Below, piece by piece: positions 1-35,396 of a stretch of 35,396 nt of DNA. The number at the start of each line of letters is the position of its first letter. Within the stretch, counting starts at the first letter, position 1. The translations under genes were made by a program, and so were the position numbers. The stretch is from a virus, in the IMG/VR virus record IMGVR_UViG_3300020416_000026, positions 1-35,396 of that record. One strand, given 5' to 3'. The notes under the pieces are model-generated. The model ran no database searches. It had not been told where the DNA came from and was given only the letters and a program-made list of their open reading frames with translations.

Positions 1-200
1 CATACAACAAAGGTTACACAACACAACAGATAGCTGATGCTTTACGTGAGCCACAAGCTAGGGTTGCTTATCGTGTGAGATTACTACAGCGATTGGGTAT
101 CATCAGCTACAAGTACGATACACACAAGGCTAGAATTACTAAGATATACTTCAAGTACAAGAAAGAAATCAAAGAACTAGAAGCACAACTTAACATGTAA
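1..200 (+). CDS. C-terminal part of a helix-turn-helix protein (5' end outside window)
   Basis: An open frame enters from the left edge (codons in phase with base 3) and ends at TAA 198-200, giving about 65 residues. It begins YNKGYTTQQIADALREP and continues with ARVAYRVRLLQRLGIISY. The pattern 'TTQQIADAL...RVAYRVRLLQRLGI' is typical of a winged-helix or HTH DNA-binding unit, followed by a Lys-rich helix (YKKEIKELEAQLNM). As the first gene of the early arm it could be a transcriptional regulator, but that role is inferred from the fold-like pattern only. The N-terminus and true start are not visible. Confidence 0.6.
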   Translation, partial: YNKGYTTQQIADALREPQARVAYRVRLLQRLGIISYKYDTHKARITKIYFKYKKEIKELEAQLNM

Positions 201-208
201 GGATAAGT

Positions 209-397
209 ATGAGTGACAGTGAAACTAAAGGGATAGCTACGGTTATCCCTATAGATCAGTACTACAATGACATATCTAAGATCATTGATGATGCTGAATG
301 GATGGGTGAGGATGACATAGTAGAGTTATACTTGCCTGAGAAGGAACAAATAAAACAACAGATGAATGAAGGAGAGCTTTGGTATCCTAACTTCTGA
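209..397 (+). CDS. hypothetical protein, 62 aa, acidic
   Basis: The ORF has an ATG start preceded by TAAGGATAAGT (a good AGGA ribosome site) and lies 8 bases after the HTH gene, so it is probably in the same transcript. The product is acidic, with many Asp/Glu (ISKIIDDAEWMGEDDIVELY), no membrane segment and no motif I recognise. Small acidic early proteins of T7-like phages often bind host proteins, but nothing here shows that. The function is unknown. Confidence 0.65.
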   Translation: MSDSETKGIATVIPIDQYYNDISKIIDDAEWMGEDDIVELYLPEKEQIKQQMNEGELWYPNF

Positions 398-404
398 TAG
401 TACC

Positions 405-419
405 CTGTCCAAAGGACAG
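405..419 (+). other. perfect short hairpin in the 398-460 intergenic gap
   Basis: CTGTCC-AAA-GGACAG forms a perfect 6-bp stem with a 3-base loop. GGTAT (381-385) and ATACC (425-429) could extend the structure across the gene end. No T-run follows, so it is not a classical intrinsic terminator. It could be an RNA stability or processing element. The rest of the gap holds only the AAGGAG ribosome site of the next gene. Confidence 0.4.
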
Positions 420-460
420 CCCTAGTATACCAACATTTTCTGATTTGTCAAGGAGAAAAT

Positions 461-739
461 ATGACTAAAGGATTTGATGTAAAGAACCAAGCGATAGTCA
501 GAGACTTATCTAAGAGACTAAACTTGGAAGTAGGTATGAGCACAAGCATAGCTGTCGAACAAGCTATGACTTATCTAAAGGAAGCAATGCAAAAAAGAAA
601 TGTTGATAGCATCAAGGCTGCTGAACTTCTTAGATGGTGGCTTAGTGACTTTCAAGATGAAGAGCTTGAATACTTCGAGCTTCGAGTAGACTTAGGAAAT
701 CAAGTAAAGACTGTTGATACAAGGAGCGAGTATGCTTAA
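461..739 (+). CDS. hypothetical protein, 92 aa
   Basis: The start is ATG with a strong CAAGGAGAAAAT ribosome site. The product is predicted to be soluble and helical (KNQAIVRDLSKRLNLEVGM...AVEQAMTYLKEAM), with an aromatic and acidic second half (LRWWLSDFQDEELEYFEL). No catalytic motif was recognised. Its stop codon lies inside the start region of the next gene (ATGCTTAA, 732-739), indicating translational coupling. Function unknown. Confidence 0.7.
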   Translation: MTKGFDVKNQAIVRDLSKRLNLEVGMSTSIAVEQAMTYLKEAMQKRNVDSIKAAELLRWWLSDFQDEELEYFELRVDLGNQVKTVDTRSEYA

Positions 740-1088
740 AAACATAACAACAAACAAAGCACTTGGCTACACTGATGATCAGTGGGGTCAACTAATAGAG
801 GGCAATGGACTACTGTTGACGTGGTTCATTGAGTGGAACAAGGGCAACAATCAAGAAGCGAACATACTTGAGTTCTTCACACGCAGATACAATCAGACTG
901 CTGGTGGTGATCCTTGGCCTATGAAGGGTAGTATATCCCTCGATGGTAAGTACGTATCTGAAGGTGACGATGACCTTGAGCCATACTTTCTAATCAATAC
1001 TGACGATGGCGTAGGTTACGTCTACCCTTACGCTTTCGTAGCACTACCAAAGAAATCAGGTGGACATACAATAGTGAGGATGGACTAA
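732..1088 (+). CDS. hypothetical protein, 118 aa
   Basis: I chose ATG 732 (MLKNITTNKALGYTDDQW) over the in-frame TTG at 714 because AGGAG at 722-726 sits at the right distance from 732. The protein is Trp- and Gly-rich, with an acidic middle (EGDDDLEPYFLINTDDGVGYVYPYAFVALP) that looks beta-rich. No family recognised. It overlaps the upstream gene by 8 bases, and its TAA shares one base with the next ATG (TAATG), so this is a tightly coupled operon. Confidence 0.65.
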   Translation: MLKNITTNKALGYTDDQWGQLIEGNGLLLTWFIEWNKGNNQEANILEFFTRRYNQTAGGDPWPMKGSISLDGKYVSEGDDDLEPYFLINTDDGVGYVYPYAFVALPKKSGGHTIVRMD

Positions 1089-1231
1089 TGGAAATAATAA
1101 TTGATTGCGGTGATAAAGAACTAGCAAAGGCTATAGCTGATAAACTATCTGAGGATACAGGTGTAGCTAGAGATAAATTCAAGGAGAATACAGATGATGT
1201 GGATACTGATCTGGATGCAACTAGTGACTAG
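1088..1231 (+). CDS. small acidic protein, 47 aa
   Basis: A short frame starts at the ATG inside TAATG (1086-1090), with GAGGATG upstream as the ribosome site. The product begins MEIIIDCGDKELAKAIADKL and ends in an Asp-rich tail (TDDVDTDLDATSD). It overlaps the following small gene by 38 bases in another frame. No homology is recognised. The coupled start and good ribosome site are the only evidence that it is real. Confidence 0.45.
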   Translation: MEIIIDCGDKELAKAIADKLSEDTGVARDKFKENTDDVDTDLDATSD

Positions 1232-1367
1232 CCAAGGTGTAGAACACTATCAGCTAGGCACGTTCACCAAGAAGGATGACTGCCAAGAAGCCTTGACTAA
1301 GGCTGTAGTGCTAGTAAGCACCAGCGCAGAGATGCTTGCCTGTCTAGAAGTGGATACGAGACAATGA
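1194..1367 (+). CDS. small protein with hydrophobic N-terminus, 57 aa
   Basis: ATG at 1194 follows AAGGAG (1181-1186) at good spacing. The product begins MMWILIWMQLVTSQG, a short hydrophobic leader, followed by LGTFTKKDDCQEALTKA and a second Cys near the end (EMLACLEVD). It shares the layout 'hydrophobic start, FTxxxxC, second Cys' with the genes at 1924 and 11197. It may be an exported or membrane-anchored peptide with one disulfide. Its TGA overlaps the next ATG (ATGA at 1364-1367). Function unknown. Confidence 0.55.
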   Translation: MMWILIWMQLVTSQGVEHYQLGTFTKKDDCQEALTKAVVLVSTSAEMLACLEVDTRQ

Positions 1368-1600
1368 AAGATTACCAAGTAGTATTAAAAACAGAACTAA
1401 AAGGTGAGCATAGCATTGAACTTTACATCAAGGCTTACAGTGTAGAACAAATTGTTGATCAGCTTGGTGATGATTATTATATAGTAGAAATAGAGGAGTG
1501 GAAAGTAGATGCTACCAGACGAGATGGAAGCCGAGAAAAACAGGAAGCTACTGTTATCTCAAGCGGATACAATAGAAGTACTCAAGCAAAACGTGCGTGA
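1364..1600 (+). CDS. hypothetical protein, 78 aa
   Basis: The start overlaps the previous stop (ATGA). The first 50 residues (MKDYQVVLKTELKGEHSIEL and VDQLGDDYYIVEIEEWKV) look like a small alpha/beta domain. The last 30 residues are polar, and their codons overlap the next gene by 92 bases in another frame. That overlap is long for this phage, so either this C-terminus or the next gene's start may be less certain. No function recognised. Confidence 0.55.
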   Translation: MKDYQVVLKTELKGEHSIELYIKAYSVEQIVDQLGDDYYIVEIEEWKVDATRRDGSREKQEATVISSGYNRSTQAKRA

Positions 1601-1730
1601 CTTACAAGGACAATATCAGTCTGCACTGATACACAACAAGACACTAATACAAAGGATAGCTGAGTTGACAGATAGCGAGTGCTTCTGTGGTCTAGCAGAT
1701 GAACCAGTGCTTGCAACAGAGGAGATATGA
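1509..1730 (+). CDS. coiled-coil protein, 73 aa
   Basis: ATG 1509 has GAGGAG upstream (about 1493-1498). A second in-frame ATG at 1524 would drop five residues. The product is a long amphipathic helix (EKNRKLLLSQADTIEVLKQN and the following RDLQGQYQSALIHNKTLIQRI) ending with CFCGLADEP. This pattern suggests a coiled-coil oligomer, possibly capped by a metal- or disulfide-forming CxC. The role is unknown. It ends one base before the next start at 1732. Confidence 0.5.
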   Translation: MLPDEMEAEKNRKLLLSQADTIEVLKQNVRDLQGQYQSALIHNKTLIQRIAELTDSECFCGLADEPVLATEEI

Positions 1731-1731
1731 T

Positions 1732-1923
1732 ATGTATATAAACGATACAACAAGACAGATGATTAGAGAGATTGTGGTTGAGTTGTTTCAAGATGTACTA
1801 AAACCAAACCCAACTGATAACGAACAAGTCATACAACTTACTGATACTTTAGAAGACATAATAAAAAATAAGGTTGACAATTATAAAGTAGAAGTGTATG
1901 GGGTAAGTCTAAAGGAGTATTGA
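1732..1923 (+). CDS. hypothetical protein, 63 aa
   Basis: I chose ATG 1732 (MYINDTTRQMIREIVVELF) over the in-frame ATG 1699, because AGAGGAG lies just upstream of 1732 and the earlier start would overlap the preceding gene. The protein is helical, soluble and acidic, with no recognised motif. Its stop is followed directly by the next ATG at 1924, which again indicates coupling. Confidence 0.55.
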   Translation: MYINDTTRQMIREIVVELFQDVLKPNPTDNEQVIQLTDTLEDIIKNKVDNYKVEVYGVSLKEY

Positions 1924-2139
1924 ATGGATATTTTTGTTCTAGTTATAAGCATATGGGGTAACAATGGAACTGACTGGGTTTACGTAGGCAACCAGTACGT
2001 AATGAAAGAACAGTTCACCCTTGAGCAATGCCAAGAGATAGCTAAAGAATCTACTTGGAGAAAGTTTAAGACTAACCCATACTATGACTTACAGTTTGAT
2101 TGTTACAGCATAGGAGAACCTAAGTATGACTTGGATTAG
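1924..2139 (+). CDS. small protein with hydrophobic N-terminus and two Cys, 71 aa
   Basis: The start is directly after the previous TGA, with AAAGGAG as ribosome site. The N-terminus MDIFVLVISIWGNNG is hydrophobic. It is followed by QFTLEQCQEIAKES and, near the end, QFDCYSIGEP. The spacing of 'FTLEQC...C' resembles the genes at 1194 and 11197, suggesting a small exported family. The gene overlaps the primase-helicase start by 14 bases. Function unknown. Confidence 0.6.
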   Translation: MDIFVLVISIWGNNGTDWVYVGNQYVMKEQFTLEQCQEIAKESTWRKFKTNPYYDLQFDCYSIGEPKYDLD

Positions 2140-3736
2140 CCACAAAGAATGTCCTGCTGCTGATTGTGATAGCAGTGATGCTTTCTCATACAACTCAGAA
2201 ACCTTGGCAGGTAAGTGTCATTCTTGCAACAGGGTATACCCAAGAGAAATGAAAGACCTTGACATTTGGGCAGAAGAAGAGTATCCAACTTATCAAAGCA
2301 AGAAGGAAGCATGGGAAATGCAACAACAAGAATCAAATGTCACGGAGTTTGTCAAGCCTATGCACATGGCATACCGTGGCATCACCAAAGAAACTATGGA
2401 GTTCTACGACTGTAAGACTTTCATAGATGGGAAGGGTGAACCAGTACGACAAGAGTACATCTACCCTTCGGGTGGTGTGAAGGTCAGGCAACTACCAAAG
2501 ACATTCAGTGCTAGGAATCTAAAGACTGATGAGTTGTTTGGTATGAACCTATGGAACAGTGGCACAAGCAAGATCATCACGATCACAGAGGGTGAGCTAG
2601 ATGCTATGTCAGCATACCAGATGCTACACAATCCTAAGTTCGACAACCCTGTCGTGTCGTTGCCATCGTCAACACCATCGCACAAGCTTTGGGAAAAGAT
2701 AAACAAGTTCCTGTCTTCCTTCGACAAGATAGTATTGTCTATCGAACATGATGACCAAGGCAACTCAGTGTCAGCAAAGATAGCAAGCCTGTACCCTAAC
2801 AAGGTCTACCGCATGGAGCTTGACAAGTACAAGGATGCTAACGAGTTCCTGCAAGAGGGTCACGCCAAGACATTCAAGTCAGCGTGGTTCAATGCTAGGA
2901 AGTATACACCTGCTAACATACTGAATACACCTGATCAATTCCTTGGGTTGTACAACAGATCAGAGAACCACATCTACGTAGAGACAGGGGTGCAGGAGTT
3001 TGATGAGATGTGCCTAGGTTTGATGCAAGGACACTTCACCCTGTTCAAAGCACAGACAGGCATAGGCAAGACAGAGTTCATGCGTTACCTTGAGTACAGG
3101 ATACTCAGTCAATACCCTGACATAAAGATAGCTACATGGCACATGGAAGAGACTAAACTACGGTCTATACTTGGCTTGGTATCCTACGAAGTGGGTGACA
3201 ACCTGACACGCAAGGACTTGATAGAGGACAAGAACGCTGACAGTCTGGTACAACAGGCCATCACTAAGCTAACCAAAGACGAGAGACTATACCAGTTCTT
3301 CCTCAATGATGAGGACGATCCGCTTGACTTACTATCACAGATCAGGTATCTGTCTCAAGCGTGTGATGTAAACTACGTGTTCTTCGAACCTATCCAAGAC
3401 ATATCTGCCAACGCAGGTACAGAGGATAGCAAGGAGCAGTTCTTAGCTGACCTGTCAGTCAGGCTATCCAAGCTTGCGGCAGAGTTGGGTGTAGGTATTG
3501 TTACCATAGGACACACTAACGATGACGGTCAGGTAAAATACTGTCGTATGATTGAGCAACGTGCCTCAGTTGTAGTTGATCTACAGCGTGACAAGATGTC
3601 AGAGGACAGAGAAGAGAGGAACACAACCAAGCTACTAGTGACAAAGAACAGACCAGTAGGTCCAACAGGATACGCAGGGCAACTACAGTTTGACCCTGAC
3701 TCCTTTACATTGAAAGAAAAGTATGCAGTATATTGA
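2126..3736 (+). CDS. primase-helicase (T7 gp4-like, TOPRIM plus DnaB/RecA-type helicase)
   Basis: The 536-residue product fits a bifunctional replication primase and 5'-3' helicase. The order is a zinc motif C9-x4-C14...C31-x2-C34, then a TOPRIM core with TEGELDA (E155) and IEHDDQG (E207-x-D209), then helicase Walker A AQTGIGKT (309-316). Next are the catalytic-Glu segment WHMEET, a Walker B-like strand VNYVFFEP, the switch segment TIGHTND and a VVDLQRD segment where T7 has its arginine finger. Compared with T7 gp4, two acidic residues are Glu rather than Asp: one in TOPRIM and one in Walker B. It probably forms the replisome with the split polymerase and SSB just downstream. It is slightly shorter than T7 gp4 (566 aa). 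Confidence 0.93.
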   Translation: MTWISHKECPAADCDSSDAFSYNSETLAGKCHSCNRVYPREMKDLDIWAEEEYPTYQSKKEAWEMQQQESNVTEFVKPMHMAYRGITKETMEFYDCKTFIDGKGEPVRQEYIYPSGGVKVRQLPKTFSARNLKTDELFGMNLWNSGTSKIITITEGELDAMSAYQMLHNPKFDNPVVSLPSSTPSHKLWEKINKFLSSFDKIVLSIEHDDQGNSVSAKIASLYPNKVYRMELDKYKDANEFLQEGHAKTFKSAWFNARKYTPANILNTPDQFLGLYNRSENHIYVETGVQEFDEMCLGLMQGHFTLFKAQTGIGKTEFMRYLEYRILSQYPDIKIATWHMEETKLRSILGLVSYEVGDNLTRKDLIEDKNADSLVQQAITKLTKDERLYQFFLNDEDDPLDLLSQIRYLSQACDVNYVFFEPIQDISANAGTEDSKEQFLADLSVRLSKLAAELGVGIVTIGHTNDDGQVKYCRMIEQRASVVVDLQRDKMSEDREERNTTKLLVTKNRPVGPTGYAGQLQFDPDSFTLKEKYAVY

Positions 3737-3935
3737 TCCATACGCTGCCTTTGCAGCAGTAATATATTTCTTTGGCGTGTTCTTGTATTACGTACACGTC
3801 AAGACTATATTCTATTTTTTAGAGAAGCCGCATGAGATGCACTTCGGAAGAGTTATCTTCAGTAGTTTACTGTGGATATTCAACGTAGTAATGCTTATGT
3901 GGGTAGAGTTTACAGGAGAAGATGATGACAGATAA
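3723..3935 (+). CDS. small membrane protein, two predicted transmembrane segments, 70 aa
   Basis: ATG 3723 lies inside the end of the helicase gene. Two hydrophobic stretches are visible: residues about 7-32 (YAAFAAVIYFFGVFLYYVHV) and about 44-62 (VIFSSLLWIFNVVMLMWVEF). An acidic tail (EDDDR) follows. It overlaps both the helicase and the polymerase gene, so it must be co-translated with the replication proteins. A membrane role in replication or a superinfection or lysis function is possible, but nothing in the sequence decides this. Confidence 0.6.
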   Translation: MQYIDPYAAFAAVIYFFGVFLYYVHVKTIFYFLEKPHEMHFGRVIFSSLLWIFNVVMLMWVEFTGEDDDR

Positions 3936-4827
3936 GATCGTTGCAATGGACATCGAGACAGAATCATTGACTCCTGAAAAGATTTGGTGTATCTGTGCAG
4001 AAGATGTGCAGACAGGCGAGAAGGAACACTTCGTTCACCTAACAACAATACAAGAAGAGAAGGAGAGGTTCATTGAGTACTGTAGTAGATACGATAGGTT
4101 TATATTTCACAATGGAATCTGTTTTGATGTTCCTATTATTAATCGCCTTATAAAGAAAGACTTGATACCCTTGGAGTCAGTCATCGACACACTGATTGTC
4201 AGTAGACTGGTTGACTTTGACCTCAAGCATGGTCATGGCCTCAAGGCTTGGGGTATCAGGCTAGGTAACTTCAAGATGGACTTCTCAGACTTCTCTATGT
4301 TGTCAGATGAGATGATTAAGTATTGTCATCAGGACGTTACAGTTACATTAAGAGTGTACGATAAGTTCAAGAAAGTAATACATGATACTGATTGGCAGTG
4401 GGCCATACAGTGTGAACATGACATACAAATACTGTGTCAGACCATGACAGACAATGGCTTCTACTTCAACAAGGCTAAGGCTGAAGAGTTACTTGATGAG
4501 ATAGAACAACGTAAGGCACACCTTGAGGATGCTTTCCAAGAGGACTTCCCACCCAAGCTAGAGGAAGTCAATCGTATAAAGTACAGAAAGAAAGCTGACG
4601 GTACACTGTACAGTAACGTGACCAACGCACAAAAGAAACACGCTAAGACAGTAGTAGACTGGTCAAAGCAAGAGCCTGAGCTAGTATGCTACGACTTCAT
4701 AGACTTCAACCCTGCCTCACCCAAGATGCGGATAGAAAGATTGTGGGATGCAGGATGGAAACCCTTTGAGAAAACGAAAGGACATATAGACTATGAAAGA
4801 CAGTCAGCTAGAACTTTTCGTACATAA
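3925..4827 (+). CDS. DNA polymerase family A, N-terminal 3'-5' exonuclease fragment
   Basis: About 300 residues carry the proofreading exonuclease of a T7-like family A polymerase. Exo I is MDIETE (Asp-x-Glu, about residues 9-11), Exo II is HNGICFDVP, and Exo III is YCHQDVT. The part after it (FNPASPKMRIERLWDAGWKP) is the usual linker before the polymerase domain. The frame then breaks: the last nine residues (RQSARTFRT) come from an inserted gene, and the polymerase continues as a separate ORF at 5211. I prefer ATG 3925 to ATG 3922 because AGGAG at 3914-3918 is better spaced. The fragment has no palm or fingers and probably pairs with the downstream piece. Confidence 0.9.
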   Translation: MTDKIVAMDIETESLTPEKIWCICAEDVQTGEKEHFVHLTTIQEEKERFIEYCSRYDRFIFHNGICFDVPIINRLIKKDLIPLESVIDTLIVSRLVDFDLKHGHGLKAWGIRLGNFKMDFSDFSMLSDEMIKYCHQDVTVTLRVYDKFKKVIHDTDWQWAIQCEHDIQILCQTMTDNGFYFNKAKAEELLDEIEQRKAHLEDAFQEDFPPKLEEVNRIKYRKKADGTLYSNVTNAQKKHAKTVVDWSKQEPELVCYDFIDFNPASPKMRIERLWDAGWKPFEKTKGHIDYERQSARTFRT

Positions 4828-5230
4828 AGATGAGGTTGATAATGTGTATGGTTGTAGTACAAAAGTGTGCTCTCAATGTCGTAAAGAAAAACCTGCTACC
4901 ACTGAGTACTTTACAAGTAATGTAAATAACAAAGGAGTGCATGATAGATTAAAACATATATGTAAATCTTGTGTGTCTTTAAACAGCAGAATAGTACGTG
5001 AATTAAGAAAGACCGCACCACCTGTTCCTGAAAATTGTGATGTTTGTGGTGGTAGTCTATCAAAACTACCTAGCAGAGAGATTCATTTAGATCATTGTAG
5101 AAAAACTGAAACATTTAGAGGATGGTTGTGTAAAAATTGTAATGTGGGTATAGGTATGTTAGGTGATGATTCTGAAGGTGTAGAGAAAGCATTTGAATAC
5201 TTAAAAAAACATGAGGAAGAAAATGGATGA
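4793..5230 (+). CDS. endonuclease VII-like HNH (beta-beta-alpha-metal) nuclease inserted in the polymerase gene
   Basis: The 145 residues show an N-terminal zinc ribbon (C26-x2-C29...C57-x2-C60). After it comes an endonuclease VII-type domain with C82-x2-C85, the catalytic IHLDHCRKT segment (D100-H101), FRGWLCKNCN (C113-x2-C116) and GIGMLGD. Such free-standing nucleases act as Holliday-junction resolvases or homing endonucleases. Its ATG lies inside the end of the exonuclease fragment and its stop lies inside the start of the polymerase fragment, so it separates the two. Its base use differs from its flanks: 16 of 60 bases are G/C at 4921-4980, against 31 of 60 at 5341-5400. This suggests recent transfer. 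A homing role is inferred from position and family. Confidence 0.88.
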   Translation: MKDSQLELFVHKDEVDNVYGCSTKVCSQCRKEKPATTEYFTSNVNNKGVHDRLKHICKSCVSLNSRIVRELRKTAPPVPENCDVCGGSLSKLPSREIHLDHCRKTETFRGWLCKNCNVGIGMLGDDSEGVEKAFEYLKKHEEENG

Positions 5231-6239
5231 ACGAGGACAGAAGTTTGCTAAGTTCGGATGGACTTTATCTGAGGCAAACCTTAACACACTACCTGAGACA
5301 GCACCTGCAGGAGGCAAACGTCTAGCTGAGTGGTTGACACTTGAAGGTAGGCGATCCTCACTAGTGGAGTGGCTAGGGCATTGTGGTGACGATTCACGTA
5401 TACACGGTAGCTTTACACACGTTGGTGCATGGACAGGTAGGATGGCACACAGAAATCCTAACCAAGCTAACATCCCTGCACAGTTTCACGGTGATGCCGT
5501 TACTGCAGTGGAGAAGGTTAAGGATAGATACGATGGGCAACTACGTGAGCTATGGTGTGTACCCAAAGGCTGTTACTTGGTAGGTACAGACGCTGAGGGT
5601 ATTCAGTTACGTGTACTCGCACACCTGATGAAGTCAGAGGAATACGTACACGCTATCGTGTCAGGCAAGAAGGAAGATGAGACAGACATACACAACCTCA
5701 ACCGTAAGGCTCTAGGTATGTCACACGTTACTAGAGATATGGCTAAGACTTTTATCTATGCGTTCCTACTAGGTGCAGGTAATGCCAAGGTAGCACAGAT
5801 ACTCAAGGTCAACCAGAAAGAAGCAAAGCAAGCAGTTGAAAACTTTATGCAATCAATTCAAGGACTTGCTGAGTTAAAGAAAAAGATTATACCACACATA
5901 GCTAAACGTGGGTGGTTCAGAGGTCTTGATGGACGTAAGGTTGTAGTACCTTCAGAGCACAAGACACTAGCAGGTATGCTTCAGAATGGTGAGTCAACCA
6001 TAATGAAACATTCAGCACTCGATTGGGTACACAAAGCTAAGAGACAGTTCCTTGAGTTCAAGCTTGTGACGTGGCCTCACGATGAGTGGCAAACAGAAGT
6101 GCGTGGGCAGATGAAAGATGCTGAACTACTAGGTAAGATACAAAGGCAATCTATTGTTGACACTGGTGAAAAGTTTGGTATGATCTGTCCACTCGCAGGG
6201 TCAACTGACATAGGATATAATTGGAAGGATACTCATTAG
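5211..6239 (+). CDS. DNA polymerase family A, C-terminal polymerase fragment
   Basis: The 342 residues carry the polymerase domain. Motif A is VGTDAEGIQLR (D127). Motif B is RDMAKTFIYAFLLGAG (R175, K179, Y183). Motif C is PHDEWQ (H290-D291-E292). Y183 aligns with T7 Y526 (E. coli Pol I residue 762), and L187 sits where T7 has Y530. The segment GRMAHRNPNQANIPA is the usual template/primer-binding motif. No exonuclease is present; that lies in the fragment ending at 4827. A second ATG at 5223 (MDERGQKF) has GAGGAAG just upstream and may be the true start. Both starts lie inside the endonuclease reading frame. Confidence 0.92.
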   Translation: MRKKMDERGQKFAKFGWTLSEANLNTLPETAPAGGKRLAEWLTLEGRRSSLVEWLGHCGDDSRIHGSFTHVGAWTGRMAHRNPNQANIPAQFHGDAVTAVEKVKDRYDGQLRELWCVPKGCYLVGTDAEGIQLRVLAHLMKSEEYVHAIVSGKKEDETDIHNLNRKALGMSHVTRDMAKTFIYAFLLGAGNAKVAQILKVNQKEAKQAVENFMQSIQGLAELKKKIIPHIAKRGWFRGLDGRKVVVPSEHKTLAGMLQNGESTIMKHSALDWVHKAKRQFLEFKLVTWPHDEWQTEVRGQMKDAELLGKIQRQSIVDTGEKFGMICPLAGSTDIGYNWKDTH

Positions 6240-6343
6240 TGTTAGGATCAGTACTATTTGCGTTATCTCCTGTCATTTTTTGCTTGACATTGGAGTTAAT
6301 TACCTATATGTTGAAAAAACGAATCAGTAAAGAGGAGCTATAA
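6239..6343 (+). CDS. 34-aa single-span membrane micro-protein (GTG start)
   Basis: A frame starts at the GTG overlapping the polymerase stop (TAGTG, 6237-6241), with GGAAGGA at 6223-6229 as ribosome site. It ends with TAA immediately before the SSB-candidate ATG. The product begins MLGSVLFALSPVIFCLTLEL and continues ITYMLKKRISKEEL. This is one transmembrane segment followed by a basic, then acidic tail, so positive-inside rules would place the C-terminus in the cytoplasm. Exact tiling between two genes and the ribosome site support it. No homologue is recognised. Confidence 0.5.
   Translation: MLGSVLFALSPVIFCLTLELITYMLKKRISKEEL
6284..6312 (+). promoter_or_regulatory. candidate sigma-70-like promoter before the SSB gene
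   Basis: TTGACA (6284-6289) is a perfect -35 box. With a 17-base spacer it is followed by TATGTT (6307-6312), which matches four of six bases of the -10 consensus. It lies 32 bases before the SSB-candidate ATG and inside the 34-aa micro-ORF, so it could boost an abundantly needed ssDNA-binding protein. This is a consensus match by eye only. Confidence 0.3.
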
Positions 6344-6829
6344 ATGGCTAATAAAAAAACTAAGTATGGTGTATTTGAAGGTGACTTGTATTACGCACGT
6401 ATCTTCGAGGACAACATAGATGACTCAGAATACCATGAGCGTACAGAAGGACAGTTCAATACTGTGTTCGTACCCAAGGACGATGATGAGCTACAGAAGA
6501 TTGTTGAGATGGGTTTCCCTGAGGAATCAATGGGCAACCGTATGATCAAACCAATCGCTGCAGCAGACAATCGTGCAGGTATGAAACTCAAACGTCCTAA
6601 CAAACACCCTTCTGGTATTGAAGACTTTGGTGGTGCGCCATCCGTTACCCACGGCACTACCAATAAACCTTGGGATTACATTGAAGACGGTGCTCTTGGT
6701 AACGGCACTAAGGCTAAGGTTAAAATCTCTATCTACGGTGAGGGTTCTACCGCCTCAGTCAGGTTAGAGAAAGTGGGCATCCTCGAACACGTACCATTTG
6801 AAGAGATGGCTGCAGAGGATCGTTGGTAA
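6344..6829 (+). CDS. probable single-stranded DNA-binding protein (T7 gp2.5-like position and layout)
   Basis: The 161-residue product begins MANKKTKYGVFEGDLYYARI and contains beta-rich, OB-fold-like stretches (KAKVKISIYGEGSTASVRLE). It ends in a short acidic tail with a terminal aromatic residue (HVPFEEMAAEDRW), the feature by which T7 gp2.5 contacts polymerase and helicase. It lies directly after the polymerase and is followed by a strong terminator, as for a highly expressed gene. GAGGAGC precedes the ATG. The alternative is another replication accessory protein. The call rests on position, size and tail, not on a diagnostic motif. Confidence 0.6.
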   Translation: MANKKTKYGVFEGDLYYARIFEDNIDDSEYHERTEGQFNTVFVPKDDDELQKIVEMGFPEESMGNRMIKPIAAADNRAGMKLKRPNKHPSGIEDFGGAPSVTHGTTNKPWDYIEDGALGNGTKAKVKISIYGEGSTASVRLEKVGILEHVPFEEMAAEDRW

Positions 6830-6857
6830 CAACCCATGTACTCCTTTCGTTGTAACT

Positions 6858-6883
6858 GGCAGGGCTTCGGCCCTGTCCTTTTT
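6858..6883 (+). terminator. intrinsic terminator after the SSB gene
   Basis: GGCAGGGC (6858-6865), the tetraloop TTCG (6866-6869), GCCCTGTCC (6870-6878) and then TTTTT (6879-6883) form an 8-bp GC-rich stem with one bulged T, a very stable UUCG loop and a T-run. It probably ends or attenuates the replication transcript. Read-through would be needed for the nuclease and RNR genes unless another promoter exists downstream; I see no clear one. Confidence 0.85.
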
Positions 6884-6897
6884 CCCTGAGGTTAGAT

Positions 6898-7143
6898 ATG
6901 AAATACGCAGTAATGATTATGTTTGATACTGATGAGGATTACAACTACGTGCCTGAAGAGTGGCCTTGTAATACTACAGAAGGATACAAACCAAAGCTGT
7001 TCGATACTTTCGAAGCAGCAGAAAAAGAACGTAGTAAGTGGAACACAGGAATCATCGTTGACTACAGTGACGATATACTTAGACCAATGACACAGAAGGA
7101 ACGTCAACGTGCCAAAGAACGAGAACTTGCAAATACTGGTTGA
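6898..7143 (+). CDS. hypothetical protein, 81 aa
   Basis: ATG 6898 is preceded by TGAGGTTAGAT. The N-terminal half (MKYAVMIMFDTDEDYNYVPE) looks like a strand-rich small domain, with an aromatic-acidic stretch and then a charged helix (TQKERQRAKERELANTG). The YAVMIMF...F(D/E)TFEAAEKERSKW layout resembles small single-domain proteins common in tailed phages, but I cannot name a family. It overlaps the exonuclease GTG start by 35 bases. Confidence 0.65.
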   Translation: MKYAVMIMFDTDEDYNYVPEEWPCNTTEGYKPKLFDTFEAAEKERSKWNTGIIVDYSDDILRPMTQKERQRAKERELANTG

Positions 7144-7822
7144 TGGTGATCCGTTCGCTTATCGTGCAGCTTTCTCTTGTGTAGATGAAGAGACAGAGGC
7201 AGCAGTAGAAAAGATTGATGAGCTACTAGAGACTGCACTTGAGGCAGTGCTATGGGAAGTAACTGATGACAAGTATCAGATATTCCTGACAGGTAAAGGC
7301 AACTTCAGAAAGAAGATTGCTGTCACCAGAGAATACAAAGGTAACAGGAAACAAGAAAGACCTGCACACCTTGGTGATATTAGACAACACCTGATCGACA
7401 ACTGGAAAGCTATTGTGTCCAAGGATGAAGAGGCTGATGACCTTATAGGTATATGGTCTAACCCTGAGAGCATTGTCATATCAATAGACAAGGATATGCT
7501 ACAGCTACCATGCACACACTACAACCCACATAGACGTACTTGGAAAACTGTTGAAGAGTTTGATGGACTCAAGTTCTTTTACAAGCAGATACTGACAGGA
7601 GACTCAGCAGATAACATACAAGGTATCTATGGCGTTGGTCCTAAGAAAGCTGACAAGATACTAGCTGACTGCAAGACAGAACAAGACTTGTATCAGGAGT
7701 GTGTCAGAGCCTACGGTGGTGATGAAGACAGAGTTATTGAGAACGGTAAACTACTTTGGTTACGAAGAGAAGAAGAACAGATATGGCAACCACCCAAGTT
7801 CACAGATTCAGATCAGGACTAG
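7109..7822 (+). CDS. 5'-3' exonuclease (FEN/T7 gp6-like)
   Basis: The GTG start at 7109 has AGAAGGA (7095-7100) at good spacing and places VDGDPFAYR at residues 11-19. The 237-residue protein shows the metal-binding acidic pattern of the flap and 5'-exonuclease family: VDGD, EEADDLIG, SIDKDMLQL and GDSADNI. The helix-hairpin-helix GVGPKKADKIL follows. In T7-like phages such an enzyme degrades host DNA for dNTPs and removes RNA primers. Its end overlaps the endonuclease I gene by 40 bases. Confidence 0.9.
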   Translation: MPKNENLQILVDGDPFAYRAAFSCVDEETEAAVEKIDELLETALEAVLWEVTDDKYQIFLTGKGNFRKKIAVTREYKGNRKQERPAHLGDIRQHLIDNWKAIVSKDEEADDLIGIWSNPESIVISIDKDMLQLPCTHYNPHRRTWKTVEEFDGLKFFYKQILTGDSADNIQGIYGVGPKKADKILADCKTEQDLYQECVRAYGGDEDRVIENGKLLWLRREEEQIWQPPKFTDSDQD

Positions 7823-8193
7823 AAGAGCGTAACGCTAAGTACCTTACAAAGAAACGTGTCAAGTTTGAGTACGAGACACTAAAGGTACAGTGGCGTGACA
7901 TGAGAGTAAGAAAGTATACCCCTGACTTTATCCTACCCAACGGTATCATAGTTGAGACTAAGGGTAGGTTTACTCTACCTGACAGGAACAAACACAAGTG
8001 GATACAAGAGCTACACCCTGAGCTTGACATAAGGTTTGTCTTTAGTAATCCATACCAGAGACTAAACAAGGGTGCAAAGAGTACCTACGCAGACTGGTGT
8101 GACTATCATGGCTTCTTATTTGCTAAAGAAATAATACCACATGATTGGGTAAAAGAGAAAAAAAAGAAAATATGCTTGAACAAGGTACTCTAA
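7783..8193 (+). CDS. endonuclease I (T7 gp3-like Holliday-junction resolvase)
   Basis: I chose ATG 7783 because the protein then begins MATTQVHRFRSGLEERNAKY, matching T7 endonuclease I from its FRSGLE segment. The catalytic set is complete: E14 (T7 E20), D48 in YTPDFILPNG (T7 D55), and E58 and K60 in VETKGRF (T7 E65 and K67). HPELDIRFVFSN and IIPHDWVKE also match T7. At 136 residues it is close to T7's 149. It cuts branched DNA and contributes to host-DNA breakdown. The in-frame TTG 7756 is less likely as a start. Confidence 0.93.
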   Translation: MATTQVHRFRSGLEERNAKYLTKKRVKFEYETLKVQWRDMRVRKYTPDFILPNGIIVETKGRFTLPDRNKHKWIQELHPELDIRFVFSNPYQRLNKGAKSTYADWCDYHGFLFAKEIIPHDWVKEKKKKICLNKVL

Positions 8194-8258
8194 CATGATA
8201 CCTATATTGTCTAATACTAATGATAACATAAGATACTTTGATATTGAAGGGATGAAAA

Positions 8259-8468
8259 ATGCAAGTTAAAGTACATCAGTATCTTGATGGTCCGATAGAC
8301 CAAGGAGATAAGTGGACACTGTTGTGTATGATTGAAGAGAAGGGTTTGGTCTTTGATGAAGAGTTAGAGTTCAAAGATTTCAACGATGCCTATAACTTTA
8401 TGAACAAACTCAAGCAATCAACTACACCCATACTCCATGAAAAAGAAACTTCACTTTGGATACATTAA
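8259..8468 (+). CDS. hypothetical protein, 69 aa
   Basis: ATG 8259 follows GAAGGGATGAAAA, a good ribosome site. The sequence MQVKVHQYLDGPIDQGDKWT...VFDEELEFKDFNDAYNFMNK looks like one small alpha/beta domain. No membrane segment or known motif is seen. The 65-base gap before it (8194-8258) holds only a doubtful 24-codon frame. Confidence 0.6.
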   Translation: MQVKVHQYLDGPIDQGDKWTLLCMIEEKGLVFDEELEFKDFNDAYNFMNKLKQSTTPILHEKETSLWIH

Positions 8469-8477
8469 GGCTTGACA

Positions 8478-8663
8478 ATGTTTGACCACGATAGTAAGAT
8501 AGAAGCTCTTGTCAATAACTACGGACTACAGTTGTTGATGGAACAAAATGATTTAGATGATGAAGCAATCATACGTAAACTAGTAGACGATGGAACTATC
8601 AACATGAATGATTACTTTTATTTAGATGTAGAAATTAGGGAATGGAAGGACTTGGAAAGATGA
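8478..8663 (+). CDS. hypothetical acidic protein, 61 aa
   Basis: I prefer ATG 8478 (MFDHDSKIEALVNNYGLQLL) to TTG 8472 because AAGG at 8467-8470 is then at normal spacing. The protein is acidic and helical (NDLDDEAIIRKLVDDGTINM) and soluble. No family is recognised. It overlaps the next small gene by four bases (ATGA-type junction at 8660-8663). Confidence 0.6.
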   Translation: MFDHDSKIEALVNNYGLQLLMEQNDLDDEAIIRKLVDDGTINMNDYFYLDVEIREWKDLER

Positions 8664-8806
8664 ACTACTGTGACATGAAGGGTTTGATCTGGCCTGTGCT
8701 TTTCTGTATCTTTGTTATAGTAGTAGTTCCAGTTTTATTAGTAGACAATGCTAAGTACTGTAAACAAAGCATAGTTCCTTGTTATCCTTGGAATGATCCA
8801 GAATGA
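8660..8806 (+). CDS. small single-span membrane protein, 48 aa
   Basis: This short frame is placed exactly between overlapping starts and stops: its ATG overlaps the previous stop, and its TGA overlaps the next ATG. The product begins MNYCDMKGLIWPVLFCIFVI and continues VVVPVLLVDNAKYCKQSIVP. It has one strong transmembrane segment (about residues 9-29) and a short exposed tail with two Cys (YCKQSIVPCYPW) that could form a disulfide. GGAAAG precedes the start. Function unknown. Confidence 0.6.
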   Translation: MNYCDMKGLIWPVLFCIFVIVVVPVLLVDNAKYCKQSIVPCYPWNDPE

Positions 8807-9012
8807 CACCAAGAGAAGCAGCAGAGGTAGAAGCAAAGAAAACATTTGACTTGTTTATACTTTACTCTAAAAGAGTTACTTTGGTAGCTACATTCTTTTT
8901 ATTGATAGTAGTTTTTAAATGTAACAATGGCGTAGAGGATGGCGAGTTTGCAACAGGAAGTAAATACAACGGTGAAGTTTACTCACCTACAAACATGGGA
9001 AAAGATAAATGA
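8803..9012 (+). CDS. small single-span membrane protein, 69 aa
   Basis: The start overlaps the previous stop (ATGA, 8803-8806). A charged N-terminal helix (TPREAAEVEAKKTFD) precedes one transmembrane segment (about residues 27-40, TLVATFFLLIVVF) and a polar tail (GSKYNGEVYSPTNMGKDK). With the 8660 gene it forms a pair of tiny membrane proteins just before the reductase. Function unknown. Its stop overlaps the reductase ATG. Confidence 0.6.
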   Translation: MTPREAAEVEAKKTFDLFILYSKRVTLVATFFLLIVVFKCNNGVEDGEFATGSKYNGEVYSPTNMGKDK

Positions 9013-10913
9013 ATAACTATTTACCAACCGATTATCAAGCGTTCATACATACATCAAGGTATGCACGTTGGCTAGAGAAAGAACAACGAAGAGAGACTTG
9101 GGCTGAGACTGTCGAGAGATACATGGAGAATGTAGTTATACCTGTCATGGGTAGAGACAGCTTTGTCAAACAGATAGAGGAATCAATACTTAACCTAGAG
9201 GTTATGCCTAGCATGAGAGCTATGATGACAGCAGGTAAGGCGTTGGATAGAGACAACACATCAGGCTACAACTGCAGTTATATGCCTGTCGATGACCCTA
9301 AGTCCTTCGATGAGGCTATGTTTATACTACTGTGTGGCACTGGTGTAGGCTTCTCAGTAGAGAGACAGTTCGTACATCAGCTACCAGAAGTACCTGAGCT
9401 TTACGAGAGCGACACCATAGTTGTTGTCAAGGACAGTAAAGAGGGTTGGGCTAAAGCTTTCAGGCAGATACTAGCTTTGTTGTGGGCAGGAGAGATACCT
9501 AAGTGGGATGTGTCAAAGGTAAGACCTGCAGGGTCTAGACTAAAAACATTTGGTGGTAGGGCTAGTGGTCCTGCTCCTTTGGTTGACTTGTTTAACTTCT
9601 CAGTAAAAGTATTTAAGGATGCACAAGGACGTAAGCTATCCTCAATAGAGTGTCATGACCTTATGTGTAAAGTTGGTGAGATTGTTGTCATGGGTGGCGT
9701 AAGAAGGTCAGCTATGATAAGTCTGTCTAACTTGTCAGATAACAGAATGAGACACGCCAAGTCAGGTGATTGGTGGACTAACGATCCTCAACGTGCATTA
9801 GCCAACAACTCTGTAGCCTACACAGAGAAGCCTGACAGCCTGTCATTCATGCGTGAGTGGATGGCTCTGGTTGAATCAGGTAGTGGTGAGCGAGGTGTCT
9901 TTAACAGAGAGGCTAGTAGGAAACAAGCTGAGAAGTATGGTAGACGTGATCCTAACCATGAGTTTGGTACTAACCCTTGCTCAGAGATTATACTTAGGCC
10001 ATACCAGTTCTGTAACTTAACAGAGGTTGTTGTAAGGTCTAACGATAACTTCGCTGACCTAGCACGTAAGGTAAGGATAGCTACTACACTAGGAACTATA
10101 CAGTCTACCTACACTAAGTTCCCATACCTTCGTAAGATATGGAAAGACAACACAGAAGAAGAGCGTTTGTTAGGTGTATCTCTAACAGGCATAATGGACA
10201 ACCCTTTATTAACGAGTAAAACTAATGGTCTATCAAAGAATCTCGAAAACCTTAGACAGGTTGCAGTTAACACAAATACTAGTCTGGCTGATACTCTTGG
10301 GATTAATCCTTCCACTGCTATTACCTGCGTCAAACCTTCAGGAACCGTCAGTCAACTCGTTGACAGTGCCTCAGGTATCCACGCAAGACATTCCAAGCAC
10401 TACATCAGGACTGTAAGAGGTGACAACAAAGACCCACTGACAGCCTTTATGAAGGATCAGGGCATACCTAATGAACCTTGTGTAATGAAACCTGATCAGA
10501 CTACAGTGTTCAGCTTTCCTATCAAGTCACCAACCAACGCTATAGTTACTGAAGATATGTCAGCAGTAGATCAGCTAGAGACATGGCTCATGTATCAGAG
10601 GCATTGGTGTGAGCACAAGCCTAGTGTGACTATAAACGTCAGGAAGGATGAGTGGTTTGAGGTTGGAGCGTTTGTCTACAAACACTTTGATGAGATGTCA
10701 GGCGTGTCATTCCTTCCTTACAACGAACACACCTATCAGCAAGCACCGTATCAAGACATAATGAAGAGTGAGTATGTGACATTATTGTCACTAATGCCAG
10801 AGAAAATAGACTGGTCAGCCTTGACAGATTACGAAAAAGAAGATAGTACTAACTCAAGTCAGACGTTTGCTTGCACTGGTGATGTCTGTGAAGTAGTAGA
10901 TATAGGAGCTTAG
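9009..10913 (+). CDS. class II (adenosylcobalamin-dependent) monomeric ribonucleotide reductase
   Basis: The 634-residue enzyme converts ribonucleoside triphosphates to deoxy forms. All diagnostic residues of the Lactobacillus leichmannii type align: C89 (Leichmannii C119), N322-P-C324-S-E326 (N406, radical C408, E410), C335 (C419, same 11-residue spacing) and the C-terminal pair C622/C627 (C731/C736). No small-subunit or activase gene is nearby, as expected for a B12 enzyme. It is about 105 residues shorter than the Leichmannii enzyme; about half of that is lost between the first and radical Cys. The phage must use host cobalamin. AGGA-like GGGAAAAG precedes ATG 9009, which overlaps the upstream stop. 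Confidence 0.93.
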   Translation: MNNYLPTDYQAFIHTSRYARWLEKEQRRETWAETVERYMENVVIPVMGRDSFVKQIEESILNLEVMPSMRAMMTAGKALDRDNTSGYNCSYMPVDDPKSFDEAMFILLCGTGVGFSVERQFVHQLPEVPELYESDTIVVVKDSKEGWAKAFRQILALLWAGEIPKWDVSKVRPAGSRLKTFGGRASGPAPLVDLFNFSVKVFKDAQGRKLSSIECHDLMCKVGEIVVMGGVRRSAMISLSNLSDNRMRHAKSGDWWTNDPQRALANNSVAYTEKPDSLSFMREWMALVESGSGERGVFNREASRKQAEKYGRRDPNHEFGTNPCSEIILRPYQFCNLTEVVVRSNDNFADLARKVRIATTLGTIQSTYTKFPYLRKIWKDNTEEERLLGVSLTGIMDNPLLTSKTNGLSKNLENLRQVAVNTNTSLADTLGINPSTAITCVKPSGTVSQLVDSASGIHARHSKHYIRTVRGDNKDPLTAFMKDQGIPNEPCVMKPDQTTVFSFPIKSPTNAIVTEDMSAVDQLETWLMYQRHWCEHKPSVTINVRKDEWFEVGAFVYKHFDEMSGVSFLPYNEHTYQQAPYQDIMKSEYVTLLSLMPEKIDWSALTDYEKEDSTNSSQTFACTGDVCEVVDIGA

Positions 10914-10914
10914 G

Positions 10915-11196
10915 ATGCACGAAGAAGAAGAGTTTACTATAGAAGGTATGTTGAATGACATAGACGATATAGACGTAGACACTGTAATAAATAAGCCACC
11001 TCACTATGGAGATGGCGAAATAGAGTGTATTGATTACATGAAGGACAACATGGACACTATGATGTTTATGGGCTACCTAGAGGGTAACTGCAAGAAGTAT
11101 ATGCACAGGTACAGATACAAAGGTAAACCTGTAGAAGACTTGAAGAAAGCTTTGTGGTACTTAGAAAGGTTGATACATGAGGTGGAAGGAAAGTAA
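10915..11196 (+). CDS. DUF3310-family protein, 93 aa
   Basis: The core NKPPHYGDGEIECIDYMKDN and YLEGNCKKYMHRYRYKGKPV, followed by DLKKALWYLERLI, matches the DUF3310 (SaV-like) family. This family is widespread in phages and often labelled a nucleotide kinase without firm proof. An acidic N-terminal extension of about 25 residues (MHEEEEFTIEGML) precedes it. The gene starts one base after the reductase stop, with TAGGAGCT as ribosome site. Its place beside RNR fits a nucleotide-related role. Confidence 0.8.
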   Translation: MHEEEEFTIEGMLNDIDDIDVDTVINKPPHYGDGEIECIDYMKDNMDTMMFMGYLEGNCKKYMHRYRYKGKPVEDLKKALWYLERLIHEVEGK

Positions 11197-11382
11197 ATGT
11201 TTAGTGCTATAATTCTAGCCTGTAATATGTCAGTTACAGACTGTAGAACCTTTGGTACACCTAGAGTTTTTAATACAGAAAAAGAATGTGTAGTGTCTCT
11301 AGCTGATGGTAGGTTACAAATAGAGGCACAGGGTTGGATGATTATGGATTCTCATTGTTACCATTGGGGTCAGAAGGTATAA
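11197..11382 (+). CDS. small protein with hydrophobic N-terminus and several Cys, 61 aa
   Basis: The start directly follows the previous TAA, with GTGGAAGGAAAG as ribosome site. The product begins MFSAIILACNMSVTDCRTFG, then has VFNTEKECVVSLADG and MDSHCYHWGQKV. The layout (hydrophobic start, F-N/T-x-x-x-C, terminal Cys with aromatic neighbour) resembles the small genes at 1194 and 1924. It is probably exported or membrane-bound. It is the last + strand gene before the convergence point. Function unknown. Confidence 0.65.
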   Translation: MFSAIILACNMSVTDCRTFGTPRVFNTEKECVVSLADGRLQIEAQGWMIMDSHCYHWGQKV

Positions 11383-11415
11383 AAAAAGGAGGTCTACTTA
11401 TGACCTCTTCTTCTT
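11381..11415 (-). terminator. terminator at the convergence of early and late arms (usable from both sides)
   Basis: GAGGTC (11389-11394), a 7-base loop, and GACCTC (11402-11407) form a perfect 6-bp stem. On the - strand it is followed, after one C, by an unbroken run of seven T (bases 11387-11381), a classical intrinsic terminator for the late arm. On the + strand it is followed by a T/C-rich tract (TTCTTCTTTC), so it may also stop early transcripts weakly. It lies between the last + gene (ends 11382) and the last - gene (ends 11398). Confidence 0.75.
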
Positions 11416-11631
11416 TCTTTTCTTTCCTGATGCTGTTGTGGACCAAGATACTCTCTTTGGTCCTTTCTTTTTGGAAGCCTCCTTCTTGGAGATTCTTCCT
11501 GCCACCGACTTCGGACGACAGGCTGGATACGGACGCTTGCTTCCCTTAGCTTTCTTACGTCCACAAGATTTGCCAGTCTTAACATCAACCCACTCCTCAG
11601 CAAACCATTTACCCAAGCCGCCTTTAGCCAT
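11398..11631 (-). CDS. small basic protein of a type common in phages, 77 aa
   Basis: The product begins MAKGGLGKWFAEEWVDVKTG and then KSCGRKKAKGSKRPYPACRP, ending in a Lys/Arg-rich tail (GKKRKKKRS). The pattern 'GGLGKWFxEEWVDVxTGxxCGR...YPxCRP' recurs in many phage small proteins, as far as I recall, but its role is not known. The two Cys are placed as in those proteins. The strong positive charge suggests nucleic-acid contact. It is the last late-arm gene. A second - frame over the same bases (11394-11603) is a shadow. Confidence 0.75.
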   Translation of the reverse strand: MAKGGLGKWFAEEWVDVKTGKSCGRKKAKGSKRPYPACRPKSVAGRISKKEASKKKGPKRVSWSTTASGKKRKKKRS

Positions 11632-11801
11632 TAGCCTCTAGCCTTCTTCTTTGCTGTAGCACTAAGGTCTTTGAAGTGGTACAACCTCTTGCTTGTTTTA
11701 GTATGAGTTTTACCTGTGTGAACATGACCATTAGCCATCTTGTGTGAAGCACCTTTGTACTCAGTTCCATTTCTTAGATAATGTTTTACACCTTTAGCCA
11801 T
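11631..11801 (-). CDS. small basic protein, 56 aa
   Basis: I chose ATG 11801 (MAKGVKHYLRNGTEYKGASH) over GTG 11816 because it starts one base after the stop of the Cys-rich micro-gene. The protein is rich in Lys, His and Thr (GHVHTGKTHTKTSKRLYHF) and ends KDLSATAKKKARG. It has no membrane segment. The 'YLRNGxEYKGxxHKM' pattern is familiar from phage and marine contigs, without known function. It shares one base with the stop/start junction of the next gene at 11631. Confidence 0.65.
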   Translation of the reverse strand: MAKGVKHYLRNGTEYKGASHKMANGHVHTGKTHTKTSKRLYHFKDLSATAKKKARG

Positions 11802-11802
11802 A

Positions 11803-11877
11803 TCAACAACACTCACAATCTGGATTACACTTTCGATTCATTATCGCACACCAAAGTCTTTTCAAATATCTTCTCAT
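11803..11877 (-). CDS. 24-aa Cys-rich micro-protein
   Basis: A 25-codon frame starts at the ATG overlapping the upstream stop (TAATG, 11875-11879) and ends one base before the next ATG (TGATATG). The product begins MRRYLKRLWCAIMNRKCNPD and ends CECC. It has a basic amphipathic start and five Cys, four in the last eight residues (C-NPD-C-E-CC), suggesting a metal-binding or disulfide knot. The exact tiling between two genes argues that it is translated. Function unknown. Confidence 0.55.
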   Translation of the reverse strand: MRRYLKRLWCAIMNRKCNPDCECC

Positions 11878-12056
11878 TAAGCTTTCCTACTCTTTTTTAC
11901 TCTGTTATCTTTACCTGACCATGTACCACCCTTAGATTTATACCACTTTGCAGCCCAAGCATTTGCGTAGGCACTAGGGTAAACCTTGAATTTTTTTCTT
12001 GCTGCTGCTTTGGCTCTTGACCAAAGTGCAGGATTGTTTGGTTTTGGTTTAGACAT
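11877..12056 (-). CDS. small basic protein with 'YPSAYANAW' motif, 59 aa
   Basis: The frame runs from ATG 12056 to TAA 11877. The product begins MSKPKPNNPALWSRAKAAAR, then has KKFKVYPSAYANAWAAKWYK, SKGGTW and a basic tail. The segment 'LWxRAKxxAxxKFxVYPSAYANAWAxKWYKxxGGxW' recurs in many phages and other large DNA viruses, as far as I recall. I know no established function. The high Lys/Arg and Trp content fits nucleic-acid or capsid binding, by inference. It fits exactly between its neighbours. Confidence 0.7.
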   Translation of the reverse strand: MSKPKPNNPALWSRAKAAARKKFKVYPSAYANAWAAKWYKSKGGTWSGKDNRVKKSRKA

Positions 12057-12068
12057 TACTTACCTCTA

Positions 12069-12371
12069 CTATTTTTTATTTCCCATCGCAGTAAACCCAA
12101 AGTACGCTCCGACAAGTGCTGATACAGATACAACGTAGATGTTAGCTATGTCAGCTATCAACATTGCAGCAGTCTCTTGACCAATGACAGTACACAGAAA
12201 GATACCTAAAGGGTACAAGACCATGCCTGATAGAGCAAACCAAGTCATGTTGCGCTGGGCATCACGCTTGGCATCGTCATCCTCTAGCCGTCTACGCCTA
12301 TCGTCTAGGTAAAGTTGACGCTCTTCGGCATCTAACTTACCGTTCTTGTCTAAGTCGTATTCTTCTACCAT
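12069..12371 (-). CDS. EF-hand membrane protein with two transmembrane segments (holin candidate), 100 aa
   Basis: ATG 12371 overlaps the upstream stop (TAATG). Residues 6-17 (DLDKNGKLDAEE) form a complete EF-hand loop with Asp at 1 and 3, Asn at 5, Gly at 6, Leu at 8, Asp at 9 and Glu at 12. A very basic and acidic linker follows (DDRRRRLEDDDAKRD). Two hydrophobic segments come next: MTWFALSGMVLYPLGIFLCT and a second around IADIANIYVVSVSALVGAYF. The layout and the lysis-end position suggest a holin or another small late membrane protein. Calcium binding is inferred from the loop. A longer frame upstream to 12422 only overlaps the previous gene. Confidence 0.7.
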   Translation of the reverse strand: MVEEYDLDKNGKLDAEERQLYLDDRRRRLEDDDAKRDAQRNMTWFALSGMVLYPLGIFLCTVIGQETAAMLIADIANIYVVSVSALVGAYFGFTAMGNKK

Positions 12372-12817
12372 TAAAAATCTACCCAACCCATAGCGACTAG
12401 TAAACCTAGTGCCCCACCACATATCAACAAGAAGATTACTACAGTAATAAACGCCATCTCAGCATTTTCTTTTATGCGTTCAGCGTCTAGTCTTGCTTGT
12501 CTTTCTGCTTCTTTTCTTTCTTGAGCAATCTCTCTACGAAGTTTGAGTAGTTCTTGATAAGCAGAGTAGCCAATAGTGTTAACAATGAACTCTCTCAATT
12601 CTTCTTCAGCTTGTTTAGCCTGTTGACGTTTCATAAACGTATCCAGAGCTTCTTCATTTGTACTACTGAAGGGGCTTTGTTTCTTCTTTTCGTGGTCCTT
12701 CTTTGCGCTGTCTACACTGTCAAAGAAACTACCTAGTTCTTTGGACATAGACGAGAGTGCCTTACCTGCGCTGATGCCACCCTTGACCATCGCCAATGCG
12801 CTGAGTGGATCAATCAT
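12371..12817 (-). CDS. coiled-coil protein with C-terminal membrane anchor, 148 aa
   Basis: The product begins MIDPLSALAMVKGGISAGKA. It has a long charged helix (residues about 65-115, including REIAQERKEAERQARLDAER) and a C-terminal transmembrane segment (about 119-145, FITVVIFLLICGGALGLLVA). The opening 'MIDPxxALA' with a central coiled coil resembles a hypothetical family I recall from marine phages, with no known activity. It is probably a tail-anchored membrane protein with its bulk in the cytoplasm. It lies between other lysis-region membrane genes and overlaps the EF-hand gene. Confidence 0.65.
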   Translation of the reverse strand: MIDPLSALAMVKGGISAGKALSSMSKELGSFFDSVDSAKKDHEKKKQSPFSSTNEEALDTFMKRQQAKQAEEELREFIVNTIGYSAYQELLKLRREIAQERKEAERQARLDAERIKENAEMAFITVVIFLLICGGALGLLVAMGWVDF

Positions 12818-12819
12818 AG

Positions 12820-13209
12820 TTAGTGCCTCGGATCAAGCATATCTTTGTGATCACGAGTGATGAACTCTAGTGTCTTTTCTAGCAGGGCTACTCTCTGTTG
12901 TAGCTCAACGATACGCATGATACTTATTGTCATACCATCTATCTCATCCCATAGCTCGTCAGTCTCCTTGTACAAGTCTGCTTCACTGTCAGCCATGATA
13001 CCAACTATCTCGTTTATGTTGGTTTTGTTTTGATCAATATCTCTGATCATATTTACTTTATCTGCTGTATTGCTCTGAGCGTCTAGTATTGCTACAGTCT
13101 CTTCGAGATTAGCTATTATAGATGCTTGCTCTGAAGCATACCACACCATACCACCCAATGAACTACAGATGATACCAATTACTGCTATATTTACTTTAGG
13201 TAACTCCAT
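12820..13209 (-). CDS. membrane-anchored coiled-coil protein, 129 aa (possible i-spanin or holin-like)
   Basis: One N-terminal transmembrane segment (residues about 8-24, IAVIGIICSSLGGMVWYA) is followed by a long periplasm-type coiled coil (IIANLEETVAILDAQ and later IMRIVELQQRVALLEKTLEF). This N-in/C-out layout is that of inner-membrane spanin subunits (Rz) and related phage lysis proteins. However, a complete one-piece spanin candidate lies just upstream (13450-13821), so the role is open. It ends LDPRH and starts 6 bases after the preceding gene. Confidence 0.6.
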   Translation of the reverse strand: MELPKVNIAVIGIICSSLGGMVWYASEQASIIANLEETVAILDAQSNTADKVNMIRDIDQNKTNINEIVGIMADSEADLYKETDELWDEIDGMTISIMRIVELQQRVALLEKTLEFITRDHKDMLDPRH

Positions 13210-13214
13210 CTACT

Positions 13215-13457
13215 CTACCACTTCTTACATGACCAGTATCGTGCAGTCATCTTATCTTTAGCTGTATCACATTTATGCCTTGCACGAAAAGATTTTCTAC
13301 GTTTAGGGTTATTCTTTTTGATTGTCATGTTGGCATCACCAAACCTGATGATCTTTTCTTTACCACCCTGACAAGCCTTGACAACAAACTTCTTGCCGCC
13401 AGAGACCTGACGCTTAGGGCTGTTGCACTTCATCTTTGATTTGTCTATCTTAGCCAC
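13215..13457 (-). CDS. small basic Cys-containing protein, 80 aa
   Basis: The product begins MAKIDKSKMKCNSPKRQVSG and then has KFVVKACQGGKEKIIRFGDA, KSFRARHKC and ARYWSCKKW. The segment 'VKACxxGKEKIIRFGDxNMxIKKxxPxRRKSFRARHxC' recurs in phage proteins of unknown function, as far as I recall. Four Cys and many Lys/Arg suggest a small zinc- or nucleic-acid-binding fold, by inference. The start overlaps the spanin-like gene's end by 8 bases. Confidence 0.7.
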   Translation of the reverse strand: MAKIDKSKMKCNSPKRQVSGGKKFVVKACQGGKEKIIRFGDANMTIKKNNPKRRKSFRARHKCDTAKDKMTARYWSCKKW

Positions 13458-13821
13458 GATACCTACCGAATGTTATAGTTTTTAAGAAGCCTCTCCATAT
13501 CTCTATAGGTGACGGTAGCATCCACCCTAGTACAGCTAGTAGTATCATCCACATAGGTATGTCTTGGTTCAGTACCTTGACGTTACCTGCATCACCATCA
13601 ATGCTGAACGCACCCTCTGACTGATTGACGTTTACGTTCTCACCTGATATGTCTCTACTCTGGTCAATAGCTGACTGATTGTTTTCTTTACCTATCTGTG
13701 TGTTGGCGTTGACGGATGTACCATCGCCTTTGCCTCCACCACCAAAGCTACTCATCAGTGCCAAAGGTGACAGACAGCCACCCAAAAATAATACGAGTGT
13801 TAGTGCTAGTGCTAGTCTCAT
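13450..13821 (-). CDS. spanin-like lipoprotein with C-terminal transmembrane segment (u-spanin candidate), 123 aa
   Basis: ATG 13821 overlaps the upstream stop (TGATG). The N-terminus MRLALALTLVLFLGGC is a signal peptide with lipobox LGGC (C16). A Gly/Asn/Gln-rich periplasmic stretch follows (VNANTQIGKENNQS...ENVNVNQSEGAFSIDG). One transmembrane segment lies at about 88-103 (IPMWMILLAVLGWMLP), followed by a short basic tail. A lipidated N-terminus in the outer membrane joined to a C-terminal inner-membrane anchor is the design of one-piece spanins such as T1 gp11, which fuse the two membranes in the last lysis step. The gene follows the lysozyme-like gene, as in a lysis cassette. Confidence 0.7.
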   Translation of the reverse strand: MRLALALTLVLFLGGCLSPLALMSSFGGGGKGDGTSVNANTQIGKENNQSAIDQSRDISGENVNVNQSEGAFSIDGDAGNVKVLNQDIPMWMILLAVLGWMLPSPIEIWRGFLKTITFGRYRG

Positions 13822-14753
13822 CAATCTAGTTTCCCTAAGTTAATTTCCCAAGAAGTTCCTTGACCTTCTGGAACACCTAAAGCTGCAGCCCATATACGTA
13901 ACCTTTGAAGGTAGGGTCTTGGGTCTCCGTTCTCGTCAGTTAAAACTTCAGTCGATAGTTCTCTGTACTTATCCATATTTCCAGCTTCTTTATGTACTAA
14001 AGCTTGCTGAAGTTTTGTACCTAATGGTCCAGTGTTAAAATCGTAAACATCTCTAACTATTAACTCACCTTGTTCATTTAAAAATACGTTACCATCAGCA
14101 GTTTGACCAATTAAGGTAGCCATTCTAAACTCAGGTGATGTTACTGTTCCTGTAGCCATAGTAGTAATGTCTTTCATCAACACACTCTTTTCCTCAAAAC
14201 CCCAATCTTCATAAGTAAACTTACTACGTCCTTCATCTAAAACTTTTTTAGCTGCGCTCTTTATAACGGATACGTCTGCTGGTGTAAAGTCATCAACAGT
14301 TAAATTTATTTTTCCATTGTTGTTCATAAACTCAGCAAACTTAGAAGCATTTACAGGTAAAACAGGGCTAAAAAAATCTAGTACAGGAATTGCTACAGTT
14401 GATAATACCTCAGGACTAGGTATAAGAGAAGAAGGATTTAAAACAGGTAAGTTATTATCTGTCTTTTTCTCCTGAGGTTTTTGATCCACATTAAAAGTAG
14501 GTATATTTGGCTCAGGAATCCTGCTTACCATAGAAGACACACTTTCTTTTATATCTGTAGACTCAGGTACTAATTCATAAGCCGCTTCTGCAGCATCAGC
14601 TACAACCTCTGCACCACTAGCCATAGCTTGAGATGCACTATTAACAACAGTGTCAAAGAAAGATGGACCCTCTTGAACAGCTTTAGTTCCACTTTCTACT
14701 GCAGCATTTACAGCAGTCTCTACTAGTTTACCTGTATTCCAACTACTTGCCAC
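13821..14753 (-). CDS. late structural protein sharing an N-terminal tag with the lysozyme-like protein, 310 aa
   Basis: The GTG start at 14753 has AGAGG a few bases upstream. The first 12 residues, MASSWNTGKLVE, are identical to the start of the neighbouring lysozyme-like protein. Then come an Ala/Val-rich helix (residues about 13-60), a Pro-rich linker (RIPEPNIPTFNVDQKPQEKK), a hydrophobic stretch (LSTVAIPVLDFFSPVLPV) and a soluble C-terminal domain that ends PEGQGTSWEINLGKLD. No enzyme motif is recognised. The shared tag and the place after the internal virion proteins suggest a virion component; this is inference. Confidence 0.65.
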   Translation of the reverse strand: MASSWNTGKLVETAVNAAVESGTKAVQEGPSFFDTVVNSASQAMASGAEVVADAAEAAYELVPESTDIKESVSSMVSRIPEPNIPTFNVDQKPQEKKTDNNLPVLNPSSLIPSPEVLSTVAIPVLDFFSPVLPVNASKFAEFMNNNGKINLTVDDFTPADVSVIKSAAKKVLDEGRSKFTYEDWGFEEKSVLMKDITTMATGTVTSPEFRMATLIGQTADGNVFLNEQGELIVRDVYDFNTGPLGTKLQQALVHKEAGNMDKYRELSTEVLTDENGDPRPYLQRLRIWAAALGVPEGQGTSWEINLGKLD

Positions 14754-15270
14754 TTCTAACCTCTGCTATTAACTTATCAAGGGTTGGGTTATCTACATAC
14801 TTAAAACCTTCCCAAACTTTTCTAAGGTTTTGCCTTTGTTGAGCACTTGTCTTACCTCTACCTATGGCATCTCTAGCTAAAAACAAAAACATTTTGTCTT
14901 GTGTCGCTTTATCAAATACAGTATCATCAGATAAACCCATCTGACTTGCTACATTTCTAAGAGTAGTTCCTACTATTTGGTATTTACCCATAGGTGTAGA
15001 GGTTTGACCCTTTTTGTAGGCTTCAGTACTCTCTGGTAGCCTAGTCTTTACGTATTGACCATACTGATTAGACGGTTGAGAGAAGTTATAGAGTTGCCCT
15101 AGTGTCATAGTTGACACCTTGGTTCCTCTAAACGGTGTGTTACCTGTCTCAGAGTTAGCAAACAGTGTGTCATAACCTTGAGCTTCTACTTTTTCTAGGG
15201 TCTTTTGAGTTGTAGAGTTAGGTTGTAAGCTTGCTTCAACTAGTTTTCCTGTGTTCCAACTACTAGCCAT
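14743..15270 (-). CDS. lysozyme-like (transglycosylase/muramidase fold) protein, 175 aa
   Basis: ATG 15270 lies one base after the upstream stop and gives MASSWNTGKLVEASLQ. The rest resembles phage lysozyme-superfamily domains: VEAQGYDTLFANSE (candidate catalytic Glu), VSTMTLGQLYNF, STPMGKYQIVGTTLRNVAS, then VFDKATQDKMFLFLARDAI. It could be the endolysin or a virion-bound muralytic protein that opens the wall during DNA entry. In T7 that activity lies in gp16, which appears to lack it here. The same frame stays open upstream to 15354 and would add a hydrophobic leader. It overlaps the next gene by 11 bases. Confidence 0.7.
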   Translation of the reverse strand: MASSWNTGKLVEASLQPNSTTQKTLEKVEAQGYDTLFANSETGNTPFRGTKVSTMTLGQLYNFSQPSNQYGQYVKTRLPESTEAYKKGQTSTPMGKYQIVGTTLRNVASQMGLSDDTVFDKATQDKMFLFLARDAIGRGKTSAQQRQNLRKVWEGFKYVDNPTLDKLIAEVRSGK

Positions 15271-15271
15271 G

Positions 15272-17278
15272 TCACTGTTTCTCATACAACATCCCGTCGT
15301 CGGGATCAATGAAAAAAGAGCCGCTAGGAAGATTATTAAAAGCAGCCTCCGCATCTTTGTTACTCATTCCTTCTGTAAATGTAAATGGATTTTCTTGTGT
15401 GAACTTTCTACTCGTTGCTGGTCCACTTTCTAATTCTTCACTTGGGCCTATTTGAGTAGTTCCCTTTTCTTGGGCTATCAGTTTCATACCCTCAAATTTA
15501 GTAGGATCACCACCAAGTTTTCTCCAAGCCTCTGAGTACTTGCTTGACATTTGGTTTATATCAGTTATCTCTTTGTAGTGATTACTATATAACATAGTAT
15601 CAAAACCTTTACCACGAAGCTCAGTTTTTTCAGAATTTTCTAACTTGGAAAAATCATCCTTAATCATTCTAAAAATATTACCACCGTAGTGTTCGTCAGC
15701 AAAAGCTTGAACAGTACCATCTCTAAGAGGTTTTGGACCTGTTGTTTTAAAACCTATAGTTCCTTTTTCTTTTATTTCAAACACGCTGGTTTGTGTAACA
15801 CCAGACATAGCAGTAAAGAAACGATTTGACTGTTCCTGTAGAGCGTTTAAAAGTTGTCTCTTTGCTACCTCTACACCATCAGGATTAAAAGGTTTTACTG
15901 CTTTAAGTAATTCAAAAGTTTTATTACTGAATAGTCCTTTCTTAGGATCAAATAACATATTTAAATCTAAAGGTAAATCTGTTGTAGCTGCAATTAAAGC
16001 CGATCTGTCTATACCTTTTAGTAATAAGTTTCTAGCGTTCTCATCTGATTGCATAGCTGAAGCTTCTAGAGCTAGTATTTCAAATGTAATTGAGTAGTCT
16101 AGGTTACTTATCCTAGCTTTATCAGACATCTCCTCAACTTTTGTAATAGAGTTACTTGTATGTAATTCAGTAGTAGTGTTAAGACTTGACTCTGAATCTT
16201 CAATATTTAAATCGTTAGGTAAATTTTCAAACACTTCTAGAGCTTCATAACCTATGTCATCACCTGACACACCCTTCATTATAGCTACAACCTCAGGGTA
16301 ACTCTTGTTCAACACAACTTCAGAGAGTTTGTCTAGGTTTCCTAGGATAGCCCTCTGCAGTGTAAGGTCTACATCAGTAGCTTCTAGCTGCTTGACAATA
16401 GCTAAGTCAACTTTGTTTAGTGTGTCACCCTTGAGTTTATTTAATATTTCTGTATCGTAGTTTGTTACAAACTGTACAAGCTCATCAAGCCGATCTATTC
16501 GTTTTTGAATCCCTTGGAACTCCTGATCTGACACACCTCTAGGTTGTATAAATTTACCTTTGAGTATTTGTATCTGACCTTTGAGTTGTTGTAAACTCTC
16601 AGGGCTTACATTACCACCAGCTATCTCTATTGATAATGCCTTTAGTCCAAGTTCCCTTGTGTTTTCCAAGGTGTTTATCATCATCGTTTCATTCTGAGTA
16701 AACTCAGCAGCAGACATTGTGTTAGCGTTGGATATAACTAATGATGCAGTTTCTTGTTGGGCTATTAAACTTATAGCTTTCTCAAGCACTGCTGAATCTG
16801 TAGGATTCTCCACACCATCAGCTAGTAGTTTGTCTCTGGCTAGGAATACGTAAGCTGGATTTTCAGATAGCTTCTGATTCATCATGTTGAGTGATTCTTG
16901 GTAAGGATCAACATTGAGGTAGTCTACGTCTACACCAGTTGTAACCTTGACTAACCTAGATACATTCTCATCTATCTTTAGACCTTGTTTGGAGTACTTA
17001 GTTATAAGACCATTTAGACCAGTTCTTACGTTAAGATCACCCGATCCTTTAAGACCGTCAAGCTCTTTAGAAAACTCTGCATATAGCTGTCTATTTATAG
17101 AACCTTCAGAAGGTTGTTTACTTGTCGATGTCATACCGTCTAAGACACCAAACAAACCTTTACTTAGTGCGTTGATACCTGCAGCAGCAGCACCCATTTC
17201 CGTAGCACTAGGGTACGTAACACCCTGAGCATAGCTTGCTCCTGCATCACCAATGTCTACAGAGTAAGAATCAGCCAT
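15272..17278 (-). CDS. internal virion protein (T7 gp15-like position), 668 aa
   Basis: The product begins MADSYSVDIGDAGASYAQGV and is mostly predicted helix, with low-complexity Ser/Asn/Thr patches and no catalytic motif. Size and order fit T7-like ejection proteins: a small gp14-like protein, a giant gp16-like protein and this gp15-like one in the same cluster. In T7, gp15 and gp16 form the channel carrying DNA across the cell envelope. Here the giant protein precedes the gp15-like one, reversing the T7 order. Assignment is by size and context. Confidence 0.65.
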   Translation of the reverse strand: MADSYSVDIGDAGASYAQGVTYPSATEMGAAAAGINALSKGLFGVLDGMTSTSKQPSEGSINRQLYAEFSKELDGLKGSGDLNVRTGLNGLITKYSKQGLKIDENVSRLVKVTTGVDVDYLNVDPYQESLNMMNQKLSENPAYVFLARDKLLADGVENPTDSAVLEKAISLIAQQETASLVISNANTMSAAEFTQNETMMINTLENTRELGLKALSIEIAGGNVSPESLQQLKGQIQILKGKFIQPRGVSDQEFQGIQKRIDRLDELVQFVTNYDTEILNKLKGDTLNKVDLAIVKQLEATDVDLTLQRAILGNLDKLSEVVLNKSYPEVVAIMKGVSGDDIGYEALEVFENLPNDLNIEDSESSLNTTTELHTSNSITKVEEMSDKARISNLDYSITFEILALEASAMQSDENARNLLLKGIDRSALIAATTDLPLDLNMLFDPKKGLFSNKTFELLKAVKPFNPDGVEVAKRQLLNALQEQSNRFFTAMSGVTQTSVFEIKEKGTIGFKTTGPKPLRDGTVQAFADEHYGGNIFRMIKDDFSKLENSEKTELRGKGFDTMLYSNHYKEITDINQMSSKYSEAWRKLGGDPTKFEGMKLIAQEKGTTQIGPSEELESGPATSRKFTQENPFTFTEGMSNKDAEAAFNNLPSGSFFIDPDDGMLYEKQ

Positions 17279-17287
17279 AATATTTCC

Positions 17288-20200
17288 TTAATACATTTGT
17301 TGAGATATAAGACCAGCTTCAAAGCCTAGGTCTAACCTTTGAGCATTTCTTAAAATGTCTGGTATTGCACCTGCATTTACAAGGCTATCCTGAAGTGATA
17401 CCTTTAGCTCGTTTGACAAGTTAGATGCCCATAGTTCATCTGATATTTCTTGCCATAGTTTTGTTCCTCTTACCATATCACGTTCATCACCCTTTGTCAA
17501 GAGTTCAATAGCAAGAGTAGCCTTTCCATTAAGTCTATTTCGTAAATCTTTATATACTTTATTTTTCTTATAAATTATTTCTTTGACATCATAGTAGTTT
17601 TGTACTGGTGCAGGAATAGCACCAAACAATACTGCCGCAGCAGCCTCTGGTGGTAGACCGCTTACAGCTAGTTTTCTAGTTCTACTTCTGTAGTTTCCTG
17701 ATTCTATCAGTTCTCTTATCTTAACAGCTTTATCTACAGTTGACAAGTTACGTAAAAGTTGCGTTAAGTCTTCTCTCACTGATTCGGTTCTACCACCGTA
17801 CATAGCTCTGATAGCATTGGATGCCGCACTCTTCATGTCACCAAATATCTCACCAGAAGGACCGAACAGTGTTGTAATTAGTGACTCTTCCATGAGTTTT
17901 CTGTGGGTGTCTTTTATCTGACCTAAAGGTGCAGCACGTTCAGCATACGCAGTTTCAGTACCTATACCCCAACCCAAAAGCTGATCAAATAGACCGTATT
18001 TTATTTGATTAAATCTTTCTAGTGCAGCAGGGTCATCTGGGCTATAACCCATCTTTTCTATTATGTAACCTGTAGACTTACCTAGACCAATACCTGTCAA
18101 ACCCCACATCGGCCCCATAACTAGGAACATTCTACGCCTTTCACCTGCTGTAAAGTTCTTGCCTATAGCAATGTTTTCCATAGCTCGTAAACTAAATGTT
18201 AGCCATTGTGTAGGTACTCTCATTGGACCTGACTGAGCAAAGCTTCTGGAAGCTGTAGTCATTCTAAAGGTTAGGTCTTGTTCTCTGTTGGTAATCCAAG
18301 TCTTACCTGCAGGAGATAAAGGACTAATATCAGGGCGTTTTACTCTGTGTTCTAGAAAGGCTGTAATTATACCTGTCATACGTGAGGCTCTCTCACCCTC
18401 TCTAAAGAACAATGTTGACTTATCTAAGAATGTACCTACAGACTGTTGAGCTTTTCCTACTAGGGTACTAGCCGCACCAAACTTTTGTGGAGCCTGTAGT
18501 TCTATAACTTGATTGTCAATGATATTACGTCCACTCTGATCAATGTACTTAACAAGAGTATCTATCTCAGCTTCTTCCATACCTGTAGTTTTAGCTAGAC
18601 GTTTTATAGCTAAACTTCTAGTAGCACTATCAGGTAAGTTGGCTATCATCATCATAGGTACTGACAACCCTAGAGCTTTCATCCCAGCCTTAGGTGATAT
18701 ACCTACTATAGTCGTGCTATGCAGACCTTGTAGTATAAGCTGATCAGGGTTAAAGAAACCAAACTTAGAATAGAACCCCACCTGAAGCAGTCGTGAAGCA
18801 GGGTCAGTTTTAGCTAGGTCTAACTTTAGCCCTGTTTGCTCGAATACAGCCTCAGTAGCTGACCTTGTAAAAGTCTCCCATTTGTCACTCAACCAAGTAG
18901 GGTGATTTAGTCTACGTTTTATTACATCTTGTTGTTCACGTAGTTGTGCAGCTATGTCATTGAACTTGCCTGTCTTGGTTACTTCGGCTTTCATAAACCT
19001 AGACATAGGGTCTAGCCCTTGTATCTGATCCCAGTTCTTGATCAGACCTTCATTGACACCAGCTAGTTTATTCCAACCGTCTATAGCGTTTTGTGTAGCT
19101 GCACGATTAGCGTACCCATATACTTCTGAACCAAACTGATCAGCGATAGCTGAGATAGGGTTGTCATTTGTAGCTTTCTTACCACCAAACTCCATAAGAG
19201 GTGTGTCACCACGCCTCATACGTTGGCTGTTTAGTGTTGTACTTACGTCTTCGCCTACTGAGATACCTGTGCGAGTAGGATCTTCACCTGCCTCTTTGAT
19301 AGATATTTGCTCATCTCTAGCTTTAGCTGCAAACTTCTCATTGAAGTTAAAATTGTACTCTCTACCTAGTTTTTGTAAATCCTCTAGGTCTGTTATGTGT
19401 CTGTTCCAAGTGTTGTTTGCACGTATTACATCACCTAGATCATCGTACTCAGCCTTAGATAGAGACAACTGTTGTAAGTCTACAACGCCATTGCTTCTCA
19501 TAAGCTCATCGACTTTTGTTGAGATAGTGTTTATTTGCTTTGCTGCAGTTTGTATCTGATCCTTACCGAAAGACCCAAGTAAAGTTTTGAAACCTACGGA
19601 CGTAGACTTACCTGAGGCTAATCTCTGCTCCTTGACAGTACCTAAGAACCACCTAAACTGTGCGTTAGTCCTAGGACCACCAATGTTGTAAGGCATAATG
19701 TCGATACGCTCTAGAACTCTAGTGGATTTGACGTTAGTAAAGTAAACATGATCAAGATAAGGCTCAGGTGTCTTATAAAGTATCTGATCACCTGTTAGCT
19801 TTTCTCTTCGGATTGGCCTTAGTGTAGACAAATCAAGAACAAACTCATCGTCTACCTGTCCTGCACCTACTTTATAAGCTACAGTCTCGAAATCGTCAGA
19901 AAACTTAGCCATAACTCCGTCTAAAGCTACTGCACGTTTTAGTCTAGCAGAAGATTGAATGTGCCAAGCTGCGTCATTTATATCAATTACTGCGTCATAC
20001 GCTGCTATAGTGTTTTTACTAGGAGCTTTACCGTAGTATGTCTTGTATAAGCTTTCAAAAGACTCTTTAGTTGGTGCAAACCTTAGGTAAGAAAGATCAC
20101 CATCACGTAATTTTGTAAAGAAATCGGACAAGTTTTCTAATTCTTTACCTTTTACTGCTCTTATTGTTTTCTGGTAAGGCTTTACTAGGTCTCCTACCAA

Positions 20201-21754
20201 GGCTTGCCCTGCCTCAGCCTGTAAAAACTTAGCACCTAACCTGTCTCCTAGTCGTATTGTTGACGCACCAAACATTTTGTTGATTGCATCACCAATGAAA
20301 CTACCTTTTTCAACTATCTCAGCCATTGGTGCAGCTTCAGAGATGTCTAATCTTTTTTCTGTCTCAATAAACCAGCCTCTACCTTGCTCTCTTTTGACAA
20401 CATTTAGGCTAGGGTCTGTAGCAGCTATGGCTTCAGCGTCCATTTTACGTCTGAATGGTGCGCCTGTACCATCTTTACCCATTCGTACTACAACTTTATA
20501 GTCATCAGAACCTTCAGCTATCTTTACAAAGCTCTTCATAGCGACATTGTTTGTCTTAGCTGCGACATTTCTTGCTGTAGTACTAGCTAACTCATCAATT
20601 ATAGTTTTAGGAAGAAGCTCACCAAAGCTTCCTCTTCTGTTTGCTAACTCTAATTCTTCTACAATTCTATTTTTTAGGACACCTTGTCGTGTAGCAACCT
20701 GACTAGGACGTTCTACTGGTCCTCTCACAGGGTCTAAGTCTTCAGTTAGTGTACGTCCTGCGTTTATCTGGTCTGTTTGAGCACCTAAGTCATCAACTAA
20801 TTTTGTTGCTGCATTGGCTGCTTGAACCTCATCACCCATTACAGCTACGGTATCTAAGGGTGACCTTGATTTAGTAATGCTTAGAAGTTTACTTGCTTGT
20901 TCAGCAGAAGTAGTAAATGTCTTTCTACCACCAGATACAGCAGCAGTTATTGGTCCTCTTACAACTTTTGTAGTACCTAATGTAGCAATGTCCACCACAC
21001 CAAAGACTGCCATAAGACCAGCCATAGGATCGTCACCTAGATATGTAGCATCATTAGCTGCTTTGTACAGGTTCCAGATACTATCTTCAGAAAAGATACC
21101 TTCTTCCTTACGATCCTCTATGTACTCCATAGCCCACTTTTCAAAATCTTCAGCATTGAGAGAGTTGAAAGCATTACGAATGTCTTGACCTTCTCTGTTT
21201 GATCTAAAGGTTACATTCTCAAAGGCTCCTATTGTAAGCTCTCTTAAAACATTAACATCTAGAAAGGACAAGACTTTAGAGATACCTGACTGATCATTCT
21301 TTTCTAATTCTCTCTGAAGCATATTGTTCCAGAGTGTCATGTTTGTCAGTGTTCTCGAAGCTGCAGGACTAACATCATTATCAGCTAACATCAAGTTCTG
21401 AATGAGAAGGTACTCAGGGATAGACATATCGTCACCCTTCTCAGTCCTGTCCTTGATTAACTCAGCTACCTCGTCAACTTCAAGGCCATCTCTGTAGCCT
21501 TGTTCTATTGCTATTGCGTAGTCTAGGTTCAAACCTTCGTTCTTAGCTATAGTCTGTGAGCTTTCGTCACCTGCTGCACGTTCAGCCTCAACCTGATCTA
21601 CAGGTATATTAGTAGTAATAGCTATCTCCTGAGCCTTCTGTCTTTCAACAAGGCTTCTAGGATTAAAAGGTTCTTTTTCAGGAAAGTCTAGAGTTTGTGC
21701 TCTTAGTATTTCTTCGTTAAGAACCTTTTGATTTAAGGTTAAAAGAGATACCAT
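17288..21754 (-). CDS. large internal virion protein (T7 gp16-like), 1488 aa
   Basis: This is the largest ORF, a size typical for gp16-like ejection proteins (T7 gp16 is 1318 aa). It is largely helical and charged, with long alpha-helical runs (RIVEELELANRRG, AAKQINTISTKVDELMRSNG). Hydrophobic patches around residues 1000-1060 (SKFGFFNPDQLILQGLHSTT, LSVPMMMIANL) could meet the membrane. I see no lysozyme motif near the N-terminus; that activity seems to lie in the separate 14743-15270 gene. Its start shares one base with the stop of the preceding gene. Assignment is by size, order and composition. Confidence 0.75.
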   Translation of the reverse strand: MVSLLTLNQKVLNEEILRAQTLDFPEKEPFNPRSLVERQKAQEIAITTNIPVDQVEAERAAGDESSQTIAKNEGLNLDYAIAIEQGYRDGLEVDEVAELIKDRTEKGDDMSIPEYLLIQNLMLADNDVSPAASRTLTNMTLWNNMLQRELEKNDQSGISKVLSFLDVNVLRELTIGAFENVTFRSNREGQDIRNAFNSLNAEDFEKWAMEYIEDRKEEGIFSEDSIWNLYKAANDATYLGDDPMAGLMAVFGVVDIATLGTTKVVRGPITAAVSGGRKTFTTSAEQASKLLSITKSRSPLDTVAVMGDEVQAANAATKLVDDLGAQTDQINAGRTLTEDLDPVRGPVERPSQVATRQGVLKNRIVEELELANRRGSFGELLPKTIIDELASTTARNVAAKTNNVAMKSFVKIAEGSDDYKVVVRMGKDGTGAPFRRKMDAEAIAATDPSLNVVKREQGRGWFIETEKRLDISEAAPMAEIVEKGSFIGDAINKMFGASTIRLGDRLGAKFLQAEAGQALVGDLVKPYQKTIRAVKGKELENLSDFFTKLRDGDLSYLRFAPTKESFESLYKTYYGKAPSKNTIAAYDAVIDINDAAWHIQSSARLKRAVALDGVMAKFSDDFETVAYKVGAGQVDDEFVLDLSTLRPIRREKLTGDQILYKTPEPYLDHVYFTNVKSTRVLERIDIMPYNIGGPRTNAQFRWFLGTVKEQRLASGKSTSVGFKTLLGSFGKDQIQTAAKQINTISTKVDELMRSNGVVDLQQLSLSKAEYDDLGDVIRANNTWNRHITDLEDLQKLGREYNFNFNEKFAAKARDEQISIKEAGEDPTRTGISVGEDVSTTLNSQRMRRGDTPLMEFGGKKATNDNPISAIADQFGSEVYGYANRAATQNAIDGWNKLAGVNEGLIKNWDQIQGLDPMSRFMKAEVTKTGKFNDIAAQLREQQDVIKRRLNHPTWLSDKWETFTRSATEAVFEQTGLKLDLAKTDPASRLLQVGFYSKFGFFNPDQLILQGLHSTTIVGISPKAGMKALGLSVPMMMIANLPDSATRSLAIKRLAKTTGMEEAEIDTLVKYIDQSGRNIIDNQVIELQAPQKFGAASTLVGKAQQSVGTFLDKSTLFFREGERASRMTGIITAFLEHRVKRPDISPLSPAGKTWITNREQDLTFRMTTASRSFAQSGPMRVPTQWLTFSLRAMENIAIGKNFTAGERRRMFLVMGPMWGLTGIGLGKSTGYIIEKMGYSPDDPAALERFNQIKYGLFDQLLGWGIGTETAYAERAAPLGQIKDTHRKLMEESLITTLFGPSGEIFGDMKSAASNAIRAMYGGRTESVREDLTQLLRNLSTVDKAVKIRELIESGNYRSRTRKLAVSGLPPEAAAAVLFGAIPAPVQNYYDVKEIIYKKNKVYKDLRNRLNGKATLAIELLTKGDERDMVRGTKLWQEISDELWASNLSNELKVSLQDSLVNAGAIPDILRNAQRLDLGFEAGLISQQMY

Positions 21755-22311
21755 TACTTTCCACCACCTCCTGCTGGGTATTCATTTTGAGAACTAAAAT
21801 CAAATTGATTTAAACTAGGTAAAAGCATAGACCCAAATTTAAAACCTAAACCACCTAAAGCAGCAGAATACTGAGCTTGCCCACCTAGTATAGAAGCTTG
21901 TTGAGTAAAAGCTGACCTTTGATCACTAAGACCCGACATCATAGAACTAAAACCTAAGTTAGCCCCTAGTTGTGAAAATAGAGAACCTCTTAAACCTCCC
22001 ATCCCTGATACTGCATCTGCTGCTCCTGCTCTTCTTTGAGCCTGTTGAGCTTTAAATGTTCTTAAAGTAGACCTTATAGCTGCTCTACGTTGTCTAGTTA
22101 CCTGAGCAGCTTGTTGTCGCTGTTGAACTTGAACAGCCCTAGTCGTAGCTTGTGCTGAAGCAACAGCTTGTTTACTCGACTTAACAGTCTTTGCAACACC
22201 ATAAGTTGTTGCTGCTGCTCCACCTACTAAAGCTGCACCTGCTAATGCACCACCGCCTACAATACTTCCTACTGCAGCAAGTCCTGCACCTATTGCTGTA
22301 AAAACTGCCAT
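21754..22311 (-). CDS. small internal virion protein (T7 gp14-like), 185 aa
   Basis: The N-terminal 45 residues are Ala/Gly-rich and hydrophobic (FTAIGAGLAAVGSIVGGGAL, then AGAALVGGAAATTYGV). They are followed by a Gln/Arg/Ala-rich helix (VQVQQRQQAAQVTRQRRAAI) and a Gly/Ser-rich tail ending YPAGGGGK. This composition, the size and the place between the tail tube and the giant ejection protein match T7 gp14, which forms the outer-membrane part of the ejection channel. No sequence motif proves it. Confidence 0.75.
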   Translation of the reverse strand: MAVFTAIGAGLAAVGSIVGGGALAGAALVGGAAATTYGVAKTVKSSKQAVASAQATTRAVQVQQRQQAAQVTRQRRAAIRSTLRTFKAQQAQRRAGAADAVSGMGGLRGSLFSQLGANLGFSSMMSGLSDQRSAFTQQASILGGQAQYSAALGGLGFKFGSMLLPSLNQFDFSSQNEYPAGGGGK

Positions 22312-22312
22312 A

Positions 22313-22774
22313 TTATATTTCCTTTATGTAAGCTGTTTCTATAGGTTTATAACCTTTACGTTTAAATAACACACCTGCTCTACTGCTAAGGAGGTTATCT
22401 AACTCTGATAGTCTAGCAAAGTTACACCCTACTTGTTTAGACCAAAGAGTATAATCGTTTATTAGTTTCATTGAAGTCTTCCCATTTCTGTGTTGAGGAT
22501 CAATCCAAAACATTAACTCTTGAGCAAACTTAAAGTCATTAATAGGTATCTCAGCAACCATAGCTATAAGAGCACCTACTATCTCATCATTATGGTCTAT
22601 TACTTTTACAAAACCTACTTCGTGATCTATTAAAGTAGTAATTAGTTCGTTAATCTTGTTAGTGTTTATCTTAGACCAAGCTGGATGAGGTATTTCTTTA
22701 CAGAATTGTTTTACTGCTAGGACAATATCCAAGACATCCTCTTGGGTAGCATCCCTGATTATGTATTCAGTCAT
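22313..22774 (-). CDS. GNAT-like acetyltransferase-fold protein, 153 aa
   Basis: ATG 22774 overlaps the upstream stop (TAATGA), giving MTEYIIRDATQEDVLDIVLA. The IRDAT...D opening, the central GFVKVIDHNDEIVGALIAMV strands, the acetyl-CoA-loop-like IDPQHRNGKTSMKLINDY and the late FKRKGYKPIE all fit a GNAT fold. The R/Q-x-x-G-x-G/A loop appears as QHRNGKT, slightly degenerate. GNAT-like genes at this place (tail tube to ejection proteins, near T7 gp13) occur in other T7-like marine phages. The substrate is unknown. A structural role like T7 gp13 is possible. Confidence 0.75.
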   Translation of the reverse strand: MTEYIIRDATQEDVLDIVLAVKQFCKEIPHPAWSKINTNKINELITTLIDHEVGFVKVIDHNDEIVGALIAMVAEIPINDFKFAQELMFWIDPQHRNGKTSMKLINDYTLWSKQVGCNFARLSELDNLLSSRAGVLFKRKGYKPIETAYIKEI

Positions 22775-24918
22775 TAGTAACGAGGGTTCCTTCCTTGTAC
22801 CAAGCCCCAACCTAGGAGCAAGAAGTCTTTACCCTGTTCACTTTCGTATTTAAGTCTCATGGATCGTCCGTGTCCACGTATTTTTACTCTTGAAGTTATA
22901 ACATCATCTGGATAGTTGAAGTCATTTAAATTACTGTTGTTAGGAAATAAAGGAAACTTTAATCTATATATCTCTTGAGCAGTACCAAAGTCCTCAGCAA
23001 AATCCCAAGCAGCAGAAACTTTCAGACCTGACGGTCTTACAGCAGTATACCCATCATTTTCGTTACCTGTAAAGCCTGTCTCTGTTACTCTACAGTATGT
23101 TACAATGTAGGGTGCGTTCTTTTTAGTTACCAAGTCTCCTACAAAATCGTAACCTGTCTCAGCAAAAGATGTGTAGTTTGTTGTTGTCCAATCAAGAAAA
23201 GTAATACTTGTAAATGCACCAAAGGTTATCTTGTTGTTTGACCCTTCTCTACAGATAAGAACAATAGCTGAATCACCTGTGTTAGTATTAGATATTTGTG
23301 TAGACACAACATCGTTACCGTTGGATAGGACAACATCATCTGCACCGTTGTTTGATGTTACATCTAGGTCTACTTCACTAGCACCATACCCTGAGTAAAA
23401 AGCTACACCAACTATAGCGTCAGTGTTAGAGTCTTGGTCAGATACTTTCCAAGGAAAGAAAGCTTGAAGAGGTACATCAAGAATTAAAAAGTTATTAAGT
23501 TTAGAGGCTATAGTTTCATCTTTATTAGGATAACCCCAGAATATTCTTTTATTGATAGCGTCATAAACTGCAGTTACTTTTAGTTTAGCATCTGCATCAA
23601 TAGCATCCCAAAAGGTTTGAACTGTAGGAATAGTTAAGTTTCGTTCAGTACCTTGTCCTGACACTGGGTCTGTTACAAGTGTGTGTATTCCAAATCTTGA
23701 CCACCAATAAGGAATACCTTCAGCTTCTACGAATGTTTGAGGTTGTAAAATTCCAACCCTAGTAACCCTATTAACAGAAAACTCTGTAGCTCTAAATACT
23801 CCATCGACACCAGAAATTTGCCAAACACCATTTTCAGCAAATACAAAGAGAGAGTTTTGGTAAGCGTAAAGTTTTTGTATTTTAACAGCGTCAGGTATTC
23901 TTAATTCACCACCGTCTGTAGCAAATAAATCTGATATAAATTCTGAAGTAGGATCGTTCTGTTGGTGACAAGTTCCTAAGTCATCTACTGTTTCAACAAC
24001 TTTAGAAAAAAGTATAGTTCCTGCGTTTTCTGCACTGTCAATACCTGCGTAGAATACTCTTCCAGAAAAAGACTCAGCGCATCTAAACCTAGAAGTTTCT
24101 GTGTCCGTAGGTTTAGTTAGTCCACTGAGTCCTGAAGCTGTTGCTCTGTCTTTAGTAAAAAAGTCTAATATAAAATGGCCGTTACCTGTTAGTGTAGTAC
24201 CACCATAAATTTTTTCCCATTCTGCACTATCGTAGTTACCGTCACTATCTTTGCCTGAAAACCAAGGGTGAGTAAGTCTTTTAGTTAAGTCTGAGGGAGC
24301 ACCATTACCTGTATCCCAACCTGCATTTTTTGCGTCATACTTTCTATTTTGAGATGGAGAACTATCATTATTAAAATATGTACTTGTATCTCCTTGAAAT
24401 TCAAAGTCTCTAGTTTTAAAGTTTATTTGAGTTACAGTAAATGTTCCTGAACTATACTGAATAGCTATAGTGTTTATCTCAGGTGACGATACAACTAGAG
24501 TACCCTTGATTGATGTAAACTGACATTTAGCTGTATCAGCACCGTTAGAACCAGACTGTTGAAAAGACGCTAGGTTTACTGAGTTGGACTCTACTTGATT
24601 AGAATAAGGTAAAGCTCCTTTATTATAGAAGAAAAGAGTAGCCCCTTTTTGAAGAACCAAAAACTCTAGGTCAGCGTTGCCGCCTACGTTCACCCAATCA
24701 CCTGTGGCTGTTTGCTCTGCATCACTAAGAGTAAAAGAGGATAAAACATTACCTGTCTCATACTCTACACCTAACCGTCTACGTCTAGTACCATCTCTAC
24801 GTAGATCACAGTTAAGTTCATCAACAGAAGCACCCTCAGGAAATGTAAGTTCAGCAGCCTCAGTTATAAGACCCTTGACAAAGTTATTAGTTGCTTTCTG
24901 ACTTAGACTTTGAGCCAT
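22774..24918 (-). CDS. tail tubular protein B (T7 gp12-like nozzle protein)
   Basis: I chose ATG 24918 (MAQSLSQKATNNFVKGLITE) over GTG 24933. The opening FVKGLITEAAELTFPEGASV, then ELNCDLRRDGTRRRRLGVEY, is the typical start of gp12-like nozzle proteins, where a 'GG(v)..........NC....DG...RR.G' pattern is conserved. The remaining 714-residue protein is beta-rich, as expected for the beta-propeller nozzle that closes the tail and later passes DNA. It overlaps the preceding small gene by 32 bases. Confidence 0.88.
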   Translation of the reverse strand: MAQSLSQKATNNFVKGLITEAAELTFPEGASVDELNCDLRRDGTRRRRLGVEYETGNVLSSFTLSDAEQTATGDWVNVGGNADLEFLVLQKGATLFFYNKGALPYSNQVESNSVNLASFQQSGSNGADTAKCQFTSIKGTLVVSSPEINTIAIQYSSGTFTVTQINFKTRDFEFQGDTSTYFNNDSSPSQNRKYDAKNAGWDTGNGAPSDLTKRLTHPWFSGKDSDGNYDSAEWEKIYGGTTLTGNGHFILDFFTKDRATASGLSGLTKPTDTETSRFRCAESFSGRVFYAGIDSAENAGTILFSKVVETVDDLGTCHQQNDPTSEFISDLFATDGGELRIPDAVKIQKLYAYQNSLFVFAENGVWQISGVDGVFRATEFSVNRVTRVGILQPQTFVEAEGIPYWWSRFGIHTLVTDPVSGQGTERNLTIPTVQTFWDAIDADAKLKVTAVYDAINKRIFWGYPNKDETIASKLNNFLILDVPLQAFFPWKVSDQDSNTDAIVGVAFYSGYGASEVDLDVTSNNGADDVVLSNGNDVVSTQISNTNTGDSAIVLICREGSNNKITFGAFTSITFLDWTTTNYTSFAETGYDFVGDLVTKKNAPYIVTYCRVTETGFTGNENDGYTAVRPSGLKVSAAWDFAEDFGTAQEIYRLKFPLFPNNSNLNDFNYPDDVITSRVKIRGHGRSMRLKYESEQGKDFLLLGWGLVQGRNPRY

Positions 24919-25186
24919 TGCGTTCTTTCTCACGTTGGTCTGCGTATTCGTTACGCTGAACAGTTTTGGTCTTTACTTTGTTTCTCAAGTAATGTTCTAC
25001 AGCTTCTTTACCTTTGTCTAAACTAGAGTACCTACCTGACAACTCACTAGGTACAGAACCTTTTTCAAACTTTACTCTAAAAAAACTGTATCCGCTTTCT
25101 TCTTTATGCACATAAATCTCTGACACCATTTTGTCAGACTTTATGACACAGCGTTGGTTTACTGTATCAGTTTCTATATCTATCAT
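24887..25186 (-). CDS. hypothetical protein, 99 aa, between tail tubular A and B
   Basis: ATG 25186 overlaps the tail tubular A stop (TGATG). The first 65 residues (MIDIETDTVNQRCVIKSDKM, then VSEIYVHKEESGYSFFRVKF) form a likely small alpha/beta domain. The C-terminus is a very charged helix (RNEYADQREKERNGSKSKSE). It has no membrane segment or known motif. Placed between the two nozzle genes, it may be a minor tail component or assembly factor; this is position only. Confidence 0.65.
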   Translation of the reverse strand: MIDIETDTVNQRCVIKSDKMVSEIYVHKEESGYSFFRVKFEKGSVPSELSGRYSSLDKGKEAVEHYLRNKVKTKTVQRNEYADQREKERNGSKSKSESN

Positions 25187-25908
25187 CAAGTTCTTCCGTA
25201 CTGGTTTCTTGAAGCTTGTCTAGTTTTATACTGATCGTTCTGTACGTAAGACTTTAATCTACGTGCAGCTTGTTCAACTTTAGGATCAGAACCACCTTTG
25301 AATAGACTCATGGAAGCTGACTTAGCCTCAGCTAATAGTAAAGGCATTAGTGTTTGATCTAAGTCTATGACAAAACTATCTGTTTGACTAAAGGTTGGGT
25401 AGATAGAACAGAAAGCTCTTGTTTTGTTTGATGCTAAGTTAGCTTCTACTGAAGCATCGTAGGCATCCATAATAATATGGTTGTCGTTGAAAGAGGTGTA
25501 GTAAGATGGGTCTCTATCGTTGCCTACAAAGAGTTCTGCTGATTGGTCAACAGTAGTGACCTTTTTACCAGTTTGATCCATTCTGTTTAAGAACACAAGA
25601 GGCTCTACATAAACTATTTCTCTGTAGTCAGGAACAGAGGCAGTTCCTATATTGTAGTCAACACGTATCAATTCCTTTGTTCTTGCAGGATAAGTAAAGT
25701 GTGTGGGTCTTGCAGTACTTGTTAGAGAAACCAAAGGTATTAGTTTGTTATGTTCTGGTATACTTCTAGCAGCAATTATGTTGAAGTAAGTGTCTTCTAC
25801 TACTGAGGCTACCTGTTGAGCCTCTACTGTGTCAGCTATAGCGTTGACATCTTCTGAGTCCATATCAGACAAAATAGATTGTACAACTTGTAATAGGGTG
25901 CTTTTCAT
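25186..25908 (-). CDS. tail tubular protein A (T7 gp11-like gatekeeper)
   Basis: ATG 25908 overlaps the upstream stop and gives MKSTLLQVVQSILSDMDSED, then VVEDTYFNIIAARSIPEHN. This 'LL..V..IL.smg....v........v......e...v...g' start is typical of gp11-like proteins. At 240 residues it is near T7 gp11 (196) and other marine homologues. It forms the ring between portal and nozzle. An in-frame earlier start at 25938 only overlaps the preceding gene. Confidence 0.85.
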   Translation of the reverse strand: MKSTLLQVVQSILSDMDSEDVNAIADTVEAQQVASVVEDTYFNIIAARSIPEHNKLIPLVSLTSTARPTHFTYPARTKELIRVDYNIGTASVPDYREIVYVEPLVFLNRMDQTGKKVTTVDQSAELFVGNDRDPSYYTSFNDNHIIMDAYDASVEANLASNKTRAFCSIYPTFSQTDSFVIDLDQTLMPLLLAEAKSASMSLFKGGSDPKVEQAARRLKSYVQNDQYKTRQASRNQYGRT

Positions 25909-26366
25909 TATGATCCATCCACGCAGACAACTATGCAAGCTTCAACGTGTGAGCTTGGTGCACCTGCACACGCTATCTTTATAAAACTTCCTGCTGCTAC
26001 TGTGTTGTTTGATGAAGGCGTTAGTGTATCTACGTCACCTGCAGCAGAACCTGATTGAGTTATAGTAAGGGTTCCCATTGAAGAACCCGATGAGTTAGTT
26101 ACAGTAAATACAGCATCTCCACCAGAGATAGCTGCTGTCAAAGCACTTTGTATTTTAGTTACAGTTCCTGCGTAAGGTATAGGCACATAAAGATTACTTG
26201 CAGTAGAAATGTCTGGAAACTGAACTGTTAGTATTGCTTGTCTAGATGTCCAAGTACCTGAGCCAGAACCGTTAGCTAGGTAAACGTCACCACTACTTGC
26301 TGAAGCAACGCCTTTAGGTTCATGTAAAAAAGGATCAGAAAGAGTAGAGTGGTTTACGTTTGCCAT
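25908..26366 (-). CDS. beta-rich decoration or head-fibre protein, 152 aa
   Basis: The product begins MANVNHSTLSDPFLHEPKGV, a start I recall for phage head-fibre or decoration proteins. A Gly/Ser-rich linker follows (SSGDVYLANGSGSGTWTSRQ), then a beta-strand domain with repeated TxTxT patterns (YAGTVTKIQSALTAAISGGD, AVFTVTNSSGSSMGTLTITQ) and a Cys-containing end. It lies directly downstream of the capsid-region hairpin and before tail tubular A. It is probably exposed on the capsid. Confidence is moderate. Confidence 0.65.
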   Translation of the reverse strand: MANVNHSTLSDPFLHEPKGVASASSGDVYLANGSGSGTWTSRQAILTVQFPDISTASNLYVPIPYAGTVTKIQSALTAAISGGDAVFTVTNSSGSSMGTLTITQSGSAAGDVDTLTPSSNNTVAAGSFIKIACAGAPSSHVEACIVVCVDGS

Positions 26367-26385
26367 TAATATCTCCTAGGGAATA

Positions 26386-26411
26386 AGTAGGGTGCTCCCG
26401 AAGGAACACCC
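26386..26411 (-). terminator. hairpin terminator/attenuator after the capsid genes
   Basis: On the - strand, GGGTGTTCC, the loop TTCG and GGAGCACCC form a 9-bp stem (26390-26411) with one G-T pair and a UUCG loop. It is followed by TACTT, so the T-run is weak. It sits between the decoration gene (ends 26419) and the head-fibre gene (starts 26366), the place where T7 has its Tphi terminator after gene 10. A partial stop here would give more capsid than tail message. Confidence 0.75.
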
Positions 26412-26418
26412 AAAGCTT

Positions 26419-26892
26419 TTAAGGCTCGATGTATTCGATAACCAACTTGGCTTCACCAGCAGTAAATGCTGCTGTGCCATAGATAGCTTCGACATAAACA
26501 TCGTTAGCTCCAACAGTCGCTGTACCGCCTACTGCTGCACCGTCACAAGCTACTGCTTTGTTAGCTGCAAGAGCAGCCAAAGCAACAGTTGCGTCAATGC
26601 CGTCAGCATCTACGACAGTACCATCTTGCTGGTAAGTACCTACTGTCAATGTAGCTGAACCACCTGAGGTGAAAGCTGTTGTGACAATAAGACTAGCAGA
26701 AGTGATGTACGAACCTGCTGGAATGAAAGCATCGTGATCCTGTGGGGTTGCCACAGATGTAGGAACTTCTGTTCCTGTGATATTCATCACTAATGATTTC
26801 TTTTGACTTGAAAGAGAAGTTCCGCGCTTTGCTGGAGTTCCCTGTTCACCTGCGGTAAGAACTTCTAGACCGTCTGCGTTTACATAACTCAT
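26419..26892 (-). CDS. decoration-type capsid accessory protein, 157 aa
   Basis: The product begins MSYVNADGLEVLTAGEQGTP, then has KKSLVMNITGTEVPTSVATP and an Ala/Thr/Gly-rich beta domain (PAGSYITSASLIVTTAFTSG), ending AKLVIEYIEP. The protein is probably a beta-sandwich that coats or stabilises the head, because it directly follows the major capsid gene and precedes a strong hairpin, as a high-copy protein would. Codons look like those of the capsid gene (high expression). The function is inferred from place and composition. Confidence 0.65.
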   Translation of the reverse strand: MSYVNADGLEVLTAGEQGTPAKRGTSLSSQKKSLVMNITGTEVPTSVATPQDHDAFIPAGSYITSASLIVTTAFTSGGSATLTVGTYQQDGTVVDADGIDATVALAALAANKAVACDGAAVGGTATVGANDVYVEAIYGTAAFTAGEAKLVIEYIEP

Positions 26893-26904
26893 TAGTCTAC
26901 CTCC

Positions 26905-27870
26905 TTACGCTACTGTTGGTTTCGTGACAACACGAACCATGTTTTCAGGACGATACAACTTGACACCATAACGAGCAGTTGTTACAAACTCGTGTCTTTG
27001 GAAGTCTTTGTTGAAATCATAGTCAACCTGAGGTTGCTGTCTGAACGCACCGATAAATGGGTTTACAGACTGATCTGCTGAGAAGAACAAGTTTACTTTA
27101 CCATTGGTAGATGAGTAATCTTGGTTCGCACCAGCTAGGTCTGGTAGTGCGTTATCGGTTGCGTCTGGTAGGAAGTTTGAGCAGTATACATCAAACCCAT
27201 ATACGTTTGCTACGAAACGCATACCAGTTGCTATACCGTCACGAACTAGTCCTTCGAAACGTGGGTTGTTTGACACGTTTACGATGTTGCTCAGTGTGTT
27301 AAGTGTATACTCAACAGACGGATCAACGATGGCTACCAAGTTGCTGTCTGGCACGTTCTGTTTTTTCAGAGCGAAACGTGCGTAAGCAAACTCTTTCAAG
27401 GTGATAACTTCACCTGTACCTGTTGAACCAACGCGCATTGAAACGCTATTGATTGATTCGGCTGAGTTAGCAGATACGCCAGACTCAGGGGCAGCGAGAG
27501 TGGTTGTCTCGAAGTGCTCCATGATTGCACGTTCTTGTTCTGGTACAAAGCGTGACATTAATTCTGAAGAATAGAATGTGTCTTGCTCTGCTTTCTTTGT
27601 CATATAAGTAGCTGATGATAGATACTTATCGACTGTGAATGTGAAGTTACCTGTGTCGAGTGGACGATAGGTGACCGCACTATCTTCTGAGTAGTTGTCT
27701 ACCTGTGCCTGACCGATAGATGGGATGTTGAATGTGTTTCCGTCAGGAAAACCATCAAGCATACGCACATACCGTTGTGCCATCATCTCGTCACGCAGAA
27801 TTTCTTTTAATTCTGATGAATAGACCTGAGCACGTTGCAGGAACGAGGTATTAGATGTGGTCATTGCCAT
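26905..27870 (-). CDS. major capsid protein (HK97-fold, T7 gp10-like)
   Basis: The 321-residue protein begins MAMTTSNTSFLQRAQVYSSE. It has the expected spine-helix region (RAIMEHFETTTLAAPESGVS) and a long strand-rich part, with YARFALKKQNVPDSNLVAIV and ending YGVKLYRPENMVRVVTKPTV. The 'GFPDGNTFNIPSIGQAQVDN' segment is typical of T7-like marine capsids. It lies between scaffold and decoration protein, the standard order. CCTTAATTATGC-type spacing separates it from the scaffold. I see no frameshift signal giving a longer form. Confidence 0.9.
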   Translation of the reverse strand: MAMTTSNTSFLQRAQVYSSELKEILRDEMMAQRYVRMLDGFPDGNTFNIPSIGQAQVDNYSEDSAVTYRPLDTGNFTFTVDKYLSSATYMTKKAEQDTFYSSELMSRFVPEQERAIMEHFETTTLAAPESGVSANSAESINSVSMRVGSTGTGEVITLKEFAYARFALKKQNVPDSNLVAIVDPSVEYTLNTLSNIVNVSNNPRFEGLVRDGIATGMRFVANVYGFDVYCSNFLPDATDNALPDLAGANQDYSSTNGKVNLFFSADQSVNPFIGAFRQQPQVDYDFNKDFQRHEFVTTARYGVKLYRPENMVRVVTKPTVA

Positions 27871-27886
27871 GTCTAAGTTCCCTTAA

Positions 27887-28657
27887 TTATGCACCAAACT
27901 TTTCGCCAAGACGTGATTTGTCCTCGAACATTTGTTGTTGCGTCTTAGCAGAATAGTACAAGTTACGATTTTCTCTACGTAGTTTTTGATAGTAATCGAA
28001 ATTACGCTCCGTAGAGGACTGCATATTGACACCTTCGGTTCGAACTGATCCAGCAACTATAGGGTTGACAGGACGTTTGTTCTCACCAATAAGAGCGAAG
28101 AAGGCGTTGGGTGACTCAGCAGCAATATCACGTAAACGATCTATTGACATACCAAGCTCTTCAGCTTTCTTTTCGATTTGAGCCTTGGCTTCAGTGCCAA
28201 AGCTTCCCTCTAGTTCTTTATCAACAAGTTGTAGGTTGCCTTGAACTTTGGCTTCCAACTCTCGCTGACCTAGTGTCTTTTCTACAAGGCTCTTCAGGTC
28301 TTCCTCACTAAAGGTTGCAGTGGTGTTCTGTTCTTTAGTGCTACTGTTATTATTAGGCACTTCATTAGTCGCTGCAGTAGTTTCAGCGGCCTTGGTCTGA
28401 AGCTGATCGAGAACTTCGTTTTTGTATTCCTGTTTCTTCAAGTCTTCCCTCATTTGACTGAGTTGGTCTTCAAGATTTTTAATGTAACCATCAGCTTCTA
28501 ATTTGCCTTTGGCTAACACTTCAGGGTCTTTCCAGTTCTCACCTTTTGCCTGTACAAGTTTATCAAGAAAAGATTCCTGTTGAGGGGTTTCCTGTCCTTG
28601 ATTCTCGTTGTTCTGATCTTCCTGTGTGGTTGCAGTATTATCAGTAGTAAATACCAT
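27887..28657 (-). CDS. scaffolding (capsid assembly) protein, T7 gp9-like
   Basis: The 256-residue product is highly charged and helical. It starts with a Gln/Asn-rich tail (TTQEDQNNENQGQETPQQES) and contains a coiled coil (EDQLSQMREDLKKQEYKNEV), an acidic middle and a C-terminus with YYQKLRRENRNLYYSAKTQQ. This layout, with acidic N-terminus, coiled coil and short basic C-terminal capsid-binding end, is typical for T7-like scaffolds. It sits directly before the major capsid gene. It is lost from mature heads in the family. Confidence 0.87.
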   Translation of the reverse strand: MVFTTDNTATTQEDQNNENQGQETPQQESFLDKLVQAKGENWKDPEVLAKGKLEADGYIKNLEDQLSQMREDLKKQEYKNEVLDQLQTKAAETTAATNEVPNNNSSTKEQNTTATFSEEDLKSLVEKTLGQRELEAKVQGNLQLVDKELEGSFGTEAKAQIEKKAEELGMSIDRLRDIAAESPNAFFALIGENKRPVNPIVAGSVRTEGVNMQSSTERNFDYYQKLRRENRNLYYSAKTQQQMFEDKSRLGEKFGA

Positions 28658-28661
28658 AATG

Positions 28662-28904
28662 TTATTCCTTATCTAGGTTAATAAGATCGAGCACTTGGGT
28701 TAGTGCTCTGTTGTAGCCGATACGATCAGCCATTTTGTGTGACCAAGAAGGACTGTCATAGTCAGCCCCAGTTGGTCTATCCTCAAGCATAGACTCAAGA
28801 ATCTCTTCGAGAAGCAGAAGACTTTCTGAGTTGGACATAATCTTTTGTTTGATCTTGTCCTTGTCTTCTTGCGTCTTACATTTTTTAAACCAAGCAGCCT
28901 TCAT
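28662..28904 (-). CDS. hypothetical small protein between portal and scaffold, 80 aa
   Basis: The start directly follows the stop of the 19-aa basic peptide. The product begins MKAAWFKKCKTQEDKDKIKQ and is fully helical (SLLLLEEILESMLEDRPTGA), ending HKMADRIGYNRALTQVLDLI. Similar small helical proteins occur at this place in other T7-like marine phages. They have no known role. A part in capsid or packaging assembly is only inferred from position. Confidence 0.75.
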   Translation of the reverse strand: MKAAWFKKCKTQEDKDKIKQKIMSNSESLLLLEEILESMLEDRPTGADYDSPSWSHKMADRIGYNRALTQVLDLINLDKE

Positions 28905-28964
28905 TTATTTCTTTTTAGGCTTTGGCTTCTTTTTTATTGGTGGTTTCTTTTTTGATCCATACAT
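28905..28964 (-). CDS. 19-aa Lys/Pro-rich micro-protein
   Basis: A 20-codon frame starts one base after the portal stop (TAATATG) and ends with TAA directly before the next ATG. The product MYGSKKKPPIKKKPKPKKK has 11 Lys and 4 Pro among 19 residues. The exact fit between two gene ends suggests real translation. I recall short Lys-rich peptides next to portal genes in other T7-like phages. DNA or portal binding is plausible but unproven. Confidence 0.5.
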   Translation of the reverse strand: MYGSKKKPPIKKKPKPKKK

Positions 28965-28965
28965 A

Positions 28966-30720
28966 TTATAGCCCTTTCTCTATAGCTATTTCTTGTTCTT
29001 CTTCAAACTGTACTTCAGCTTCAGTTGTAATACGTTGAGTTTCTAGTTGTTCAGAAACTGTGACGTTATCACCAAATAGTGCTGGTTCACCTAACTCGTC
29101 TGCTAGGATTCTAGCAAACTCTTTACCTGACAGGTGGACAGCAACAGTAGGATCGGCAAGTTTAATCTGATAGAGTTGAGTTAGGTTCTGCACTCTTTGC
29201 GCTCTTTCAGCAAAGTGTCTAGCACCCATAGGTACAATCTTGCCGTTAGCCATGATGTCTTCTTTTGTAATCTCTTCAAAGAAGAACACACCTGAGTCCT
29301 CATTAAGAACTCTTATTGTATCTGCGTAGTCCATGTTACGTCTAGCAGCTTCTATCATTCCGTTTAGGATAGGCTCTAGAAATACTCTTTCAAAGTGTGC
29401 AGTCTTGTGTTGGAAGATACGCCCTGCTGCAGTCATTAACTGCTGTACTTCAAAGGCTGTCTTCTCACCTGCACTACGGATACCCATAGCTTCTCTTGGA
29501 GCACCAGCCATCATCTCCATCTTAGCTTCTAGGTTCTGTATTTGAAAGTCAGCGTTTAGTGCTGTTGGGTCAGGAGCTAAGTAACCTACGTCACCCTCAT
29601 CACCCATGTATATACGTGCTGCTGGTTCAAAATCAAAGTCTTCTACGTCACCTCTAATCTTTATAATAGGATAAGCTATCTGATCAAAGACATCTGCCTT
29701 TAGGTTTTCTAGATGGTCTATTCTATACTGCATACCAACAAGATTGTCAAGTGGCCCCATAGCATAAAGATTGTCTGGACGCTCTCTCCAACCTGCGTGG
29801 TAGATTGGTGACTTACCTAACCAGCTAGGGTTCTGCTCATTGTATATTACGTAGGCTCTGTCTACAATAGTTATAACTCTGTTCTTATGGAATACGTCTG
29901 CTTCAGCGTCATAGATGTCACCGTAGAATGTCATAAGTTCTACAAAGTTTGATTCGTAGTATTCATGTATACTGGTAAATCCATCAGCAATAAATGCCTG
30001 TGATTTATCCATATCAACTTCACTAGTGCCGTACCCTGCTACTGTAGTTCTGTTAGTTACCATTCTTTCAAAGATTTGTTTTAAGTAATCATTCTCTACA
30101 GTCTCTTCAATCTTTCTTGATAGCTCACCCATGCTCATCATAGTTCTGACAATCTTGGGGCTTTCACCAAAGTCTGCTGCTAGTGGATTAAAACAAATAT
30201 CAAAAGGACTAATACGTACAAGTTTTGGTCCTACATAATTTACCGATCTTTCACCGTCTTCATACTCAGTAAAATCTCTAACAAACTCTACAGTAGCAAA
30301 ACAGTTACCGTACTGAATGTAATCATTAATAAGTTTACTTACAGTGTTTTCAAAATCAGACTGACGTATTTTGTTTTCCATATAAGCTTGGATAACATCT
30401 CTTTTGTTTTTTGTGCTTGAGTCTTCATCGTGAGCTTCAAACCTAAAGAAACGCTTCTGAGGAAACAATGCTGAGAAATAGTTAGCGTGTAAGTTATCAG
30501 CTATTTGTGTTAGCTTTGGTGTAGTTGTACTGTTAGTCCAAGGTAACTTACTGTTAGACGTAGTGCGAGTATCAGTAGCGTAAATGTAATTACGTAACTC
30601 TTTCCACTCTTCTGTCTTTGTTCTCTTTGCGTTGTTCCATTGTGTCCAACGATCTGCAATGTCTTCTGCTAAACCGTGAGGATCAATCATAGTCTGCAGG
30701 TCAAAAGTTGTTCCAGCCAT
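28966..30720 (-). CDS. portal protein (T7 gp8-like head-to-tail connector)
   Basis: The 584-residue protein begins MAGTTFDLQTMIDPHGLAED. It has WTNSTTTPKLTQIADNLHAN, then KRFFRFEAH, a middle domain with FVRDFTEYEDGERSVNYVGP, PSPIYHAGWRE-like loops (WLGKSPIYHAGWRERPDNLY) and a late GAPREAMGIRSAGEKTAFEV segment. These match T7-like portal proteins, which form the dodecamer that anchors terminase and tail. The length is close to T7 gp8 (536). Its ATG overlaps the terminase stop (TAATG). Confidence 0.9.
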   Translation of the reverse strand: MAGTTFDLQTMIDPHGLAEDIADRWTQWNNAKRTKTEEWKELRNYIYATDTRTTSNSKLPWTNSTTTPKLTQIADNLHANYFSALFPQKRFFRFEAHDEDSSTKNKRDVIQAYMENKIRQSDFENTVSKLINDYIQYGNCFATVEFVRDFTEYEDGERSVNYVGPKLVRISPFDICFNPLAADFGESPKIVRTMMSMGELSRKIEETVENDYLKQIFERMVTNRTTVAGYGTSEVDMDKSQAFIADGFTSIHEYYESNFVELMTFYGDIYDAEADVFHKNRVITIVDRAYVIYNEQNPSWLGKSPIYHAGWRERPDNLYAMGPLDNLVGMQYRIDHLENLKADVFDQIAYPIIKIRGDVEDFDFEPAARIYMGDEGDVGYLAPDPTALNADFQIQNLEAKMEMMAGAPREAMGIRSAGEKTAFEVQQLMTAAGRIFQHKTAHFERVFLEPILNGMIEAARRNMDYADTIRVLNEDSGVFFFEEITKEDIMANGKIVPMGARHFAERAQRVQNLTQLYQIKLADPTVAVHLSGKEFARILADELGEPALFGDNVTVSEQLETQRITTEAEVQFEEEQEIAIEKGL

Positions 30721-32255
30721 TAGAAGGAAACTCCACCAAATCTTGAGTTAAACTGTACCACGTTATCTCTACTCCTACGTATTACTCTGGCTGGTTTGAC
30801 AGCCATGTCAACAACAGAAGCTAGAGCATCAATTATGTCATCATGTACAGGGTTTCTTGATGACAACTCTTCTTCTAATAATTGAGTATTACCACCTCTG
30901 TAATGCCAGATACTTAGATTATCATAGCGTGGCTCAAGTATTGAAGCTATGCGCTCTTGTTTGTTGCCTTGGTTTTTGTTAGGTCTATACTCATCAATAC
31001 TTATAGCTAGTCCGTGTTGTTTGATAAGCTCTTTGAGTTGCTTGACGATTGCCATTTGTGCGACTGTTGTTTCTGCTCTGAGCTTTCTGAATGACCACTT
31101 GTTTGACATATGGAGTATGTTTTCGAAGTAATCAGATATTCTGTCAGTCCTGAATCTGTCGATGTCCAAGACGTATACGTTGTTTTCTGCATCAACACCT
31201 ATCACAACTATGGCTGTATAGTCAGCACGTTTACTTAAACTAAATGCGAAGTCAACAGCAGCAAAGACGTTTAGTCTACTATCTTTGTAGAACAGGTAGC
31301 CGTTATCCTCTCTTACGTGTTTTCTTTCGTAGTACTGAAACTTATCTGGTGATACAGGTACGTTCTCAGGGTCAGTAGGATCGTTGTAGTACTGTGCTCT
31401 AAACTGTCCTTTGTCTAGGTACTGACCACGTTTCTTTGCTAGTATCTTCATGTCAAACCCAAACCACTTACCGTCTTTGCGTTGGGTTCTAGGCCAAAGA
31501 AACTCACCTGTGCCATCGCCTTGTGCTTCTACAGGTTTCTCAAATACCTCATAGATACTATCCTCACCTATCTTATCACCTCGTATATTGTACTGATCCT
31601 CTGTCATCTGTAGTAGATCATTGTACAAGTCAGCAGGATGATACCTAGTTCCTACTACCCACTCTTTAGCCTCAGCGCCTTCAATAGACGAGAGAAGAGA
31701 GTATTGACTTTTGACTTTATTGCGTCCTTCGCCTGTGTAAGCATTTTCATACACCACGCAGTCATCGAGGACAGCAATGTCACAATGTAAGCCTGTAAGC
31801 GAAGTAGTGAGTCCACCAGTAAAGATCGAAGGGTCTCTAACATTTTCTTTCTTCCTTAATGGATGGTCTAACATAATCTCTGAGTTAGTCCATCGTGTTC
31901 GTTTACCTTCATCAAAGTTTACGTGATCAGGCCAATACCTTCTGTATATCTCTGAGGTCAGTATTCCTTTGATAAAACCTAGTTGTTTTTCTGCGAGGTT
32001 AGCTGTAGCTGATATGTACAGTATACGCAATGTTGGGTTCTTTGTCAACTCCCAAGCTACTCTAAACGCTATTAATCTTGACTTACCGTGGTCTCTAGGA
32101 AAGAGTAAGAGTTGATGTGTCTTTGAGTCAGGTCTTATCCACCAGTTGCAGACATCTTCATGGGCTTGCCCTAGTACCTGCTCTGGTGCTACTAACCTTA
32201 TGAATGTTACAAGATCACTTTCAGCAGCGATCCTGATTTGATCTAGGGTTGACAT
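30720..32255 (-). CDS. terminase large subunit (DNA packaging ATPase/nuclease)
   Basis: The 511 residues show the packaging motor. Walker A is LLFPRDHGKSR (about 50-60), and Walker B is HCDIAVLDD (158-165). A coupling-like SATANLAEKQ follows the ATPase strand RILYIS. The nuclease domain has VFAAVDFAFS (D335) and ADYTAIVVIGVD, and a final acidic site in HDDIIDAL. It is close in layout to T7 gp19 and marine homologues. No small subunit is seen in the window. The ATG overlaps the fibre stop. Confidence 0.93.
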   Translation of the reverse strand: MSTLDQIRIAAESDLVTFIRLVAPEQVLGQAHEDVCNWWIRPDSKTHQLLLFPRDHGKSRLIAFRVAWELTKNPTLRILYISATANLAEKQLGFIKGILTSEIYRRYWPDHVNFDEGKRTRWTNSEIMLDHPLRKKENVRDPSIFTGGLTTSLTGLHCDIAVLDDCVVYENAYTGEGRNKVKSQYSLLSSIEGAEAKEWVVGTRYHPADLYNDLLQMTEDQYNIRGDKIGEDSIYEVFEKPVEAQGDGTGEFLWPRTQRKDGKWFGFDMKILAKKRGQYLDKGQFRAQYYNDPTDPENVPVSPDKFQYYERKHVREDNGYLFYKDSRLNVFAAVDFAFSLSKRADYTAIVVIGVDAENNVYVLDIDRFRTDRISDYFENILHMSNKWSFRKLRAETTVAQMAIVKQLKELIKQHGLAISIDEYRPNKNQGNKQERIASILEPRYDNLSIWHYRGGNTQLLEEELSSRNPVHDDIIDALASVVDMAVKPARVIRRSRDNVVQFNSRFGGVSF

Positions 32256-34102
32256 TACTCAGCCTCTAAAGCATCCAGCCTAGCTTTGATAGCTGTGTTC
32301 TCTGTTTCAAGTGCATCATTTTTTGCAGACAGTTCTTGAACTGCTTTTACAAGCATAGGTATTAGTGCAGATGGTCCTACTCTTTGCCGACCATCAACAT
32401 CTTCACCCCATAAATCTTTAACGTCTTCTATTTCAGAATGACTATCTATTGCTGCTTTTACTTCTTGAGCAATAAAGCCATGATATAATTCTTCACCTGC
32501 ACCCATGACTCTATCGTCAGCACCCTCAGTGCCTTCTTCTTTATAAGCAAACATATCAGATGGTAAATCTTTTGATTTTTTCCACCTAAATGTTACTGGT
32601 CTAAGATCGTTAATAAACCCAAGTCCTGCAGTAGATGTTTCAATGTTTTCTTTAAATCTTTCATCAGACGGTGCAGATATACTTGTTCCACCAAATAAAA
32701 TCCTACTATCAGTAGCAGCTTTACCAAAAGTTAAAGATGAGTTTGTAGAACCTGCACATTCAAAACCTAATACAACTTGAGCATCACCACTTGAAGAGCT
32801 TGGATGTGCCATTCTACCAATTAAAACGTGATTAGTTCCTGTTGTTAAGTTTGCACCTGCGTGCATGGCGCTAGAGTTAGCAGCAGCATCAGTACCAATA
32901 ACCACATTGTTACTACCAGTAGTTACTTGTTCTCCTGCGTTATGACCAATAAATACATTATTCATGTCACTAACACTACTACTAAAATTAAAATTTCTTC
33001 CTGCACCATTACCAACAGCAACTATTTTTGCGCCTCTTGTATTAGCTCCTAATGCACCATTACCAACAGCAACATTGTTGCTACCATCAGTAATTGCATC
33101 TCCAGTGAGTGCGCCAATAAGCACGTTTTGTGAACCTGTTGTTATGTTTTCACCTGCTGCTCTTCCTACTGCAACATTATAAGCGTCTGTAGCGGATGTA
33201 AAATTTTGCAATCGTAATGCAGATGAACCTATTGCAACAGAAGAATTACCTTTTGTATCTGCACCTAAAGCACTAACACCTATTGCTACATTGGTATTAC
33301 CAACAGTTAAAGCATCACCTGCAAGCGAACCTAAAATGGTGTTTTGAACACCTGTTGTAATTGCCCCACCTGCTCCATGACCAACAGCAGTATTATGCAT
33401 ATCTGTAGCACTAGCAGGGTTTTGTGCATCTAAAGCTCCAGTTCCCACTGCAACTGATTTACTTCCTAAGACGTTAGCACCTAATGCGCCCCAACCAACA
33501 CCTACGTTAAAATCTGCGTCAGTTATAGCATCACCTGCTGTAGCTCCCACTAAAACATTTTCCACGCCTGTTGTTATAGATGTACCTGCGTTATATCCAA
33601 TTGCTGTATTTTGTGCTTCTGTACCTGCATTAAGAGTTTTTAATGCACGATAGCCAACTGCAACATTTTGTCCATTTGCATCCTCTGTAGCAAGTGCTTC
33701 AAATCCAACAGCTACGTTGGCATCACCTGTTGTAATAGCCGCTCCAGCGTTCTTACCAATAGCAACATTATTATTACCACCAGAAACTATAGCTGCTCCA
33801 GCACCCTCGCCAAGTTTAACATTGTCTGTTCCAAGTGTTGCTGTAGATATTGACCCATCACTTGAGATTCTCATACGCTCAGTGGGTGATGCTCCGTCAG
33901 TACCATCGTTAGTTTTAAAGATCAGGTCAGCTTTCTCGTCATCCGCTGTGCCATCATGTGACGCTTGGATCTGAGCAAGAGTAGAAATCTCTCCACCACT
34001 TTGCTCACCTTTAAAGGTAAGGATAGACTCACGTCCACCCTCAGTATCTTCGTGAGTGCGGTTGTGTAGTACTCTGTCGGCTAAGTCTCTAGCTCTGCTC
34101 AT
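32255..34102 (-). CDS. tail fibre/spike with repeats and C-terminal S74 self-cleaving chaperone
   Basis: The 615-residue protein has an N-terminal module (residues 15-85: THEDTEGGRES...GEQSGGEISTLAQIQ) shared with the next fibre gene. A beta-helix-like repeat region follows (about 90-430) built from 'NVAIGxxAGxxITTGxxN' units. The intramolecular chaperone domain (S74) begins at SDERFKENI (S479, K484), then has GLGFINDLRPVTFRWKK and HGFIAQEV, ending in a coiled coil (LSAKNDALETENTAIKARLD). In this family the chaperone trimerises the fibre and cuts itself off before the conserved Ser. It is probably a receptor-binding fibre or spike. Stop and terminase start overlap. Confidence 0.9.
   Translation of the reverse strand: MSRARDLADRVLHNRTHEDTEGGRESILTFKGEQSGGEISTLAQIQASHDGTADDEKADLIFKTNDGTDGASPTERMRISSDGSISTATLGTDNVKLGEGAGAAIVSGGNNNVAIGKNAGAAITTGDANVAVGFEALATEDANGQNVAVGYRALKTLNAGTEAQNTAIGYNAGTSITTGVENVLVGATAGDAITDADFNVGVGWGALGANVLGSKSVAVGTGALDAQNPASATDMHNTAVGHGAGGAITTGVQNTILGSLAGDALTVGNTNVAIGVSALGADTKGNSSVAIGSSALRLQNFTSATDAYNVAVGRAAGENITTGSQNVLIGALTGDAITDGSNNVAVGNGALGANTRGAKIVAVGNGAGRNFNFSSSVSDMNNVFIGHNAGEQVTTGSNNVVIGTDAAANSSAMHAGANLTTGTNHVLIGRMAHPSSSSGDAQVVLGFECAGSTNSSLTFGKAATDSRILFGGTSISAPSDERFKENIETSTAGLGFINDLRPVTFRWKKSKDLPSDMFAYKEEGTEGADDRVMGAGEELYHGFIAQEVKAAIDSHSEIEDVKDLWGEDVDGRQRVGPSALIPMLVKAVQELSAKNDALETENTAIKARLDALEAE
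32963..33610 (-). repeat. three tandem 72-residue (216-base) super-repeats in the tail fibre
   Basis: Residues 165-236, 237-308 and 309-380 align in order. Each begins NTAIG/NTAVG/NVAVG, then AGxxITTG, NVL/TxLG, TGDAIT or AGDALT, NVxVG/NVAIG, LGAN or LGAD and VAVG/VAIG, ending in a non-glycine spacer (AQNPASATDM, LQNFTSATDA, FNFSSSVSDM). A fourth, partial copy starts at about residue 382 after a one-residue insertion. The spacers and the intervening half-units differ, so the copies are diverged rather than recent. Confidence 0.8.
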
Positions 34103-34112
34103 AATCTAATCC

Positions 34113-34385
34113 TTACTCTGATGGTCTCATTGACTCAAGGTGTGCAGCATATGCTGTCTTAACTTCATCAGTGAAAATTTGTGCAGCAAAAGCTTGAACA
34201 TCTGCACTTTCATTCGCTAAATCATCTGCGCTTATATCTGGCATAACAATGTGCCTATGAAATGAACGGCTTATTTCCACACCGTCTCGCTTTACAATCG
34301 TTGCGTCTCTTATTTGGATTACTTTCCAATTATTGTTATTAACGATTTCTATTTTATCTTCAACTGTCTCTTCTGTTAGTGCCAT
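34113..34385 (-). CDS. small tail-fibre-associated protein, 90 aa
   Basis: The product begins MALTEETVEDKIEIVNNNNW, then KVIQIRDATIVKRDGVEISR and SFHRHIVMPDISADDLANES. The pattern 'KIEIVNNNNWKxIQIRxATIxxxDGxEISRSxHRxVxxPxxD' is common in phage genes next to fibres and is often annotated as an uncharacterised tail-fibre protein. It has two short domains and no membrane part. It lies between two fibre genes with gaps of 10 and 16 bases, so it is possibly an assembly factor or minor fibre part. Confidence 0.75.
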   Translation of the reverse strand: MALTEETVEDKIEIVNNNNWKVIQIRDATIVKRDGVEISRSFHRHIVMPDISADDLANESADVQAFAAQIFTDEVKTAYAAHLESMRPSE

Positions 34386-34401
34386 TTTAAATTCCTTTTA
34401 T

Positions 34402-35396
34402 TTAAACTTTATATGTTCCAGCCATATACACTTCACCACCCGAACTAACTACGTTGTGCATAACTGCACTCCATGAAGAAGCATTACTTTGATGCAATAC
34501 TGCATAAGCAGTACCTCCAGAAATTAACAAGTGTGGTCCGTAACCAGTATAGGTTCCTATAAAATATAAAGAAATATTTCCAATAGAGTATGGTGATGGT
34601 GCAGAAAAAGGTAATCCAGTAAACCACATATTGCCTGAGTAACCAGTATTATTTATAGCTGTCTTAAGCGCCCAAAAATGAACTGTATTTCCAATTTTAG
34701 TATAGTGAGCTGGTATTTGTATTTTAGGTGATGAAGAGCCATAATAACCAACCATTTCAAAATTGAATGTTCCCTGTTCGTAATCATCGAGCAGTGAGTC
34801 ATCAATAGTTACTCCACTACTTGTTTCTGCCGCACTAAAGTCGATACCAATGCCGTCTGTTGCCGCTTTCAAATGACCATCGTGAGTAATTCTCCAACGT
34901 TCAGTTAACGCACCGCCATCAGGTTGTGTTCTAAAAGATATACGGCCACTATCCGTTGCACCGTCAGTAACACCTTCTATTTCAGCAACAACTTCACCAG
35001 CCCTTTGAAAGTTAATCTGCCCAAGAGTAGAACCTGTTCCAGCATCATTGTGGTCAAAGTTTATCTGCCCACCCTCATCACTTTCAATCTGCAATGCTTT
35101 GTAACCAGAGCCACCAGCTTGCGTTGAAACATCAATATTAGCAGTACCAATACCTACGTTACCTAATGAATTTATTCTCATAACTTCGCTAGGTGATGTA
35201 CCATCATTACCATCATTTACACGAAACATTAATTCACCTGCCTCATCATCAGATGTGCCATCGTGTGCTGCCTCTATCTGTGCTAGGGTAGATATTTCAC
35301 CACCACTCTGCTCACCTTGAAAAGCTATAGTGCTTTCCCTACCGCCATCAGTATCTTCATGGGTAGTGTTAGCTATAGTTAGAGATGGGTCTTCTG
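34402..35396 (-). CDS. second tail fibre protein (5' end outside window)
   Basis: The frame stays open to the right edge; translation from the edge reads EDPSLTIANTTHEDTDGGRE and onward with GEQSGGEISTLAQIEAAHDG, so the internal ATG at 35229 is not the real start. This segment is clearly related to residues 15-85 of the neighbouring fibre. The middle has a 'GNVGIGT' fibre motif and DEGGQINF-type repeats. The C-terminus (LLDDYEQGTFNFEMVGYYGS to GGEVYMAGTYKV) looks like a beta-rich receptor-binding domain, without an S74 chaperone. The gene is partial. Confidence 0.8.
   Translation of the reverse strand, partial: EDPSLTIANTTHEDTDGGRESTIAFQGEQSGGEISTLAQIEAAHDGTSDDEAGELMFRVNDGNDGTSPSEVMRINSLGNVGIGTANIDVSTQAGGSGYKALQIESDEGGQINFDHNDAGTGSTLGQINFQRAGEVVAEIEGVTDGATDSGRISFRTQPDGGALTERWRITHDGHLKAATDGIGIDFSAAETSSGVTIDDSLLDDYEQGTFNFEMVGYYGSSSPKIQIPAHYTKIGNTVHFWALKTAINNTGYSGNMWFTGLPFSAPSPYSIGNISLYFIGTYTGYGPHLLISGGTAYAVLHQSNASSWSAVMHNVVSSGGEVYMAGTYKV

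Follow-up and report, generated by a model that had tools for sequence, protein, structure and literature searches.

The DNA polymerase of the virus studied here is very probably an enzyme of two polypeptides, whose gene was split in the ancestor of its clade at a turn of the thumb, whose overlap between the exonuclease (exo) and polymerase (pol) halves was later entered by homing-type nuclease genes, and whose halves reassemble. The gene lies in a stretch of 35,396 nucleotides (the window), taken from the IMG/VR record IMGVR_UViG_3300020416_000026. An earlier note on this DNA had proposed a Family A polymerase in pieces with a free-standing nuclease at the junction, and this part of its interpretation stands; its view that the Endonuclease VII-type (EndoVII) nuclease broke the window's polymerase is not supported, since alleles split without a nuclease are found widely, the sister group of the window's clade among them. 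Intact, split and empty, split with a nuclease, and split and separated alleles were found at one site in one phage group, some of them in near-identical backgrounds, and with this series the sequence of events, how far the enzyme tolerates fission and how homing nucleases are exchanged can be tested in the isolates CRP-4 (intact), CRP-5 and ICBM2 (both split).

Three overlapping genes and the position of the break

The 35 kb virus record has genes for a primase-helicase, an exonuclease, an endonuclease I and a ribonucleotide reductase on the + strand and virion genes on the - strand, and its polymerase is the T7-type Family A enzyme of a cobavirus-like (Veravirus-like) marine phage. The N-terminal half (3922-4827, 301 aa; PF01612 DNA_pol_A_exo1, 8.6e-9; phrog_17, 1.1e-50) comprises the 3'-5' exonuclease and the first part of the thumb, and the C-terminal half (open reading frame 5211-6239, 342 aa; PF00476 DNA_pol_A, 1.2e-33) the rest of the thumb, the palm and the fingers. 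In the exo/pol junction lies a free-standing EndoVII-type gene, an HNH nuclease with zinc-binding cysteines (4793-5230, 145 aa; PF02945 Endonuclease_7, 9.3e-13; phrog_2633, 9e-21). All three are overlapping genes on the + strand, each in a different frame; their coordinates and Pfam families, as well as the overlap of the nuclease start and stop with one polymerase half each, agree with the earlier note. The translations contain DIE, HNG..FD and Y..QD in the exo half and TDAEG, RDMAKTFIY and HDE (motifs A, B and C) in the pol half, the key residues of which are invariant among intact relatives, while the nuclease carries LDHC..GWLCKNCN, a recognised domain with catalytic residues.

The nuclease overlaps the exo half by 35 nt (4793-4827). 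Its tATG, in the +1 frame relative to exo, corresponds to the pol start of split alleles that have nothing at the junction (empty alleles), and the Shine-Dalgarno-like AAAGGA ahead of it (4777-4782) is the sequence that precedes the pol start in those alleles. The window's own pol half most likely begins at 5223 (ATGGATGA, behind a Shine-Dalgarno-like GAGGAAG at 5213-5219), giving a gene of 5223-6239, and not at 5211, because ATGGATGAA(C/A)GA is common to most alleles with an insert (filled alleles) and the ATG at 5211 is not. The GAGGAAG lies within the nuclease C-terminus (..HEEENG*) and is kept in other EndoVII alleles. At the right border, ATGGATGAACGAGGA (5223-5237), the TGA stop of the nuclease overlaps the pol start; the same border is common to unrelated inserts in relatives. 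The insert has a G+C content of 34.0%, the exo half 42.0% and the pol half 45.6%, the insert core is within the lowest 5% of 300-base windows, and the counts reported earlier (16/60 at 4921-4980 and 31/60 at 5341-5400) are exact. An assembly error is ruled out by the same arrangement in two other metagenome assemblies, whose contigs share 99.96% and 99.86% identity with the window over 2801 bp.

T7-like polymerase genes can contain group I introns with HNH nucleases (Pf-WMP3, PMC3428280), yet it is scarcely conceivable that a group I or II intron or an intein restores a continuous polymerase here. A Rfam search of positions 3900-6300 with E up to 5 returned no RNA family or intron, its sole match being a chance snoRNA, the insert is almost wholly coding, and alleles without any insert are themselves split. 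An intein is ruled out by the three different frames, with their stop/start overlaps and no in-frame insertion, so that the earlier exclusion of both elements is upheld.

Judging from substitution rates, both halves are under strong purifying selection and appear to be retained as working genes. Median dN/dS was 0.157 (exo) and 0.109 (pol) in empty alleles, 0.098 and 0.080 in filled alleles, and 0.117 and 0.083 in intact alleles; conservation of both halves is thus borne out, the values in split alleles (0.08-0.16) being as in intact ones. A decayed polymerase is ruled out by the low ratios in both halves. The nucleases evolve faster than the polymerase halves (median 0.42 for EndoVII inserts), and given this higher ratio some EndoVII inserts may be decaying or diversifying.

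The break had been thought to fall exactly between the proofreading and polymerase domains, but alignment with T7 polymerase and a model of an intact relative, L175, both place it inside the thumb. The predicted structure of L175 (mean pLDDT 89, pTM 0.82) has only T7 DNA polymerase among its best PDB matches (TM 0.74-0.78 by query). In this model the break falls at residues 292-295, in the turn that joins the short helices 283-291 and 296-305, with helix 264-273 preceding and the long helix 323-347 following; as modelled, then, it belongs to a turn of the thumb, some 140 residues beyond the exonuclease/polymerase boundary. By sequence the break follows T7 residue ~354 (1skr chain numbering; FNPSS..GWVPTKYTDKG), which we take, from the domain layout of T7 polymerase, to lie in the thumb and not at the exonuclease/polymerase boundary. 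It presumably also matches the thumb tip of the Klenow fragment, which tolerates change. For split-enzyme studies it is useful that this Family A polymerase is divided, by nature, in the thumb that grips the DNA.

Split alleles and the order of events

In the closest isolates, CRP-5 and ICBM2 (Zobellviridae, Veravirus), the polymerase is two genes with the same break site and nothing between them. By tblastn the window's exo half is 63% identical to the exonuclease half of CRP-5 and 56% to that of ICBM2; the pol half is 81% and 76% identical to their polymerase halves. CRP-4, CRP-9 and CRP-13 have a single intact polymerase gene. Phage T5S1-k141_653015 has its halves 2.7 kb apart, separated by the primase-helicase, and in relatives of this type the distance is 0.3-3 kb, often likewise with the primase-helicase in the gap. 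The exo half of T5S1-type genomes ends shortly after KTKGH and the pol half begins just before YGW; the break is therefore in the same linker and, with other genes intervening, the two polypeptides must there be made separately. T5S1-type genomes (L006, L099-L106) also have many small tandem ORFs ending in P(K/L)EF(L/M/F), an ending that seems imposed by an embedded Shine-Dalgarno sequence (AAGGAG) and by the overlap of the stop with the start of the following gene.

Our survey of IMG/VR and phage records yielded 270 distinct polymerase alleles with both halves present, of which 126 were intact, 95 split and empty, 40 split with an insert and 9 split with the halves apart, counts that depend on the queries chosen in a similarity-led survey and are not a census. 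Uninterrupted alleles are accordingly at hand, and the window's ORFs match consecutive parts of one protein. Empty split alleles are colinear with the intact linker (KTKGHI..R..EK..F..YGW), from which a simple indel may be read as the origin of the empty form; they read the pol half in the +1 frame, from an ATG inside the overlap, 17-56 nt ahead of the exo stop. Those closest to the window share 91-92% pol identity with it. In another set of empty split alleles (L344-L369) the exo half is mostly nearer the intact type and the pol half nearer the split type, which suggests recombination at the junction.

The same +1 relation is kept in 71/71 of the empty alleles analysed, as would be expected if a programmed ribosomal frameshift still yielded full-length polymerase and the split were only apparent. 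We regard this as very unlikely: a start codon behind an SD-like sequence (mostly AAAGG) is conserved for the pol half in all 71 of these alleles as well, and inspection of the overlap by eye recognised no canonical slippery site. Moreover, a nuclease (filled alleles) or whole genes (T5S1-type) can lie between the halves, and fusion by a single frameshift is therefore impossible in those alleles.

Trees built without the junction columns place the window in a clade of filled alleles only, with sister rows that are split and empty, both inside a clade of 41 split rows whose basal members, L162 and L177, are empty. At least 10 changes of insert state are forced on the tree, and parsimony gives a slight edge to an ancestor of the split clade that was empty (10 vs 12 steps). 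Taken together, tree and parsimony indicate that in the window's lineage the nuclease most likely entered a gene that was already split. A single origin of all local splits except that of L176 was not rejected (p-AU 0.749), and several independent frameshift origins within the group are therefore not claimed. The preference for an empty ancestor is small, and a very old nuclease may have made the first split and later been lost.

It could also be argued that insertion of the nuclease itself split an intact polymerase in the window's lineage, the empty split alleles being the scars of nucleases since lost. Comparison of L176 with L175 reveals just such an insertion in a polymerase that is otherwise intact, and the right border common to unrelated inserts points the same way, as it implies that the filled alleles are historically linked. 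Yet nothing is inserted in L162, L177 or the sister group of the window's clade, an empty ancestor saves 2 steps under parsimony, and empty junctions are colinear with intact linkers and bear no visible scars, so we consider this course quite unlikely. That nuclease insertion splits an intact polymerase, as the earlier note held, hence most likely does not apply to the window's lineage but apparently does to that of L176.

In L176 an HNH_3-type nuclease lies in a polymerase that is intact in its sister L175 and in about 40 other relatives. We compared the nuclease cassette (L176 1990-2660) with the intact relative (L175 3770-3890) and with a donor-like relative (L371 4001-4366). Beside the insert, the DNA of L176 is 94% and 96.4% identical to that of L175 on the two sides. 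The right flank is identical from GAACGAG on; to the left, in this one contig, a tract of about 32 nt that differs from L175 and contains the split-type tATG, possibly a trace of co-conversion, gives way to identity again. The nuclease of L371, which stands in a split-type background, has 91.6% DNA identity to that of L176 over 367 nt. This pattern may reflect homing that carried the nuclease from a split donor to an intact recipient, and L176, a single contig, would then be a recent gene fission, a split caught in the act.

For an ancestor that was split and empty, as we prefer, the following course may be proposed. The exo frame would have met a stop, and a new ATG in the +1 frame, behind an AAAGG Shine-Dalgarno sequence, would have started the pol half; the resulting exo/pol overlap could then have become a landing site for free-standing nuclease genes of the homing type. 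In the window an EndoVII-type gene would have entered this overlap, taken the polymerase's start codon and ribosome site, and ended the exo frame a few codons further on, while its own end would have supplied a new Shine-Dalgarno sequence and ATGGATGA for the polymerase. All three genes would thereby stay translationally coupled. The two halves would most likely come together again through the thumb as a functional proofreading polymerase, and purifying selection on both is consistent with their forming one enzyme.

Exchangeable nucleases at the junction

The junction is a landing site for exchangeable nucleases, and as such is new. At least six kinds of nuclease were found there (EndoVII, GIY-YIG, HNH_3 and three other HNH types), with all inserts lying within about 30 nt. 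Among the 40 filled alleles there were 20 with EndoVII, 5 with HNH_3/AP2-like nucleases, 5 with an HNH nuclease of phrog_1035, 4 with GIY-YIG/T5orf172, 4 with a short HNH nuclease with a helix-turn-helix, 1 with an HNH nuclease of phrog_36777, and L084; EndoVII alleles outside the motif pattern were assigned by tblastn, and L015 by Pfam. Most inserts take the former polymerase ATG as their own start (MKDSQ/MTEN..), and many, though unrelated, have their end on ATGGATGAA(C/A)GA, where the polymerase now begins. Some junctions are more complex: between its polymerase halves L279 (3996-4998) has the HNH nuclease gene of phrog_1035 followed in tandem by a second, different one, and in L157 (2080-2500) and L074 (1600-2014) a copy of GATCGTGGAGATA stands on either side of the HNH and helix-turn-helix insert, as though the target had undergone duplication.

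The nuclease varies far more than the site it occupies. Relatives have at the same site either an EndoVII of 31-100% amino acid identity or a nuclease of another kind, and the window's nuclease, used as a query against viral contigs, matched only two near-identical contigs and three distant ones. Phages with flanks of 90-97% identity are differently filled, as in the window compared with L022 (GIY-YIG), L049 (HNH_3) and L036 (phrog_1035), in L052 compared with L063 and in L082 compared with L084. Near-isogenic pairs of empty and filled alleles also occur (L055 with L054 and L053; L076 with L074; L140/L163 with L157; L083 with L270). Across the site as a whole, therefore, close relatives show the presence/absence polymorphism at one position by which homing endonucleases are recognised. 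These comparisons suggest that the inserts move by homing, in which case the nuclease would cut the empty allele.

An ordinary phage recombination nuclease might instead have been placed at the junction by illegitimate recombination. EndoVII genes do adjoin intact polymerases in CRP-6 (L007), in the cyanophages L008-L009 and in L097, and the window already has an endonuclease I resolvase (7756-8193), which makes the EndoVII gene dispensable whether or not it is a homing element. Against such an origin, which seems to us unlikely, the same 30 nt hold five other kinds of nuclease, gained or lost between near-identical phages, and the only non-nuclease occupant is that of one allele, L084; the pattern is that of homing elements. 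The L084 insert (3186-3807) consists of two ORFs of no known family, and the 97% identical L082 has an HNH_3 nuclease in its place. Whether the thumb turn is, more broadly, a fission-tolerant dock through which unrelated nucleases rotate, with homing converting intact genes (L176) so that fission spreads horizontally as a selfish trait, is a proposal for and against which we see even odds.

Relation to other divided phage genes

Nucleases that change places near essential phage genes have been described in general terms (PMC10448857). A few T4-like phages are known to have replication enzymes whose parts are separated by a nuclease gene. The ribonucleotide reductase of phage Aeh1 is encoded by genes in pieces, NrdA-a/mobE/NrdA-b (reviewed in PMC2988022). 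As in the window, a free-standing HNH nuclease lies between two ORFs that form one essential replication enzyme, with no intron, although enzyme and phage family differ; in the window's group, unlike Aeh1, most relatives are split without a nuclease and the site hosts many nuclease kinds. A split replicative polymerase is known from the Aeromonas phages 25 and 44RR, where the T4-like gene 43 (PolB) is divided into 43A and 43B, with a nuclease in one phage and none in the other, and where 43A and 43B co-purify and are active (PMC2988022). That polymerase is of Family B whereas the window's is of Family A, and the review left open whether the nuclease split gene 43 or entered a gene already split (PMC2988022); for the window's lineage that order can be addressed with a large series of alleles, and another lineage shows insertion into an otherwise intact gene. 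The group also shows in nature how a selfish gene can dismantle a gene without killing the virus.

CRP-5 and vB_LenP_ICBM2 (Zobellviridae, Cobavirinae, Veravirus) have the same break as the window, entered in GenBank as two genes, but no junction nuclease. Term searches of PMC6918029 and PMC6775973 gave no mention of this split, and no description of it in cobaviruses was found in the open-access literature searched. The cyanopodoviruses S-SRP01 (L011) and WH11-B (L012) resemble the window in having a T7-type exonuclease and a polymerase annotated separately, with an EndoVII gene nearby, but their break comes directly behind the exonuclease domain (171 aa), with the EndoVII gene downstream of the polymerase. 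In the OM43 phages MEP401 and MEP402 a Zobellviridae Family A polymerase occupies two ORFs, for which an intron was suggested (PMC10580990). Like the window, these phages have a small ORF between the polymerase ORFs, in their case one of no known family; they differ in having the break some 390 aa in, inside the polymerase domain. The MEP401 allele in our survey (L298, 1112-3222) accordingly has its split elsewhere, in the polymerase domain, and its two parts are separated by a 77-aa ORF of unknown kind.
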